Source: Betaproteobacteria bacterium
GTDB taxonomy: Bacteria; Pseudomonadota; Gammaproteobacteria; Burkholderiales; SG8-41
Direction of reading: 5' to 3'
Length of the DNA stretch: 64,000 bases
Assembly: GCA_016868035.1 (NCBI GenBank)
Contig: VGID01000003.1
Span: 1-64,000, forward strand
Below are positions 1 through 64,000 of the stretch, piece by piece. The translations under genes were made by a program, and so were the position numbers. The notes beneath the pieces were generated by a model that had not been told where the DNA came from, did no database searches, and saw only the letters and a list, made by a program, of their open reading frames with translations. Positions within the stretch are counted from its first letter, which is position 1; every line of letters begins with the position of its first letter.

Positions 1-1
1 C

Positions 2-79
2 AAGGTGCCACCCGCAGTCTACGCCGCGAAGCTTGCCCTACAGGCGAACCAGGAAACGGTCGAATCGGCTACAGTTTGA
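2..79 (+). CDS. C-terminal tail of a probable IS3-like transposase (cut by window edge)
   Basis: A 25-codon open frame enters from the window edge and ends at TGA. Its start reads KVPPAVYAAK, which resembles the 'xPPAxYAA' end of IS3-type OrfB integrases after the catalytic DDE core. No catalytic residue is visible, so this is a guess from a short tail. The following 340 bases look non-coding and IS-like, which fits an insertion sequence ending here, just upstream of mrcA. Confidence 0.3.
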   Translation, partial: KVPPAVYAAKLALQANQETVESATV

Positions 80-419
80 CGGGGTGGACTCTAAATCAAA
101 CTGCTACTGAAATTGGGGATCACGTCGCTTGAACCAGCCCTCGATCGCGTCGAGATTGATGTTAAATTTCCCTTTTATCATAGGTCAATGGGGACATAAT
201 CCCACAGTTTACTTTAAATGCTAGCAACAACTATTTTGCATGTAAAGCGATTTGGGCCCGTTTTCTTTCCGGATGGCCTCGCTTTATAATTACCGGGCCG
301 CTCGAAATATAGCTTACTGGTTCGGCAGTTGCGGCGCTGTGCGATGTTCCACACTCCGGGCTGCGCCGGATTCGCGTTTGTTGCAGAATTACAACATGCC
401 CCACCTTAGGCTCTAGGCC
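80..419. other. Intergenic region upstream of mrcA: IS debris plus a promoter
   Basis: This stretch is poorer in GC than the neighbouring genes and holds no convincing gene. A 25-codon minus-strand open frame (181 to 104, starting MIKGKFNINLD) may be a remnant. An imperfect palindrome, GGGAcataaTCCC, lies at 191-203; its surroundings resemble REP-type transposon end motifs. A perfect -10 hexamer TATAAT at 285-290, with a weak -35 near 262-267, could drive mrcA, leaving a leader of about 120 nt. In many betaproteobacteria the pilM operon lies divergently upstream of mrcA; here it is absent from the window. Confidence 0.4.
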
Positions 420-2744
420 ATGTCCATACGCTGGTGGGCGTTCCCATTCCTGTTGCTGCTATCCGCCGGCCTCGCGGCGTTGATGCTGGTCGCATTCGCA
501 GCCGCCATGGTCTATCCGACCCTGCCTTCGCTCGAAGTCCTCACCGACTACCAGCCCAAGATCCCGCTGCGGGTTTATAGCGCGGAGGGCCGACTGATCG
601 CCGAGTTCGGGGAGGAACGCCGGGCGGTCGTCACCATCAACGAGGTGCCGAAGCCGCTGATCGCGGCCATCCTTGCGGCCGAGGACGAGCGTTTCTACCA
701 ACATCGTGGGGTGGACTACGTGGGGGTCGCCCGTGCCGCGATCTCGAACTTCATTTCGGGCGGCGTGCGCCAGGGCGCCTCCACGATCACCATGCAAGTG
801 GCCCGTAACTTCTTCTTAACAAAAGAGAAAACGCTGACTCGCAAGTTCAACGAGATGCTGCTGGCGTTCAAGATCGAGGCGAGCCTGGACAAGGACGAGA
901 TCCTGCAGCTGTACCTGAACCAGATCTTCCTGGGCCAGCGCGCCTATGGTTTTGCGGCCGCGGCGCAGGTCTACTTCGGCAAGCGGCTCGACGAGCTGAC
1001 GCTCGGCGAGTCGGCGTTATTGGCTGGGTTGCCGAAAGCGCCCTCGCGCTTCAATCCCGTCGTCAACCCGAAGCGCGCGAAACTGCGGCAGCAATACGTG
1101 CTGCGCCGCATGCGTGACCTGCAATCGATCAGCGAGGAGCAATACCTGGAGGCCGACCGGCAGACGCTCGCCATCCGGAAGGAAGTGAGCGAATTCACGG
1201 CGAGGGCCGAGCACTTCGCCGAGATGGTGCGGCAGGCGATGTACGAGCGCTACCGGGAGGACGCCTATACCAAGGGCATCCGCGTCTACACCACGCTGCT
1301 CACTACACACCAGAGGGCTGCCTACGTCGCATTGCGCCGCGGGGTGCAGGAATACGATCGCCGCCATGGCTACCGTGGCGCCGAGGGGTACGCCGAGCTT
1401 CCGGCCAAGCCGACCGATGAGGCGCTGGAGGACGCGCTGCACGACGTGGTGGACAGCGATGACATCCATGCCGCCGTCGTGGTCGAGGCGGGTCCCAAAC
1501 GGGTGAAGGCCTATCGCCGGGGCGGCGAATGGATCGAGATCGGCGAAGAGGGCCTGCGCTTCGCATCCCGGATGTTGGGCGAGAAAGCGAGCCCGAACCA
1601 GCGGATCCGGCGCGGCGCGATCATCCGCGTGCAAAAGGACGACAAGGGCCGCTGGCACATCACGCAGCTGCCGGTCGTCGAGGCCTCCGTCGTGGCGATG
1701 GATCCGCGCGATGGCGCGCTGCGCGCGCTGGTCGGCGGCTTCGATTTCGGGCGCGGCCAGTACAACCGTGTCACCCAGGCGCTGCGACAGCCCGGCTCCA
1801 GCTTCAAGCCCTTCATCTATTCGGCGGCCCTGGAGAAGGGCTTCACGCCGGCAACGGTGATCAATGACGCGCCGCTGCTGTTCACTGCCGCGCAGACCGG
1901 CTCGGAGCCGTGGGAACCGAAGAACTTCGACGGCAAGTTCGAGGGGCCGATGCGCATGCGCACGGCGCTGGTGAAGTCCAAGAATCTCGTTTCGGTGCGC
2001 GTACTGCAGGCGATCTCGCCGCTCTACGCGCAGGACTACATCGCGCGCTTTGGCTTCGAGCCCAAGCTGCACCCGCCCTATCTCACCATGGCGCTCGGCG
2101 CCGGCAACGTCACGCCGCTACAGATGGCGGTGGCGTACGGAACCTTCGCGAACGGGGGATTCCGGGTGCCGCCGTACTTCATCGAAAGAGTGGAAGATGC
2201 CCGTGGCAACGTTCTGTTCCAGGGCAAACCCGTGGTCGCCGGGGTGGATGCCGAGCGCGTGATCGACGCGCGCAACGCCTTCATCATGACGAGCATCATG
2301 CGTGACGTCGTGCGCATGGGCACTGCCGTGCGCGCGATGAAGCTCGGGCGCGATGATCTCGCGGGCAAGACCGGCACCACCAACGATTTTGTGGACGCGT
2401 GGTTCTGCGGCTTTAACTCGAATCTGGTCGCGGTTGCGTGGATCGGGTTCGACACGCCGAAGACGCTCGGCCGCAATGAGACCGGCGCGCAGGCCGCGCT
2501 TCCGATCTGGATGGGCTACATGGGGGCGGTGCTCCAGGGCCTGCCCGAGCAGCCGCTCGTGCCGCCGCCCGGGGTGGTAGCGGTGCGCGTCCACCCGGAA
2601 ACCGGGCTGCGTGTCGCGGATGGCTCCGGGGGGCTGATGGACCACTTCTACCAGGAATTTCTGCCGCCCGAGCACGAGACGCTCTTGGGCGGCGTCGTGG
2701 GCGGGGAGCGCCCCCGCGACGAGGTGCGTAACCAACTGTTCTGA
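420..2744 (+). CDS. mrcA: Penicillin-binding protein 1A (bifunctional glycosyltransferase/transpeptidase)
   Basis: Class A PBP that polymerises and cross-links peptidoglycan at the outer face of the inner membrane. The 774-residue protein has one N-terminal membrane anchor (about residues 7-30), a GT51 glycosyltransferase domain with the catalytic Glu88 in EDERF, then the transpeptidase domain with active-site Ser460 in GSSFK (SxxK, Lys463), an SKN motif near residue 520, and KTG at 650-652. Between the two lies the insert typical of PBP1A (about 300-420). Length and motif order are those of the family. No strong ribosome site precedes the ATG; an upstream in-frame ATG at 396 is followed by a stop after six codons, which supports 420. 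The next gene follows after 7 bases. Confidence 0.95.
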   Translation: MSIRWWAFPFLLLLSAGLAALMLVAFAAAMVYPTLPSLEVLTDYQPKIPLRVYSAEGRLIAEFGEERRAVVTINEVPKPLIAAILAAEDERFYQHRGVDYVGVARAAISNFISGGVRQGASTITMQVARNFFLTKEKTLTRKFNEMLLAFKIEASLDKDEILQLYLNQIFLGQRAYGFAAAAQVYFGKRLDELTLGESALLAGLPKAPSRFNPVVNPKRAKLRQQYVLRRMRDLQSISEEQYLEADRQTLAIRKEVSEFTARAEHFAEMVRQAMYERYREDAYTKGIRVYTTLLTTHQRAAYVALRRGVQEYDRRHGYRGAEGYAELPAKPTDEALEDALHDVVDSDDIHAAVVVEAGPKRVKAYRRGGEWIEIGEEGLRFASRMLGEKASPNQRIRRGAIIRVQKDDKGRWHITQLPVVEASVVAMDPRDGALRALVGGFDFGRGQYNRVTQALRQPGSSFKPFIYSAALEKGFTPATVINDAPLLFTAAQTGSEPWEPKNFDGKFEGPMRMRTALVKSKNLVSVRVLQAISPLYAQDYIARFGFEPKLHPPYLTMALGAGNVTPLQMAVAYGTFANGGFRVPPYFIERVEDARGNVLFQGKPVVAGVDAERVIDARNAFIMTSIMRDVVRMGTAVRAMKLGRDDLAGKTGTTNDFVDAWFCGFNSNLVAVAWIGFDTPKTLGRNETGAQAALPIWMGYMGAVLQGLPEQPLVPPPGVVAVRVHPETGLRVADGSGGLMDHFYQEFLPPEHETLLGGVVGGERPRDEVRNQLF

Positions 2745-2751
2745 GGTTTGC

Positions 2752-3354
2752 ATGCCCCGAGAATCCGGCCGCAACGATGCGCGTGTGCGCATCGCGCACC
2801 TTGCCGCGCGCCTGATGGCCGAGGACGGCATCGAGGACTATGCGCTCGCCAAGCGCAAGGCGGCGCGTCAGGCGGGGATGGCGGACACTCGTGAGCTGCC
2901 CACCAACGAAGAGATCGACGCTGCGTTGCGCCTTCACCGGCAGCTCTATCACGAGCAGGCCCACCGCAGCCGCCTGCGCGAGCTGCGCCTGGCCGCGGTA
3001 CGGGCCATGCGCGAGCTGGCGCAGTTCAATCCCTATCTCACGGGCTCGGTGCTGAACGGCAACGCGGGCAAGTATGCCGACGTCAAGCTCCAGCTTTTTA
3101 CCGACAACGTGAAGGCGGTGGAACTCTACTTCATCGACCGCCAGATCCCGTACCGGACGGCGCAGAGCCGGCTCTATGCGGGTGAAGAGCAACGCACCGT
3201 GCCGGTATACACGGTGGATGACCAGGGAACCGAGATCGAGATTATCGTGCTCTCGTCGCGGGAACTGCGTGTGCCCCTCAGGACTAGCCTCGAGGGCAAG
3301 GTGATCGAACGCGCCAAGCTGCAGGTGGTCGAACAACTGCTCGCGGACACCTGA
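2752..3354 (+). CDS. Conserved nucleotidyltransferase-like protein of unknown role
   Basis: A 200-residue protein that I do not recognise as a named enzyme. The N-terminal 100 residues are helical and rich in Arg and Ala. The middle reads LTGSVLNGNAGKYADVKL, which recalls the GS...D-x-D signature of minimal nucleotidyltransferases, but the second acidic residue is Lys (DVK), so catalysis of the usual kind is doubtful. The C-terminal half (about 125-195) looks like mixed alpha/beta. It follows mrcA by 7 bases and is probably co-transcribed. It ends 17 bases before the convergent hemB stop. Confidence 0.7.
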   Translation: MPRESGRNDARVRIAHLAARLMAEDGIEDYALAKRKAARQAGMADTRELPTNEEIDAALRLHRQLYHEQAHRSRLRELRLAAVRAMRELAQFNPYLTGSVLNGNAGKYADVKLQLFTDNVKAVELYFIDRQIPYRTAQSRLYAGEEQRTVPVYTVDDQGTEIEIIVLSSRELRVPLRTSLEGKVIERAKLQVVEQLLADT

Positions 3355-3371
3355 ACGCCGCTCGCGCGCGC

Positions 3372-4385
<1,014 letters not shown>

Positions 4386-4441
4386 CTATCCATTTGAAAA
4401 ACATAACATTTCTTCGCTAAGCGGCCAGGGAACTATCGCGC

Positions 4442-4449
4442 ATTATAAA
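4442..4449. promoter_or_regulatory. Overlapping divergent -10 elements (hemB and candidate sRNA)
   Basis: The sequence ATTATAAA contains TATAAT read on the minus strand (4447 to 4442), pointing at hemB, and TATAAA read on the plus strand (4444-4449), pointing at the hairpin string starting near 4457. The -35 boxes on both sides are weak. Because the two hexamers overlap, the two transcription units could compete. This is inferred from sequence only. Confidence 0.4.
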
Positions 4450-4456
4450 CGTCCTA

Positions 4457-4567
4457 TGGCGTAGACGATGTTTATCGTCTCCCGCTTCTCCTCCCTGAGC
4501 GGGCGCCTTAATTCCAAGTTAAGGCTTTTCGCCCCCGGTTTTACTCCCCTTTAACCGGGGGTTTTTT
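4457..4567 (+). ncRNA. Candidate small RNA with C-rich hairpin loops and intrinsic terminator
   Basis: Four perfect hairpins lie in series between the hemB start and the engB stop, in a gap with no protein gene. Hairpin 1 is 4463-4480 (7-bp stem, GTTT loop). Hairpin 2 is 4481-4503 (6-bp stem CCCGCT, loop TCTCCTCCCTG). Hairpin 3 is 4505-4525 (7-bp stem GCCTTAA). Hairpin 4 is 4532-4561 (9-bp stem CCCCCGGTT, loop with CTCCCC), followed by six T at 4562-4567, an intrinsic terminator on the plus strand. Both neighbouring genes are on the minus strand, so the terminator serves no known gene. The CUCCUCCC and CUCCCC loops could pair with Shine-Dalgarno sequences, the layout of known C-rich-loop regulators. 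A -10-like TATAAA is at 4444-4449. Confidence 0.55.
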
Positions 4568-4637
4568 ATTGCCTGCCGCGACCGTCGCTTGCATCGGGGG
4601 CAAGCCTGACGATCCGGCTCAGGAAATTCACCACCGC

Positions 4638-5228
4638 TCATTTCAGCCAGGCTCCGAGGATCTCCCGCGCCGCCGGCACGCCGACGCGCGTACGGCCCGA
4701 GAAGAGCTGCGCGGTGAGCGCCGGACCCTCACCCCGAAGCTCGCCCTCGCAGCGTGTCAGCGCAAGCAGAGCCTGTGCCGGCGGGAGCTTGTCCGCCTTG
4801 GTAAGCAGCACGTGGACGGGCTTGCCCGTCGGGGAGAACCATGCGATCAGCTGCCGGTCGAGGGGTGTCAGCAAACGGCGCGTGTCGCAGACCAGCACCA
4901 GGCCGCGCAAAGAGCGGCGGGTCTGGAGATAGGCACTGATGCGCGCGTCCCAGCGGCGGCGCTCGGCGCCCGGCCCAGCCGCGTAGCCGTACCCTGGCAG
5001 GTCGACGAGATAACGGTGAGCATCGAGGCGATAGAAATGAATACCACGGGTATGCCCGGGCGTCTTGCTGACCGAGGCCAGATTTTTCCGCTGCAAAATG
5101 GCGTTGACGGCGCTCGACTTGCCGGAGTTGGAGCGGCCGGCGAACGCGACTTCGGCGGCATTGTCGGGCGGCAAGTCGCCCGTATCGTGCACCGCCCGGT
5201 GAAACTCCGGTTGCTGGAAAAATGACAT
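4638..5228 (-). CDS. engB: Ribosome-biogenesis GTPase EngB/YihA
   Basis: Essential small GTPase thought to help assemble the 50S subunit. The 196 residues carry the G1 loop GRSNSGKSS (31-39), a G2 Thr in the HTRG stretch, G3 DLPGYGYA and G4 TKAD, in the order of the family. Its length matches EngB. It is divergent from the cytochrome c4 gene, a common betaproteobacterial arrangement, with a 96-base gap shared by both promoters. Confidence 0.95.
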   Translation of the reverse strand: MSFFQQPEFHRAVHDTGDLPPDNAAEVAFAGRSNSGKSSAVNAILQRKNLASVSKTPGHTRGIHFYRLDAHRYLVDLPGYGYAAGPGAERRRWDARISAYLQTRRSLRGLVLVCDTRRLLTPLDRQLIAWFSPTGKPVHVLLTKADKLPPAQALLALTRCEGELRGEGPALTAQLFSGRTRVGVPAAREILGAWLK

Positions 5229-5324
5229 AGGTTATTGTTATCGTGCCCGAAACTGGCGCGCGAGCAGGCGCTTACTATACAATACGCGCTCCGCGCGATG
5301 AGCCGCATACAATCAGGAGCCCGA

Positions 5325-5960
5325 ATGAAATTCCGCTGGTCCGTGCAGGTGATCGCCGGCATGCTCGCTGCCTCGAGCGCGTTTGCGCAGGCGCCCGCGA
5401 AAGGCGATCCAGCGAAGGGCGAGCGCATCGCCACCCAACTCTGTGCTGCCTGTCACGCTGCGGACGGCAACAGCCCCCAACCCGCCAACCCCGTGCTCGC
5501 TGGCCAGCACGCAGAGTACACGGTCAAGCAGCTGATGGACTTCAAGCCGCAGGGCGGCAAACCCGCGGAACGGGGCAACCCGATCATGGCGGGCATGGTT
5601 GCCGGTCTTACCGCGGAAGACATGCGTAACGTCGGCGCCTACTACGAGAACAAGAAGCCCGCTGCGCGCGCGGCGCGCGACGCGGAGCTGGTCAAGCTCG
5701 GGCAGGTGATTTATCGCGGCGGCAACCTGTCGAAGGGCATCACGGCATGTGCCGCCTGCCACGGGCCGAATGGCGCGGGCGTGCCCGCCATGTTTCCGCG
5801 CCTGGCCGGGCAGCACGCCGAATACGTGGCCGCACAGCTGAAAGCATTCCGCGCGGGCGAGCGCGCCAACGATCCCGGCCGCATGATGCGCATGATCGCC
5901 GGGAAGCTCTCGGACAAGGAGATCGCCGCGGTGGCCGACTTTATCGCGGGGCTGCGCTGA
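5325..5960 (+). CDS. Periplasmic diheme cytochrome c4
   Basis: Electron carrier feeding terminal oxidases. The 211-residue precursor has a signal peptide cut near Ala21-Gln22 (SSAFAQ) and two class I haem domains, each with CAACH: Cys40/Cys43/His44 and Cys142/Cys145/His146. Methionine ligands are probably in NPIMAGM and MMRMIAGK. The start at 5325 has AGGAG at 5315-5319; longer upstream frames lack a signal peptide. A TACAAT -10 lies at 5278-5283. An intrinsic terminator follows the stop. Confidence 0.93.
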   Translation: MKFRWSVQVIAGMLAASSAFAQAPAKGDPAKGERIATQLCAACHAADGNSPQPANPVLAGQHAEYTVKQLMDFKPQGGKPAERGNPIMAGMVAGLTAEDMRNVGAYYENKKPAARAARDAELVKLGQVIYRGGNLSKGITACAACHGPNGAGVPAMFPRLAGQHAEYVAAQLKAFRAGERANDPGRMMRMIAGKLSDKEIAAVADFIAGLR

Positions 5961-5992
5961 TCCGCGCATCCCGGTGCGAGTAACGCAGAGAG

Positions 5993-6015
5993 GGTGACGC
6001 AGGTCACCTTTTTTT
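5993..6015 (+). terminator. Intrinsic terminator after cytochrome c4
   Basis: A 6-bp stem, GGTGAC / GTCACC, with a 4-base loop, followed by seven T. It lies 33 bases after the cytochrome c4 stop codon. Confidence 0.8.
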
Positions 6016-6084
6016 GTTTCGGGCTCGAGCCCACCGGCGCAGCCGGGGCGGCTGCCGGCGCAACGCGGGTCGCGGAGTGGCCGA

Positions 6085-6981
6085 TCAGCGCGTTGTCCGG
6101 CTGGAGGGCTGCGCCGCAAGCTCTACGCACCACGATTCGATGGCCGCGCGCACCTCGTCCGGCCGCTCGGTGAGCGGCCAGTGATAAGCATCCACCGTGA
6201 CGATGCGCCCGTGCGGCAGGCGGGAGAGCAGCTCGCGGGTGGGTCGGGGCTCGGTGTAGGTGATTCCCGACGATAACAGGGCAAGAGTCGGCATCGCCAG
6301 CGATTCGGGCGCCGGCAGCGGTTCGATCATCGCGAGCACATCGGCAAGGTAACTCGCCAGCGGAAAATACCTGAGGTCTTCCAGCAGGGAGCCGTAGTGC
6401 GCGACCATCTCGCGGCTGCGGTTTGCAGAAAGCCACTGTTGGCGCGCGCGCTCGTCGAGCGCATGCAGGTCGCGCTGCGGGATGTGCCTGCGCCGGATGC
6501 CGATCGCGTTCAGTCCCCGTACCGCGGCCGCCACGGTGCGCACGAACGGTGCGCACGCGGCCGCGAGCCGCAATCCCCCCCGCAGTGCCTGCCGGAACAC
6601 CGGATCGATCAGGATGAGAGCGCGCGCGCGCGAGGGGTGGCGCGCCGCAAATTGCACCGCGACCTGGGCTCCGAGGCTGTGGCCAGCGAACACTGCCGAG
6701 CTGCGCTGCTCGTGATCGAGCAGCGCACCCAGGTCATCGATCCAGGAGGCGATCTGCAGCCCGCTGCGGGTGAAAGAATCGCCGTGGCCGCGCAAATCGA
6801 GCCTCAGCAGGTCCCAGTTGCCGCGAAGCTTCGTGTGCTCGACAAATTCGGACCACCGAGTGAGGTTGCTCGCCACGCCATGGATCATGACCAGCAACGG
6901 CGCCGGAGACCGCGCGGCGCGCGCGATACGGTAGCCGAGCGTGGTCCCGTCGGCTGCACGATAGGTCTGGGCGGTATCCAT
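6085..6981 (-). CDS. Alpha/beta-hydrolase
   Basis: A soluble alpha/beta-hydrolase of 298 residues, substrate unknown. The oxyanion motif HG is at 34-35, the nucleophile Ser102 sits in GHSLG, and the catalytic His is in DAYHWPL near the C-terminus. A cap domain (about 120-215) is rich in Arg and Ala. I chose the ATG at 6981 because the upstream ATG at 6996 adds only RTPG with no homologous look. Convergent with cytochrome c4 on one side. The neighbouring thiD-thiE-hemL operon upstream ends about 70 bases away, so it may be read through from it. Esterase, lactonase or C-C hydrolase are all possible. Confidence 0.8.
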   Translation of the reverse strand: MDTAQTYRAADGTTLGYRIARAARSPAPLLVMIHGVASNLTRWSEFVEHTKLRGNWDLLRLDLRGHGDSFTRSGLQIASWIDDLGALLDHEQRSSAVFAGHSLGAQVAVQFAARHPSRARALILIDPVFRQALRGGLRLAAACAPFVRTVAAAVRGLNAIGIRRRHIPQRDLHALDERARQQWLSANRSREMVAHYGSLLEDLRYFPLASYLADVLAMIEPLPAPESLAMPTLALLSSGITYTEPRPTRELLSRLPHGRIVTVDAYHWPLTERPDEVRAAIESWCVELAAQPSSRTTR

Positions 6982-7049
6982 ACCGGGCGTACGCAATGCG
7001 CGATCGGTGCGCCGTCACGCAATGTGCGCGACCGCGGCAGTCGTCCGCG

Positions 7050-8330
7050 CTAACGCTGTGTGGCAAACACCTTGTGCGCCGCCATGACGGTTTTTTCGAC
7101 TTCGGCCGTGCCATGGGCGCTCGACACGAACCCGGCTTCATAGGCGGATGGCGCGAGGTAGACGCCATTTGCGAGCATGGCGTGAAAGAAGCCGTTGAAC
7201 GCTTCCTTGTCGCATTGCAGGACCTCCGCGTAGCTCGTGGGCGGCGTTTCGCGGAAATAAATGCCGAACATGCCGCCCACGCTATGCGCGGAAAACACGA
7301 TGCGCTGATCCTGTGCTGCTGCGGCCAGGCGCTGGCACAGTGAGCGCGCGGTGGAGGCCAGGCGGTCGAAAAAACCCGGCGCCTGGATCAGTTTCAACGT
7401 GGCGAGTCCGGCGGCGACGGCGACGGGGTTGCCGGAGAGTGTGCCCGCCTGGTACACGGGTCCGAGCGGCGCGACTTTTTCCATGATCTCGCGCCGTCCG
7501 CCGAATGCCCCGACCGGCAGGCCCCCGCCGATCACCTTGCCGAGCGTCGTGAGGTCGGGCTTCACGCTGTAGAGCGCTTGCGCACCGCCCAGTGCAACGC
7601 GGAAACCGGTCATGACCTCGTCGAAAATCAGCACGGCCCCGTGCCGGGTGCAGAGCTTGCGTAGCGCTTCGAGGAAACCTGGACGCGGTGCGACGAGATT
7701 CATGTTGCCGGCGACGGGTTCCACGATCACCGCGGCGATCGCCGGGCCCTCGCGTGTGAACGCCTTTTCCAGCGCGATCTCGTTGTTGTAGTCGAGCACG
7801 ATCGTGTGGGCGGCCGTCTCTTCCGGCACGCCCGCCGAGCTCGGCTGGCCGAATGTCAGCGCGCCCGAGCCCGCCTTCACCAGCAGCGCATCGGCGTGGC
7901 CGTGGTAGCAGCCCTCGAACTTCACGATCTTGCTCCGCCCCGTGTAGCCGCGCGCAAGGCGGATGGCGCTCATGGTTGCTTCGGTACCCGAGCTGACGAG
8001 GCGCACCTGTTCGAGCGAGGGCACGAGCTTGCACAGCAGCTCGGCCATCTCGACCTCGTGTTCGGTAGGCGCGCCAAAGCTCAGCCCCCGTTCCGTCGCC
8101 CGCTGCACGGCTTTCACCACATCGGGATGGGCATGGCCGACGACGAGCGGGCCCCAGGAGCCGACGTAATCGACGTAGGCGTTGCCGTCGGCGTCCCACA
8201 CCTGTGCGCCCTTGCCGCGCTGGATGAAAAGGGGCGTGCCGCCCACGGAGCGAAACGCCCGCACCGGCGAATTGACACCGGCGGGAATGACGAGCTGCGC
8301 CTGCTGGAACAGTCTGCGGCTGCGTTTCAT
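7050..8330 (-). CDS. hemL: Glutamate-1-semialdehyde 2,1-aminomutase
   Basis: PLP enzyme that makes 5-aminolevulinate in the C5 haem pathway. The 426 residues match the family length. The PLP lysine is Lys265 in [10 protein letters not shown], the same position as in the E. coli enzyme. FEGCYHGH and the GSGALTFG loop are present. It overlaps the thiE stop by the ATGA arrangement (8330-8327), so translation is probably coupled in a thiD-thiE-hemL operon, a pairing seen in many betaproteobacteria. Confidence 0.96.
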
Positions 8331-8959
8331 GTCCTGTGTTCTTCAAAAAGCGAGCTGAAGCGCCGGGCGGCCGCTTCGACGTCCGGCGCGGAAAATACCC
8401 CGGAGATCACCGCTACGCTGTCCGCGCCGGCCGCGATCAGCTGCGCGGCATTATCGAGCGTAATGCCACCGATGGCCACTACCGGCACGGCAAGATCGCG
8501 CTTGGCCCTGGCGAGAAGTGAAAGGGGCGCGCGCACGGCGCCGGGCTTGATGCTGGACGGGAAGAAGCTGCCGAACGCGACGTAGCTCGCGCCCGCCCGC
8601 GCGGCGCCGACCGCATTGTCGAACGCGTCGTAACACGATGCGCCGAGGATCCGGTCGGGGCCGATCTTGCCGCGGGCGTGTGACAGCGATCCGTCCTCCA
8701 CGCCCAGGTGCAGGCCTGCCGCATCGAGCGCGAGCGCGAGCTCGAGGTCGTCGTTGATGATGAGCGGCACGCCGTACTGCCCGCACAGCGGGAGCAGCGC
8801 CCGGGCCTGGACGAGCTTCAGCGCCGCGCCCGCGCTCTTGTTCCTGTACTGCAGCAGGCTTGCGCCTCCTGCCAGCGCTGCTTCGACCTTGGCGAGGAGC
8901 CCGAAGGTGTCGGCGACGTCGGGCGTGACCGCGTACAGACCCCTAATCGCCGGGCTCAT
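8327..8959 (-). CDS. thiE: Thiamine-phosphate synthase
   Basis: Joins HMP-pyrophosphate and thiazole phosphate to form thiamine phosphate. The 210-residue TIM barrel shows the family motifs: [10 protein letters not shown] near the N-terminus, INDDLELA and HLGVEDG in the middle, [16 protein letters not shown] as the phosphate loop, and [10 protein letters not shown] near the end. The start lies 17 bases inside the end of thiD, and its stop overlaps hemL. I saw no TPP riboswitch upstream of this operon. Confidence 0.94.
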
Positions 8960-9782
8960 CGGCCTGCTCTTCCTCGCGCACCCAAAACAGGCGATCCGGT
9001 ATGTGCTGGCCCATGCCCGGACGGAACGCCGCTTTCAACGTCTGCCAGGTGTACTCCTGCGCGTCCTTTACCGCGTCGCCGATCTCGAGCCCGTTGGCAA
9101 TGGTCGCCGCGATCGCGGAGGCGAGCGTGCATCCCGAGCCGTGATACGAGCCCGGCAGCCGCTGCCAGGAGTCGCTGCGCAGCACGCCGTTCTGCGCGTA
9201 TAGGGTATTCACGACCTGCGGGGTGTTCTCGTGCGTGCCCGTGATCAGCACGTACTCGCAACCCGACGCGATCAAACGGCGCGCGCATTCTGCGAGGTCG
9301 GGAGGGCCCCCTTCCTCTCCATCCTCGGCCGCGAGCCGCCGCGCCTCGATGCTGTTGGGGGTGATGATGGTGCTTTGCGGAATGAGCAGCTCGCGCAGCC
9401 CGTTCATGACCTCCTCGGTGACGAGCTCGTCGCCCCGGCCGGAAGCGAGCACCGGATCGAGCACCAGCGGCACCTCGGGGTAATCCGACACCACTTCGGC
9501 GATCGCCGCGATCTGCTCGACGTTGCCGAGCAGCCCGATCTTGAACGCCGCGACCGGCATGTCCTCGAGCACGCAGCGCGCCTGGTCGGCCACCCACTCC
9601 GCTTCGATCGGCGAGACATCGTCCACGCCCATGGTGTCCTGGATGGTAACGGCGGTGACGACCGACAGCGGATGGCAGCCCATGCTGGAGAGCGTCATGA
9701 TGTCGGCCTGCAGTCCCGCTCCGCCGCTGGGGTCGGTTGCGGCGAAGACAAGAACGATGGGCGGGAGCTCGGCCATGCGCAA
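8943..9782 (-). CDS. thiD: Hydroxymethylpyrimidine/phosphomethylpyrimidine kinase
   Basis: Phosphorylates HMP and HMP-phosphate for thiamine synthesis. The 279 residues have the ribokinase fold with the family start FAATDPSGGAGLQADI, the VVTAVTIQDT strand, LDPVLASGRGDEL and the catalytic GSGCTLASAIAA anion hole. The ATG used gives the usual N-terminus (two Met occur at 1 and 3). First gene of the minus-strand thiD-thiE-hemL operon, divergent from the rubredoxin gene with an 87-base gap. Confidence 0.94.
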   Translation of the reverse strand: MRMAELPPIVLVFAATDPSGGAGLQADIMTLSSMGCHPLSVVTAVTIQDTMGVDDVSPIEAEWVADQARCVLEDMPVAAFKIGLLGNVEQIAAIAEVVSDYPEVPLVLDPVLASGRGDELVTEEVMNGLRELLIPQSTIITPNSIEARRLAAEDGEEGGPPDLAECARRLIASGCEYVLITGTHENTPQVVNTLYAQNGVLRSDSWQRLPGSYHGSGCTLASAIAATIANGLEIGDAVKDAQEYTWQTLKAAFRPGMGQHIPDRLFWVREEEQADEPGD

Positions 9783-9869
9783 AGAGGTCGCGGGGTTGTC
9801 GGCGCGCGGAAATGGTCGCGCGGGGAGCGATTCGATAGAATTGGATTTTAGCGCAAAACGGACGGATGC

Positions 9870-10058
9870 ATGACGGCGACGGACACGCAGATCTACAAGA
9901 CGTACATGTGCCTGATCTGCGGATTCATCTACGATGAGGCGGCCGGGCTGCCGGAGGAAGGCCTCGCGCCGGGAACGAGATGGGACGACGTGCCGATGAA
10001 CTGGACGTGCCCGGACTGCGGGGCACGCAAGGAGGATTTCGAGATGGTGGCGATCTAG
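9870..10058 (+). CDS. Rubredoxin
   Basis: A 62-residue mono-iron electron carrier. The Fe(Cys)4 site is Cys14-x-x-Cys17 and Cys47-x-x-Cys50. The aromatic core residues and [17 protein letters not shown] are typical of the alkane-type and general aerobic rubredoxins. Located divergently from thiD, as in many betaproteobacteria and Pseudomonas. Its stop codon TAG overlaps the first base of a heptad repeat block. Confidence 0.95.
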
Positions 10059-10146
10059 AGTTTCGAGTGTTCGGTTTTGAGTGTTGAGTTGCCCCCGCGT
10101 CCAGCCAGGCGCTCAAAACTCAAAACTCAACATTCAACACTCAACA
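10058..10146. repeat. Heptad-repeat hairpin A (rubredoxin/gloA gap)
   Basis: The left arm (10058-10092) is five 7-base units of the type GAGTGTT/GAGTTTC. After an 18-base spacer, the right arm (10111-10146) is five units of the inverse type ACTCAAC/ACTCAAA. The arms could pair into a long imperfect hairpin. The block starts on the last base of the rubredoxin stop and ends 8 bases before the gloA ATG, leaving no room for a normal ribosome site for gloA. The same unit family occurs at block B. Confidence 0.8.
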
Positions 10147-10154
10147 TTGTGCCT

Positions 10155-10544
10155 ATGCGTATCCTGCATACCATGATCCGGGTCGGGGAGCTCGAACGCT
10201 CGATCGACTTCTACACGAAGGTGCTCGGCATGAAGGTGTTGCGCAGGACCGACTACCCTTCCGGGCGCTTCACGAACGTCTTCGTCGGCTACGATGACGA
10301 GTCCAGGGCGGCGGTGCTCGAGCTTACCCATAACTGGGACACGAAGTCGTACGACCTCGGCACCGGCTACGGGCACGTGGCGGTGGAGGTCGCGGACGCC
10401 TACAAGGCGTGCGAGGAAGTGCGCAGCCGCGGGGGCAAGGTGACGCGCGAAGCCGGGCCGATGAAGCACGGCACGACCGTGATCGCCTTTGTCGAAGACC
10501 CGGACGGCTACAAGATCGAGTTCATCCAGAAGAAGTCGGCTTAG
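10155..10544 (+). CDS. gloA: Lactoylglutathione lyase (glyoxalase I, Ni-type)
   Basis: Isomerises the hemithioacetal of methylglyoxal and glutathione. The 129-residue VOC protein keeps all four metal ligands at the E. coli numbering: His5, Glu56, His74 and Glu122. Lack of the long insert of the Zn-type enzymes suggests Ni/Co use. No clear Shine-Dalgarno precedes the ATG because heptad block A abuts it; a GTG at 10149 is an alternative start. The stop (10542-10544) overlaps the stop of convergent rsmA (10543 to 10541). Confidence 0.94.
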
Positions 10545-11335
10545 CCGGTTTCTTGTCGAATTTCCTGTCGGGCAAGGACTTCGTCCGCGAGGCGGACGAA
10601 ATCCTCGACGCCGAGATTCTGCGCGCGCAGCCCCGCGTCGATCCCGATCCTGCCGTAATCGGCGGCGCAGAAATACTCCCGCAGCGCGTTGCGCAACGTC
10701 TTGCGGCGGTGCATGAACGCCGCTGCCACGACGCGCGCAAACAGTTCCTCGTCGCGCGCGGGGTGCGGCAAACGCGCGTACGGAACCATGCGGACCACCG
10801 CCGATTCGACCTTGGGCTCCGGCCGGAACGCCGACGGCGGCGCGGCGATGATGCACTCCATCCGGAAGCGGTACTGCAACATCACCGAGAGCCGGCCGTA
10901 TTCCGGGCCCGAAGGCGCCGCCACCATCCGCTCGACGACCTCCTTTTGCAGCATGACGTGTATGTCGCGCAGCCTGGAAGCGCACGCGGCGAGGTGGAAC
11001 AGCAGCGGCGTGGAGATGTTGTACGGGAGGTTGCCGACGACGCGCAGCTCCGCGCCGAGCGCGGAAAAATCGAACTCGAGGGCATCGCCTTCGTGCACGG
11101 TCACGCGCTCCGGCGGGAACATCGTGCGCAGTCGCGCCACGATGTCGCGGTCGATTTCGACGACCTGAAGATGGTCGAGTTGCCGCGCGAGTGGCCGGGT
11201 GAGCGCTCCGAGTCCTGGCCCGATCTCCACGACGAGATCATGGCGTTGCGGCGCGATGGCGGAGACGATCGCGGCAATGACCGACTCGTCGGTCAGGAAG
11301 TGCTGGCCGAATCGCCGACGGGGTTGGTGGCGCAC
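10541..11335 (-). CDS. rsmA: 16S rRNA (adenine1518-N6/adenine1519-N6)-dimethyltransferase
   Basis: Dimethylates two adjacent adenines in helix 45 of 16S rRNA. The 264 residues start [13 protein letters not shown], then the SAM motif [10 protein letters not shown], the acidic EIDRD loop, and the catalytic [10 protein letters not shown] motif. I chose the GTG at 11335, which has GGGGAG five bases upstream and gives the usual N-terminus. A much longer open frame upstream is only a shadow of pdxA. The gene starts 26 bases after the pdxA stop, matching the conserved surA-pdxA-rsmA order. Confidence 0.95.
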
Positions 11336-11361
11336 CGGTCTCCCCGCCCCGCTCTCCCGCT

Positions 11362-12345
11362 TCAGCGCGCGGCGCGCGCGCGGCGGGCGGCTAGGTCGGC
11401 TGCGAGCTTGATCGCCTCGATCAGGCTGCCGGCATCGGCCTTGCCCGTGCCCGCGAGTTCGAGCGCGGTGCCGTGGTCCACCGAAGTTCGGATGATGGGT
11501 AGCCCGAGCGTGACGTTGACGCCGGAGCCGAACGTCGCGTACTTGAGCACCGGCAAGCCCTGGTCGTGGTACATCGCGAGCACGCAGTCGTAGTTTTTCA
11601 GCCGCCGCGGGTTGTAAAGCGTGTCCGCCGACAACGGCCCTGAGAGTTCGTGGCCCCGCGCGCGCAGTTTTTCCAGCACCGGACGGATCACCTCGATCTC
11701 CTCGCGGCCGAGATGGCCCGCTTCGCCCGCGTGCGGGTTCAAGCCGGCCACGGCGATGCGCGGCCGCGCGATCGCGAAGCGTTCGACGAGGTCGCGGCGC
11801 AGGATGGTGAGCGTCTGCTCCAGCCCTCTGCGCGTCAGGGTCCGCGACACGTCCTTCAGCGCGACGTGCGTCGTGGCGAGCGCAACCCGCAGATCGCCGC
11901 CCACCAGCATCATGACGACATTCGGCGTGCCGGTATGCGCGGCGAGAAACTCCGTGTGGCCGGTGAACAAGATGCCGGAGTCGCTGATCACGCTCTTTTG
12001 CACCGGCGCCGTCACCATCGCGGCGAAAACTCCGTCGAGGCAGCCATCCGCCGCGATCTCGAGCGTGCGCAGCACGTAGCGGCTGTTCGCGGGGTCGGGT
12101 GCTCCGGGCGCGACCGGTGCCGCGAGCGGAACGTGGCGCACCATGAGCGCGCCGGAGCCGGGCGCGGTGCGCTCTTTCGCGGAGAAATCGGAAATCCGCA
12201 GCGCGAGGCCGAGCGTGCGTGCGCGCTCCGTCAGCAATGTGCGATCGGCCACCACGACAATACGCGCCGGCAGGCGCCGGCGCGCGAGGCGCACGCAAAG
12301 ATCGGGGCCGATTCCCGCCGGTTCGCCGGCGGTGACCGCAATCAG
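11362..12345 (-). CDS. pdxA: 4-hydroxythreonine-4-phosphate dehydrogenase (no standard start codon)
   Basis: Pyridoxal-phosphate synthesis enzyme that oxidises 4-phosphohydroxy-L-threonine. The three metal-binding histidines are in GHTEF, NPHAGEAGH and MYHDQG. The conserved N-terminus PLIAVTAGEPAGIGPDL is encoded from 12348 down to 12298, but the open frame from the stop at 12417 contains no ATG, GTG or TTG before the GTG at 12294, which would remove that motif. Candidate starts are CTG (12345) or ATT (12342). Starting at 12345 gives 327 residues, the family length. Heptad block B runs into the first codons, so the original start was probably overwritten, or a non-standard start is used. Part of the lptD-surA-pdxA-rsmA order. 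Confidence 0.85.
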   Translation of the reverse strand: MIAVTAGEPAGIGPDLCVRLARRRLPARIVVVADRTLLTERARTLGLALRISDFSAKERTAPGSGALMVRHVPLAAPVAPGAPDPANSRYVLRTLEIAADGCLDGVFAAMVTAPVQKSVISDSGILFTGHTEFLAAHTGTPNVVMMLVGGDLRVALATTHVALKDVSRTLTRRGLEQTLTILRRDLVERFAIARPRIAVAGLNPHAGEAGHLGREEIEVIRPVLEKLRARGHELSGPLSADTLYNPRRLKNYDCVLAMYHDQGLPVLKYATFGSGVNVTLGLPIIRTSVDHGTALELAGTGKADAGSLIEAIKLAADLAARRARAAR

Positions 12346-12347
12346 CG

Positions 12348-12445
12348 GAGTTTTGAGTTTTGAGTGTCGAATATCGAGTTGCCGCGGAAAAGTATGCAGC
12401 GCGTAATCCGTAACTTAACACTCATAACTCAACACTCAAAACTCC
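12348..12445. repeat. Heptad-repeat hairpin B (surA/pdxA gap)
   Basis: The left arm (12348-12382) has five 7-base units, two exactly GAGTTTT, then GAGTGTC and related forms. The right arm (12415-12445) has four inverse units such as ACTCAAC and ACTCAAA. About 32 bases lie between the arms. On the minus strand the block sits between the surA stop and the pdxA coding start, and the GAGTTTT units run directly into the pdxA frame. Same unit family as block A. Confidence 0.8.
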
Positions 12446-12448
12446 ACG

Positions 12449-13771
12449 CTAGCGCTCTTCGAGCCGGTATTCGATGTAGGCCTTGTCACGGAGCTGGCGC
12501 ACCCACTCCTGGTAGGATTCGTCGGACTTGCGCGCGCGCAGCGCCATCCGCGCCGTGAGCCGCTGGCGCTCCTTCGACATGTCCGCGTCGCGCCGCTCGA
12601 GCACCTGCACCAGGTGCCATCCGAACTGCGTCCGGACCGGTGCGCTGATCTGCCCCGGCTTTAACGCGTCCATCGCGCGCTCGAATTCCGGTACGGTGTC
12701 CCCGGGCGAGATCCACCCCAGGTCGCCGCCCTTGGCCGCGCTCGCGTCCTCCGAGTGCACGCGGGCGAGTTCCGCGAAATTGGCCTGGTTGTCGAGTCGC
12801 TCCTTGAGGCCCAGCAAGCGCCTGCGTGCCTCTTCCTCGGAAACGATTTCGTTCGTCCGGATCAGAATGTGACGCGCCAGGCTCTGGCGTACGATCACCG
12901 GCGAGGCGCTGCCGCGCCGTTCATTCAGCCTGAGGATATGGAACCCGTTGGCGCTGCGCAGGATCGGAGTTAGCTCTCCGGCACGGATCACCCTCAGCGC
13001 GTCGGAGAACAGCGCCGGCAGCCGCGCGCCTTCGCGCCAGCCCATCGCGCCGCCCTGCAGCGCGTCGGGCGCTTCCGAATAGCTCGCAGCAACCTGGCGG
13101 AAATCCGCGCCCGACTTCAACTGCGCGTACGCTTGCTCGGCGCGCGCGCGCCGGGCCTGGATCTGCTCGGGGCTCGCGTTCTCGGGGACCGTCACCAGGA
13201 TGTGCGACACATTGTATTCGTCGCCGCGCGCGTCCTGTCCCTGCTGGGACTGGAGGAGATTGTCGATCTCGCTTTCGGTGACGGTGATCCGGTTCTCGAC
13301 TTCGCGCTCCCGGAGCCGCGACAGGGAGATCTCCGCCCGGATGTCCTCGCGGAACCGGGAAAACTGGACCCCGTCCTTCTCCAGCACTTCGCGCAGCTGC
13401 GGGACCGTGAGCTTGTTCTGCTCTGCAATGCGGTGGATGGCGCGGTCGAGCTCGGGGTCGTCCACGCGCAGCCCGGTCTCGCGCGCAAACTGCAGTTGCA
13501 CGCGATCGGTGATCATGCGCTCCAGGATCTGTTTCTCGAGCACCGCGCGCGGCGGGAGAGCGGTGCCCTGTTGCTTGAGCTGCATGGCCGCAGTCCGAAT
13601 GCGCTCGTCGAGATCGACGCGCGTGATCACCTCGTCGTTCACTACCGCCACGATGCGGTCGAGCACCACGATGGAGCGCGGCTTCTGCCCGAACGCGGGC
13701 GGGGCCGCTGCCGCGAGCAGCATGGTGAAGGCGAGAAGAGCGGTTTGCAGGGCGCGTTTCAGAAACGTCAT
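12449..13771 (-). CDS. surA: Periplasmic chaperone/peptidyl-prolyl isomerase SurA
   Basis: Escorts outer-membrane beta-barrel proteins, including LptD, through the periplasm. The 440-residue precursor has a signal peptide (cut near AFGQ, about residue 28), the N-terminal chaperone region (about 35-175), two parvulin domains (about 190-290 with SHILV...GGAMGW, and 305-405 with RHILI...GGDLGW), and a C-terminal helix. It lies between lptD and pdxA, 31 bases downstream of the lptD stop; the order is conserved in Gram-negatives. Confidence 0.95.
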   Translation of the reverse strand: MTFLKRALQTALLAFTMLLAAAAPPAFGQKPRSIVVLDRIVAVVNDEVITRVDLDERIRTAAMQLKQQGTALPPRAVLEKQILERMITDRVQLQFARETGLRVDDPELDRAIHRIAEQNKLTVPQLREVLEKDGVQFSRFREDIRAEISLSRLREREVENRITVTESEIDNLLQSQQGQDARGDEYNVSHILVTVPENASPEQIQARRARAEQAYAQLKSGADFRQVAASYSEAPDALQGGAMGWREGARLPALFSDALRVIRAGELTPILRSANGFHILRLNERRGSASPVIVRQSLARHILIRTNEIVSEEEARRRLLGLKERLDNQANFAELARVHSEDASAAKGGDLGWISPGDTVPEFERAMDALKPGQISAPVRTQFGWHLVQVLERRDADMSKERQRLTARMALRARKSDESYQEWVRQLRDKAYIEYRLEER

Positions 13772-13802
13772 GACGAGTCACGCCGGGAGCCCGCGGCCCG
13801 GG

Positions 13803-16088
13803 TCAATAATACGGGCCTTGGGGCTCTGCGGCTTGCGGCGTGCGGGGGTCGAATCGGACATAACCTCCGATATTACGCCGGAGCGTATCCAGCGGGTTGG
13901 AGCCGATCCGCGAGATGCCGTTCAGTTCGAGCTGCACGAAAAACGTGGTCGACGACTCCTTGGTGGCGGTGGCGAAGCGGTGCGCGACCACGCGCAGCGC
14001 CCAGCATCCTCCGTCGTACTCCACTCCCGCCAACCCTTCGAGCATGCGCGACTCGCGGATCGAGTAGTTCCAGCGCGCGAGCCCCGTCCATCCCTGCCCG
14101 AAGCGCCACTGGGTGGACACGTCGGTCTGGCGGATGGCGTTGAGCGTCTCGCGGTAGCTCACGTTCAGCACGTTGCCCGGCGCCGGCTGGTAGCGCGTGC
14201 CGATGTTGAACCTCTGCGTCTGCGAGAAGTTGGTGCTGTACTGCCAGCCTGCTTCCGCCGTGAGATGCGGGAGCACCGTGCCCGAGAGCGCGGCGAGCAG
14301 ATCGGAGCTGGTGCTGGTGCGCGCGGGCACCCCGGGCAGCGTGACGCGCTGCGAGGCGAAGTAGTAGCGCTGCGCGACGCCCACGCGCACGCGCTCGGCC
14401 CCGGTCTCGGCGTTGATGAAACGCGAGGTCACGCCGAGCGTCACCTGGTTCGCGTCGTTGACGCGGTCCATGCCTGCGAACTGGTTCTCGGAATAGATGG
14501 TCGCGAAGTTGATGTCGTGCTGGCCGCTGTCGAACACCGGGATGCGGCTCTGGTCGCGGAAGGGGATGTAGACATAGTAGGCGCGCGGCTCCAGCGTCTG
14601 CAGAAACGGCGCGCCGCCGATCGCCGTCGGCCTCTCGAATACGACACCCGAGTCGGCGCTGAAAGTCGGCAGCACGCGCGTGCGGTCGGTGAACCCGGTC
14701 GGGTGCGGATCGATGTCGTAGTGCGTCGCATGCAATCCGACCTTGGGCGTTACGTGCGCAAACGCGGTCTGCAACGGCAGGCTCAGGCTCGGATAGATCA
14801 TCATCCTCCTGCCGTTCACCAGCGTGGGATGATCGAACGCCACGAACTGGCCCTGTAGATCCAGGTCGGAGCGCAGCACATCGAGGTGAGTGGCGTTGAG
14901 CGTCAGCTGCGGCACGCGCTTGTACGGCGGGGTCACCGGCACCAGCGGATCGGGCTGCAGCGTCTGCCAGCGCTGCACGAGCGCGCTGAAGCCATAGGTG
15001 CCGGCGCGGCCCCACGCGCCGCCCTTGCTCAACGTTCCTTCGCGCGGCAGCTGCACCTGCGAGGTGACGGCGATCTGGTTCGCAAGGTCGGTGAAATAAG
15101 TGCCGTCGGAAACTCCCTGGAGATTGAGCGAGCCCGACCACCCGTACGGCAGCGTATGCTGGTGCCGAAGGATGAACGCGTGGCGCTCGGTCCCGTTGCG
15201 CAGGTTGTCGTCCGGCAACAGCTCGAGGTGTGCCTCTCCGCGGTAGTTCGGCTCGAGATAACGGAAATGGTTGTTCAACTGCAGCCCGCGGCGGCTCATG
15301 ACGCGCGGCGTAATGGTGGCGTCGCGATTGGGCGCAATGTTCCAGTAGTAGGGCACCGATAGCTCCGTGCCGCTGCGCGTCGTATTTCCGTAGTGCGGCG
15401 TCAGGAACCCCGACTTGCGTTCCTGGTGCAGGGAGAAGGACAGATACGGCGAGTAGAAGACCGGCACGCCCTGGAACACGATGCTCGCGTCGCGCGCGGT
15501 GCCGACGTCGCGGTCCTTGTCGATGCGCAGATCGCCCGCGCGCACATACCACGCATCCTCGCCCGGTCCGCAGGTGGTGTATTCCGCCCGCTGCGCGCGA
15601 TACTGCCTGGGCCCTTCGAACAGCAGCCGCTCCGCGGTGCCGCGCGCATCGGCATAGCCGAACGCGCGCTGCTCGCGGTAGGGCTCCGGGCTCTTGTGCA
15701 GCGTGTAGCGCGGGCTTTCCATGAATCCGCGCTCGGTCTCGAGGTTGAACCTCAGGCGCGCGCCTTCGATCACGTCTGCCCGCTGCTCGATGCGCACGTT
15801 GCCGCGCGCCGTGATCTCGTCCTCGGGCTTGTCGTAGCGCAGCCAGTCCGCGTACACGGCCTGGCCGCGCTTGCGCAGCCGCACGGCTCCCTCTGCCTCG
15901 GTTTCCTTGTCGGCGTGTCCCTGCAGGCGGTCGGCGTCGAGGAACACCGGCACCTCCTCCCTGAGCGAAGGCGGGATCGGGATCAACGCGGGCTGAGCGC
16001 GGAGCTTGAGGCCCTGCTCGGCGCCGGCGGCGAGCGGCAGTGCGCACAGAACAGCGAGCGAGAGACGCCTTATTTCCGGCTTGTTCAT
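13803..16088 (-). CDS. lptD: LPS-assembly protein LptD
   Basis: Outer-membrane barrel that inserts lipopolysaccharide into the outer leaflet with LptE. The 761-residue precursor has a signal peptide (about 1-22), the N-terminal OstA-like jellyroll (about 45-170) and a large C-terminal barrel with alternating aromatic strands. Only two cysteines stand out in the mature part, in TTCGPGED and DGGCWAL, so the disulfide pattern is simpler than the four-Cys E. coli protein. Heads the lptD-surA-pdxA-rsmA block and is divergent from amgK with about 60 bases between starts. Confidence 0.95.
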   Translation of the reverse strand: MNKPEIRRLSLAVLCALPLAAGAEQGLKLRAQPALIPIPPSLREEVPVFLDADRLQGHADKETEAEGAVRLRKRGQAVYADWLRYDKPEDEITARGNVRIEQRADVIEGARLRFNLETERGFMESPRYTLHKSPEPYREQRAFGYADARGTAERLLFEGPRQYRAQRAEYTTCGPGEDAWYVRAGDLRIDKDRDVGTARDASIVFQGVPVFYSPYLSFSLHQERKSGFLTPHYGNTTRSGTELSVPYYWNIAPNRDATITPRVMSRRGLQLNNHFRYLEPNYRGEAHLELLPDDNLRNGTERHAFILRHQHTLPYGWSGSLNLQGVSDGTYFTDLANQIAVTSQVQLPREGTLSKGGAWGRAGTYGFSALVQRWQTLQPDPLVPVTPPYKRVPQLTLNATHLDVLRSDLDLQGQFVAFDHPTLVNGRRMMIYPSLSLPLQTAFAHVTPKVGLHATHYDIDPHPTGFTDRTRVLPTFSADSGVVFERPTAIGGAPFLQTLEPRAYYVYIPFRDQSRIPVFDSGQHDINFATIYSENQFAGMDRVNDANQVTLGVTSRFINAETGAERVRVGVAQRYYFASQRVTLPGVPARTSTSSDLLAALSGTVLPHLTAEAGWQYSTNFSQTQRFNIGTRYQPAPGNVLNVSYRETLNAIRQTDVSTQWRFGQGWTGLARWNYSIRESRMLEGLAGVEYDGGCWALRVVAHRFATATKESSTTFFVQLELNGISRIGSNPLDTLRRNIGGYVRFDPRTPQAAEPQGPYY

Positions 16089-16148
16089 CAGGGGGATTAC
16101 CGCGGCGAAGTGCTAAAATCGCACAATTCACCGCTGAAGGCAATCGGC

Positions 16149-17156
16149 TTGCCGGAAGGATCCGAGACACGGCTGGAGCATCTGCGCGAATGGCTCGGGA
16201 CGCGCTTTTCGGCGAGCGCTTTGACGCTCGAGCCTGCTTCTGCCGACGCGAGTTTCCGGCGCTATTTCCGCGTATTTTCCGGCGGCCAGACGTGGATCGC
16301 GATGGACGCGCCGCCGGAGCGCGAGGACTGCCGAGCGTTCGTGCACGTGGCGCGCCTGCTGCGCGAGGCGGGGGTGAACGCGCCCGGGGTGCTCGCACAG
16401 GACTTCGAGCGCGGGTTCCTGCTGCTGACCGACCTCGGGAGCACCACCTACCTCTCCGCGCTCACCGAGGACAACGCCGATTCCTTGTTCGGCGACGCGA
16501 TCGAAGCGCTGATCAAGTGGCAGCTTGCCAGCCGCGGGGGCGAGCTCCCGCCCTATGACGAGACGCTGCTGCGGCGCGAATGCGGTCTTTTCCCGGAGTG
16601 GTACGTCGCGCGGCATCTCGGCGTCACGCTTTCCGACGCCCAGCAGGGGACGCTCGCCGACATGCTGGCGCTGATCGTCTCGCGCAGCCTGGCGCAGCCG
16701 GCGGTGTACGTGCATCGCGACTACATGCCGCGCAACCTGATGGTGACCGACCCCAACCCCGGCGTGATCGACTTCCAGGACGCGGTGTACGGCCCTATCA
16801 GCTACGACGTGGTGTCGCTGTTCCGCGACGCGTTCGTGAGCTGGGAGGAGGCGCGCGTCCTCGACTGGACCGTGCGCTACTGGGAAAAGGCGAAGCGCAG
16901 GGGGCTGCCGGTCGACCGCGACTTTGGCGCCTTTTACCGTGACTTCGAGTGGATGGGCCTGCAACGCCACCTCAAGGTGCTCGGCATCTTCGCGCGCATC
17001 CATTACCGTGACGGCAAACCGGGCTATCTCGAGGACACCCCGCGTTTCTTGCGTTACGCGTGCGCGGTGTGCCAGCGGTATCGGGAACTGGCGCCGCTCG
17101 CGCGGCTCCTCGACCAGCTCGAGGACCGCAGCCCCGTTGCCGGTTACACGTTCTGA
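16149..17156 (+). CDS. amgK: N-acetylmuramate/N-acetylglucosamine anomeric kinase AmgK
   Basis: Phosphorylates MurNAc or GlcNAc at the anomeric position in the cell-wall recycling route that bypasses MurA. The 335-residue aminoglycoside-phosphotransferase-fold protein has EPASADASFRRYFRV near the N-terminus, the catalytic loop VHRDYMPRNLM and the metal site VIDFQDAVYGP. I chose the TTG at 16149 because GAAGG lies 8 bases upstream and the length fits; a GTG at 16110 in frame is an alternative. The next gene is murU, 6 bases on, the expected partner. Confidence 0.9.
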   Translation: MPEGSETRLEHLREWLGTRFSASALTLEPASADASFRRYFRVFSGGQTWIAMDAPPEREDCRAFVHVARLLREAGVNAPGVLAQDFERGFLLLTDLGSTTYLSALTEDNADSLFGDAIEALIKWQLASRGGELPPYDETLLRRECGLFPEWYVARHLGVTLSDAQQGTLADMLALIVSRSLAQPAVYVHRDYMPRNLMVTDPNPGVIDFQDAVYGPISYDVVSLFRDAFVSWEEARVLDWTVRYWEKAKRRGLPVDRDFGAFYRDFEWMGLQRHLKVLGIFARIHYRDGKPGYLEDTPRFLRYACAVCQRYRELAPLARLLDQLEDRSPVAGYTF

Positions 17157-17162
17157 GCGCGC

Positions 17163-17858
17163 ATGAAGGCGATGATCCTTGCTGCAGGACGCGGCGAACG
17201 CATGCGGCCGCTCACCGACCGCGTGCCCAAGGCGCTGCTCGAGGTCGGCGGCCGCCCGTTGATCGCGCGTGTCGTCTCGCAGCTGGCGCGCTGCGGATAC
17301 GCCGACCTGGTGATCAACGTCTCGCACGGGGGCGAATTGCTCGAGCGCGCGCTGGGCGACGGGCAGGCGTTCGGCGCCCGCATCGTCTATTCACGCGAGG
17401 CCGCCCCGCTCGAGACGGCCGGGGGCATCGCCTACGCGCTGCCGCTGCTCGGGGACGCGCCGTTCGTGGTGGTGAACGGCGACATCTGCTGCGATTACGA
17501 TTTTGCGCGCCTGAAAGCTGCCGGGGCGCGCCTGGCCCGGAGCGCGGCTGCGGCCCATCTCGTGCTGGTGGACAACCCGCCGCACCACCCGGAGGGCGAC
17601 TTCTGCCTCCGAGACGGGCTGCTGAGCGCGGGCGGTGAGGAGCGATTGACTTTCAGCGGCATCGGCGTTTATGCGCCCGAGCTGTTCGCCGCGGTCAATC
17701 GCGGCGACCGGTGCCCGCTCATCGCGCTAATCGGCCCGGCGATGGCGGATGGCCGCGTGAGCGGAGAGCAGCACCACGGGTTGTGGATCGATGTCGGAAC
17801 GCCACAGCGGCTGGCGGAAGCAAACCGCCTGCTCCGGCCGCAGGCCGGCGACGGGTAG
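17163..17858 (+). CDS. murU: N-acetylmuramate alpha-1-phosphate uridylyltransferase MurU
   Basis: Makes UDP-MurNAc from MurNAc-1-phosphate, completing the AmgK-MurU recycling route that confers intrinsic fosfomycin tolerance in species that have it. The 231-residue protein has the nucleotidyltransferase signature LAAGRGERMRPLT, PKALLEVGGRPLI, and the metal-binding VVNGDICCDYD. Shorter than hexose-1-phosphate uridylyltransferases, as expected for MurU. Between its stop and pepP (17859-18005) I see no gene with a start codon, only a short coding-like remnant and a promoter-like TATAAT at 17989-17994. Confidence 0.92.
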   Translation: MKAMILAAGRGERMRPLTDRVPKALLEVGGRPLIARVVSQLARCGYADLVINVSHGGELLERALGDGQAFGARIVYSREAAPLETAGGIAYALPLLGDAPFVVVNGDICCDYDFARLKAAGARLARSAAAAHLVLVDNPPHHPEGDFCLRDGLLSAGGEERLTFSGIGVYAPELFAAVNRGDRCPLIALIGPAMADGRVSGEQHHGLWIDVGTPQRLAEANRLLRPQAGDG

Positions 17859-18005
17859 CACATCGACGGCGGCCGCGTGCGGCGGGCGCTTGCGTTCCAT
17901 GATGCGCTGCTGAAACTGCGCACGGCGCTCGATACACGTTTCAGCGAGCAGGTGAATCAGCGCCGCTGGTGAACGCGGCGACGCCGTTTATAATCCTATC
18001 GAGCG

Positions 18006-19325
18006 ATGAAAGCCGACGTGGACACTGCGGTCTACCGGGCGCGACGCGCGCGGCTCGCCGCGGGCATGAAGAGCGGTGTGGCGATCGTGCCCAACGCTCC
18101 CGAGCGCACGCGCAACCGCGACTCGCGGTACCCGTACCGCTTCGACAGCTATTTTTATTACCTCACCGGGTTCCGCGAGCCGGAAGCGGTGCTGGTCATC
18201 GTCGCTGGCGCTGAGCCCAGGAGCATCCTGTTCTGCCGGGACAGGGATCCGGATCGCGAGATCTGGGACGGGTTTCGCTACGGCCCGGACGCGGCGCGCG
18301 GCGCTTTCGGCATGGACGAGGCGCATGCCGTCGAGCGGCTCGATGCCTTGATGCCGGACCTGATCGCGAACCGGGACGCGCTCTATTGCCGTATCGGGGC
18401 GGACGCCGCATGGGACGCGCGGGTGATGGGCTGGGTCAATGAGGTCCGCGATCGCGTGCGCAGCGGTGTCACCGCGCCGAACGAGGTGAACGACGTGCAC
18501 GCGCTGCTCGATGAAATGCGGCTGATCAAGGGCCCGGAAGAGGTTGCGCTGATGCGGCGTGCCGCGGTGATCTCGGCCGGTGCGCATCAGCGCGCGATGC
18601 GCGCTGCGCGCCCGGGCCGCGCGGAATTCGAGATCGAGGCCGAGCTTCTCCACGAGTTTCGGCGCCGCGGGGCGCAGGCGCCCGCGTACACTCCGATCGT
18701 CGCGAGCGGCGAGCACGCGTGCGTGCTGCACTACGTCCAGAACGACGGGGTGCTCAAGGCGGGCGAGCTGCTGCTGATCGACGCCGGCTGCGAGGTCGAC
18801 GGCTATGCCTCGGATCTCACGCGCACCTTTCCCGTGGACGGCAAGTTCACCGCGATCCAGCGTGATCTCTACGAGCTGGTGCTGGGCGCGCAGGCTGCGG
18901 CAATCGCGCAAGTGATGCCCGGCAATGCCTGGGACGCGCCGCACCGCGCGGCGGTGCGCACGCTGGCGCGCGGCTTCATTGACCTGAAGCTCCTCACCGG
19001 CAGCGTCGACGAGGTCATCGAAACGCAGGCCTACCGCAAGTTCTACATGCACCGCACCGGGCACTGGCTCGGGCTCGACGTGCATGACGCGGGAGACTAC
19101 AAGCGGGGCGGCGAGTGGCGCGCGCTCGAGCCGGGCATGGTCCTGACGGTCGAGCCGGGCTGCTATATCCGCTCGGGCGACGGGGTGCCCGAGCAGTTTG
19201 CCGGCCATGGGGTGCGCATCGAAGACGACGTGCTGGTGACCGAGGCCGGCAACGAGGTGCTTACCCGGGACGCCCCCAAGGCGATCGCCGAGATCGAGGC
19301 GATCATGAGCGTGCGCGATGCTTGA
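18006..19325 (+). CDS. pepP: Xaa-Pro aminopeptidase (aminopeptidase P)
   Basis: Removes N-terminal residues preceding proline. The 439 residues have an N-terminal creatinase-like domain (about 1-170) and a pita-bread C-terminal domain with the dinuclear metal ligands in order: Asp in LLIDAGCE, Asp in YASDLTRTF, His in GHWLGLDVH, Glu in TVEPGCY and Glu in VRIEDDV. A TATAAT hexamer ends only 11 bases before the ATG, so the transcript from it would have almost no leader. The stop overlaps the ubiH start by 8 bases, which suggests coupled translation. Confidence 0.94.
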   Translation: MKADVDTAVYRARRARLAAGMKSGVAIVPNAPERTRNRDSRYPYRFDSYFYYLTGFREPEAVLVIVAGAEPRSILFCRDRDPDREIWDGFRYGPDAARGAFGMDEAHAVERLDALMPDLIANRDALYCRIGADAAWDARVMGWVNEVRDRVRSGVTAPNEVNDVHALLDEMRLIKGPEEVALMRRAAVISAGAHQRAMRAARPGRAEFEIEAELLHEFRRRGAQAPAYTPIVASGEHACVLHYVQNDGVLKAGELLLIDAGCEVDGYASDLTRTFPVDGKFTAIQRDLYELVLGAQAAAIAQVMPGNAWDAPHRAAVRTLARGFIDLKLLTGSVDEVIETQAYRKFYMHRTGHWLGLDVHDAGDYKRGGEWRALEPGMVLTVEPGCYIRSGDGVPEQFAGHGVRIEDDVLVTEAGNEVLTRDAPKAIAEIEAIMSVRDA

Positions 19326-20469
19326 GCACCACGTGCTGGTGATCGGGGGCGGCCCGGTCGGCGCGGCGCTGGTGATGGCCCTGCGCGGCAGCGGGCTCAG
19401 GCTCGGAGTGCTCGAGGCGCAAGCGCCCGGGACGGCGGGGACGGACCCGCGCCCGATCGCGCTCTCGCACGGCAGCCGGCTCATTCTGGAGCGGCTCGGC
19501 GTGTGGGACGAGCTCGCGCCGGTAACTCCCATACTGCGCATCCATGTCTCGCAACACGGCGGCTTCGGGCGCGTCGAGCTGGACGCCGGGGAGGCGCGGC
19601 TCCCGGCGCTGGGCTACGTGCTCGACTACGGCCGGCTTGCCGGCGCGCTCGCGCGCGCACTCATCGACGGGCGGTGCGACTACGTGACCGGGGCGCGGGT
19701 GACAAGCCTTGAGGGACAGCATGACAGCGTGCGCGTCGCATTCTCGCGCGGTCGCGGCACCGAGCAGGCCACAGCGCTGCTGGCGGTGGTAGCCGAGGGC
19801 GGCGCCCTGGCGGCAACGGCGGAAGTGCGTGCCCGCGACTACGGTCAGGCCGCGGTGAGCGCCCGGGTGGAGAGCCGCGTCCCGCACCGCAATGTCGCGT
19901 ACGAGCGCTTTACACCGGAGGGCCCCCTGGCTCTGCTTCCTGCGGGCGATGCCCTGTCCATGATCTGGACCACCTCGGGCGATCGGGCGGAGCAAATGTG
20001 CGCGCTTGGCGCCGACGAATTCCTCCGGCGCCTGCAGCTTGCTTTCGGGCAACGTCTGGGCGCGTTCACCGCGGTCGGCACACGGACATGGTTCCCGCTC
20101 ACGCTCAGGGTTGCCGAACGTCTCGCCACGCCACGCACGGTTGCGGTAGGCAACGCTTCCCAGACGTTGCATCCCGTTGCGGGCCAGGGATTCAATCTCG
20201 GATTGCGGGATGCGTGGGAGCTCGCGGCGATGCTGCGGACTTGCGACCCGCTGCGAGTCGGTGACGCGGCGTTCATCAACGCATATGCCGCGCGCCGCCG
20301 GCTCGACCGCCGGGGGGGCGTGTGGTTCACGGATACGCTGGTGCGCCTGTTTTCCAACGATATCGCGCCGCTGCGCTTCGCGCGCGGCCTCGGGATGGGC
20401 CTACTCTCGGCCGCGCCGCCCGTCAAGGACTTTGTCGTGCGGCGCATGACGTTCGGCGCGCGCGGCTAG
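19318..20469 (+). CDS. ubiH: FAD-dependent 2-octaprenyl-6-methoxyphenol hydroxylase (UbiH family)
   Basis: Flavin monooxygenase of ubiquinone ring hydroxylation. The 383 residues carry the Rossmann motif VIGGGPVGAAL at the N-terminus, a DPRPIALSHGS stretch, and the second FAD motif GNASQTLHPVAGQGFNLGLRDA near residues 280-300, which is diagnostic of the UbiH/UbiF/VisC family. The pepP-ubiH order is widely conserved in Proteobacteria. The exact hydroxylation position cannot be set from sequence. The gap to dusB (20470-20721) shows no gene. Confidence 0.9.
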   Translation: MLEHHVLVIGGGPVGAALVMALRGSGLRLGVLEAQAPGTAGTDPRPIALSHGSRLILERLGVWDELAPVTPILRIHVSQHGGFGRVELDAGEARLPALGYVLDYGRLAGALARALIDGRCDYVTGARVTSLEGQHDSVRVAFSRGRGTEQATALLAVVAEGGALAATAEVRARDYGQAAVSARVESRVPHRNVAYERFTPEGPLALLPAGDALSMIWTTSGDRAEQMCALGADEFLRRLQLAFGQRLGAFTAVGTRTWFPLTLRVAERLATPRTVAVGNASQTLHPVAGQGFNLGLRDAWELAAMLRTCDPLRVGDAAFINAYAARRRLDRRGGVWFTDTLVRLFSNDIAPLRFARGLGMGLLSAAPPVKDFVVRRMTFGARG

Positions 20470-20721
20470 CCGCGCAGGCGAACCGGTGCACCATCAATGC
20501 GCGTCGCGGCTTACGACCTAAGCCGCGAGCAACGCTCGAAGTTTTTTTAATAAGCGCTTACTTCGCCTAGCGGTTTCACCGCGGCGCGCGAAATCCGCGA
20601 TCGCCGTGTCGGCTCGCCGCAACACCCGTCAAAAAAAACCGCGCGATTGCTTCTCTTGTGCCGGCGCAACGATTACAATCACCCGCTTCCCCGTGGACGA
20701 ATTGCGTGAGCGACGCGGCCG

Positions 20722-21729
20722 ATGCACGTTGGTCCGTATCAACTGAAGAACAATCTGATCGTCGCTCCGATGGCAGGCGTCACGGACCGCCCGTTCCGGC
20801 AGCTGTGCAAGGCCATGGGCGCGGGCATGGCGGTGTCCGAGATGGTGGCGAGCAACTCGCTGCTGTGGGGGTCGGAGAAAACCCGCCGCCGCGCCAATCA
20901 CGACGGCGAGGTCGAGCCGATCTCGGTGCAGATCGCGGGCGCGGATCCCCGGATGATGGCGGACGCGGCGCTCTACAACGTGGATCAGGGCGCCCAGATC
21001 ATCGACATCAACATGGGTTGCCCGGCGAAGAAGGTGTGTAACGTGATGGCCGGCTCGGCGCTGCTCAAGGACGAGCCGCTGGTCGGGCGCATACTGGACG
21101 CGGTCGTGGCGGCCGTGGATGTGCCCGTGACGCTCAAGATCCGCACCGGATGGGATCGCGACAACCGCAATGCCCTGCGCGTCGCGAGGATCGCGGAAGA
21201 CGCCGGCGTCCAGGCGCTCGCGATACACGGGCGCACCCGCGCCTGTGGCTTCTCCGGTGAGGCCGAATACGACACCATCGCCGCCGTCAAAGCCGGCGTC
21301 GGCATCCCCGTCATCGCGAACGGAGACATCAACACGCCGCAACAGGTGAGGCGGGTCCTGCACTACACCGGGGCCGACGCGGTGATGATCGGGCGCGCGG
21401 CCCAGGGCCGCCCCTGGATGTTCCGCGAGATCGGCCACTTCCTGGAAACCGGCGAGCAGCTGCCACCGCCGGAGGTGGAGGAAATCCACCGGGTGCTCGT
21501 CGCGCACCTGCACGATCTCTACGGGTTCTACGGGGAGCATACCGGCGTGCGCGTCGCGCGCAAGCATATCTCATGGTATACGAAGGGCCTGGCCGGCTCG
21601 GCGGCGTTCCGCCACGCCATGAATCAACTCGAATCCAGCGCGGAGCAGCTGGCTGCCGTGGACGAATTCTTCACGCAGCTTGCGGGCCGCGGGCAACGTC
21701 TGACCTATGTCGAGGAAGCTGCAGCATGA
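20722..21729 (+). CDS. dusB: tRNA-dihydrouridine synthase B
   Basis: FMN enzyme that reduces uridine to dihydrouridine in the tRNA D-loop. The 335 residues form a TIM barrel with the N-terminal motif APMAGVTDRPFR, the catalytic cysteine in NMGCPAKKV, LKIRTGWD, AIHGRTR and NGDI, then the helical tRNA-binding end. The dusB-fis pair is conserved in Proteobacteria; here the dusB stop overlaps the fis ATG (ATGA at 21726-21729). Confidence 0.96.
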   Translation: MHVGPYQLKNNLIVAPMAGVTDRPFRQLCKAMGAGMAVSEMVASNSLLWGSEKTRRRANHDGEVEPISVQIAGADPRMMADAALYNVDQGAQIIDINMGCPAKKVCNVMAGSALLKDEPLVGRILDAVVAAVDVPVTLKIRTGWDRDNRNALRVARIAEDAGVQALAIHGRTRACGFSGEAEYDTIAAVKAGVGIPVIANGDINTPQQVRRVLHYTGADAVMIGRAAQGRPWMFREIGHFLETGEQLPPPEVEEIHRVLVAHLHDLYGFYGEHTGVRVARKHISWYTKGLAGSAAFRHAMNQLESSAEQLAAVDEFFTQLAGRGQRLTYVEEAAA

Positions 21730-21965
21730 TGAACGAAACGGAAATGGCGCGCATGGTGCGCCGGGCGGTCGACGGGTATTTCCGGGACCTGGACGGGGAG
21801 AGGCCCTCCGGCGTCTATGGCATGGTGATCCATTGCGTCGAAAAACCCCTGCTCGAATCCGTGCTGCACCGGGTGCAGGGCAACCAGACCCACGCGGCCG
21901 AGATGCTCGGAATCAACCGCAACACCCTGCGCAAGAAAATGAGGGCGCACGGCATCAAGTTCTAG
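21726..21965 (+). CDS. fis: DNA-binding protein Fis
   Basis: Nucleoid-associated regulator of rRNA, recombination and growth-phase genes. The 79-residue protein has the C-terminal helix-turn-helix NQTHAAEMLGINRNTLRKKM that defines Fis. Short N-terminus as usual in betaproteobacteria, with a tandem Met start. Translationally coupled to dusB, as in E. coli. Its stop codon TAG overlaps the first bases of heptad block C. Confidence 0.95.
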   Translation: MMNETEMARMVRRAVDGYFRDLDGERPSGVYGMVIHCVEKPLLESVLHRVQGNQTHAAEMLGINRNTLRKKMRAHGIKF

Positions 21966-22060
21966 GATTGAGGACTGAGGATCGGGGATTGAGTATCCCG
22001 CAGGCTCGGTTTCGGACGGCGCCCCCCTCAATCCTCAATCCTAATAGCCCAATCCTGCCG
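21964..22060. repeat. Heptad-repeat hairpin C (fis/purH gap)
   Basis: The left arm (21964-21998) has five 7-base units of AGGATTG type. The right arm (22026-22060) has five inverse units, two exactly CCTCAAT. About 27 bases separate the arms. The block fills the whole gap from the fis stop to 3 bases before the purH ATG, so purH has no normal ribosome site. Same unit family as block I. Confidence 0.8.
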
Positions 22061-22062
22061 TC

Positions 22063-23625
22063 ATGGCCGTCATCAGGCGGGCGCTGATCAGCGTCTCGGA
22101 GAAAAGCGGTATCGTCGAATTCGCGCGCGGGCTCTCGCGGTTCGGCGTTGCGCTGGTCTCCACGGGAGGCACCGCGAAGCTGCTGGCGGAAGGCGGCCTC
22201 GACACCGCTGAGGTCGCCGACTACACCGGCTTTCCCGAGATGCTCGACGGGCGGGTCAAGACGCTGCACCCCAAGGTGCATGCCGGCATTCTCGCGCGGC
22301 GCGATATCCCGGAGCACGTGAAGTCGCTCAAGAGCGCCGCGATCCCCGCCATCGATCTCGTCGTGGTCAATCTGTACCCGTTCGGCGCGACGGTGGCCCG
22401 CCCCGAATGCACGCTGCCCGAGGCGGTGGAAAACATCGACATCGGCGGTCCAGCGATGGTGCGTAGCGCGGCCAAGAACTACGAGCACGTGGCGGTGGTG
22501 ACCGACCCCGCAGACTACGAGGCGGTATTGAAGGAGATGGCGGCGGCGAACGGCGCGATCGGAGCCGAGACGCGGTTCCGTCTCGCGCAGAAAGCGTTTG
22601 CGCACACGGCGGCCTACGACGGGGCGATCGCCAACTACCTGACCGCGCTCGATGCTGCCGGAGGGCGCATGCGCTTTCCGCGGCGGCTCAACCTGCAGTT
22701 CGAGCTCGTACAGCCGCTGCGCTACGGCGAGAATCCCCATCAGGAAGCGGCGTTCTACCGCGATCCTCGCCCGGCGCGGGGCGCACTCGCTACCTACCGG
22801 CAACGCCAGGGCAAGGAGCTGTCCTACAACAACATCTCCGATTCCGACGCGGCATGGGAGTGCGTCAAGGGTTTCACGCAGCCCGCGTGCGTCATCGTCA
22901 AGCATGCCAACCCCTGCGGGGCGGCACTCGGCGCCACCGCGGGCGAGGCGTACCGCAACGCGTACGCAACCGACCCTACTTCCGCTTTCGGGGGCGTCAT
23001 CGCGTTCAACCGCGAGCTCGACGGAAGAACGGCGGAGGCGCTCGTCCAGCAGTTTGTCGAAGTGGTGATCGCCCCCGCGCTCGATGCGGAAGCGGCGCGC
23101 GTGCTCGCGCAGAAGGCGAGCATCCGGATACTCGAGGTGGCGCTCGCGCCGGGGGAAAACGACACGGAACTCAGGCGGGTGGGCGGCGGACTGCTGGTGC
23201 AGACCCCCGACGCGGTGACGGTCGGGCCCGGCGAACTCAAGCTCGTGACCAGGGCAAGGCCCACCGAAGCCCAGATCTCCGACCTCCTTTTCGCATGGCG
23301 CGTGGCGAAGTTCGTCAAGTCCAACGCGATCGTGTTCTGCGGCGACGGTCGGACACTCGGAGTGGGCGCGGGGCAGATGAGCCGCGTCGATTCGGCGCGC
23401 ATCGCCGCCATAAAGGCGGAGAACGCCGGCCTTGCGCTGCGCGGCTCGGTCGTGGCCTCGGACGCGTTCTTCCCGTTCCGTGATGGCGTGGACGTCGTGG
23501 CGCAGGCGGGCGCGGTCGCGGTCATCCAGCCCGGAGGAAGCCTCCGCGACGAGGAAGTGATCGCCGCCGCTGACGAACGCGGGATCGCGATGGTGTTCAC
23601 CGGCTACCGGCATTTCCGGCACTAG
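22063..23625 (+). CDS. purH: Bifunctional AICAR transformylase/IMP cyclohydrolase
   Basis: Last two steps of purine nucleotide synthesis. The 520 residues have an N-terminal MGS-like cyclohydrolase domain (about 1-200, with [11 protein letters not shown] and [12 protein letters not shown]) and a C-terminal transformylase domain ([37 protein letters not shown] with the catalytic Lys-His). Length is typical. It sits between fis and purD; purH-purD adjacency is common, but here heptad block D separates them. Confidence 0.96.
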
Positions 23626-23643
23626 CGCGCTGGAAGCCCGTGT

Positions 23644-23745
23644 ATCGTGAATCGCGAATCGTGAATGGTGACTCGTGAACCGTAGCATCTGCTGGCCGAG
23701 CGAGCGCGCGGCTCACGACTCCCGACTCCCGACTCACGAGTCAGG
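23644..23745. repeat. Heptad-repeat hairpin D (purH/purD gap)
   Basis: The left arm (23644-23685) has six 7-base units, two exactly ATCGTGA. The right arm (23711-23745) has five units, two exactly ACTCCCG and one ACTCACG. The arms are imperfectly complementary and 25 bases apart. The block ends 6 bases before the purD ATG. Its left unit resembles that of block G. Confidence 0.8.
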
Positions 23746-23751
23746 CGATAG

Positions 23752-25029
23752 ATGAAATTGCTCGTCATCGGCTCCGGCGGGCGCGAGCACGCCCTGGCAT
23801 GGAAACTCGCGCGCTCGCCGCGCGTGTCGCGGGTCCTCGTCGCGCCCGGCAACGCCGGAACGGAGCGCGAGGACGGAGTCGCCAACATCGCGCTCACCGC
23901 CATCCCGGACCTGGTCGAGTTCGCGCGCAAGGAGGCGGTGGCGTTCACCGTCGTGGGGCCCGAGGCGCCGCTGGCGGAAGGGATCGTGGACGCATTTCAC
24001 GCGGCCGGTCTGCGCATATTCGGGCCCACGCGATCCGCCGCGCAGCTCGAAAGCTCCAAGGAGTATGCGAAGCGCTTCATGGTGCGCCACGGCATTCCGA
24101 CGGCCGCCTACGCAGCGTTCAGCGAGGCTGCGGCGGCGCACGAATACGTGGACCGGACGGGCGCGCCCGTCGTGATCAAGGCCGACGGCCTGGCAGCGGG
24201 CAAGGGCGTGGTGGTCGCCACGGATCTTGAGCGCGCACACGCGGCGGTGGACATGATGCTCACCGAGGGAAAGATGGGCGCGGCGGGCCGCAGGGTGGTG
24301 ATCGAGGAATGCCTCGAGGGCGAGGAGGCGAGCTTCATCGTGCTCGCGGACGGCCGGCACGCGCTGGCGCTCGCGAGCAGCCAGGATCACAAGCGGCTGC
24401 TCGACGGCGACCGTGGCCCGAACACGGGCGGGATGGGTGCCTACTCGCCGGCGCCGGTCGTCACGCCGGACATCCACGCGAGAGTGATGCGCGAAGTGAT
24501 CCAGCCAGCGATTGCCGGCATGGAAAAAGACGGCCAGCCCTACCTCGGGTTTCTGTATGCCGGGCTGATGATCACAGGCGAGGGACGGATCAACGTGCTG
24601 GAGTTCAACTGCCGCCTGGGTGACCCGGAGACGCAACCCATCCTGCTGCGGCTGAAGAGCGACCTTGTGCGGCTGATCGAGCACGCGCTTGGCGGCACGC
24701 TCGGCGAGGTAGAGGCCGATTGGGACACGCGGGTCGCGCTCGGAATCGTGCTCGCGGCGCACGGCTATCCCGATGCGCCCCGCAAGGGCGACGTGGTGAG
24801 CGGCCTGCCGGCTGCGGGCGAGGATTACCACGTGTTTCATGCGGGCACCGCGGTGAACGGCAAGGACGTGGTCACCAGCGGCGGGCGCGTGCTGTGCGTG
24901 ACGGCGCTCGGGGCCAACGTGCGCGCGGCCCAGCGCCGCGCCTACGAGATCGCGCAGGGCATCCGCTTCGACGGCATGCAGTACCGGGGCGACATCGGCC
25001 ATCGCGCCCTCGCCGCCGGGCGCCGGTAG
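23752..25029 (+). CDS. purD: Phosphoribosylamine-glycine ligase (GAR synthetase)
   Basis: Second step of purine synthesis. The 425 residues form an ATP-grasp enzyme: N-terminal GSGGREHALAW, the ATP-binding stretch VIKADGLAAGKGVVVA, EEFLEGEE-like ECLEGEEAS, the DHKRLLDGDRGPNTGGMGAYSPAP signature, and the metal-binding EFNCRLGDPETQ. The C-terminal domain is complete. The following VOC gene begins 23 bases after the stop. Confidence 0.96.
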   Translation: MKLLVIGSGGREHALAWKLARSPRVSRVLVAPGNAGTEREDGVANIALTAIPDLVEFARKEAVAFTVVGPEAPLAEGIVDAFHAAGLRIFGPTRSAAQLESSKEYAKRFMVRHGIPTAAYAAFSEAAAAHEYVDRTGAPVVIKADGLAAGKGVVVATDLERAHAAVDMMLTEGKMGAAGRRVVIEECLEGEEASFIVLADGRHALALASSQDHKRLLDGDRGPNTGGMGAYSPAPVVTPDIHARVMREVIQPAIAGMEKDGQPYLGFLYAGLMITGEGRINVLEFNCRLGDPETQPILLRLKSDLVRLIEHALGGTLGEVEADWDTRVALGIVLAAHGYPDAPRKGDVVSGLPAAGEDYHVFHAGTAVNGKDVVTSGGRVLCVTALGANVRAAQRRAYEIAQGIRFDGMQYRGDIGHRALAAGRR

Positions 25030-25052
25030 CCGGTTACGCGACAGGAGGCGGC

Positions 25053-25907
25053 GTGGCCCGAAGTTTCGAGCGCTCCAGGGAAGACGTCGGCAACATCGTC
25101 GCGCTCGAGCACGTGAACGTGACGATACCGGACCAGCGGCTCGCGACGCTGTTCTACGTGGTGGGGATGGGCTTCACGCGCGACCCGTACCTGTCGGTCG
25201 GGGACGAGAACATGTGGGTGAACCTCGGGCGCCAGCAGTTTCACCTGCCGACGCGCGGCGCACAGGTCTTGCGCGGCCATGTCGGCGTCGTAGTGCCCGA
25301 TCTCGCCGCGCTCGCGGCGCGGCTCGGGCGCGTGCGCGCGAAGCTCGCGGGCACCCGCTTCGCCTGTTCGGAGAACAACGGCCACGTGGCGGTCACCTGC
25401 CCCTGGGGCAACGAGTTGCGCTGCTACGCGCCCCAACCGCGGTTTGGTGACATGACGTTCGGAATGGCCTATGTCGAGTTCACGGTCAGGCCGGGAACGG
25501 CCCCGGGCATCGCGCGCTTCTACGAGCACGTGCTTGCAGCGCGGACTGCGCTCTCGCGCGACGACGCGATGGCCACGGTATCCGTCGGCCACGACCAGCA
25601 GGTGATTTTTCGGGAGAACGATGCGCCGCCGCGGGATTACGACGGCCATCACATCGCGGTGTACATCGCCGATTTTTCCACTCCGCACCGGCTCCTTGCG
25701 CAGCGCGGCCTTGTGACCGAGGAAAGCGACGAGCACCAGTACCGATTCCAGCACATCGTCGATCCCGAAACGGGGGCCAGGCTCTTCGAGATCGAGCACG
25801 AGGTGCGCAGCCTGAAGCACCCGATGTGGGGCCGTGCGCTCGTCAACCGCAACCCCGCCCAGACCCAGCGCGGCTACGTGCGCGGGCGCGACGCCTACGG
25901 CGGCTAG
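25053..25907 (+). CDS. VOC (glyoxalase/dioxygenase-fold) protein
   Basis: A 284-residue cytoplasmic protein with two vicinal-oxygen-chelate modules (about 15-125 and 130-265). Strand pairs begin at ALEHVNVTI and GMAYVEFTV. Candidate metal ligands include the histidines in LEHVNV, HHIAVY and the Glu in LFEIEHE, but I cannot assign a complete metal triad or a substrate. The GTG at 25053 has CAGGAGG at 25042-25048. It lies between purD and hemF, 3 bases from hemF, so purD-VOC-hemF is probably one transcript. Its role in that setting is unknown. Confidence 0.75.
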   Translation: MARSFERSREDVGNIVALEHVNVTIPDQRLATLFYVVGMGFTRDPYLSVGDENMWVNLGRQQFHLPTRGAQVLRGHVGVVVPDLAALAARLGRVRAKLAGTRFACSENNGHVAVTCPWGNELRCYAPQPRFGDMTFGMAYVEFTVRPGTAPGIARFYEHVLAARTALSRDDAMATVSVGHDQQVIFRENDAPPRDYDGHHIAVYIADFSTPHRLLAQRGLVTEESDEHQYRFQHIVDPETGARLFEIEHEVRSLKHPMWGRALVNRNPAQTQRGYVRGRDAYGG

Positions 25908-25910
25908 ACG

Positions 25911-26816
25911 GTGGATCTTCGGGCGGTCAGGGAGTTTGCGCTCGCGCTGCAGGGTGCGCTGGTCGAGCGCCTGTCCGCGCTCGACGGAAAGCCGTTCCTG
26001 CGCGACGAGTGGAAGCGCGACGAGGGCGGGGGCGGCATCACTCGCGTGCTCGAGGAGGGCAACGTGTTCGAGCGCGCCGGGGTCAATTTCTCCCACGTCC
26101 ACGGGCAGACCCTTCCGCCCTCGGCGACCGCGGCCCGGCCCGAGCTCGGTGGGCGCTCGTTCGAGGCGATGGGGGTGTCGGTCGTGCTGCATCCGCGAAA
26201 TCCGTACGTGCCCACCGCGCACATGAATGTGCGTTTCCTCGTCGCTTCGATCCGCGGTGCCGGCGCCGTCTGGTGGTTCGGCGGCGGCATGGATCTCACG
26301 CCGTACTACCCGTTCGCGGAGGACGCGCGGCATTTTCACCGCTGCTGTCGTGACGCGCTCGCGCCCTTCGGGCCCGAGCGCTATGCGCGCTACAAGAAAT
26401 GGTGCGACGACTACTTCTTCGTGCGGCACCGGGGCGAGCCGCGCGGAATCGGAGGCGTCTTCTTCGACGACCTGAACGAGCCCGATTTCGCGACGTGTTT
26501 CGCGCTCGCGCGGAGCGTGGCCGAGCACTTCCTGCCCGCGTACGTGCCGATCGCCGAGCGCCGAAAGGACCGCGCCTACGGGGAGCGCGAGCGCGCCTTC
26601 CAGGCCTACCGCCGGGGCCGCTACGTCGAATTCAATCTGGTCTACGACCGCGGCACGCTGTTCGGCCTGCAGTCGGGCGGGCGCGCGGAATCGATCCTGA
26701 TGTCGCTGCCCCCGCGCGTGGCCTGGCGCTACGACTGGCGGCCGGAACCGGGCAGCCCGGAGGCGCAGCTCTATACCGAGTTTCTGGCCGCCAGGGACTG
26801 GCTCGCCGAGGAGTAG
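25911..26816 (+). CDS. hemF: Oxygen-dependent coproporphyrinogen-III oxidase
   Basis: Aerobic decarboxylation of coproporphyrinogen III to protoporphyrinogen IX. The 301 residues show the family signatures [45 protein letters not shown], and [21 protein letters not shown], followed by the conserved C-terminal [19 protein letters not shown]. The GTG start is 3 bases after the VOC stop. Convergent with the hybrid kinase gene. Its presence fits an aerobic organism. Confidence 0.96.
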
Positions 26817-26866
26817 CGCTCGGTCGCGTCGGCGCGGGCGCGATTCCGCACCAGCGGCGGCGCCCG

Positions 26867-28747
26867 CTACTTCTCCGCGAGCCCGAACCAGCCTTTCAGC
26901 GAGCGCACGCGCCCGCCCACCTTTTCCGCCAGGGATTCGTCCTTCACCTTGGGCGGCGCGACACGGTGCCGGCGCGCGAGCTGCGGGGATTGCCTGTATT
27001 CGGCGTAGCGCTTCAGAGCCGCGCCCAGGTGTTGCCGGAGCAGCGGTACGCTCACGGGCTTGTGGATGAAGCGGAAGATCTGGGCCTCGTTGATGAGCTC
27101 GATCACCAGCTCGGCATCGGCGGCGTCGGTCACCACCACGGTGAGAATCTCGGGATGCTCCTGCTTGAGCAGCTTGAACGAGGCAGTCGCTTCGCTGGCT
27201 CCCTTCTCGATGTCCGCGACAATCACCGCGATTTCACGGGATTCAAGCGCGGCGAACATGCCGTCGACATCATCCGCGCGCAACACGGCGCCACCCTTTC
27301 CGAACATTTCGTTCACCACGCGGTAGAGCGTCTCGTCCCTGCCCATCACCAGAATCGAGCCGCTCAGTTCGCCGGGCACTTCCGTGGGGACGGCCGCGGC
27401 ATCGGCGAGCCCGAGGGAAACGGCCACCGCGTCGCTGACGGCCTGCTGCAGTTCCTGCTGGTTCCACGGTTTGGAGATGAACCGGAACACCTCGCCCTCG
27501 TTGATCGAACCGACGATCGCCGAAAGATCGGAATAGCCGGTGATCAACATGCTCACGCTCTCCGGCGCGACTTCCCGCACCTGGCGCAGCAGATCGACTC
27601 CGGTCATCTCCGGCATGCGCTGGTCGCTCACCACGACGTTCGGGTGGAAGCGCTTCACGAACGCGAGCGCTTGCGGCCCGTTGGTCGCGGTGAACACGTG
27701 GTATTGCGTCCTGAAAATCGAACGCAGCGCGGACAGCACGCGCTCCTCATCGTCCACGAACAGGATGCGCGCCTTCTTGGCGCCGGGGTCCGGCACCGCG
27801 GCTGGCCGCTCTTCTTCGCGCGCGCTGGCGATCATGCGCGCCGCGGCGAGCAGGTCGGGGTCCATCCGCTGCGTGGTCACTTCCGTGAGGTCCACCGGCC
27901 CGGGAACCGACATGCTCTGGCGTATGCTCGCCTGGATCCCCTTCGCGAAGGCCTCCGCGAACTCCTCGGCGCGCTGGAAGCGCTGCGCGCGCTCCTTGGT
28001 GAGCGCTTTTTGCACCGCCCAGTCGAGCTGCGCCGAGATCGCAGGGTTGTGTTCGGAAGGATTGGCCGCGCGTTCGTTCAATACCTGCCGCATCACCTCC
28101 GCGTCGTTGCCGGTGAACGGGCGCCGGCCCGCGAGCAGCTCGTACGCGATCACGGCCACCGAGTAGATATCGCTGCGAGCGTCGATCTCGGTGCCGAGGA
28201 ACTGCTCCGGGGACATGTAGCCCGGGGAGCCCATGATCTCGCCGACGTGAGTGAGCTGGGACGAATCGAGGCGCGCGATGCCGAAATCGGTGATCTTGAC
28301 TCTGCCGTCGTTCGTGACCAGGATGTTCGAGGGCTTGACGTCACGGTGGACCACGCCGCGCGCGTGCGCGTAGCCAAGCCCGTCGAGCAGCTGGGCGACG
28401 AGGTCTCCGACCTCCTTCGGCTCCAGCCTGGACTTGGCCTGGAGGTGCTGGAACAGCGACTTGCCGTGGACGAGCTCGATCACGATGAAAGCGAGATCGA
28501 GATCTTCGCCGTAGTCGTAAATGGCCGCGATGTTCGGGTGCGTGAGCCTGCCCACGGCCTGCGCCTCGTGCCGGAAGCGCGTCAGCGCGTACTGGAGGTC
28601 CGCGGGATCGAGGGCTGATTTGGTGACGGTCTTGACCGCGACCTCGCGATGGATCGCCGGATCGAAGCCCTTGTAGACCGTGCCCATGCCGCCCTGCCCG
28701 AGCATGCCCTGGATCTGGTACTTGCCGATGGTGGTCGGAGCGTTCAT
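26867..28747 (-). CDS. Ser/Thr protein kinase fused to two response-regulator receiver domains
   Basis: A 626-residue soluble hybrid signalling protein. Residues 8-270 are a eukaryotic-type kinase with the glycine loop GQGGMGTVY, Lys39, HRD Asp136 and DFG Asp154, so it should be active. A first receiver (about 325-440) has the acidic pair LFVDDEE, phospho-acceptor Asp375 in VVSDQRMPEMTG, and Lys in ISKPW. A second receiver (about 455-575) keeps Asp512 and Lys in HKPV but lacks the acidic pair, so it is degenerate. The C-terminal 50 residues are basic. It follows the histidine kinase gene by 27 bases in the same direction, so the two probably form one pathway in which the histidine kinase phosphorylates Asp375. 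Target unknown. Confidence 0.88.
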   Translation of the reverse strand: MNAPTTIGKYQIQGMLGQGGMGTVYKGFDPAIHREVAVKTVTKSALDPADLQYALTRFRHEAQAVGRLTHPNIAAIYDYGEDLDLAFIVIELVHGKSLFQHLQAKSRLEPKEVGDLVAQLLDGLGYAHARGVVHRDVKPSNILVTNDGRVKITDFGIARLDSSQLTHVGEIMGSPGYMSPEQFLGTEIDARSDIYSVAVIAYELLAGRRPFTGNDAEVMRQVLNERAANPSEHNPAISAQLDWAVQKALTKERAQRFQRAEEFAEAFAKGIQASIRQSMSVPGPVDLTEVTTQRMDPDLLAAARMIASAREEERPAAVPDPGAKKARILFVDDEERVLSALRSIFRTQYHVFTATNGPQALAFVKRFHPNVVVSDQRMPEMTGVDLLRQVREVAPESVSMLITGYSDLSAIVGSINEGEVFRFISKPWNQQELQQAVSDAVAVSLGLADAAAVPTEVPGELSGSILVMGRDETLYRVVNEMFGKGGAVLRADDVDGMFAALESREIAVIVADIEKGASEATASFKLLKQEHPEILTVVVTDAADAELVIELINEAQIFRFIHKPVSVPLLRQHLGAALKRYAEYRQSPQLARRHRVAPPKVKDESLAEKVGGRVRSLKGWFGLAEK

Positions 28748-28774
28748 GTTTTCCGCGGGCGAAGCGCTTGGGTC

Positions 28775-30631
28775 TTACTGGGCCTTGTTTTCCGGCGGCG
28801 TCAACGGTAACACCATCGTGACTTTGGTGCCAACTCCCACGGTCGAGGCCACGCCGATGCGGCCGCCATGCTGCTCGATGATCTTGTAGACGATCGCGAG
28901 CCCCAGTCCGGTGCCCTGCCCCACGTCCTTGGTCGTATAGAACGGATCGAAGATCTTTGGAAGCACCTCGGGGGGGATGCCCTTGCCGTTGTCCTCGATC
29001 TCCACCGCGACGTGCGCGTCGCCATCGCGCCGGGTGGTGATCGTGATCACGCCTTGGGCGGGCTCGATCGCCTGCGCCGCGTTCTTGATGAGGTTGAGAA
29101 AAACCTGGTTGATCTGGGAGGGCGAGCAGACGATCGGCGGAATGTCGCCCAGGCTCTTCTTGATTGCGTGCTTCTTGAGCTCGTGCCGGCCGAGCAGCAG
29201 CGTCGCCCCGATGCCGTCGTTGAGGTTGAGGGACTCGACCTTTCTGCGATCCAGGCGCGAGAAGTTCCTGAGGTTCACCACCAGCTCGGAGATTTGCTCG
29301 ATGCCGTACAGCCCGTCCTTCGTGAGCTCTCCCAGCTCCTCGAGGACGCGATGCTCGTTGAGCTGCGCGACGAGCGTGCGCATCTGGGCAAACTGCCGGG
29401 TAAGCTGCTCGGGATCGTTCGCCTTCGCGCGCAGCATGGCGATCAGCTTCTCGGACTCGGACACGAGCTGCACGAGCTCGGGAAGCTTCCCGCGGACCGA
29501 GGCAAGGCTGTTCTTGACGTAGGCGAGGGGCGTGTTGATCTCGTGCGCGACTCCGGCAACCATCTGTCCCAGCGAGGACATCTTCTCGGTCTGAATGAGC
29601 TGCGCCCCCGAGTCCTTGAGCTGCTGCAGCGCCTGCGAAAGTTCCGCCGTGCGTTCGGCGACCCGTTGCTCGAGGCCCTCGTTGGCCGCCGTCAGCGCGA
29701 GGTTGGCGGCATTGAGCAGCCGGTAGCTCGCGACGAGCCGCGCCGCGAGATACCCGAGCAGGACCAGCAGCGCGCCGGCGTACGCGGTGAGGTAGGCCCC
29801 GTAGAGCTCGCGTGCGGTGAGCGTGGCCTCGAGCTCGCGCGAGAACGCGCTGGTGAGACTGCCCACCCGCGGCCCTGCGGTCAGAAACGAGAGCGTGTTG
29901 TAGAGGTCCTGCTCGATCGGCTTTGCGCCGAGCAGCTGCTGCACGCTGGCGTCGAGCCTGAGGATGCCCTCGCGCAACGCGGGCGGAAACGGGGCGGCCG
30001 CCTCGCGCAAGTCCGAGGCGAGCGCCTCCACGTTCTTGCGCTTGTGCTCGGCCGGGGCGAAATAGTATCTCTGGGCCTCCGCCAGCAGCTGGGCCACCGC
30101 GCTCTCCGCGGCGACGAGGCGCTCGCGCTCCCGGAAGTCCTGCCACGCTCCGCGCACGAGACCGGCGATTTCGGTGTCGGCGGCGAGCACCTGCAACAGG
30201 GCCTGTTTGGCCGCGGCGTTCGCCTGCCTGAACTTGTCCACCACTTCCGCCTTGCGCTGGAACGCGTTGCCGAGCTCGCCAATCCCGAGCCGGAGCACCG
30301 CGCTATCGAGTTCCTGCGCGGCCGCTGTCAGTTCCTCGCGCACGCGCGGGAGCGCCGCCGCGTGGTCGACAGGCGAGGCCGGCGGCACCGCAATCTCGGC
30401 GCGGGCCCGCAGGATGTCCACGTCCCAGCGCGCGTCGATCTCCTTCAGCTCCCTTAACAACGCGAGCACCTCGTTCTGGCGCTTGAAATCCGGGCCCTCG
30501 GTCTTGACGTAGAGGTAAACGAGCGTGGCGATGAGGGCAACCGCGGCGGCGCCGATCAGGGACGCGTGCACGGCCTTGCTCCGCGGCCCCCTGCGCAGGA
30601 TCGATAGCATCGCGGTCAATCTTGGCATCAT
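28775..30631 (-). CDS. Membrane-bound sensor histidine kinase
   Basis: A 618-residue kinase. Two membrane segments (about 22-42 and 275-300) flank a helical periplasmic sensor of some 230 residues with no recognised ligand fold. A coiled coil (about 310-350) leads to the HisKA box with His363 in GVAHEINTPLAYVKNSL, then the ATPase domain with N-box NLIKNAAQAI, G1 DNGKGI, F box FDPFYTTK and G2 GTGLGLAI. The H-box and the insertion rich in Leu/Glu resemble ZraS/NtrB-like kinases. Upstream partner of the hybrid Ser/Thr kinase. The livF stop lies 4 bases beyond its start side. Confidence 0.88.
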   Translation of the reverse strand: MMPRLTAMLSILRRGPRSKAVHASLIGAAAVALIATLVYLYVKTEGPDFKRQNEVLALLRELKEIDARWDVDILRARAEIAVPPASPVDHAAALPRVREELTAAAQELDSAVLRLGIGELGNAFQRKAEVVDKFRQANAAAKQALLQVLAADTEIAGLVRGAWQDFRERERLVAAESAVAQLLAEAQRYYFAPAEHKRKNVEALASDLREAAAPFPPALREGILRLDASVQQLLGAKPIEQDLYNTLSFLTAGPRVGSLTSAFSRELEATLTARELYGAYLTAYAGALLVLLGYLAARLVASYRLLNAANLALTAANEGLEQRVAERTAELSQALQQLKDSGAQLIQTEKMSSLGQMVAGVAHEINTPLAYVKNSLASVRGKLPELVQLVSESEKLIAMLRAKANDPEQLTRQFAQMRTLVAQLNEHRVLEELGELTKDGLYGIEQISELVVNLRNFSRLDRRKVESLNLNDGIGATLLLGRHELKKHAIKKSLGDIPPIVCSPSQINQVFLNLIKNAAQAIEPAQGVITITTRRDGDAHVAVEIEDNGKGIPPEVLPKIFDPFYTTKDVGQGTGLGLAIVYKIIEQHGGRIGVASTVGVGTKVTMVLPLTPPENKAQ

Positions 30632-30635
30632 GCGC

Positions 30636-31340
30636 TCATTCGCCCAGGTAGGCCTGCCGCACGCGGGGATTGTTGAGCAGCTCGGGCGCGGTGTCGGCGA
30701 GCGCGATCAGGCCGCTTTCCATCACGTAGCCGCGGTGGCACGTTTCCAGGGCGGCCTTGGCGTTCTGCTCGACCAGGAGCAAAGTCACGCCCTCGGCCGC
30801 GATCGCGCGCACGGTTTCGAATATCCTGCGCACCATGAGCGGGGCGAGTCCCATGCTGGGCTCGTCGAGCAGGAGCAGATTGGGCCGGCTCATCAGCGCG
30901 CGCCCGATCGCGAGCATCTGCTGCTCGCCGCCGGAGAGCGTCCCGCCCATCTGGCGGCGTCGCTCCGCCAGCCGCGGGAAGAGCGCGTAGACGCGATCGA
31001 AATCCGTGGCGATACGCGCGCGGTCGCCGCGGCTGTACGCGCCCATCTCCAGGTTTTCCTTCACCGTAAGCCGCGCGAACACGCCGCGCCCCTCGGGCAC
31101 GAGCGCCAAACCCTGCCGTACGAGTTCGAATGCCGGGCGCCCCGTGATGTCCCTGCCATTATAGTGGACGCGCCCTTCCGCCGGCTTGAGCAGCCCCGCG
31201 AGCGCTTTCAGCGTGGTGGTTTTGCCTGCGCCGTTCGCCCCGATCAGCGTCACCATCTCTTTTGCGCGGACCTCGAGGTCGATGCCTTTGACGGCGTTGA
31301 TACCCCCGTAGGAAACCTTGAGCCCCTTCACCTCAAGCAA
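30636..31340 (-). CDS. livF: Branched-chain amino acid ABC transporter ATP-binding protein LivF
   Basis: Second ATPase of the liv importer. The 234 residues have Walker A GANGAGKTT, signature LSGGEQQ, Walker B LLLLDEPSMGL and the switch His replaced by Gln in LVEQN, as usual for LivF. I chose the TTG at 31340: GGAGG lies 6 bases upstream, it overlaps the livG stop, and the resulting start LLEVKGLKVSYG fits the family. Last gene of the livK-H-M-G-F operon. Confidence 0.93.
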   Translation of the reverse strand: MLEVKGLKVSYGGINAVKGIDLEVRAKEMVTLIGANGAGKTTTLKALAGLLKPAEGRVHYNGRDITGRPAFELVRQGLALVPEGRGVFARLTVKENLEMGAYSRGDRARIATDFDRVYALFPRLAERRRQMGGTLSGGEQQMLAIGRALMSRPNLLLLDEPSMGLAPLMVRRIFETVRAIAAEGVTLLLVEQNAKAALETCHRGYVMESGLIALADTAPELLNNPRVRQAYLGE

Positions 31341-32118
31341 GCGCGCCTCCGAGGTACGCTTCGATGACGACGGGGTCGCGCTGCACGTCGGCGGGCGGGC
31401 CTTCCGCGATCTTCTTTCCGTAGTCGAGCACCGCCACGCGGTCACAGAGCCCCATGACCAGCCGCACGTCGTGCTCGATGAGCAGCAGCGTGATGCCGTC
31501 GCCGCGCATGCGCTCGAGCAGCCGCTTGAGTTCTTCGGTCTCGGTCGCGTTCATGCCCGCGGCGGGTTCGTCCAGGGCGAGCAGCTTGGGGTCGGTCGCG
31601 AGCGCGCGCGCGATCTCGAGCCGGCGCTGGTCGCCGTAGGCGAGCTCCCTGGCGAGCGCCTGCGCATGGTCGCTGATCCCCACGTACTCGAGCAGCGCAT
31701 GCGCGCGGCTCTCGATCGCGGCCTCCTCCGCGCGCGTGGCCGCATCGCGCACGACCGCGCCGATCACCCCGGACCGCGTGCGCACGTGGCGTCCCGCCAT
31801 GACGTTCTCCAGCGCGGACATGTTGGCAAACAGGCGGATGTTCTGGAATGTGCGGGCAATGCCGCATTCGGCCACGCGGTGCGGCTTGAGTCCGGCGATC
31901 GGGCTGCCGTCGAAGTAGAACTCGCCGTCGTCGGCATGGTACAGGCCGGTCAACACGTTGAACAACGTGGTCTTGCCGGCGCCGTTCGGCCCGATCAGGC
32001 CGAAAATCTCGTCGCGCTCGACGTGCAGCGAGACCTCCGCGAGCGCCGTCACGCCCCCGAAACGCTTGCTGACCGCGCGGGCCTCGAGGAGCGCGGGCGC
32101 TTCAGCGCGCGGCGTCAT
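31333..32118 (-). CDS. livG: Branched-chain amino acid ABC transporter ATP-binding protein LivG
   Basis: First ATPase of the liv importer. The 261 residues show Walker A GPNGAGKTT, the RTFQNIRLF stretch typical of LivG, a Q-less signature LAYGDQRRLEIARAL, Walker B LLALDEPAAGMN and the switch His in LIEHDV. The ATG at 32118 has GGGAG upstream and overlaps the livM end by 17 bases. livF begins inside its last codons. Confidence 0.94.
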   Translation of the reverse strand: MTPRAEAPALLEARAVSKRFGGVTALAEVSLHVERDEIFGLIGPNGAGKTTLFNVLTGLYHADDGEFYFDGSPIAGLKPHRVAECGIARTFQNIRLFANMSALENVMAGRHVRTRSGVIGAVVRDAATRAEEAAIESRAHALLEYVGISDHAQALARELAYGDQRRLEIARALATDPKLLALDEPAAGMNATETEELKRLLERMRGDGITLLLIEHDVRLVMGLCDRVAVLDYGKKIAEGPPADVQRDPVVIEAYLGGALA

Positions 32119-33235
32119 AGACGGACTCCCTTTCGTGGCGCGCCTCCTCGCCTTGCGCGGAGAACTCACGGCGGCGGATCTTCGATGGCCACAGGCCCGA
32201 TGGACGCAACTGCATCACCAGAACGAGGGCGAGGCCGAATACCAGCAGGCGCAGGTCCGCCGGGTCCGCGAGCACCCGCCCGAACAGCGCCTGTTGCAGC
32301 GGCCCCAGGTAGCGCAGCGCCTCGGGCAGCACGACCAGCAGCACGCTGCCCAGGGCAACGCCGGGTATGTGCCCCATGCCGCCCAGCACGACCATGCACA
32401 GGATCATGATGGACTCGATGACGGTGAAGCTCTCGGGGCTGACGAAACCCTGGAACCCCGAGAAGAGACCGCCCGAGATGCCGCCGAAGCTTGCCCCCAT
32501 GGCGAACGCGAGCAGCTTCACGTTGCGGGTGTTGATGCCCATCGCCGCGGCCGCGACCTCGTCCTCCCGGATCGCCACCCATGCGCGACCGATGCGCGAG
32601 TTCTCGAGCCGGATCGAGACGAAGATCACCGCGAGCGCGAGCGCGAGGAACAGGTAGTAATAGTTGTAGACGGACGGGACAGCGATGCCCGCGATGCTGT
32701 GCGGCTGCGCCAGGGAGAAATCGCCCAAGCGGATGGGGTCGATCAGGTTCACGCCCTGCGGGCCGTTGGTGATGTTGACCGGCGCATTGAGGTTGTTCAG
32801 GAAGATCCGGATGATCTCGCCGAAGCCGAGGGTCACGATCGCGAGGTAGTCCCCCCGCAATCTCAGCGTCGGCGCGCCGAGCAGCACGCCGAAGATGCAC
32901 GCGATCGCCGCGCAGAGAGGCATGAGCAGCCAGAACGGCAGGTGCAGGCCGAAGTGCGGCGACGCAAGCAGCGCGTATAGATAGGCGCCCACCGCGAAGA
33001 ATGCGACGTAGCCCAAGTCGAGCAGCCCCGCGTAGCCCACCACGATATTGAGCCCCAGCGCGAGCATGATGTAGAGCAGCGCGAAGGCGACGATGCGCAC
33101 CCAGGTGCGGCCCAGCATCCAGTCGGTCACGAACGGCAGCGCGATCAGCAGCACTGCGAGCGCGACGTAGGCTGCCCACGCCGCGCGCGGGTCGCGTTTG
33201 AACCTCGCCCACCGTTGTGCCGTCTCAAGCATCAT
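32102..33235 (-). CDS. livM: Branched-chain amino acid ABC transporter permease LivM
   Basis: Inner-membrane permease of the liv importer. The 377 residues contain about nine to ten membrane segments, the ALGLNIVVGYAGLLDLGYVAFFAVGAY family motif near 60-90, RGDYLAIVTLGFGEI, and the EAA-like loop AIREDEVAAAAMGINT that contacts the ATPase. The hydrophilic C-terminal tail (about 340-377) is longer than usual. Heptad block E separates it from livH. Confidence 0.94.
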   Translation of the reverse strand: MMLETAQRWARFKRDPRAAWAAYVALAVLLIALPFVTDWMLGRTWVRIVAFALLYIMLALGLNIVVGYAGLLDLGYVAFFAVGAYLYALLASPHFGLHLPFWLLMPLCAAIACIFGVLLGAPTLRLRGDYLAIVTLGFGEIIRIFLNNLNAPVNITNGPQGVNLIDPIRLGDFSLAQPHSIAGIAVPSVYNYYYLFLALALAVIFVSIRLENSRIGRAWVAIREDEVAAAAMGINTRNVKLLAFAMGASFGGISGGLFSGFQGFVSPESFTVIESIMILCMVVLGGMGHIPGVALGSVLLVVLPEALRYLGPLQQALFGRVLADPADLRLLVFGLALVLVMQLRPSGLWPSKIRRREFSAQGEEARHERESVYDAAR

Positions 33236-33249
33236 CAGGCTCGTCGCGG

Positions 33250-33333
33250 AGTAAGCGGTAAGCGGTAATGGGTAAGCGGTTCAGGTGTTGCATTTCGTTC
33301 TCGCCGCTTACCGCTCACTGCTTACCGTTCACG
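33250..33333. repeat. Heptad-repeat hairpin E (livH/livM gap)
   Basis: The left arm (33250-33284) has five 7-base units, two exactly GGTAAGC. The right arm (33306-33333) has four inverse units, two exactly GCTTACC. The spacer is 21 bases. The livH stop codon (33331 to 33329) lies inside the last right-arm unit. The hairpin sits within an operon, between two membrane-protein genes, so it could affect RNA stability. Same unit family as block H. Confidence 0.8.
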
Positions 33334-34258
33334 ATCTTTCGGTTACGCGCTCGCCGAGCAGGCCGGAGGGCCGGAACACGAGCACCAGGATCAGCACCGT
33401 GAACGCGAACACATCCTGGTAATGGCTGCCGAGGAAGCCGCCGGTGAGGGTCCCGATGTAACCTGCCCCGAGGCTCTCGATCACACCCAGCAGCAGCCCC
33501 CCGAGCATCGCGCCGCCGAGGTTGCCGATGCCGCCGAGCACCGCCGCGGTGAACGCTTTCAGCCCCAGCATGAAGCCCATCACGTAATGCGCGACACCGT
33601 AGTAGGCGCTGACCATCAAGCCGGCGACGGCTGCCAGCGCCGAGCCGATGATGAAGGTCATCGAGATCACGGTATTGATGTTGACGCCCATCAGTCCCGC
33701 GACCTCCGGATTCTGGGAGGTCGCGCGCATCGCGCGCCCGAGCCGCGTGCGGTGCACGAGGTAGAGGAGCCCCGCCATGATGAGCGCCGCGAGCAGAACG
33801 ATGAAGATCTGCAGATCGGTGATGGTGGCTCCGGCGAACTGGTGCGGGGTAACCGGGAGCAGCGATGGCACCGAATGGTAGCGGCGCCCCCAGATGATCA
33901 TGGCGACGTTCTGCAGCACGATGGACATGCCGATCGCGGTGATGAGCGCGGCGAGACGCGGGGCTTCCCGCAGCGGCCGGTAGGCGACGCGCTCGATCGC
34001 GAAGCCGAGGAGCATGCACGTCGGGATCGCCGCGGCGAGGCCGATGGCCGCCACCACCGGCCCGGGCAGCGGTACACCGCTCGCGAGCAGCAGCTGGATC
34101 ACGGTGAGCGCGACCATGGCGCCGATCATCACGACCTCGCCGTGGGCGAAGTTGATGAGCCCGAGGATGCCGTAGACCATGGTGTACCCGAGCGCGACCA
34201 GCGCGTAGATCGCGCCGAGCACGACGCCGTTTACGAGCTGCTGGAGAAAGATGTCCAT
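33329..34258 (-). CDS. livH: Branched-chain amino acid ABC transporter permease LivH
   Basis: Inner-membrane permease partner of LivM. The 309 residues have eight or so membrane segments and the family motifs YALVALGYTMVYGILGLINFAHG near the N-terminus, RATSQNPEVAGLMGVN as the ATPase-contact loop, and KAFTAAVLGGIGNLGGA. I chose the ATG at 34258, giving the standard MDIFLQQLVNG start. An intrinsic terminator lies between livK and this gene. Confidence 0.94.
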   Translation of the reverse strand: MDIFLQQLVNGVVLGAIYALVALGYTMVYGILGLINFAHGEVVMIGAMVALTVIQLLLASGVPLPGPVVAAIGLAAAIPTCMLLGFAIERVAYRPLREAPRLAALITAIGMSIVLQNVAMIIWGRRYHSVPSLLPVTPHQFAGATITDLQIFIVLLAALIMAGLLYLVHRTRLGRAMRATSQNPEVAGLMGVNINTVISMTFIIGSALAAVAGLMVSAYYGVAHYVMGFMLGLKAFTAAVLGGIGNLGGAMLGGLLLGVIESLGAGYIGTLTGGFLGSHYQDVFAFTVLILVLVFRPSGLLGERVTERS

Positions 34259-34263
34259 TGAAG

Positions 34264-34290
34264 AAAAAAACGGCACCCGCAGGTGCCGTT
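34264..34290 (-). terminator. Intrinsic terminator/attenuator between livK and livH
   Basis: Read on the minus strand, a perfect 9-bp stem AACGGCACC / GGTGCCGTT with a 4-base loop is followed by a T run (34268 to 34264). It lies 35 bases after the livK stop and 6 bases before the livH start. It probably makes the binding protein more abundant than the membrane components, a common arrangement. Confidence 0.8.
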
Positions 34291-34324
34291 CGTGTGCCGG
34301 GACTCGAAGCTCACCGGGCCATGT

Positions 34325-35578
34325 CTACTTCTTCTCCGCGGCCGGAGCGGGCTTCTCTGGCGCGGGTGCCGCCGCGGGCGCTGCCGCCAGCCCGCCCACG
34401 GTTTCGATCGTGCTCCACTTGCCGTCTTTCACCAGGTAGAGCGTGATCGGGCCGTTCCTGAGGTCGCCCTTCTCGTCGAAGGTGATCGGGCCGGTTACGC
34501 CCTGCCGGCTCATCTTGGCGAGCTCGGGCAGATACCTGGCGGGATCGGTCGAATTTGCCTTGATCATCGCTTCGACGAGCGTCATGGTGGCGTCATAGGC
34601 GAACGGCGCGTAGATCTGAACCTGCCCGTACTTCGCGGTGAACCGCTCGGTGAAGCCCTTGCCGCCGGGCATCTTGTCGAGCGGCACTCCGGGCGAGGAG
34701 GCGACGACGCCTTCGGCGGCAGCGCCGGCGAGCTTGATGAACTCGGGGCTCTGCACGCCGTCGCCGGCGAGGAACTTCGAGCCCACCGCGAGGGCCTTCA
34801 TCTGGGATGCCATCGGGCCGGCCTGGGCGTCCATGCCGCCGTAGAAGAGCAGGTCCGGCTTCTTGCCCTTCACGCTGGTGAGGATGGAGCGGAAGTCGGT
34901 CGCCTTGTCGCTGGTGTACTCGCGCCCGACGATCGTGGCCCCGGCCGCCTTGGCCGCCTTTTCGAACTCGTCGGCGAGACCCTGGCCGTAGGCGGTGCGG
35001 TCGTCGATGATGGCGATGCGCTTCGCGCCCATCCGGGCAACCGCGTACTCGCCCAGCACCTTGCCTTGCTGCACGTCGTTCGCCATCACCCGGAACGCGC
35101 TCTTGTAGCCCTGCTCGGTGTACTTCGGGTTGGTGGCGGACGGCGAGATCTGCACGATCCCGGCATCGTGGTAAATCTTGGACGCCGGTATCGTGGTCCC
35201 GGAGTTGAGGTGCCCGATCACCCCCGCGACCTTCGCGTCAACGAGCTTCTGCGCGACGATGGTGCCGGTCTTGGGATCGGCCTGGTCGTCCTCGCTCACC
35301 AGCGCGAACGTGACCTTCGCACCGCCGATCATGACGCCCTTGGCGTTCAACTCGTCGATGGCCAGCTTCGCGCCGTTGTCGTTGTCCTTGCCGAGGTGCG
35401 ACTGCGGGCCGGTGAGCGGCGCGACCGAACCGATCTTCACCGTGACCGCGGGTGGCGGCTTTGGCGCCTCGGCCTTCGGTGCCGGCGGCGGTGGCGGCGG
35501 CGTTTCCCTTCCGCAGCCACTGAGCGCAAATGCGAGCGTGAGAGCGAAACCGATGCCGAGAACTCGTCTGCGTTGCAT
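34325..35578 (-). CDS. livK: Branched-chain amino acid ABC transporter substrate-binding lipoprotein
   Basis: Captures the amino acid or related ligand for LivHMGF. The 417-residue precursor has a signal peptide ending in a lipobox, ALSGC near residues 18-22, so it is probably a lipoprotein; E. coli LivJ/LivK are free periplasmic proteins. A proline-rich linker (about 27-44) follows, then the type I periplasmic binding fold with VAPLTGPQSHLGKDNDNGAKLAID and VSEDDQADP. A second Ala/Pro/Lys tail (about 398-417) closes the protein. A near-consensus promoter precedes it. Substrate not determinable. Confidence 0.9.
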   Translation of the reverse strand: MQRRRVLGIGFALTLAFALSGCGRETPPPPPPAPKAEAPKPPPAVTVKIGSVAPLTGPQSHLGKDNDNGAKLAIDELNAKGVMIGGAKVTFALVSEDDQADPKTGTIVAQKLVDAKVAGVIGHLNSGTTIPASKIYHDAGIVQISPSATNPKYTEQGYKSAFRVMANDVQQGKVLGEYAVARMGAKRIAIIDDRTAYGQGLADEFEKAAKAAGATIVGREYTSDKATDFRSILTSVKGKKPDLLFYGGMDAQAGPMASQMKALAVGSKFLAGDGVQSPEFIKLAGAAAEGVVASSPGVPLDKMPGGKGFTERFTAKYGQVQIYAPFAYDATMTLVEAMIKANSTDPARYLPELAKMSRQGVTGPITFDEKGDLRNGPITLYLVKDGKWSTIETVGGLAAAPAAAPAPEKPAPAAEKK

Positions 35579-35635
35579 GGGGGACCCCTTCAGGTAACTG
35601 GTTGTTGCAACGGGATAAATATTCTTGTGCGGCTG

Positions 35636-35664
35636 ATTATCCGCGCCGTGTTTCGCATTGTCAA
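35636..35664 (-). promoter_or_regulatory. Sigma-70 promoter of the liv operon
   Basis: On the minus strand, a perfect -35 TTGACA (35664 to 35659) is followed by a 17-base spacer and a -10 GATAAT (35641 to 35636). This points at livK, whose ATG is about 58 bases further. Confidence 0.7.
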
Positions 35665-35715
35665 TTTACGTTGCGCGCCCGCTCCACATCGAATCCGCAG
35701 GCGGTCTTGCTGCTT

Positions 35716-35749
35716 GCAGCCTGTCGGAATGCCAGGTCCGACAGGCTGC
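35716..35749. terminator. Strong hairpin after the cytochrome c gene
   Basis: A perfect 13-bp stem, GCAGCCTGTCGGA and its complement, with an 8-base loop. It begins 15 bases past the cytochrome c stop on the minus strand. There is no T run, so it may be a bidirectional or Rho-assisted terminator or a dispersed palindrome. A half copy of the same core lies at about 41274-41284, upstream of lgt. Confidence 0.55.
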
Positions 35750-35763
35750 GGGTCAGTCAGGAC

Positions 35764-36090
35764 TTACTTGAGCGTAAGGATCCACTGCACCAGGGTCTTG
35801 ATGTCGGGATCCTTGACATGCGCGTTGGGTGGCATCGGGATCTCGCCCCAGATGCCCTTGCTGCCTTCCTTCACGTGCTTGATGAGCAGAGCCTCGGCCC
35901 CTTTGGAGGCACGGTTCTTCGCCGCGATGTCCTTGAATGACGGCCCGATCAGCTTCTTCTCGGCCGTGTGGCAGGTCATGCAGCCGCTCGCCTTGGCCAG
36001 GGCTTCTGCGGCCTTGGCGTCGGCGGCATGGACGCCCGTTGCGAGCATCAGGCCCGCGGCGGCGGCGAACGGAATTACGAGTGCTTTCAT
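35764..36090 (-). CDS. Periplasmic class I cytochrome c
   Basis: A monohaem c-551/c-552-like carrier of 108 residues. The signal peptide ends near VHAAD (about residue 23). Haem is bound by the CMTCH motif (about 37-41) and the axial Met is in IPMPPN (about residue 86). Small size and the GPSFKDIAAKN stretch fit the c-551 family. It lies between livK and the DUF255 gene with gaps of about 165-185 bases on both sides, so it is probably transcribed alone. Confidence 0.92.
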   Translation of the reverse strand: MKALVIPFAAAAGLMLATGVHAADAKAAEALAKASGCMTCHTAEKKLIGPSFKDIAAKNRASKGAEALLIKHVKEGSKGIWGEIPMPPNAHVKDPDIKTLVQWILTLK

Positions 36091-36255
36091 GCGTGGCTCC
36101 TTGTGGCTCCAAGTTAAAAAAACGGCGAATTGTAACCCAGATCAGGCTCTCCAACTACGGGAACACGCGGTTCGCGCCGGCGCGGAATATCCGCACGATT
36201 GCGGCTCAACGCGCCGGTACCTCGGACCTCCGGGGCGCGCATTCCCATGCGAGCA

Positions 36256-38295
36256 TCACCCCCCGGCGAGCACCCGCTCGAGCTCGGGGAGACTGGTGAT
36301 CGGCGGCAGGCAAGTAACGCCGCGGCACACCCAGGCGTTGACGCCGTCCGCAGGCGCGGGCTTGTCGAGCGCCGCCGGCAGGTCGCCCGTTCCGCGCGCG
36401 GGCGCAAGCACGATCGTCGCCGGACGGTAGGTGCGCGCGAGCGCACGCTGCCATTCGGCCACCTCTACTCCGGCGCCGCGCAGGATCACGATCTGCGGGG
36501 GCTCGAGGTATTCGTCGAGGGCGGTCGCGATGGTGACAAAGGCGCTCGGCTGGCGCTCGAGCGCGGGGTAGAACAGCTTCAGCGTGCGCTCCGTCGCGTC
36601 GAGGTAGCGCGGCTCGCCCACGAGATGCCCCAGCCGCCCGAGCGCGGCGGCGGCGATGCCGTTGCCCGACGGCGTGGGGCCATCGTTGCCGGGCTTCGCG
36701 CGGTGAATGAGCCGCTCGTGGTCGTGTGAAACGAAGAAGAACCCGCCCGCCTCGCGGTCCTCGAACTGCGCGAGCAGCAGCTCCGCGAGCTCGGTGGCGA
36801 AGCGCAGGTCGTCGGGCCGGAAATCCGTCTGCATCAACTCCAGCAGCGCGTCCAGCAGGAATGCGTGATCGTCGAGATACGCGTTCAAATGTGCAACCCC
36901 GTCCTTATGGGTCGCGTAGAGCCGCCCGTCGCGCCACATCGTGCTCCTCACGAAGTCGGCGGCGCGCCGCGCCGATTCGAGCCACGTGCTCTCGTCGAAG
37001 ACGCGCGCCGCGCGCGCCATGCCCCTCACCATGAGCGCGTTCCAGCTCGCGAGCGCCTTCTCGTCCCGGCCGGGACGGACCCGCTTCTCGCGCGCGGCGA
37101 GCAGCTTGGCACGCGCCGAACCGAGCCGTGCCTCGCATTCGGCGAGCGGCACGTCGAGCTTTTTGGCGACGAAGGCGAGCGGCTTCATCACGCGCAGGTT
37201 CCAGCTTTTTCCCTCGAAGTTGGGTGGCCCGTCGAGCCCGTAATGCGGCTCGAGGACGGCGCATTCGTCGGCGGAGACGAGCCCTTTCACCTCCTGCGGC
37301 GCCCACACGTAGAACTTGCCTTCCTCGTGCTCCGAGTCGGCGTCGAGCGCCGAGTAATAGCCGCCTGCGGGCGACTGCATCTCGCGCAGCACCCATTGTG
37401 CGGTCTCCGCGACCACCTGCTTGAAGAGCGGCTGCCGGGTCGCGAGCCACGCGTCGCTGTAGAGCGCGAGCAGCGCGGCGTTGTCGTAGAGCATCTTCTC
37501 GAAGTGTGGAATGCTCCAGTACTGGTCCACGCTGTAGCGGCAGAAACCGCCGCCGAGCTGGTCGTAGATGCCGCCTTCGGCCATTCGGGTGAGGGTCAGG
37601 CGCGGGATCGCGAGCCTCAGCTCACCGCCTTCCGCGGCGTGGCGCCGCAGGCAGAAGGCGAGCTCGAACGGATGAGGGAATTTCGGCGCGTGTCCGATGC
37701 CGCCGTAGACGTCGTCGAACACCTGCGCGAGCTCGCGCACTGCCGCGTCGAGCGGGCCGCGCTTCATCGCGCGCTCTGCGGCAGGCGCGGGCAGCGTCTG
37801 CGAGAGCGCGTCGAGCAGCGCCGCGTTCTGTTTGGCGATCTCGGCGCGCTTGTCCCGGTACGCCTCGGCGATGCGCGGCAGCAGCTCGAGGAACCCCGGC
37901 ATGCCGTAGCGCGGGTGCTTGGGGAAGTACGTGCCGCCGAAGAACGGCGTGCCGTCGGGCGCGAGGAACATGGTGAGCGGCCAGCCGCCGCTTCGCTGCG
38001 TGAGCATCTGGTGCGCGGTCTGGTAGATCTGGTCGAGGTCGGGCCGCTCCTCGCGGTCCACCTTGATGTTGATGAAATGCTCGTTCATCGCGGCGGCGAC
38101 TTCCGGGTCCTCGAAGGACTCGTGCGCCATGACGTGACACCAGTGGCAAGCCGAATACCCGATCGAGAGCAGGATCGGCTTGTCGCGGGCACGCGCGAGC
38201 TCGAGCGCCTTCCCGTCCCACGGCTGCCAGTCCACGGGATTGTCCGCGTGCTGCTGCAGGTAGGGCGAGGTCTGTGTCGCGAGGCGGTTGGTCAT
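36256..38295 (-). CDS. DUF255 thioredoxin-like protein (YyaL/SPATA20 family)
   Basis: A 679-residue cytoplasmic protein. The N-terminal thioredoxin-like domain (about 1-160) starts with the family signature [17 protein letters not shown] and has the cysteine pair of [10 protein letters not shown]. The rest (about 190-679) resembles an (alpha/alpha)6 glycoside-hydrolase-like barrel. The family is widespread from bacteria to man, and its biochemical role is not established. Nothing in the neighbourhood points to a pathway. Confidence 0.9.
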
Positions 38296-38410
38296 GATCG
38301 CTTCAGCACGCCCCTGTCCGCGGACGCGTGTGCTCGTCCGATCGGGCGGCTGCTGTCAATGAAGAGTTTCCCGCCGCCGGTGCGCGATGGCAAGCATATC
38401 CACAACGCGC

Positions 38411-39496
38411 TCAGGGATGTTGCTCGTCCTCGTAGAAGCGGTAGAAGAAATACCCGCTCTTGAAGCCGTGCGCATTCGTGACGTGGTGGATGACGTGGAG
38501 ATCGATCAGCCGCTGCCCGAGCGTCATCGCCTCGTTGGGCGTGAGTTGCGCCGCGCGGGTCAGCCACTGCGCGGCCTCTGCGCCGACGAAACAGGCCGGA
38601 AACCCCGCGCCGTGGTAGGTCCGGTCCTGGATCGTCACCCCGGACGCGCTGCGAAAGCGTTGCAGCAGCGCGGCGAGGTCGAGCGCGTCGAGCCGCTCGC
38701 CGCGAGCCGCAAAACGGTAGAAGAAGCGCCCGTCGAGGAACGGCTGCTCGCGGACTACGTGGTAGATCTCTCCGGCCTCGAGCAGCGCCTGGCCCGCCTC
38801 CACCGCCGCCTTGCGCGAGAGGCCCGTCTCGCGCACGATGCAATCCACCGCCTCCGAGCCGAGGAAGCATTCGGAATACGTCGTCATGTGATACGGCCGA
38901 TTCGCCACCGGCACGCCCGAGCCGCCGCGCAGCTTCGCGATCACCCCTTCCGCCTGGCCGTCGAATCCCTCGAGCCCGGCAAGACGGGCGCGCAGGTCGG
39001 CGGCCGCATCCACTCCACGGGCCGGCTCGCGCACCGCGGCAAGCGCGCTCTCGAGCCGCGCCATGTCGAGCGGCCCCGCGTCGAGCGCGGCGAGCAGCGC
39101 CTGCACCGTAGGAACGAGATGCTTCTGCCATGCGGCGCGCGCGCAACCGGGCAGCAGATCGAGCGCGCCGTGGTGGCGCGCCCAGCGCTTTTCCTCGGGG
39201 CGGATGGAGAGAAGGTTGCCGCACGTGAGCGCAAGCTGCGCCGGCGCGCAAGCTTCGCGCATCCAGTGGCCGAATGCCGCGAGTGAATTCGACAGCTGCG
39301 CGAGCACGGCAAGGTCGAGCACCACGAGCAGACCGTCGGCACGAGCGGCCGATGCGCGCGCGATCTCGGTCTCGAGGTGCGCGTAGGGAGCCACCGCGGT
39401 GACGGCCACGCCCTGGGAAGCGAGCGCCTCCTTGAGCAGTCGCTCCTGCACCTCGGAAGCCTGCGCCAGGAGCACGCGCTTCGCGTGTGTCGCCAT
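38411..39496 (-). CDS. Tandem DEP-domain protein with a receiver-like N-terminus
   Basis: A 361-residue protein. Residues 5-130 look like a degenerate receiver or other Rossmann-like domain ([20 protein letters not shown] start, no phospho-acceptor Asp in the usual context). Two repeats then resemble DEP domains: about 180-275 ([20 protein letters not shown]...FFYRF) and about 285-358 ([19 protein letters not shown]...YFFYRF). Each has the characteristic C-F-x-G-x-E core, a helical pair with I-[YH]-H-V, and a terminal FFYRF strand. DEP domains mediate membrane or receptor targeting in eukaryotic signalling; bacterial examples are few. Function unknown. It lies between ilvD and the DUF255 gene. 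Confidence 0.65.
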
Positions 39497-39550
39497 CCCG
39501 TGTCGCGGTCAGTGAACGCAAGGCGCTGGCGCGCTGCGCGCCAGCGAGCT

Positions 39551-41224
39551 TCAGTCGGTTACCGCACCCCTGGAAGCGCTCGAAACCTGCGCCGCATACT
39601 TGGCGAGGATGCCGCGGGTGTAGCGCGCGGGCCGCGGCTGCCACGCCGCGCGGCGGCGTGCGAGCTCCTCGTCGGGCAGGTTCACCTGCAGCAGGCGGCG
39701 CTCGGCGTCGATGGTGATCGAATCGCCTTCCCGGACGAGCGCGATCGGTCCCCCGACCGCCGCCTCGGGGGCGACGTGCCCCACGACCATGCCGTAGGTG
39801 CCGCCGGAAAAGCGCCCGTCGGTGATGAGACCGACGTCCTCTGCGTGCCCCGCGCCCACGAGGGCGGAGGTGGGCGAGAGCATCTCGCGCATGCCCGGCC
39901 CGCCCTTGGGCCCTTCGTAGCGGATGATCAACACGTCGCCGGAGCGGATGCGCTTCTCCAGGATCGCGGCCATCGCCTCTTCCTCGGACTCGAACACCCG
40001 CGCGGGGCCGGTGATCTTCGGCCGCTTGAGTCCCGTGATCTTGGCGACCGCGCCTTCCGGAGCCAGGTTGCCCTTGAGGATCGCGAGGTGCCCCTGCGCG
40101 TACATCGGCTTTTCCCACGGCCGGATCACGTCCTGGCCCCTGGGCGGCTGCGCGGGCACCTTTTTCAGCACGTCCCCGATCGTTTTTCCGGTGATCGTGA
40201 TGCAGTCATCGTGCAGCAGGTCATGCTCGAGCAGCATCTTCATTACCTGCGGCGTTCCCCCTACCTTGTGCAGGTCGGTGGCAACGTAGCGTCCCGAGGG
40301 CTTGAGATCGCAGAGCACCGGCACGCGGGCCCGGATCGCCTCGAAGTCGTCCAGGGCGAGAGGCACTTCCGCGGCGTGCGCCATCGCCAGCAGGTGCAGC
40401 ACGGCGTTCGTCGATCCGCCGACCGCCATCACCAGCGCGATCGCGTTCTCGAAGCTCTTCCGGTTCATGATCTGCCTCGGCAGGAGATCCTTCTTGATCG
40501 CGGCGATGAGCGCCTCTGCGGAGCGCGCCGCGCTGTCGTGCTTTTCCCTGTCTTCCGCGGCCATGGTCGAGGAGTGCGGCAGGCTCATGCCCATCGCCTC
40601 GATCGCGGAGGACATCGTGTTCGCGGTGTACATGCCGCCGCACGAGCCGGCGCCCGGACACGCGCGGCGCTCGACCCCGAGCATCTCCTCCTTGCTGATC
40701 TTGCCCGCGGTGTACTCGCCCACTGCCTCGAACGAGCTCACCACCGTGAGGTCGCGTCCCTGGTAGCGGCCGGGCTTGATGGTGCCGCCGTAGACGAAGA
40801 TCGAGGGGATGTTCATGCGCGCGATCGCGATCATGGCGCCGGGCATGTTCTTGTCGCAGCCGCCGACCGCGAGCACGCCGTCCATGCTCTGCGCCTGCAC
40901 GGCGGTCTCGATCGAGTCGGCGATCACCTCGCGCGAGACCAGAGAGAACTTCATCCCCTCGGTGCCCATCGAGATGCCGTCGGATACGGTGATCGTGCCG
41001 AAGAGCTGCGGCATCGCACCGGCCCGCTTCGCGGCCGTCTCGGCCCGCGCGGCAAGATCGTTCAGTCCCATATTGCACGGCGTGATGGTGGAGTACCCGT
41101 TGGCGATGCCGATGATCGGCTTCTTGAAATCCGCGTCCTTGAACCCTACCGCGCGCAGCATCGCGCGGTTGGGCGAGCGCTGCACGCCGTCCGTGATGAT
41201 CCGCGAGCGTTTGTTGAGAGGCAT
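39551..41224 (-). CDS. ilvD: Dihydroxy-acid dehydratase
   Basis: Third step of isoleucine/valine synthesis; an Fe-S enzyme. The 557 residues include the cluster cysteines in [10 protein letters not shown] and [14 protein letters not shown], plus Cys in TPCNMGL-like ITPCNMGLN near the N-terminus, and the C-terminal [10 protein letters not shown]...[10 protein letters not shown]. The ATG has GGAGA upstream. Divergent from lgt. Confidence 0.96.
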
Positions 41225-41329
41225 GGAAGTCTCCGGGCAAGCGTGTTGCGTATAATGAAGGGCGCCATTCTAGCAGCCTGTCGGCCTCGGGGGCGACAGA
41301 CTCCAAACGCATCGCGCCTGACGCCTCGA

Positions 41330-42118
41330 ATGCTCGTACACCCGCAGTTCGATCCTGTCGCGATCCAGCTCGGCCCGCTCGCGGTGCGCTGGTACGGGCT
41401 GATGTACCTCGCCGGATTCGCGCTGGTCTGGATCGCGGGCCGCTACCGCATTCGCACCGCGCAATCGGGGGTGTGGGCCGCCCGCGACCTCGACGACGCG
41501 ATGTTCTACGGCATACTCGGCGCGATCGCCGGCGGACGCCTGGGTTACGTGCTCTTCTACAAGATCGGCGAGTACGCGGCCGAGCCGTGGCGCATCTTCT
41601 ATCTGTGGGAGGGCGGCATGTCCTTCCACGGCGGGCTCCTCGGGGTGCTCGCCGCGTTATGGTGGTTCGCAAGGACCCGCAGGCAGGACTGGCTGGCGAT
41701 CACCGACTTCATCGCGCCGCTCGTGCCGCTCGCGCTGGGCGCGGGCAGGCTCGGCAATTTCATCAACGCGGAACTGTGGGGCCGGGCCGCGACGGTGCCG
41801 TGGGCGATGGTGTTTCCCAACGTGGACCGCGTGCCTCGGCACCCGTCCCAGCTCTACGAGTTCGCCCTCGAAGGCGTGGTGCTCTTCGCCGTGCTGTGGT
41901 GGTACTCGGCGGGACCCCGGCCGCGCGGCGCAGTCTCCGGCGCGTTCCTCGCCGGCTACGGCGTGCTGCGCTTTCTCGTGGAGTATACGCGCGAGCCCGA
42001 CAGCTTCCTGGGGTTGCTTGCGCTCGGCCTGACCATGGGCCAGTGGCTCTCGGCGCCGATGGTGCTCGCCGGGGTCGCGCTCATCGCCTGGGCCTACCGC
42101 CCGAGCGGAAAAGCGTGA
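41330..42118 (+). CDS. lgt: Prolipoprotein diacylglyceryl transferase
   Basis: Transfers diacylglycerol to the lipobox cysteine of prolipoproteins in the inner membrane. The 262 residues have about seven membrane segments, [10 protein letters not shown] near the N-terminus, [11 protein letters not shown] and the Lgt signature [14 protein letters not shown], followed by HPSQLYEF. The long open frame upstream is the shadow of ilvD; the ATG at 41330 gives the usual start. Its last codons are the first unit of heptad block F. Confidence 0.96.
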
Positions 42119-42160
42119 TTGGCGAGTGGTTCATGTCACTCACCGCTCGCGACTCACGCA
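42114..42160. repeat. Heptad-repeat hairpin F (lgt/sapC gap, degenerate)
   Basis: The left arm (about 42114-42134) includes the lgt stop codon within GCGTGAT. The right arm (42137-42160) has units TCACTCA, CCGCTCG and CGACTCA. The arms match in reverse complement at about three of every four positions. It fills the gap between convergent lgt and sapC stops and may work as a shared terminator. It is the most eroded of the inverted blocks. Confidence 0.55.
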
Positions 42161-42161
42161 C

Positions 42162-42905
42162 TTAGCCGGGCTTTGCCCCGGCCGCGCGCCGGTCGAGCAG
42201 GCGGCCGAAGTTGGCGAGCGAGATCAGGTGCGCGTACACGCGCGCGAGGACCCCCTGGTCGAGCAGCTCCTTGAGCTTGTCGGGCGCAAGGCCGGCGAGC
42301 CGGTCCTCGGCCACGCGGTACACCCCGGTCATGGCGAGCGGCGCGCCCTCGTTCGGGACGGCCTGCACCGTGAACGTCTCGAGCAGCTGCAGGGCCGCGA
42401 GCGTGCGGCACATCTCCTCGATGCGCGCGAGGTCCGCCTCGTACTCGAAGAGGAGCTTGCGGCGCTCCTCCCACAGCGGCAGGGGCTCGCCCCGCTCGTC
42501 ATGCAGCGCCTCGCCCCCTTCGGCGAGCGCGCTCTTCTCGACGCACGCGATGCGTTCCTGCTGCTCGCGCCCGTTCACCGTGATCCGGGTCATGCAGAAC
42601 GGGTAGCGCCGCACGTAGGCGGGCAGGTACACGCCGCGGTCCCAGGTCCCGTCGGGCGTCACAAACAGGTTCTCCCCCTGCTCCAGTCCCAGCACCATCA
42701 TCGCGGCATAACTCGCGCCGGCGTCGCCGCTCACGAACGCGATCGGATAATCACGGCACGCGACCACGAATTCCGTGTACGAAAGCGGCAGCACGGCGGT
42801 GCGGCGAAACGCTGGCGGAACCATGCGCGCTTCGGGCAGCGCCACACGGTACTGCTTCGTGAGCGGGACGATCTCCTGAAAGCCGTAGGGCGGCTTGATG
42901 TCCAT
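42162..42905 (-). CDS. SapC family protein
   Basis: A 247-residue protein of the SapC family, named after an S-layer-linked gene; role unproven. It shows the family start with PLTKQYRVALPE, the core YPIAFVSGDAGASYAAMMVLGLEQGENLFV, YLPAYVRRYPF, and a C-terminal helical part with GVLARVYAHLISLANFGRL. No signal peptide or membrane segment. A TATAAT -10 (minus, 42940 to 42935) lies 30 bases upstream of the ATG, so it is probably monocistronic. Confidence 0.8.
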   Translation of the reverse strand: MDIKPPYGFQEIVPLTKQYRVALPEARMVPPAFRRTAVLPLSYTEFVVACRDYPIAFVSGDAGASYAAMMVLGLEQGENLFVTPDGTWDRGVYLPAYVRRYPFCMTRITVNGREQQERIACVEKSALAEGGEALHDERGEPLPLWEERRKLLFEYEADLARIEEMCRTLAALQLLETFTVQAVPNEGAPLAMTGVYRVAEDRLAGLAPDKLKELLDQGVLARVYAHLISLANFGRLLDRRAAGAKPG

Positions 42906-42973
42906 GGCGCGGCCTTTCGTTCGGGTGGGCGGAGATTATATAGCGCGCGGCGGGGGCCGCAGCGAAGGCGAGA

Positions 42974-43001
42974 TTGTCGCGCGTTTCCAAGCCGTTATAA
43001 A
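42974..43001 (+). promoter_or_regulatory. Promoter of tRNA-Ala
   Basis: TTGTCG at 42974-42979 and TATAAA at 42996-43001, with a 16-base spacer. The tRNA starts 20 bases downstream. Confidence 0.6.
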
Positions 43002-43021
43002 ATAACGGTCCGCCGCAACGT

Positions 43022-43097
<76 letters not shown>

Positions 43098-43106
43098 CGA
43101 CTGTCG

Positions 43107-43136
43107 AAAAAAGGCCAGGATACTCTGGCCTTTTTC
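43107..43136 (+). terminator. Intrinsic terminator after tRNA-Ala
   Basis: An 11-bp stem, AAAAAGGCCAG / CTGGCCTTTTT, with a 6-base loop, ending in a T run. The A/T flanks make it usable on both strands. Confidence 0.85.
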
Positions 43137-43246
43137 TTTGCGCGCGTATCGCGCGGGGTTGCCGTGCAACGCACCGCCTCTGGCACAATATGGGGTCTCG
43201 CCGCAGTCCGCGGCCGGCATCCCCATCCAACACGATCCCGAACGCC

Positions 43247-43873
43247 ATGCTCCATAGATTGATGCCGAGGGAAGTCAGGTTCTTCGAGCTGTTCAACGCG
43301 CACGCCGCGCAGATTGTGGAGGGAAGCCACGCGCTCGTGCGGCTGATGGAAAACGTTTCCTCGCCCGACGAACATGCGCGGCGCATCGACGAGGCCGAGC
43401 GCAGCGCCGACAAGATCACGCACGAGACCATCGCCAAGCTGCATACGACCTTCATCACCCCGCTCGATCGCGACCACATCCACAAGCTCATCACCAACAT
43501 GGACGACATCCTCGACCTCATCCAGGATGTCGCCGAGTCGCTCGTGCTCTACGACATCCGCCGCGTGACCCCGGAAGCGCGGCAGCTCACCCAGATCTGC
43601 CAGATGACATGCGAGCGCGTGAACGCGGCGGTCAGGATGCTCGCCAGTCCCAAGTCGGCGGAGGCCCTGTTGAAGACCTGCGACGAGATCGACCGGCTCG
43701 AATCCGACGCGGACCGCGTGATGCGCTCGGCGATGTCGCGCCTGTTCCGCGAAGAGGCGGACGTGAAGGAGCTGATCAAGCTGCGCTCGATCTATGAGCA
43801 GCTGGAGCTGATCACCGACCGTTGCGAGGACGTGGCGAATATCCTCGAGGGGATCATCCTGGAGCATTCGTAG
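43247..43873 (+). CDS. PhoU-like phosphate transport regulator (DUF47)
   Basis: A 208-residue all-helical protein of the DUF47 family, usually paired with low-affinity phosphate transporters. It shows the EAERSADKITHETIAKLHTTFITPLDRDHIHKLITNMDDILD signature in its first half, with repeated Asp/Glu clusters that bind metals in the family, and EQLELITDRCEDVANILEGI at the end. I chose the ATG at 43247; an in-frame ATG at 43262 is possible. The pit gene follows after 11 bases. Confidence 0.88.
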   Translation: MLHRLMPREVRFFELFNAHAAQIVEGSHALVRLMENVSSPDEHARRIDEAERSADKITHETIAKLHTTFITPLDRDHIHKLITNMDDILDLIQDVAESLVLYDIRRVTPEARQLTQICQMTCERVNAAVRMLASPKSAEALLKTCDEIDRLESDADRVMRSAMSRLFREEADVKELIKLRSIYEQLELITDRCEDVANILEGIILEHS

Positions 43874-43884
43874 GGCGCGCCGCG

Positions 43885-44892
43885 ATGGAGATCGCCACCA
43901 TCGGCCTCGGCGCCGTTATCTTCCTGATTTTTGTCGCTCTCGTTTTCGACTTCCTGAACGGGTTCCACGACGCGGCCAACTCCATCGCCACGATCGTGTC
44001 CACGCGCGTGCTCAAACCGCACCAGGCGGTGCTGCTCGCCGCGTTCTTCAACTTCGCGGCGATCTTCGTGTTCCAGCTCAAGGTCGCGACCACCGTGGGG
44101 CGAGGCATCGTCGACCCCGCGGTGGTGGACCACTACGTGATTTTCGGCGCGCTCTCGGGCGCGATCGCGTGGAACCTGATCACCTGGTACTACGGCATCC
44201 CCTCCAGCTCCTCGCACGCGCTGATCGGCGGGCTGGTGGGGGCGGCGGTGGCGAAAAGCGGGGCCTGGGTGCTGGTGGGCAGCGGTCTTGCCAAGACAAT
44301 CGCGTTCATCCTGGTCGCCCCGTTGCTCGGGATGGTCCTCGCCGCCACGCTGATGGTCGCGGTGTCGTGGCTCTTCATGCGCTCCACCCCGGCGCGCGTG
44401 GACAAATGGTTTCGGCAGCTGCAGATCATTTCAGCCTCGCTCTACAGCCTGGGCCACGGCGGCAACGACGCGCAGAAGACCATTGGCATCATCTGGATGC
44501 TGCTGATCGCGGCGGGCATGCTGGGGACCGCGGAGCCGGTGCCGATGTGGGTCGTGGTGTCGTGTTACGTCACCATCGCGCTGGGCACGGCGTTCGGCGG
44601 CTGGCGCATCGTGAAGACCATGGGCCAGCGCATCACGCGGTTGAAGCCGGTGGGCGGCTTCTGCGCGGAGACCGGCGGGGCGATGTCGCTTTTCCTCGCA
44701 ACCGGGCTCGGCATTCCCGTTTCCACGACGCACACCATCGCCGGCTCGATCGCGGGCGTGGGCGCGGCGCAGTCGGTCTCTGCGGTGCGCTGGGGCATCG
44801 CGGGAAGCCTCGTCATCGCCTGGATCCTCACCATCCCGTGCTCCGCTTTCATTGCGGCGGTCGCCTGGTGGCTCGCTCAGCACGCCTTATGA
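43885..44892 (+). CDS. pit: Inorganic phosphate transporter, PiT family
   Basis: Low-affinity metal-phosphate symporter in the inner membrane. The 335 residues have about ten membrane segments and the duplicated PiT signatures FDFLNGFHDAANSIATIVSTRVL near the N-terminus and GGNDAQKTIGIIWMLL near the middle, plus SSSHALIGGLVGA and VSTTHTIAGSIAGVG. Follows the DUF47 regulator in a probable two-gene operon, the common pairing. Confidence 0.94.
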   Translation: MEIATIGLGAVIFLIFVALVFDFLNGFHDAANSIATIVSTRVLKPHQAVLLAAFFNFAAIFVFQLKVATTVGRGIVDPAVVDHYVIFGALSGAIAWNLITWYYGIPSSSSHALIGGLVGAAVAKSGAWVLVGSGLAKTIAFILVAPLLGMVLAATLMVAVSWLFMRSTPARVDKWFRQLQIISASLYSLGHGGNDAQKTIGIIWMLLIAAGMLGTAEPVPMWVVVSCYVTIALGTAFGGWRIVKTMGQRITRLKPVGGFCAETGGAMSLFLATGLGIPVSTTHTIAGSIAGVGAAQSVSAVRWGIAGSLVIAWILTIPCSAFIAAVAWWLAQHAL

Positions 44893-44902
44893 TCGGAACC
44901 GG

Positions 44903-46063
44903 ATGATGGCGGCGGCCTCCGGCACGCATACCAACCCGGGCGTGGAGCATCGGGCGCTGCTGGCCGAAAGTGTCGCGCACTTCGTCGCGCGGGCGACCGA
45001 CATCGCGCGCGTGCGCCGTCTGCGCGGCTCGCCCGCGGAGCATGACCGCGCGGCGTGGACGAAGATGGCCGGGCTCGGATGGCTGGGCATTCTGGTCCCG
45101 GAGCGCTACGGGGGGCTCGGTCTGGGTCTCACGGAGATGGCGATCGTGGCCGGGGGGCTCGCGCGCGGGCTCGTGCCCGAACCGCTGAATGCCGCGGGCG
45201 TGCTGGCGACGACCGCGCTCGTCGCCGGAGACAACGAGGCGCTCAAACGCGAACAGCTCCCGCGTATGGTCGCGGGCACGGTGCTCCCCGCGCTCGCGTG
45301 GCAGGAGCGGGCGGCGACGCTCGACGCGGGCGCGATCGCGTGCCGCGCCGGGCCGTTCGAAGGCGGTTTCCGGCTGAACGGCGCCAAGCGCTTCGTCGCC
45401 GGGGCGGCGCAGGCCGACGCTTTCCTCGTTTCGGCGAACACGCCCTCGGGCGTGGCGATCTTCTGGCTGCCGCGCGGGGCCGCCGGTGTCGAGCTTGCGC
45501 TCGAGCCGCTCGCCGACGGGCGCTCTTTCGGGACGCTCACGCTGCGCGATGCGCTCGCTCCGGCGGCTCAGGTGGTGGCCTCGGGCGCGGCCGCGGCCGA
45601 AGCGCTTGCGCTCGCGCTCGACCGGGCCGCGGCGATCGCGAGCGCCGAGCTCCACGGCGTCATGAGCCGCGCGCTCGAGATGAGCCTCGAGTATCTGCGC
45701 ACGCGCGTGCAGTTCGCCAGGCCCATCGGCAGCTTCCAGGCCCTGCAGCACCGCGCGGTCGATCTCCACATCCAAAAGGAGCTCGCCTCCGCGGTGCTCG
45801 AGGACGCGCTCGCCGCGCTCGACCGCGAGCCCGCTCCGGCGGCGCGCGCCGCGCTCGCGAGCCGCGTGAAGTCGCGCTGCTCGGACGCGGCGCTGAGGAT
45901 CACGCGCGAGACCATCCAGCTGCACGGGGCGATCGGCTTCACCGACGAGTACGACGCCGGGCTCTATCTCAAGCGCGCGCTCGTGCTCGCCGCGTGGCTC
46001 GGCGGCGGCGCGGCGCACCGCCGCCGCTACGCGGCGCTGGAAGGCGTGAATCGTGAGTCGTAA
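44903..46063 (+). CDS. Acyl-CoA dehydrogenase-fold subunit (probable non-catalytic partner)
   Basis: A 386-residue acyl-CoA dehydrogenase homologue. It has the N-terminal helical, middle beta and C-terminal helical domains (WLGILVPERYGGLGLGLTEM; LHGAIGFTDEYDAGLYLKRA at the end). Neither usual catalytic Glu position is filled: the helix expected to carry DLERL-like Glu reads ALDRAAAI, and the IYEGT-like loop is absent. Such proteins typically form heterotetramers with an active partner, here the next gene. A CoA-ester from a side chain or dicarboxylate is a possible substrate. The last codons lie inside heptad block G. Confidence 0.82.
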   Translation: MMAAASGTHTNPGVEHRALLAESVAHFVARATDIARVRRLRGSPAEHDRAAWTKMAGLGWLGILVPERYGGLGLGLTEMAIVAGGLARGLVPEPLNAAGVLATTALVAGDNEALKREQLPRMVAGTVLPALAWQERAATLDAGAIACRAGPFEGGFRLNGAKRFVAGAAQADAFLVSANTPSGVAIFWLPRGAAGVELALEPLADGRSFGTLTLRDALAPAAQVVASGAAAAEALALALDRAAAIASAELHGVMSRALEMSLEYLRTRVQFARPIGSFQALQHRAVDLHIQKELASAVLEDALAALDREPAPAARAALASRVKSRCSDAALRITRETIQLHGAIGFTDEYDAGLYLKRALVLAAWLGGGAAHRRRYAALEGVNRES

Positions 46064-46073
46064 ATCGAAAATC
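46046..46073. repeat. Heptad repeat block G (single arm)
   Basis: Four 7-base units, GTGAATC, GTGAGTC, GTAAATC and GAAAATC. The stop codon of the upstream acyl-CoA dehydrogenase (46061-46063) lies inside the third unit, so the last residues of that protein are encoded by the repeat. I see no inverse arm before the next gene. Confidence 0.6.
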
Positions 46074-46120
46074 CCTGGTCTCGGAATCCGCTGTTCAGCG
46101 GCGTAACGCGGGGGCGTCGC

Positions 46121-47269
46121 ATGACGGACTGGAACGCGATGAGCGACGAGGCATTTCGCCGCGAGATGCGGGCCTTCATCGAGGCCGAGTACCCGCGCGA
46201 GCTGCGCTATATCCTGCGCCGCGCGCGCTGGGACGAGATGAAAGGCTGGTGGGGCAAACTCTACGGGAAGGGGTGGATCGCGCCCAACTGGCCGCGGGCA
46301 GAGGGCGGGATGGGTCTCGATGCCGGCAAGATGGTGATCTACCTCGAGGAGATGGAGCGATATGGCGTTGCCCGCTCACCCGACCAGGGCATCACCCAGG
46401 TCGGCCCGATCCTCATGCAGTTCGGTACCGAGGCGCAGAAGCGCCACTATCTGCCGCGCACGCTGTCGGGCGAGTGCATCTGGTGCCAGGGCTACTCCGA
46501 GCCGAACGCGGGCTCCGACCTTGCGAGCCTGCAGACAGCCGCCGTGCCCGAGGGTGATCACTTTGTCGTGAACGGACAGAAGATCTGGACGACGCTCGCC
46601 CACGACGCGACGCACATCTATCTGCTTGCACGCACCGACCGGCAGGCGAAGAAGCAGCAGGGGATCAGCTTTCTGCTGGCGGACTTGAAGACGCCGGGCA
46701 TCACGATCCGCCCGATCCGCAACATCGCCGGCCACGAGGAGTTCTGCGAGGTGTTTTTCGACCGCGTGCGCGTGCCGCGCGAAAACCTGGTCGGAAAGCT
46801 GAACGAGGGCTGGACGGTGGCGAAAGCGCTGCTCTCCTTCGAGCGGCTCAACATCGGCAGCCCGCGCCGGCCGCAGTACGCACTGCGGCGCCTGGAAATG
46901 CTCGCGCGCGCCAAGGGCCTGCTCGACGATCCGGGTTTCGTCGACCGCTTCATCGCGCTCAAGCTCGACCTCGAGGACCTCGCCTCTCTCTACGGCCGGT
47001 TCGTCGGACGGGCGAAGCGCGGCGAGCCGCTCGGAGAAGACGTCTCCATGCTCAAGATCTGGGCGATGGAGACCTGGCAGCAGCTGACGGAGCTCCTCAT
47101 CGAGGCCGGTGCCGAGGAAGGCGTCATCGCCGGCGTGCGCGAGATCGCGGGCGTGGAAACGGATTTCCTGAGCCCGTTCTACTACGCGCGCCCCGCGACG
47201 ATCTACGGCGGTTCGAGCGAGATCCAGCGCAACATTCTCGCCAAGTACGTGCTCAAGCTCCCTTCCTGA
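46121..47269 (+). CDS. Acyl-CoA dehydrogenase (probable catalytic subunit)
   Basis: A 382-residue FAD enzyme. It shows the flavin and substrate motifs CQGYSEPNAGSDLASLQT and VVNGQKIWTT, and the C-terminal IYGGSSEIQRNILAKYVL. At the MCAD-type catalytic position the loop reads IYGG, so Glu is missing there. A Glu in LSFERLNIG sits where isovaleryl- and long-chain enzymes carry their base, so activity is likely. Together with the preceding subunit-like gene, it resembles paired dehydrogenases such as those for dicarboxylyl- or sterol-side-chain CoA esters. Gap to the partner is 57 bases. Confidence 0.85.
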   Translation: MTDWNAMSDEAFRREMRAFIEAEYPRELRYILRRARWDEMKGWWGKLYGKGWIAPNWPRAEGGMGLDAGKMVIYLEEMERYGVARSPDQGITQVGPILMQFGTEAQKRHYLPRTLSGECIWCQGYSEPNAGSDLASLQTAAVPEGDHFVVNGQKIWTTLAHDATHIYLLARTDRQAKKQQGISFLLADLKTPGITIRPIRNIAGHEEFCEVFFDRVRVPRENLVGKLNEGWTVAKALLSFERLNIGSPRRPQYALRRLEMLARAKGLLDDPGFVDRFIALKLDLEDLASLYGRFVGRAKRGEPLGEDVSMLKIWAMETWQQLTELLIEAGAEEGVIAGVREIAGVETDFLSPFYYARPATIYGGSSEIQRNILAKYVLKLPS

Positions 47270-47290
47270 CGCACTTGCCGGGTGAGCGCA

Positions 47291-47368
47291 AGCAGTAAGC
47301 AGTGAGCAGTGAGCGGTGAACGGTCAGTGGTAAATTCCCGGAAGCCGCGGGTCCGCTTACCGCTCACG
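47291..47368. repeat. Heptad-repeat hairpin H (acyl-CoA dehydrogenase/TPR gap)
   Basis: The left arm (47291-47332) has six 7-base units, two exactly AGCAGTG. The right arm (47355-47368) has two units, GCTTACC and GCTCACG. The stop codon of the convergent TPR gene (47359 to 47357) lies in the right arm. Arms are unequal, so only part can pair. Units are the same as in block E. Confidence 0.7.
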
Positions 47369-47695
47369 GCCTTCGAGCTGCTTCTCGATGCGCCTGGCGA
47401 ACACCGTCATCTCTTTCGCTGCCTGCTTGTCGCCCCTGGCTTCGGCCACGCGCGCGCCTTCGCGGTAGGCCTCGAGCGCGTCCGCGAGCTCGCCGCCCTG
47501 CTCGAGTGCGCGCCCGAGGAGTTTCCACGCAGCGGAGTATGCCGGGTCGTGACGCACCGCCGCGCGCAGATGCGCGGCGGCATTCGCCGCGTCGTTTGCC
47601 TTGAGATACTCGTTGCCGAGCGCGAAGCGCGTGAGCGCGTCGTCGCGCCCCGCGTCGAGCAGCTTGGTGAGGTTATGCAGCACGCTTCCGGTCAT
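47357..47695 (-). CDS. Small TPR-repeat protein
   Basis: A 112-residue soluble protein with two to three tetratricopeptide repeats (about 20-90): ALTRFALGNEYLKANDAANAAAHLRAAVRHDP and AAWKLLGRALEQGGELADALEAYREGARVA are typical helical pairs. The C-terminal 20 residues are charged. Probably a protein-protein adaptor; the partner is unknown. Divergent from ridA with about 105 bases between starts. Confidence 0.8.
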   Translation of the reverse strand: MTGSVLHNLTKLLDAGRDDALTRFALGNEYLKANDAANAAAHLRAAVRHDPAYSAAWKLLGRALEQGGELADALEAYREGARVAEARGDKQAAKEMTVFARRIEKQLEGRER

Positions 47696-47799
47696 GAGGA
47701 GACGGCGCGCGGGAGGGCCGGCAATTGAATTCTTGCGGTGGCCGCATCATCATAGCGCATACGCACGGCGCCCGACAAAAACCCGACGGAGGCGGAAGC

Positions 47800-48183
47800 A
47801 TGCCCAAGAAGATCATCCACACCGACGCCGCGCCGAAAGCGATCGGCACCTACTCCCAGGCGGTACGCTGCGGCGGCACGGTCTACTTCGCCGGGCAGAT
47901 CGGGCTCGACCCGCAGACGATGCAGCTCGTGCCGGGGATCGAGCAGCAGATCCGGCGCGTGTTCGAGAACCTGAAGGCCGTCGCGAGCGCCGCCGGCGGC
48001 GGGACAGGCGACATGGTCAAGCTCACCGTCTACCTCACCGATCTCGCGAACTTCGCGCGCGTGAACGAGGTGATGGCCGAGTACTTCGCGGAACCGTATC
48101 CGGCGCGCGCCGCGGTCGGCGTCGCGAGCCTCCCGCGCGGAGCGCTCGTCGAGATCGACGCGATCATGGTGATCCAGGATTGA
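47800..48183 (+). CDS. ridA: RidA family enamine/imine deaminase
   Basis: Hydrolyses reactive 2-aminoacrylate-type enamines released by PLP enzymes; soluble trimer. The 127 residues match the family: [61 protein letters not shown], the catalytic-site Arg in [15 protein letters not shown], and VEIDAI at the end. Start at 47800 with CGGAGGCGG just upstream. Next gene on the same strand is recG, across heptad block I. Confidence 0.94.
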
Positions 48184-48189
48184 GCTGCC

Positions 48190-48365
48190 AGGATTGAGGA
48201 TTGAGTTGTCGGGATCGAGCAGCGGACGCATTGAAGTGATCGCGAAGCGATGAAGTTGAAGCGTCAAACTACACGGCGGCCTGATCACGCCGGGCATGTG
48301 GATAAAAAGCGCCCCCCCTCAATCCTCAATCCTCAATCCTCAACCCCCGATCCTCAGTCCTCGCT
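48190..48365. repeat. Heptad-repeat block I (ridA/recG gap and recG 5' end)
   Basis: The left arm (48190-48224) has five units, two exactly AGGATTG. The right arm (48317-48365) has seven inverse units, three exactly CCTCAAT. The arms are about 92 bases apart. The right arm is read in frame as the first part of recG and joins directly to its conserved N-terminal domain. Same unit family as block C. Confidence 0.8.
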
Positions 48366-50400
48366 CGCGGGCCTGAGCGAGGGCACGCGCGCCAGGCTCG
48401 CGAAGCTGGGGATCGCAGCCAAGTTCGACCTCGTGCTGCACCTGCCGTTGCGCTACGACGACGAGACGCGGCTCTACGCGCTCAACGAGGCGCCGGCAGG
48501 CGAGCCGGTGCTGGTCGAGGGCAACGTCGTGGAGTGCGACGTCAAGTACCGTCCCCGGCGCCAGCTGATCTGTCATATCGAAGACGGCAGCGCGGTGCTC
48601 ACGCTGCGTTTCTTCAATTTCTACACGAGCCAGCTGAAGAGCCTCGTTCCGGGAACCCGCCTGCGCGCTTTCGGGGAGATCCGCAACGGTTTCTACGGGC
48701 CGGAGATGGTGCACCCGCGCTACCGCGCGGTGCAAAGCGGGGCGCCGGTCGCGCGCGCGCTGACGCCGGTCTACCCGACGACCGCGGGGCTTGCTCAGGA
48801 TGCGCTGCGGCGCCTGATCGCGCACGCGCTTGCCGGCTGCGATCTCGACGACACGCTGCCCCCGGAGCTGCCGGGCGGGCTCGGTCTGCCGGCGTTTCGG
48901 GCGGCCGTCGGCTTGCTGCACAATCCGCCGCCGCACCTCGCGCGGGAGGATTTGCAGGAGCGCCGGCACCCTGCGTGGCGCAGGGTCAAGTTCGACGAGC
49001 TGCTCGCGCAGCAGCTCTCGATGCGGGTGCACCGCGAACGCCGGCTCTCGGCCGGCGCGCGCGCGCTCGCGCCGCGCGCGGATCTCACGCGCTCGCTGCT
49101 CGCAAGCCTGCCCTTCGAGCTCACGCGGGCGCAACGCAGGGCCTGGCGCGAGATCGAGCACGATCTTGCACGCCCGCGCCCCATGCAGCGGCTGCTCCAG
49201 GGCGACGTGGGCAGCGGCAAGACGGTGGTCGCTGCGCTGGCGGCGCTGCAATGCGCGGAGAGCGGATGCCAGGTTGCCGTGATGGCGCCGACCGAGATCC
49301 TCGCCGAGCAGCACTATCGAAAGTTCGCCGCGTGGCTCGCTCCCCTCAAGGTCGGGGTGGCGTGGTTCTCGGGCGGCCTCAGCCGCAAGGACAAGCGCGC
49401 GGCGCTCGCGGCCGTGGCGAAAGGCGCGGCGGTCGTCGCCGTCGGCACACATGCGCTGATCGAGGAGGAAGTCGCGTTTGCGGACCTCGCGCTGGCGATC
49501 ATAGACGAGCAGCATCGCTTCGGCGTGCACCAGCGGCTCGCGCTGCGCATGAAGGGGGCCCGCCCCGGTCAGGGCGCGCAGCCCCACCAGCTCATGATGA
49601 GCGCGACTCCGATACCGCGCACGCTCGCGATGAGCTACTACGCCGACCTCGACGTCTCGACGATCGACGAGGCTCCGCCGGGGCGCACGCCGGTGCTGAC
49701 CAAGCTCGTGTCCGAGGCGCGCCGCGCCGAAGTGATCCGGCGCATCCGCGACGCGTGCGTCGTCGGCAGCCAGGCCTACTGGGTATGCCCCCTGATCGAA
49801 GAGTCGGAGGCGTTGCAGCTGAAGACGGCGCGCGAGACACACGCCGCGCTCGCCGCGACCTTTCCGGAGTTGAAGCTCGGTCTCGTGCACGGGCGCCTGA
49901 AGGGCGAGGAAAAGGCGCGCGTGATGGAGGAATTCCGCCGCGGCGCGATCCAGCTGCTGGTCGCCACTACCGTGATCGAGGTCGGAGTGGACGTGCCGAA
50001 CGCGACGCTCATGGTGATCGAGCACGCCGAGCGCATGGGGCTCGCGCAGCTGCACCAGCTGCGCGGGCGCGTCGGGCGCGGCTCGGACGCAGCCACGTGC
50101 ATCCTGCTCTACCAGCACCCGCTGACCGATGCCGCGCGCGAACGGCTCAAGATCATCTACGAGCACCACGACGGTTTCGAGATCGCGCGCCACGACCTGC
50201 GCCTGCGCGGTCCCGGAGAGCTGCTCGGGGCGCGCCAGAGCGGGGTGCCGCTGCTGCGGTTCGCCGACCTCAATGCCGACCTCGACCTGCTCGAGCAGGC
50301 GCGCGCCGCGGCGGAGCCCCTGCTGCGCGAGCACCCGGACGCTGCGCGCCGCCATCTCGCGCGCTGGCTCGGTGCGCGGCACGAGTACCTCAAGGTGTAG
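48250..50400 (+). CDS. recG: ATP-dependent DNA helicase RecG
   Basis: Branch-migration helicase for stalled forks. Residues from about 39 on match RecG: LAGLSEGTRARLAKLGI, HLPLRYDD, the wedge domain, then helicase motifs I GDVGSGKTVVAALAALQ, Ia PTEILAEQH, II DEQHRFGV, III MSATPIPRTLA, V-VI HAERMGLAQLHQLRGRVGR, and a full C-terminus. The N-terminal 38 residues are not RecG-like: residues 23-38 (about PSILNPQSS...PQSS) are translated heptad repeat. No ATG, GTG or TTG lies between the repeat and LAGL. Possible starts are ATG 48250 or GTG 48298. Confidence 0.92.
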   Translation: MKLKRQTTRRPDHAGHVDKKRPPSILNPQSSTPDPQSSLAGLSEGTRARLAKLGIAAKFDLVLHLPLRYDDETRLYALNEAPAGEPVLVEGNVVECDVKYRPRRQLICHIEDGSAVLTLRFFNFYTSQLKSLVPGTRLRAFGEIRNGFYGPEMVHPRYRAVQSGAPVARALTPVYPTTAGLAQDALRRLIAHALAGCDLDDTLPPELPGGLGLPAFRAAVGLLHNPPPHLAREDLQERRHPAWRRVKFDELLAQQLSMRVHRERRLSAGARALAPRADLTRSLLASLPFELTRAQRRAWREIEHDLARPRPMQRLLQGDVGSGKTVVAALAALQCAESGCQVAVMAPTEILAEQHYRKFAAWLAPLKVGVAWFSGGLSRKDKRAALAAVAKGAAVVAVGTHALIEEEVAFADLALAIIDEQHRFGVHQRLALRMKGARPGQGAQPHQLMMSATPIPRTLAMSYYADLDVSTIDEAPPGRTPVLTKLVSEARRAEVIRRIRDACVVGSQAYWVCPLIEESEALQLKTARETHAALAATFPELKLGLVHGRLKGEEKARVMEEFRRGAIQLLVATTVIEVGVDVPNATLMVIEHAERMGLAQLHQLRGRVGRGSDAATCILLYQHPLTDAARERLKIIYEHHDGFEIARHDLRLRGPGELLGARQSGVPLLRFADLNADLDLLEQARAAAEPLLREHPDAARRHLARWLGARHEYLKV

Positions 50401-50405
50401 TTTTC

Positions 50406-50543
50406 ACCGCGGAGACACGGAGGCGCCGAGAGAGTCTTTTTTTGTCGGCTGCGTGATGGACCTGGCGCGGCCGGTGCCCCGGGCTTTCATGGCGGTTTCG
50501 CGGTCAATTTGAGTTTCCTCTGCGTCCCGGCGCCTCCGTGGCT
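50406..50543. repeat. Inverted repeat of the GCGGAGA/CTCTGCG type
   Basis: The left arm (50406-50434) holds GCGGAGA, CACGGAG and GCGCCGA-like units, and the right arm (50515-50543) the reverse, such as CCTCTGCGTCCC and GCGCCTCCGTGG. The two are imperfectly complementary. It lies between recG and ubiC. Similar purine-rich repeats are widely scattered in environmental bacterial genomes. No gene is visible between 50401 and 50590. Confidence 0.6.
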
Positions 50544-50590
50544 CAATTGATTTTCCGATCTGCGATAATGACGCGAAGAATAACTCCCGC

Positions 50591-51136
50591 TTGTCCGTGA
50601 CTGCCGTTCCGCGCGACCGCTACTGGCAACAACGCCCTGCTCCCGGCGCCGGGCGCTACCGTCCGTGGCTGATGGACCGCGGCTCGCTCACGGCGCGGAT
50701 ACAGGCGCGTTGCGCCGCCTTTCACGTGAAGCTGTTGTTCCAGGGGGCCCGGCGCGCGAACCGGGACGAGCGCATTCTCGGCGCCGCGCGCGGCGCGCGC
50801 GAGGTGCTGGTGCGCGAGGTCTGCCTCTACTGCCGGACTTCACCGGTGGTGTTCGCCCACAGTGTGCTGAGGCGCCGCGAGCTGCGCGGGCCCTGGCGCA
50901 GCCTCGCGCGGCTCGGCGCGCGCCCGCTCGGCGCAGCCCTGTTCGCGAATCCAAGGGTGCGGCGCTATCCGCTCAAGTTTCGTAAGCTCGACGCCCGCGA
51001 CGAGCTTCACGCGCGCGCGCGCGCGGTGCTCGGCGCTCGGCTGCCCGCGCTATGGGCCCGCCGTTCGCTGTTCACCCTGCGCGGATCGCCTATACTGGTG
51101 ACCGAGGTGTTTCTTCCGGGGATCCTGAAACTGTGA
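50591..51136 (+). CDS. ubiC: Chorismate-pyruvate lyase
   Basis: First committed step of ubiquinone synthesis, making 4-hydroxybenzoate from chorismate. The 181-residue protein shows the family features: DRGSLTARIQARC, REVCLYCRTSPVVFAHSV, the product-binding RGPWRSLARLGARPLGAALF, and RRSLFTLRGSPILVTEVFLPGIL at the end. TTG at 50591 or GTG at 50597 may start it. Its stop overlaps the ubiA GTG (GTGA at 51133-51136). Operon ubiC-ubiA-ubiD. Confidence 0.9.
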   Translation: MSVTAVPRDRYWQQRPAPGAGRYRPWLMDRGSLTARIQARCAAFHVKLLFQGARRANRDERILGAARGAREVLVREVCLYCRTSPVVFAHSVLRRRELRGPWRSLARLGARPLGAALFANPRVRRYPLKFRKLDARDELHARARAVLGARLPALWARRSLFTLRGSPILVTEVFLPGILKL

Positions 51137-52011
51137 CGCTGATCGAAAAGCTCGACGCGTACGAGCGTCTGATGCGGCTCGACAAGCCGATCGGCATCGT
51201 ATTGCTGCTGTGGCCGGCGCTGTGGGGGCTGTGGCTCGCCGCATACGGTTTTCCCGACCTGGACATCCTGCTGATCTTCATCGTGGGCGTGGTCCTGATG
51301 CGCTCCGCGGGCTGCGTGATCAACGACTTCGCCGACCGCGACTTCGACCCGCAGGTGGAGCGCACGAGGCACCGCCCGCTCGCCGCCCGCCTCGTCACTC
51401 CGGCGGAGGCGCTCGCGCTCGCCGCCGTGCTGATGGTGATCGCCTTCGGGCTGGTGCTGCAGATCAACCGGCTCACTGCGCTGCTCTCCGTGGTGGCGCT
51501 CGCGCTCACCGCCATCTACCCCTTTCTCAAGCGCCTCTTCGTGTTTCCGCAGGCCTGGCTCGGCATCGCGTTTGGCTTCGCGATCCCGATGGCGTATGCG
51601 GCGCAGTACGGGAAGCTCATCGCGGTGGCGTGGGTGCTGATGATCGCCATCATGTTCTGGGCGATCGCCTACGACACCGAGTACGCGATGGTGGACCGCG
51701 ATGACGACGCGCGGCTGGGCCTCAAATCCTCGGCGATCTTGCTCGGGCGCTACGACGTCGCGGGCGTCATGGTCGCGCACGCGCTGTTCCTCGCGATCAT
51801 GGCGGTGGTCGGCCGCTGGCAGCAGCTGGGCGCGCTCTACTACCTGGGCCTCGCCGCGGCGGCGGGGCTCGTCGGGTACCAGTACCAGCTGATCAAGGGG
51901 CGCGACCGGGAGCGCTGCTTCAAGGCGTTCCTCAACAACGGGTGGGTGGGCCTGGCGGTGTTTGCGGGCCTGGCGCTCGACCTGTACTTTCGATTGGGGA
52001 TCGGGCGCTGA
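51133..52011 (+). CDS. ubiA: 4-hydroxybenzoate polyprenyltransferase
   Basis: Attaches the polyprenyl tail to 4-hydroxybenzoate in the inner membrane. The 292 residues have eight or nine membrane segments and the two aspartate-rich motifs, NDFADRDFD (about 68-76) and YDTEYAMVDRDDD (about 185-197). The GTG start overlaps the ubiC stop, so translation is probably coupled. ubiD follows after 27 bases. Confidence 0.95.
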   Translation: MTLIEKLDAYERLMRLDKPIGIVLLLWPALWGLWLAAYGFPDLDILLIFIVGVVLMRSAGCVINDFADRDFDPQVERTRHRPLAARLVTPAEALALAAVLMVIAFGLVLQINRLTALLSVVALALTAIYPFLKRLFVFPQAWLGIAFGFAIPMAYAAQYGKLIAVAWVLMIAIMFWAIAYDTEYAMVDRDDDARLGLKSSAILLGRYDVAGVMVAHALFLAIMAVVGRWQQLGALYYLGLAAAAGLVGYQYQLIKGRDRERCFKAFLNNGWVGLAVFAGLALDLYFRLGIGR

Positions 52012-52038
52012 GGCGGCCGTGTCGCGGCGGGCGATGCC

Positions 52039-53511
52039 ATGAAGTACCGTGACCTGCGCGAATTCATCGCGCTGCTCGAAGCGCGCGGAGAGCTGAAGCG
52101 CATCGCCGCGCCGGTCGATCCGCGGCTCGAGATGACCGAGATCTGCGACCGGGTGCTCCAGCGCGCGGGCCCCGCCCTGCTGTTCGAGCAGCCCAAAGGC
52201 CACACGATGCCCGTGCTGGGCAACCTGTTCGGCACGGTCGGGCGCGTGGCTCTCGGCATGGGGGTGGACGCGCACGATCCGGTCGCGGAGCTGCGCGAGA
52301 TCGGCCGGCTGCTCGCGTATCTGCGGCAGCCCGAGCCGCCCGCGGGGCTGAAGGACGCGTGGCAGAAACTGCCGCTGCTCAAGCAGGTGCTGGCGATGGC
52401 GCCGCGCGAGGTGTCCGGCGCGGCGTGCCAGGAAGTGGTTTGGGAGAAGGGCGAGGTGGATCTCGCGCGGCTCCCGATCCAGACCTGCTGGCCGAACGAT
52501 GTTGCGCCGCTCATTACCTGGGGGCTCACGGTCACGCGCGGCCCCAACCAGCGCCGCCAGAATCTCGGTATCTACCGCCAGCAGGTGATCGCCAGGGACA
52601 AGGTGATCATGCGCTGGCTGGCCCAGCGCGGCGGCGCGCTCGATTACCGCGACCACTGCCTCGCGCACCCGCGCGATCCCTTCCCGGTGGCGGTGGCGCT
52701 GGGCGCCGATCCCGCGACCATGCTGGGGGCGGTCACCCCGGTCCCCGACGCGCTCTCCGAATACCAGTTCGCCGGGCTGCTGCGCGGGGCCAAGACCGGG
52801 ATCACGAAATGCATGATTCACGGCCTGCAGGTGCCCGCGAGCGCCGAGATCGTGCTCGAGGGCTGGATCCAGCCCGGCGAGACCGCGCTCGAGGGCCCGT
52901 TCGGCGACCACACCGGCTACTACAATGAACAGGAGCGGTTCCCGGTATTCACGATCGAGCGCATCACCTCGCGCCGCGACCCGATCTACCATTCGACGTA
53001 TACGGGGAAGCCGCCGGACGAGCCGGCCGTGCTCGGCATGGCGCTGAACGAAGTGTTCGTGCCGCTGCTTGCGCGCCAGTTTCCGGAAATCGTGGATTTC
53101 TATCTGCCCCCCGAGGGCTGCTCGTACCGGCTCGCGTGCGTGAGCATGAAGAAGCAGTATGCGGGTCACGCCAAGCGCGTGATGTTCGGCATCTGGAGCT
53201 TCCTGCGCCAGTTCATGTACACCAAGTTCATTATCGTCACCGACGACGACGTCAACATCCGCGACTGGAAAGAGGTGATCTGGGCGCTCACCACGCGCGT
53301 GGACCCGCAGCGCGATACGCTGATTACCGCGAACACCCCGATCGACTATCTCGACTTCGCGAGCCCGCAGCCGGGCCTGGGCTCCAAGATGGGGATCGAT
53401 GCGACCAGCAAATGGCCGGGCGAGACCGACCGCCGGTGGGGCGAGCCGATCGCGATGAGCGAGGAAGTGAAGAAACGGGTGGACGCGTTGTGGCGTGATT
53501 TGGGGCTGTGA
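52039..53511 (+). CDS. ubiD: 4-hydroxy-3-polyprenylbenzoate decarboxylase
   Basis: prFMN-dependent decarboxylase of ubiquinone synthesis. The 490 residues match Ubi[15 protein letters not shown] start, [10 protein letters not shown], the [13 protein letters not shown] loop with the E-(R)-E catalytic network partner, [12 protein letters not shown], and the C-terminal [11 protein letters not shown]. It needs prFMN from UbiX, which is not in this window. Third gene of the ubiC-ubiA-ubiD cluster. Confidence 0.95.
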
Positions 53512-53523
53512 CCCGCGGCTCGC

Positions 53524-53615
53524 GGGAATGGGAAATCGGAAATCGGGAATGGTGGGTAGTCGGCCGCCACGCGGATTACCCGGAACGCGAAACTCGGAAC
53601 TGGGAACGCGAAGCG
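53524..53615. repeat. Heptad repeat block J (ubiD/dacB gap, direct arms)
   Basis: The first arm (53524-53558) has five 7-base units, two exactly GGAAATC and two GGGAATG. A second arm (53581-53615) has five units of CGGAACG/CGAAACT type in the same orientation, not inverse. It fills the gap between convergent ubiD and dacB stops. The unit differs from the other blocks. Confidence 0.65.
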
Positions 53616-53618
53616 GCG

Positions 53619-55055
53619 CTAGCGGTTGTAGACCCACTTCAGCAACGCATCCTGCACGGCCTGGGCGTTGCCCGCGTTGGGATGGTTCACGATGAACACG
53701 ACGACCACCCGCCTGCCCTGCGCATCGAGCATGTAGCCCGCGATGGAGCGCACCCCGGCGAGCGAGCCGGTCTTGATGTGCGCCTGGCCGGCGAGCTCCG
53801 CCCCGGAGAGGCGCTTTTTCATGGTGCCGTCCACCGCCGCGAGCGGCAGCGAGGCGATGAGCTCCGGCATGACGGCGCTGCGGAAGGCGTTCACGAGCAG
53901 CAGCCCCAGATTGCGCGCGCTGATGCGCTCCACGCGCGAGAGCCCCGAGCCGTTCTCCAGCACGAGCTCCGGGAATGACAGGCCCTTGCCGGCGAGCCAC
54001 TGGCGAATGACGCGGCTCGACTTGTCCGCAGTGGCGGGGGCCCCCGCCCCGACCGCCCCGAGCGTCAGAAAAAGCTGGCGCGCCATCACGTTATTGCTGA
54101 ATTTGTTGACGTCGCGCACGATCTCCGAAAGCGTTGGTGAGTGCACGCTCACCAGCATTTTCGCACCCGGTCCGGCGGTCCCGTCGCGCACCGTGCCGCT
54201 GAAGGTTCCGCCGACCTCGCGCCACAGCTCGCGGAACAGCCCGAGCAGGTACTGGCTGTGGCCGAGCACGCTGAAGTTGCGCGTGCGCTCCCCGCAGGCG
54301 CCCGCGTAGCTGCCGTTGAACGCGAGGCGCGCCGCGCTGCTCCCGCCCTGCGCCTCGATCTTCAGGCGCCCCACCCAGTCGCCGCACGGGCCGTGATCGA
54401 ACGCGAGGTTGTTGACGATCTGCACCTGCGGCAGGAAGGGCTCGGGGATGATGCGCACCGAACGCCGCTCCGGATCGGGGACGAAATGCAGCCGCATCGC
54501 CTTGAAGTTCACCAGCAGCGCGTCGGGACCGGTGTTGTACGGGCGCGTAGGCTGGTCGTCGAAGCGCGCCGGATCGAATTCCTCGGCGGCGAAATAGCTG
54601 CGGTCGAGCACGAGATCGCCCCGGATCTCGCGCACTCCGCGCGCCCGCAGGCTTCGCAGCAACAGCCAGAAATTCTCCAGCGTGAGCTTGGGATCGCCCG
54701 AGCCCCTGAGGACGAGATCGCCGGCGAGCACGTCCTGGGCGAGCGGCGCCGTGCCGAGCGCCTCGGTGACCCAGACGTAGGCCGGTCCGAGCAGCTCCAG
54801 CGCGGAATAGGTGGTGAGCAGCTTGATGGTGGAGGCCGGGTTGAGCGCCCGGTCGGCCCCGGCCGAGAGCAGCGGCCGCTCTGCGCCGATCTCGTGGACG
54901 TAGAACGCGGCGGCGCTCTCCGGAACGCCGGCTTGCGCGAGCGCGCGCGCCAGAGGCTCGGGCAGGCCCGCGCCCTGCGCGAGCGCCGGCGGCGCGGCGC
55001 CCGCGCCGGTCCACAGCGCGAGGACCAGGACCGCTTGCACGAACGCGCGGGGCAC
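53619..55055 (-). CDS. dacB: D-alanyl-D-alanine carboxypeptidase/endopeptidase (PBP4)
   Basis: Periplasmic penicillin-binding protein that trims peptidoglycan. The 478-residue precursor has a signal peptide (about 1-26, ending ALAQG), the active Ser75 in PASTIK (SxxK, Lys78), SNN (KFSNNVMARQ) and HIKTGSLAG (KTG triad). The long insertion of PBP4 lies between about 85 and 290. I chose the GTG at 55055, just 6 bases after the MBL stop. Probably in the minus-strand bioA-MBL-dacB set. Confidence 0.92.
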   Translation of the reverse strand: MPRAFVQAVLVLALWTGAGAAPPALAQGAGLPEPLARALAQAGVPESAAAFYVHEIGAERPLLSAGADRALNPASTIKLLTTYSALELLGPAYVWVTEALGTAPLAQDVLAGDLVLRGSGDPKLTLENFWLLLRSLRARGVREIRGDLVLDRSYFAAEEFDPARFDDQPTRPYNTGPDALLVNFKAMRLHFVPDPERRSVRIIPEPFLPQVQIVNNLAFDHGPCGDWVGRLKIEAQGGSSAARLAFNGSYAGACGERTRNFSVLGHSQYLLGLFRELWREVGGTFSGTVRDGTAGPGAKMLVSVHSPTLSEIVRDVNKFSNNVMARQLFLTLGAVGAGAPATADKSSRVIRQWLAGKGLSFPELVLENGSGLSRVERISARNLGLLLVNAFRSAVMPELIASLPLAAVDGTMKKRLSGAELAGQAHIKTGSLAGVRSIAGYMLDAQGRRVVVVFIVNHPNAGNAQAVQDALLKWVYNR

Positions 55056-55060
55056 GGTGA

Positions 55061-56458
55061 TCAGCCCTCGAGCTGCACGCGCTCTCCGCGCCGCGGCACG
55101 CTCACGTTGTCCCAGCGCAGGCGCTCGCGTATCACCCCGGCGAAGCCGTGCGCGATCCCCTCTTCCCCGTGCACCACGTAGGTGGCGCGCGGCGCGGCGC
55201 GGAAGTGCGCGAGCCACGCGAGCAGGCCGGCCTGGTCGGCGTGCGCCGAGAGCCCGCCGATGGTGTAGATCTCCGCCCGCACCGGCACCGGTATGCCGAA
55301 GATGCGCACCTGTTTCGCTCCGTCCACGAGGCTGCGCCCCAATGTACCCGCCGCCTGAAAACCCGTGATCATGACCGTGCACTCCGGTCTGCCGAGATTA
55401 TGCCGCAGGTGGTGCTTGATGCGCCCGGCTTCGCACATGCCGCTCGCCGAGATGATGACCGCCCCGCCCCGGATGCGGTGCAGCGAAATGGATTCCTCGA
55501 GGTCCTGGACGAAGCGGATGCGCGGCTGTTCGCGGCTCGCCTTGAGCCAGCCCATCAGCTGCGCTGCCTCGCGGTCGAGCACCTCGAGGTGGCGCAGCGT
55601 GACCTCCGTCGCCTTCAGGGCGAGCGGCGAGTCCACGTAGATGTCCATGTCCGGCAGGCGGCCCTTGCGGTGCAGGTCGGCGAGCAGGTAGATCATGTCC
55701 TGGGTGCGGCCCACGGCGAACGCGGGCACGATCACGTTGCCTCCCTTGCGCGTGAAGGTGTCGGTGATCGCGTGCTCGAGCTCGGCGAGCGTGTCGGCCC
55801 AGGAGCGGTGCAGGCGGTTGCCGTAGGTGGATTCGACGAGCAGCACGTCGGCGGTCTCCACCGGGGCCGGATCGCGCACGAGCGGGCGCATCGGCTGGCC
55901 GATGTCTCCGGAGAAGACGAACTTGCGCTGCCCGGCCGCCTGTCCGGTCCACAGCTCGACGATGGCGGAGCCGAGGATGTGGCCGGCGTCGCGAAAACTG
56001 CAGCGGATTCCGGGACGGGGGCTGAACGCGCGGTCGTATTCCACGGGGACGAGGCGCTTGAGCGCACGCTCGGCGTCCTTCACGGTATAGAGCGGCGGGC
56101 TGCCGCGCCCGCGCGCTTTCGACTTCTTCGTCCACTCCGCCTCTTTTTCCTGGATGTAGGCGGCGTCCGGCAGCATCGCCTCCAGCAGGGAGCAGGTCGC
56201 GGGGGTGGCGTAGACCGGGCCGGCGTAGCCGTGCGCCACCAGCCGCGGCAGCAGTCCCGAATGATCGATGTGGGCGTGGGTGAGGAGCACGAATTCGAGC
56301 TCGCGCGGGACATAGGCGAAGCGCGCGCGGTTCTTGGGCGCGGCACCCATGCCCTGGAACAGCCCGCAATCGAGGAGAAAACGCGAAGTCCCGTGCTCGA
56401 GCAGGTAGCACGAGCCGGTCACTTCTCCGGCCCCGCCGAGAAAGGTGATTCCGGTCAC
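55061..56458 (-). CDS. Metallo-beta-lactamase-fold RNA nuclease (beta-CASP family)
   Basis: A 465-residue two-metal nuclease of the beta-CASP/RMMBL type, related to archaeal CPSF and bacterial YSH1-like proteins. It shows the zinc motif LTHAHIDHSG, the next ligands His and Asp in DAGHILGSA and FSGDIG, the beta-CASP segment with VDSPLALKATEV, then SASGMCEAGRIKHHL and the C-terminal ligand His in GLSAHADQ. RNA is the usual substrate, but the true target is unknown. GTG start lies 4 bases after the bioA stop. Neighbours bioA and dacB do not explain its role. Confidence 0.88.
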   Translation of the reverse strand: MTGITFLGGAGEVTGSCYLLEHGTSRFLLDCGLFQGMGAAPKNRARFAYVPRELEFVLLTHAHIDHSGLLPRLVAHGYAGPVYATPATCSLLEAMLPDAAYIQEKEAEWTKKSKARGRGSPPLYTVKDAERALKRLVPVEYDRAFSPRPGIRCSFRDAGHILGSAIVELWTGQAAGQRKFVFSGDIGQPMRPLVRDPAPVETADVLLVESTYGNRLHRSWADTLAELEHAITDTFTRKGGNVIVPAFAVGRTQDMIYLLADLHRKGRLPDMDIYVDSPLALKATEVTLRHLEVLDREAAQLMGWLKASREQPRIRFVQDLEESISLHRIRGGAVIISASGMCEAGRIKHHLRHNLGRPECTVMITGFQAAGTLGRSLVDGAKQVRIFGIPVPVRAEIYTIGGLSAHADQAGLLAWLAHFRAAPRATYVVHGEEGIAHGFAGVIRERLRWDNVSVPRRGERVQLEG

Positions 56459-56462
56459 GCGC

Positions 56463-57794
56463 TCAGCCCGCGGACAGTGCGTCGAGGACCTCCACGGTAC
56501 GGGAGGCGAGCAGTTCGATCTCTTCCTCGCCGATTACGTACGGGGGCATGAAATAGACCGTGTTGCCGAGCGGACGCAGCAGGAGCTCTTTCTCCAGCGC
56601 CCGCGCAAAGAATTTCCGGGCGAATCCGGGGTCGTTCGTGTCCACCTCGAACGCCCAGATCATGCCGCAATTGCGCAAATGCTTCACGCGCGGGTGCCCG
56701 GCGATCGGCTGCGCGGCCGCGGTGATGCGCGCGCTCTTTGCGCGATTCGACTCGATCACGCGGTCCTGCTCGAAGATGTCGAGCGTGGCGAGCGCGGCGC
56801 GGCAGGCGAGCGGGTTGCCGGTGTAGGAATGCGAATGCAGGAAGCCACGCGCGACGGCATCGTCGTAGAACGCCTGGTAGACGGCGTCGCGCGTCATGAC
56901 CAGGGACAGCGGCAGGTAGCCGCCGGTGATGCCTTTCGACAGGCACAGGAAATCGGGCGTGATGGCGGCCTGCTCGTGGGCGAAAAAAGTGCCGGTGCGG
57001 CCGAAGCCGGTCATGATCTCGTCGGCGATGAGATGCACCTCGTAGCGGTCGCACAGCGCGCGCGCGCGCCGCAGGTATTCTGGGTCGTACATCGCCATGC
57101 CCGTCGCGCCTTGCACGAGCGGCTCGACGATGAGCGCGGCGGTCACACGGTGGTGCTCCTCGAGGTGCCGTTCCAGCGCGCCGGCGCAGCGGATCGCGAA
57201 CTCGCGCGGCGGCTCGCCGGGATCGGCCCGCCGCCCATCTGGACTGGGCACCTGGCTCGCGCCCATGAGCAGCGGCGCGTAGGTGTCCCGGAACAGCGCC
57301 ACGTCGGTGACCGCGAGCGCGCCCAGGGTCTCGCCGTGGTAGCTGCCGGCGAGGCTCACGAAGCGCTTTTTCGCGTCGCGGCCGCAGTTGCGCCAGTAAT
57401 GGAAGCTCATTTTGAGCGCGATCTCGACGGCGGAGGCGCCGTCGCTCGCGTAAAAGCAGTGGCCGAGCGCGCCACCGGTCGCGCGCGCGAGCCGTTCCGA
57501 GAGCTCGACCACGGGCTCGTGGCTGAATCCGGCGAGCAGCACGTGCTCGAGCCGGCCGGCCTGGTCGTGCAGCGCGGCGTTGATGCGCGGGTTGCAGTGG
57601 CCGAACAGGTTCACCCACCAGGAGCTGATGGCGTCGAGGTATCGGCGCCCTTCCGGATCGTAGAGCCAGCAGCCCTCGCCGCGCGCCACCGGGACGAGCG
57701 GCAACCATTCGTGCTCCTTCATCTGCGTGCACGGGTGCCAGACCGCGGCGAGGCTGCGTTTTAGCAGCAGGGCGCGGGGAGTGCTAGTTTGCAT
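56463..57794 (-). CDS. bioA: Adenosylmethionine-8-amino-7-oxononanoate aminotransferase
   Basis: Biotin synthesis step that makes DAPA using SAM as amino donor. The 443 residues form a class III PLP transaminase with W-H-P-[CF]-T-Q start (WHPCTQMKEHE), the DGASAVEIALKMSFHYW helix, AGSYHGETLGAL, LIADEIMTGFGRTG and PLP Lys287 in LSKGITGGYLP. ATG at 57794 or GTG at 57803. The 250-base gap to the next gene upstream shows nothing else. Confidence 0.94.
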   Translation of the reverse strand: MQTSTPRALLLKRSLAAVWHPCTQMKEHEWLPLVPVARGEGCWLYDPEGRRYLDAISSWWVNLFGHCNPRINAALHDQAGRLEHVLLAGFSHEPVVELSERLARATGGALGHCFYASDGASAVEIALKMSFHYWRNCGRDAKKRFVSLAGSYHGETLGALAVTDVALFRDTYAPLLMGASQVPSPDGRRADPGEPPREFAIRCAGALERHLEEHHRVTAALIVEPLVQGATGMAMYDPEYLRRARALCDRYEVHLIADEIMTGFGRTGTFFAHEQAAITPDFLCLSKGITGGYLPLSLVMTRDAVYQAFYDDAVARGFLHSHSYTGNPLACRAALATLDIFEQDRVIESNRAKSARITAAAQPIAGHPRVKHLRNCGMIWAFEVDTNDPGFARKFFARALEKELLLRPLGNTVYFMPPYVIGEEEIELLASRTVEVLDALSAG

Positions 57795-58052
57795 TTTTGT
57801 CACGCAGGCTTTAAAAAAACGCGCAGTTCCATCGAGTGCGCCGCGAGGAGCCGGACTTCTTCATTCGGGTAATTTGTGGCATAGGGCACGCACCGCACGC
57901 GCCGGTTGCGCCCGACTTCGCCCCGCACGTCCCGCCCGGTCAACCTCAGCTCTTTCCACGACGTTGTGCCAGGACGAGTGGCATGAATCCTGCTCGTATG
58001 ATCGTTGGCGTTCGTGTCCGAGTGTAGCATCGTTCCAGGAGCGTATCCGGCC

Positions 58053-58697
58053 ATGCACATACTAGAGCGCATCGAGGAGCAGATCGCGGCAGCCGGCCTG
58101 CCGCTGTTCGGCATCACCCTCGCAGCAGTGCCGTGCCCGGACACGCCGGTGATCCTGACGTTGCACTGGCACGGCTTCATCAAGGAGAAGCTGGCCGACG
58201 TGGAGCAGGCCGATACGGTGTCGTACACCCCGGTGCCGAGCTCGGCACTGCAGCTGAACGACCGTTGGAGCGATCTCGTCGCGGTCGACCTCGCCGCGAT
58301 GGAGGCGGCGTGGGAGCTCGGCGCATGGGACGTTGCGCGCGCCGAGCATCAGGGTTGCATGCGCCCGGGAGCGCCCTCCACGGAGGCGCTGGAATGCCTG
58401 CAGGCGTTCGGCTCGTTCCCGTACGGCATCAACGGCACTCACGTGGTGGTCGCCGACGCGCCGGATGCCGAGGAGCTGCTGCAGCTCGCTGCCAGCCGCG
58501 GCTACCTCATGTGGTTGTTCCGTCCGGTACGTGGGGGCATCTGGGCCGAGTACGCGGACGACGCCACGCTCACTGCCGGAGGACGCCGTGCCCCGCCCTG
58601 CCCGCACCGTCCGATCCCGCCCAGGCTGGACGGCAAACGCAAGACCGTTTATCGCTTCGGCGTTCCCGCCAGCGCCCCCCTCGAGCTCGACAGCTGA
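58053..58697 (+). CDS. Hypothetical cytoplasmic protein
   Basis: A 214-residue protein that I do not recognise. ATG at 58053 has AGGAG at 58037-58041. It has no signal peptide or clear membrane segment. The N-terminal half contains Trp- and Asp-rich stretches (LHWHGFIKEKL, LNDRWSDLVAVDLAAMEAAWELGAW), and the C-terminal part a run of GYLMWLFRPVRGGIWAEYADD. Composition is like its neighbours, so it is probably native. It is followed by a 22-base palindrome and groES. Confidence 0.6.
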   Translation: MHILERIEEQIAAAGLPLFGITLAAVPCPDTPVILTLHWHGFIKEKLADVEQADTVSYTPVPSSALQLNDRWSDLVAVDLAAMEAAWELGAWDVARAEHQGCMRPGAPSTEALECLQAFGSFPYGINGTHVVVADAPDAEELLQLAASRGYLMWLFRPVRGGIWAEYADDATLTAGGRRAPPCPHRPIPPRLDGKRKTVYRFGVPASAPLELDS

Positions 58698-58748
58698 CCT
58701 GGCTGAATCCGCTAATCGTGACGGTAGGTTAGCCTGATTTCACTTGTG

Positions 58749-58770
58749 ATAGTGAGCGCTCGCTCACTAT
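58749..58770. promoter_or_regulatory. Perfect 22-base palindrome upstream of groES
   Basis: Ten-base arms ATAGTGAGCG and CGCTCACTAT around CT. The symmetric core TGAGCGCTCGCTCA has the shape of TetR-family operators. It lies 52 bases after the unknown gene and 30 bases upstream of the groES -35. It could also be a terminator stem, but no T run follows. Confidence 0.35.
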
Positions 58771-58800
58771 TATGCATTGCTGATGCCATCGGCTAACCCG

Positions 58801-58829
58801 TTGTCTCTTGAACATCTTGCAGGTATTAT
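58801..58829 (+). promoter_or_regulatory. Sigma-70 promoter of groESL
   Basis: TTGTCT at 58801-58806, a 17-base spacer and TATTAT at 58824-58829. The CIRCE operator begins on the last base of the -10, so HrcA bound there would block the start of transcription. No good sigma-32 pair is visible; CTTGAA at 58807 has no matching -10. Confidence 0.65.
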
Positions 58830-58855
58830 TAGCACTCCAAAGAGATGAGTGCCAG
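58829..58855 (+). promoter_or_regulatory. CIRCE operator (HrcA binding site)
   Basis: TTAGCACTC, nine bases, then GAGTGCCAG. The left arm is perfect and the right arm departs from the consensus GAGTGCTAA at two positions. This marks HrcA repression of groESL. hrcA itself is not in the window. Confidence 0.85.
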
Positions 58856-58901
58856 TCAAGTCGCTCACTGTTATCCCAGTCATTCCACAGGAGGTTCAAC
58901 A

Positions 58902-60861
<1,960 letters not shown>

Positions 60862-60881
60862 CGAGCGCGTTCGCGCGAGTC

Positions 60882-60901
60882 ATCCCCGCGGAGGCGGGGA
60901 T
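60882..60901. repeat. REP-like palindrome ATCCCCGC...GCGGGGAT
   Basis: Perfect 8-bp arms with a 4-base loop, between the groEL stop and its terminator. Elements of this shape are widely dispersed in proteobacterial genomes. Confidence 0.6.
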
Positions 60902-60906
60902 CCGGA

Positions 60907-60936
60907 GAAGCCCCGCGCGAGCGGGGCTTCTTGTTT
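60907..60936 (+). terminator. Intrinsic terminator after groEL
   Basis: A perfect 10-bp stem GAAGCCCCGC / GCGGGGCTTC with a 4-base loop and a TTGTTT tail. Confidence 0.85.
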
Positions 60937-61010
60937 GATGCGTCGTGCTCGGCTACTGGAAGTGCTACCCCTGCCTCGCGCGCGGCGCGCAGTGCTAGAG
61001 TAAAAAACCA

Positions 61011-61114
61011 AAATAGACAGGATTAACAGGATTAACAAGATTCAAAAACACCCCGAACCCCTTTTGATCTTGTTGTTGATCTAATCCTGTAAATCTTGTG
61101 AATCCTGTCTATTT
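61011..61114. repeat. Inverted 9-bp periodic repeat (ACAGGATTA type)
   Basis: The left arm carries the units ACAGGATTA, ACAGGATTA and ACAAGATTC in tandem. The right arm (from about 61066) carries the complementary forms AATCCTGT and AATCTTGT, ending CCTGTCTATTT. Outer 14 bases match in reverse complement. Related repeats are common in environmental genomes. It separates groESL from the tRNA-Phe region. Confidence 0.65.
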
Positions 61115-61121
61115 GTTTCTC

Positions 61122-61150
61122 TTGACGCTGCGCGGGATTGACGCTTAAAT
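61122..61150 (+). promoter_or_regulatory. Promoter of the tRNA-Phe region
   Basis: TTGACG at 61122-61127, a 17-base spacer and TTAAAT at 61145-61150, followed by a GC-rich discriminator (AGCGCGC), a feature of stable-RNA promoters. The first tRNA-like sequence starts 61 bases on; the intact tRNA is 281 bases away, so the original promoter-gene distance was probably lengthened by the insertion. Confidence 0.6.
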
Positions 61151-61210
61151 AGCGCGCTTTCCGGAAGCGTTACCGCCCGTGCGGCGAAAGCTCGCGGGCG
61201 TTCCACAAGT

Positions 61211-61425
<215 letters not shown>

Positions 61426-61430
61426 CAAGT

Positions 61431-61506
<76 letters not shown>

Positions 61507-61512
61507 TTCTTT

Positions 61513-61546
61513 AGGACCAACCGCTCTCGGTTGGTCCTACTGTTTT
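61513..61546 (+). terminator. Intrinsic terminator after tRNA-Phe
   Basis: A perfect 11-bp stem, AGGACCAACCG / CGGTTGGTCCT, with a 4-base loop, followed a few bases on by five T. Confidence 0.75.
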
Positions 61547-61630
61547 TGGTGTTTCCCCAATACACGCGGGGCATCCAGCTGATCTGCGTGTGCCACGCAG
61601 CCGATGGCACGCTGCTTAAAGGCTCATTTA

Positions 61631-61719
61631 AAACAAAATGGGGCCGGGTCCACTTTTCCGTGCGCTCATGCGTTATTGGCTGTGTATAGGTTAACTGAAA
61701 GCCATTCTACCTATGGCAC
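61631..61719 (+). repeat. Left-end repeat of the Y1 transposon, copy 1 (truncated)
   Basis: Identical over 89 bases to 62041-62129, the left end of the intact transposon, and ends inside the first codons of the transposase (ATGGCAC). It includes the end motif TGGGGCCGGGTCCAC at 61639-61653. No transposase body follows. Confidence 0.85.
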
Positions 61720-61724
61720 CAGGG

Positions 61725-61854
61725 CAAAATGGGGCCGGGTCCACTTTTCCGGGCAATGTCCCGCAGCGTGTTGAACGGTGAGGTAGAAAAAACAAAATGG
61801 GGCCGGGTCCACTTTTCCGGGCAATGTCCCGCAGCGTGTTGAACGGTGAGGTAG
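61725..61854 (+). repeat. Tandem 62-base repeat of a variant transposon left end
   Basis: Two identical 62-base units (61725-61786 and 61793-61854). Each starts with the same end motif as the transposon (TGGGGCCGGGTCCAC at 61730 and 61798), then carries a different stretch with GTCCCGCAGC, which resembles the codons for VPQH near the start of the transposase gene. They look like remnants of a second, decayed transposon variant. Confidence 0.75.
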
Positions 61855-62040
61855 TGGCGGCTCCGGGTTGTCAGGCGCATTAGGGCGAATCCTCAGCTTT
61901 GCGCCTGGCCCGAAGCTTGTTGTTTTCGCCAGAATGCGCGTGAGCATGTTACGCGACCTTGGATTGGACGTCGAAGCGGGCTCGCACGCGCTGGGCGAGC
62001 GCGCTCACGAGTTGCTTCATGTCGCGGAAGCCGCGCACCA
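61855..62040. other. Unassigned sequence between transposon ends
   Basis: No convincing gene. The minus strand has a short open frame (61947 down into the tandem repeats) reading MLTRILAKTTSFGPGAKLR near its start, which may be a mobile-element remnant. Confidence 0.3.
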
Positions 62041-62129
62041 AAACAAAATGGGGCCGGGTCCACTTTTCCGTGCGCTCATGCGTTATTGGCTGTGTATAGG
62101 TTAACTGAAAGCCATTCTACCTATGGCAC
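62041..62129 (+). repeat. Left end of the intact Y1 transposon (copy 2)
   Basis: Contains TGGGGCCGGGTCCAC at 62049-62063 and runs into the transposase ATG at 62123. It matches copy 1 (61631-61719) over 89 bases, and copy 3 (63826-63932) over 107 bases from 62044 to 62150. Confidence 0.85.
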
Positions 62130-62827
62130 GGCGTCCTCGGCTGCGGATTGCAGGCGTCCCGCAGCATGTCATTCAACGTGGCAATAACCGCCAGGCGACC
62201 TTCTTCGCCGATGAGGACTATGTTTTCTATCTGGAGTGTCTGCGCGAGGCTGCGATCAAGCACGAATGCGCAATTCACGCCTACGTGCTGATGACAAATC
62301 ACGTCCACTTGCTGACAACCTCAGGCCAGCCCGAGACCATGTCGCTTGTCATGCGGGATCTCGGGCGGCGTTACGTCCAGCACATCAATTTCGTCTATCA
62401 GCGCAGCGGCACCGCCTGGGAGGGGCGGTTCAAGGCGAGCCTGGTGGATACGGAGACTTACTTCCTGCGCTGCTGCCGCTATATCGAGTGCAATCCCGTA
62501 CGTGCGAGGATGGTCGCGCACCCGGCGGACTACCGCTGGTCGAGCTATCGCTTTCACGCCGAGGGCGCCCCGGATAGGCTGCTCTCGACGCACGAGCAAT
62601 ACCAGCGGCTCGGATTCACAGCCGATGAACGGCAACGGGCCTATCGGGAGCTTTTCCGTAGCGAGCTGGATTCCGACGAACTCTCCGAGATACGTGGCGC
62701 CGCAAACCGCGGTTGGCCTCTCGGCAGTGATCGCTTCAAAGACCAGATCGAAGCCGCCCTGCGCCGCGTGGCTCGGCCTCCAAAACGAGGCAGACCTTCA
62801 CACCAAGCTCATACACCTCCAGACTGA
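62123..62827 (+). CDS. REP-associated tyrosine transposase (Y1/HUH superfamily)
   Basis: A 234-residue single-strand DNA transposase. It shows the family start RRPRLRIAGVPQHVIQRGNNRQ, the HUH metal motif His60-Val61-His62 in MTNHVHLL, a candidate nucleophile Tyr84 in GRRYVQ, and the family end motif YIECNPVRARMV. The reading frame is intact. Its last codons (KRGRPSHQAHTPPD) lie inside the right-end repeat. Flanked by inverted end motifs, five forward and three reverse copies within 2.2 kb. Related elements mobilise REP/BIME sequences. Confidence 0.88.
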   Translation: MARRPRLRIAGVPQHVIQRGNNRQATFFADEDYVFYLECLREAAIKHECAIHAYVLMTNHVHLLTTSGQPETMSLVMRDLGRRYVQHINFVYQRSGTAWEGRFKASLVDTETYFLRCCRYIECNPVRARMVAHPADYRWSSYRFHAEGAPDRLLSTHEQYQRLGFTADERQRAYRELFRSELDSDELSEIRGAANRGWPLGSDRFKDQIEAALRRVARPPKRGRPSHQAHTPPD

Positions 62828-62998
62828 GGCCGGAAATGTGGACCCGGCCCCATTTATCCCCAAGCTCATACACCTCCAGACTGAGGCCGGAAATGTGGAC
62901 CCGGCCCCATTCATTGCCAAAACGAGGCAGACCTTCACACCAAGCTCATACACCTCCAGACTGAGGCCGGAAATGTGGACCCGGCCCCATTTATCCCC
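62780..62998 (+). repeat. Right-end repeats of the Y1 transposon (three copies)
   Basis: Two identical 82-base copies (62780-62861 and 62917-62998) flank a shorter third copy (62861-62911). Each holds the inverted end motif GTGGACCCGGCCCCA (62838, 62895, 62975). The inverted motif differs from the left-end one by about one base over 24. The array is tandem, so a single end has been multiplied. Confidence 0.85.
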
Positions 62999-63038
62999 GG
63001 TAGTGCAGGTTGGTCTCCTTGTCGAGGTCAGCGGTTGC

Positions 63039-63455
63039 CTATCTCTGATCGCCTGACAACTTGCGGCTGCTCAGTAGCGCAAACCCCATCGGGATCAAAG
63101 CAATTACTGAGACATGGATGTTCTGAATTAGGACGGAGCTCAGAAGAACGAGGACAACAGAAACAAAGCTCAAGGTTTTTACGATCACGGGTAATTTGTC
63201 ATTGAGTCGTGGAACGTAAACAAACGCGATGGCAGCCAGTGAAAATAAGCCAATGACAAACGGGATATAAAAAGACGATACCGCGATACTAGGTGACACA
63301 CGGTAGGCGTCCTCGATTGCGGAGAACATGTCAGCAACTCGATCAGCTCCCTCGCCGCTGCTCGACAGAAAGTAAGGAAAGAAAGCGACCCCGAAACAAA
63401 ACATCGCAACCAGAGCCAGGTTGAACACGACAACATGTGGCTTGGTCTTACCCAT
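63039..63455 (-). CDS. Small multi-pass membrane protein next to RHS tip
   Basis: A 138-residue protein with four predicted membrane segments (about 10-28, 58-80, 94-111, 115-132). I do not recognise a family. ATG at 63455 has GGGAG 7 bases upstream; a longer start at 63485 overlaps the RHS gene and lacks this site. It begins 17 bases after the RHS-tip stop on the same strand, the position of an immunity gene. Low-GC codon use compared with the rest of the window suggests transfer. Confidence 0.5.
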   Translation of the reverse strand: MGKTKPHVVVFNLALVAMFCFGVAFFPYFLSSSGEGADRVADMFSAIEDAYRVSPSIAVSSFYIPFVIGLFSLAAIAFVYVPRLNDKLPVIVKTLSFVSVVLVLLSSVLIQNIHVSVIALIPMGFALLSSRKLSGDQR

Positions 63456-63472
63456 GACAAATCTCCCGAACT

Positions 63473-63823
63473 CTAGCGCTCGCAAGTTTCACAAAACTGC
63501 TTTCCGACCGCCTCACCTGCGGCTGATGCGGCACCACCGATTGGATCAGAACTAATACCTATGCCTAGCGCGATTACCTTCGCAACCCCGGTCGTGCACT
63601 GAATGAAGTTTGCAAAATCTGGATGCTCGCGGTCCTTATGCTTTGGGTACATTTCCTCACACTTACGTACCCCCCTTACGTAGCAATACAATCCACCGCC
63701 AACAGCTACTACGGGAATAATGACGGTCTCCCAGCCCAATCCCCTTGGATCGACGCGCGAGAGCGGATTCCCATCTACATATGCGTAAAGGTGGTTGAGT
63801 CGCGTCGTAGGCGTAGGCCTCAA
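63473..63823 (-). CDS. Orphan C-terminal tip of an RHS-family protein
   Basis: A 116-residue open frame. It opens with the end of an RHS core, NHLYAYVDGNPLSRVDPRGL, the motif after which variable tips begin. The tip (about residues 30-116) has a hydrophobic stretch (about 32-50), four Cys (in YCYVRGVRKC, IQCTTG and FCETCER) and a Gly/Ala-rich end. I do not recognise a toxin domain. The frame has no proper start (TTG at 63823), and the core that should precede it is missing: the upstream sequence is a transposon-end repeat. Probably a non-functional remnant. Confidence 0.6.
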   Translation of the reverse strand: MRPTPTTRLNHLYAYVDGNPLSRVDPRGLGWETVIIPVVAVGGGLYCYVRGVRKCEEMYPKHKDREHPDFANFIQCTTGVAKVIALGIGISSDPIGGAASAAGEAVGKQFCETCER

Positions 63824-63825
63824 GC

Positions 63826-63932
63826 CAAAATGGGGCCGGGTCCACTTTTCCGTGCGCTCATGCGTTATTGGCTGTGTATAGGTTAACTGAAAGCCATTCT
63901 ACCTATGGCACGGCGTCCTCGGCTGCGGATTG
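63826..63932 (+). repeat. Left-end repeat of the Y1 transposon, copy 3 (truncated)
   Basis: Identical over 107 bases to 62044-62150, including the end motif at 63831 and the first nine codons of the transposase, then diverges. It directly abuts the RHS-tip frame. The remaining 68 bases (63933-64000) are AT-richer and show no gene. Confidence 0.85.
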
Positions 63933-64000
63933 GGTGCGAATTTGTGCCAAATTCAGGCCGATTTGCATTGATTTTCCCTCGTGTGGGATTGGATTTGGGG

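Follow-up and report, generated by a model that had tools for sequence, protein, structure and literature searches.

A small RNA gene between hemB and engB

The window, a stretch of 64,000 nucleotides from the start of contig VGID01000003.1 of a Betaproteobacteria bacterium (order Burkholderiales, assembly GCA_016868035.1), carries a small RNA (sRNA) gene on the plus strand in the gap between hemB and engB. Both flanking genes are on the minus strand, as the first-pass annotation had stated, and the features of the region are the following.

3372–4382, minus strand: hemB, transcribed away from the sRNA
4429–4435, plus strand: GGAACTA, −35 element of a sigma-E type promoter (motif match 4429–4456)
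4442–4447, minus strand: TATAAT, likely hemB −10, within the spacer of the sRNA promoter
4444–4449, plus strand: TATAAA, the −10 of the first-pass annotation, overlapping the likely hemB −10
4452–4456, plus strand: TCCTA, −10 element of the same sigma-E type promoter, 16 bases after the 7-base −35
4463–4568, plus strand: sRNA gene of the anti-hemB family (RF02837 match), 5′ end placed from promoter spacing
4463–4480, plus strand: hairpin 1, at the placed 5′ end and outside the Rfam model; 5 of 7 pairs changed on both sides
4481–4503, plus strand: hairpin 2, nearly invariant, with loop CUCCUCCC (DNA CTCCTCCC) at 4488–4495
4505–4525, plus strand: hairpin 3; 4 of 7 pairs changed on both sides
4531–4567, plus strand: hairpin 4 and U run, an intrinsic terminator (stem 4531–4562, U run 4562–4567)
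4544–4549, plus strand: terminator loop CUCCCC (CTCCCC in DNA), inside hairpin 4
4638–5228, minus strand: engB (yihA), convergent with the sRNA

With this 5′ end the RNA is ~106 nt long. Positions 4457–4571 of the plus strand fold into four hairpins at −45.7 kcal/mol (z −4.95) and none of 200 shuffled sequences was equally stable, so the string of hairpins with CUCCUCCC and CUCCCC loops and a terminator, first read from the letters, is real. Its conservation in relatives at the hemB–engB gap, on which that reading depended, was examined in an alignment (A2) of 43 of the 53 order loci described below, from which near copies and loci of the Burkholderia type had been excluded. Over 31 named pairs, 95.1% of cells are paired, and changes on both sides affect 18 pairs and 66 cells, where shuffles average 7.4 and 14.8; on each of five measures, all 500 shuffles stayed lower. 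Shifting the partner by one to three columns lowers pairing to 28–56%. The letters of hairpin 2 and its C-rich loop are almost unchanged across the alignment, which fits a pairing site and not a mere terminator.

Family identity

The first-pass annotation had treated the RNA as unannotated, but the gene belongs to a known Rfam family, RF02837, whose covariance model matches 4478–4569 over its full length (1–81 of 81) at 76.6 bits against a gathering score of 49.5. The first-pass proposal was right in that an sRNA is encoded on the plus strand, ends in a terminator of its own, has C-rich anti-Shine-Dalgarno loops and is conserved at this gap in relatives. Rfam calls the family anti-hemB or “Burkholderia RNA 7”, describes it as a Burkholderia RNA named after hemB, and omits hairpin 1 from the model. 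A model of our own (R1), built from the 43 A2 sequences, covers 4462–4569 at 121.6 bits, a score that is high by construction. Three other families scored under their cut-offs on the window: sX13 (RF02232, 24.8 bits, cut-off 50), alphaproteobacterial ar14 (RF02344, 27.2 bits, cut-off 58.8) and Betaproteobacteria toxic sRNA (RF02278, 19.8 bits, cut-off 50). The last of these, with ncS27, and S17 of B. pertussis are betaproteobacterial sRNAs that likewise have C-rich anti-Shine-Dalgarno regions; the RF02278 class has two hairpins and lies at other loci, unlike the four-hairpin RNA of the window.

Extracts of two papers describe ncS04 of B. cenocepacia, alias anti-hemB, as a 105-nt RNA in the gene order ← → ← that co-purified with Hfq (PMC4603805; PMC5688073). 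Its level is flat in the seven tabulated conditions of one of them; SDS stress is named in the accessible text but is no column of the condition table (PMC5688073). Anti-hemB is listed for B. pseudomallei too, in an extract of PMC3521395, and the accessible part of a review gives hemB as a predicted target of B. cenocepacia Bc7, with RybB as homolog (PMC6321483). From their names and place, Bc7, “Burkholderia RNA 7” and ncS04 are probably one RNA. The window RNA resembles anti-hemB/ncS04 in sequence and structure (over the cut-off), in length (~105 nt), in its C-rich loops, and in lying in the hemB/engB gap in the same orientation. It differs in its promoter: the window copy, like most sampled copies outside Burkholderiaceae and Comamonadaceae, has a sigma-E type motif.

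Distribution and neighboring genes

Among 300 genomes of the order, 232 match RF02837 at E ≤0.001 and 190 exceed the cut-off; the corresponding counts for 31 near relatives, source genome included, are 29 and 26, while three of 14 control genomes gave weak matches and none exceeded the cut-off. The 53 over-threshold order loci that were fetched have hemB in 47 cases, engB in 46, both in 40 and neither in none. Wherever hemB is present it lies upstream on the strand opposite to the sRNA (47 of 47), and engB lies downstream and opposite in 41 of its 46 loci. In the source genus, all 9 loci have hemB next to the RNA and 4 of the 9 have engB (one a partial match). Across the order, hemB accompanies the RNA as steadily as engB does.

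Several loci depart from the simple arrangement. At L026, L048, L057 and L058, engB is upstream on the sRNA strand and hemB was not found, so that engB is turned yet adjacent; at L009 the RNA and engB end at the same place. Some genomes carry multiple copies, with six matches each in G250 and G267 and four in G297, and copies lie a few hundred bases or less apart at L115, L117, L120, L121 and L225 (Nitrosospira briensis). The source genome has a second C-rich sRNA-like place (L002, G000:C41:19441-19526, minus strand; RF02837 26.1 bits, R1 20.4 bits), where CCUCCUCCC precedes the first hairpin and the flanking genes, read by eye, are phaB-like and phaR-like. The hairpin 2 pattern also occurs in a MAG labelled Candidatus Sericytochromatia (L176; without an engB, hemB or polA match; promoter motif, defined below, 7/11) and in one labelled Klebsiella pneumoniae (L266; motif 10/11). 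Such odd labels likely reflect chance, mislabelling or mixed bins.

Across the class, R1 matched 88 of 369 genomes at E ≤0.001. The best 30 of these matches were fetched, of which 27 lie outside the order; we refer to them as gamma-side loci. Among these 27, engB is downstream and opposite in 16 and polA upstream on the same strand in 17; one or the other is found in 23, always in the order polA, sRNA, engB with engB opposite, and 14 exceed the RF02837 cut-off. Together with three beta loci, 25 of them make up alignment A3. The polA gene of the source genome sits on another contig (C20), so the window RNA is not downstream of polA.

A conserved sigma-E type promoter

The envelope-stress sigma factor RpoE is sigma-E, called AlgU or sigma-22 in Pseudomonas, and GGAACTT-N16/17-TCTNA has the form of a sigma-E/AlgU promoter. 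This motif recurs upstream of the RNA. We scored it out of 11 in the 70-base upstream stretch (66 bases in L025) and took expectations from dinucleotide shuffles. At least 9 was reached at 47 of the 53 order loci, the window’s included (2.03 expected), at least 10 at 34 (0.12 expected) and 11 at 12 (0.00 expected), counts to be read with the −10 form having been settled on this sample and the shuffles taking related loci as independent. Two further samples were drawn from named-genome loci picked by hairpin 2 alone (at least 120 stretches). A score of at least 9 was found at 43 of 78 loci in the first (3.04 expected; 78 of 80, L219 and L239 dropped) and at 22 of 39 in the second (1.37 expected; 39 of 40, L253 dropped). 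Gamma-side loci have it too, with 18 of 27 at 9 or more (0.84 expected) and 14 at 10 or more (0.06 expected).

In the first further sample, with lineages taken from the record names, the motif is unevenly spread. It occurs at 1 of 21 Comamonadaceae loci (0.85 expected), at 7 of 13 Burkholderiaceae loci (0.27 expected), at 5 of 9 loci labelled gamma (0.31 expected) and at 30 of 35 loci of the remaining lineages (1.61 expected). The Burkholderiaceae matches are due to GAAACTT with TATCA after it, perhaps a worn relic. In the best −35 of this sample, GAAC is absent from all 13 Burkholderiaceae and all 21 Comamonadaceae loci; the RNA family can therefore do without the motif. In an alignment of 23 of the 53 loci, hand-picked and mostly motif-bearing (A1), no columns before the transcript other than GAAC are invariant.

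The pattern GGAACTN{16,18}TCNNA is not enriched in the source genome, where it occurs 51 times and its reversed control 65 times; a single copy therefore means little, and it is conservation that carries the sigma-E claim. Twelve of 17 inspected genome-wide matches sit in a dispersed repeat and are unlikely promoters. This repeat of the source genome, gtaagcagtgagcg ... cttaccgcttaccgctt, has many copies (e.g., L066, L069, L072, L077 and L087) laid out as gtaagcagtgagcg, ~30 bases and then cttaccg runs, and contains GGAACTT...GTCCAA. The source genome encodes rpoE (329.9 bits), followed by frames that by eye resemble rseA and rseB; the pattern searched for was not found upstream of rpoE in the fetched rpoE locus. 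Judged by its motif, the conserved promoter of the sRNA is of the sigma-E type, though Burkholderiaceae and Comamonadaceae have lost the motif or carry it in changed form.

The first-pass annotation had instead placed the −10 of the sRNA at TATAAA, overlapping the hemB −10. Across 17 loci of the source genome’s family, plus-strand TATAAW occurs in 3, ATTATA in 16 and GGAACT in all 17; the overlapping TATAAA is thus not conserved, and it probably belongs to the hemB −10 on the other strand. On the same counts, sigma-70 was rejected as the main promoter, and a sigma-70 scan of window positions 3000–6000 found no site. That the window gene makes its sRNA constitutively from a sigma-70 promoter at TATAAA, GGAACT being a relic or a chance match, is accordingly unlikely, although TATAAA is there and the GAAC element is gone from two families. 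In B. ambifaria L190, our stand-in for B. cenocepacia, a 105-nt transcript would start 6 bases after TATGAT, a spacing that fits a sigma-70 type promoter in Burkholderia and the flat expression of ncS04 in the extract of PMC5688073. With the likely hemB −10 located within the sRNA promoter spacer at 16 of the 17 loci of the source family, the two promoters may hinder each other, and in this family they may compete.

Does the RNA act on hemB?

A link between the sRNA and haem synthesis, raised by the first-pass annotation, holds as far as position goes, with hemB divergent at 47 of 53 loci and the promoters overlapping in 16 of 17; pairing of the RNA with hemB does not exceed shuffles over 43 loci. 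Regulation of hemB, whether by antisense pairing to its mRNA or by interference between divergent promoters, would agree with these neighborhoods, including the 9 of 9 in the source genus, and with the naming of hemB as a predicted Bc7 target in the accessible part of PMC6321483. Pairing of the window's terminator loop with codons of hemB reaches −11.5 kcal/mol, a value equalled by 6% of 485 ORF starts; the hairpin 2 loop is ordinary in this respect, with 66% of starts as strong. Against conserved pairing stand the terminator-loop means over 43 loci: −10.16 kcal/mol with a locus’s own hemB, −10.61 with the hemB of other loci and −11.92 with shuffled hemB, on which ground conserved hemB pairing was rejected. 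With the 5′ ends as placed, the two transcripts do not overlap, and a cis-antisense test found neither overlap with hemB nor conserved complementarity in the 43 loci. Moreover, the RNA occurs without hemB in the fetched stretch at five full-length order loci (L026, L048, L054, L057 and L058; L025, cut off on the hemB side, was left out) and at all 27 gamma-side loci. We regard hemB regulation as improbable; judged by these data, anti-hemB is a name for where the gene lies.

It is scarcely credible that the hairpins do no more than terminate transcription between engB and hemB, strongly or in both directions, and give no product of their own. The minus strand of the hairpin region does fold nearly as well (−42.6 kcal/mol), and 76 bases separate the engB stop from hairpin 4, but termination does not need a hairpin 2 and loop kept nearly letter for letter, a conserved plus-strand promoter motif is present, and B. 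cenocepacia makes a transcript of the family.

Relation to ErsA, sX13 and Spot 42

Extracts of published work place the gene of Pseudomonas ErsA in the polA–engB gap and describe a U-rich domain (PMC8575079), sigma-22 dependence and pairing, with Hfq, at the algC ribosome-binding site (PMC6321483). The window RNA shares with ErsA an engB-adjacent place with engB convergent, a 5′ hairpin, C-rich loops, a terminator like ErsA’s with its CUCCC loop, and, at the level of the motif, a sigma-E/sigma-22 type promoter (for ErsA, e.g., TGAACTT-N17-TCAGA). ErsA differs in its U-rich domain (extract of PMC8575079), in lacking the invariant CCGCUU..CCUCCCUGAGCGG hairpin and in having polA as upstream neighbor. 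The sX13 RNA of Xanthomonas, by the accessible text of PMC3771888, lies downstream of polA and acts through C-rich loops on 4G motifs, and is described as Hfq-independent; it resembles anti-hemB-type RNAs in the loops and, on the gamma side, in the polA neighbor, and differs in being independent of Hfq. The gamma-side copies lie in the gap that ErsA occupies in Pseudomonas, and their arrangement has the order and orientation of polA, spf (Spot 42, RF00021) and yihA (engB) in E. coli. Spot 42 is under sigma-70 and CRP control; it was matched by neither R1 nor R2, a further model, and no sigma-E type motif was found in its gap.

No model comparison with RF01719, R1 or R2 linked the window RNA directly to ErsA or Spot 42. 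RF01719 (“Pseudomon-1/ErsA”) has no match in window positions 4380–4640 at E up to 1, whereas it matches 4 of 4 scanned pseudomonad engB loci at 70.8–134 bits. Of 14 pseudomonad engB loci inspected, 9 carry the sigma-E type motif in the gap, and polA was found in 10. R1 gave no match at E <0.01 in 38 genomes of the G475 family, taken as pseudomonad because of its RsmY and RF01719 matches; one of 18 weak matches there (L139, 17.2 bits) lies in the polA–engB gap. R2 matched 9 of the 14 pseudomonad loci (E 8.5e-5 to 0.043), largely through the terminator, and we give this little weight.

A few loci score with more than one family. L111 matches RF02837 at 38.7 bits and RF01719 at 35.0 bits (E 0.0039, under the cut-off), and L103, L095 and L113 match RF01719 at 29.5–30.3 bits (E 0.054–0.085, under the cut-off) at the same place; L118 has RF02837 at 47.3 bits and sX13 at 37.9 bits (E 8.4e-4), the latter under its cut-off. 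The chance level of the scan that gave the best ErsA match (E 0.0039) can be gauged from a microRNA family, which it lists at E 0.016. Cross-matches to ar14 at 26.9–31.3 bits (L095, L097, L099, L100 and L120; window 27.2 bits) indicate that C-rich loops and a terminator alone can yield such scores. Part of the likeness to ErsA may thus be compositional, and common descent, which rests mainly on place and promoter, is not proven. Tentatively, and at somewhat less than an even chance, we propose that a single ancient sRNA gene under sigma-E control beside engB predates the split of beta- and gammaproteobacteria. Its descendants would be anti-hemB, the gamma-side copies, ErsA and perhaps sX13 and Spot 42; their sequences would have diverged while place, C-rich loops and mostly the switch were kept, and Burkholderiaceae and Comamonadaceae would have been rewired to another promoter.

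Candidate targets

Target prediction from the loop, suggested by the first-pass annotation, gave no specific result. The pattern AGGGAGGAN{3,10}ATG has 21 sites in the source genome and 1 in the reversed control; the signal is unspecific, as other Shine-Dalgarno forms are favored too. By eye, 8 of the 21 AGGGAGGAN sites precede receptors of the tripartite tricarboxylate type, and a Pfam scan of the first 90 residues matched 7 of these 8 to TctC at E ≤0.001, 4 over the cut-off. The source genome (3.9 Mb) encodes at least 150 TctC-type solute receptors (PF03401). In a sample of 367 ORFs, the 19 TctC-type genes, labelled with 12 query proteins, favor other strong Shine-Dalgarno sequences (odds ratio 41 for AAGGAGG, 15 for AGGAGG), and AGGGAGG precedes none of the 19. 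Duplex energy with the loop averages −8.29 kcal/mol for TctC-type genes and −7.35 for the others, a gap slightly larger than those given by two scrambled loops (−7.59/−7.25 and −7.18/−6.80). TctC-type receptors were set aside as targets, the signal being not specific enough, and we make no target claim.

Proposed function

We consider it likely that the window gene encodes a trans-acting RF02837 sRNA of ~106 nt, read by RpoE from 4429–4456 and dependent on Hfq, which works as an ErsA-like anti-Shine-Dalgarno RNA; we infer its sigma-E dependence, pairing mode and targets. On release of sigma-E, RpoE would transcribe the gene from this promoter and the sRNA would accumulate, with its U tail predicted to bind Hfq. 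Its loops would expose CUCCUCCC and CUCCCC, which could pair with the G-rich Shine-Dalgarno sequences of a set of mRNAs and block their translation in the manner of ErsA. Under envelope stress, the sRNA would thus most likely repress translation of mRNAs with G-rich leaders, a reading to which we are led by the analogy with ErsA, the co-purification with Hfq in Burkholderia and the nearly invariant anti-Shine-Dalgarno loop.

RybB, MicA and ErsA form the sRNA arm of the gammaproteobacterial sigma-E response. In the accessible portions of the open-access literature searched, no betaproteobacterial counterpart of that arm is named and no report ties anti-hemB to sigma-E or ErsA; Bc7 was once likened to RybB, according to the available part of a review (PMC6321483). 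Our results suggest that RF02837 has a range wider than Burkholderia and a different regulator. Were the ancestral scenario true, promoter rewiring would explain why a stress role was overlooked in B. cenocepacia. If the proposed function is right, an orphan sRNA that exceeds its cut-off in 190 of 300 sampled genomes of the order can be assigned a regulator and a 5′ end, along with a likely way of acting and a counterpart that is well studied. Two families that lack the motif would then offer a clean example of an sRNA whose body was kept while its control changed.
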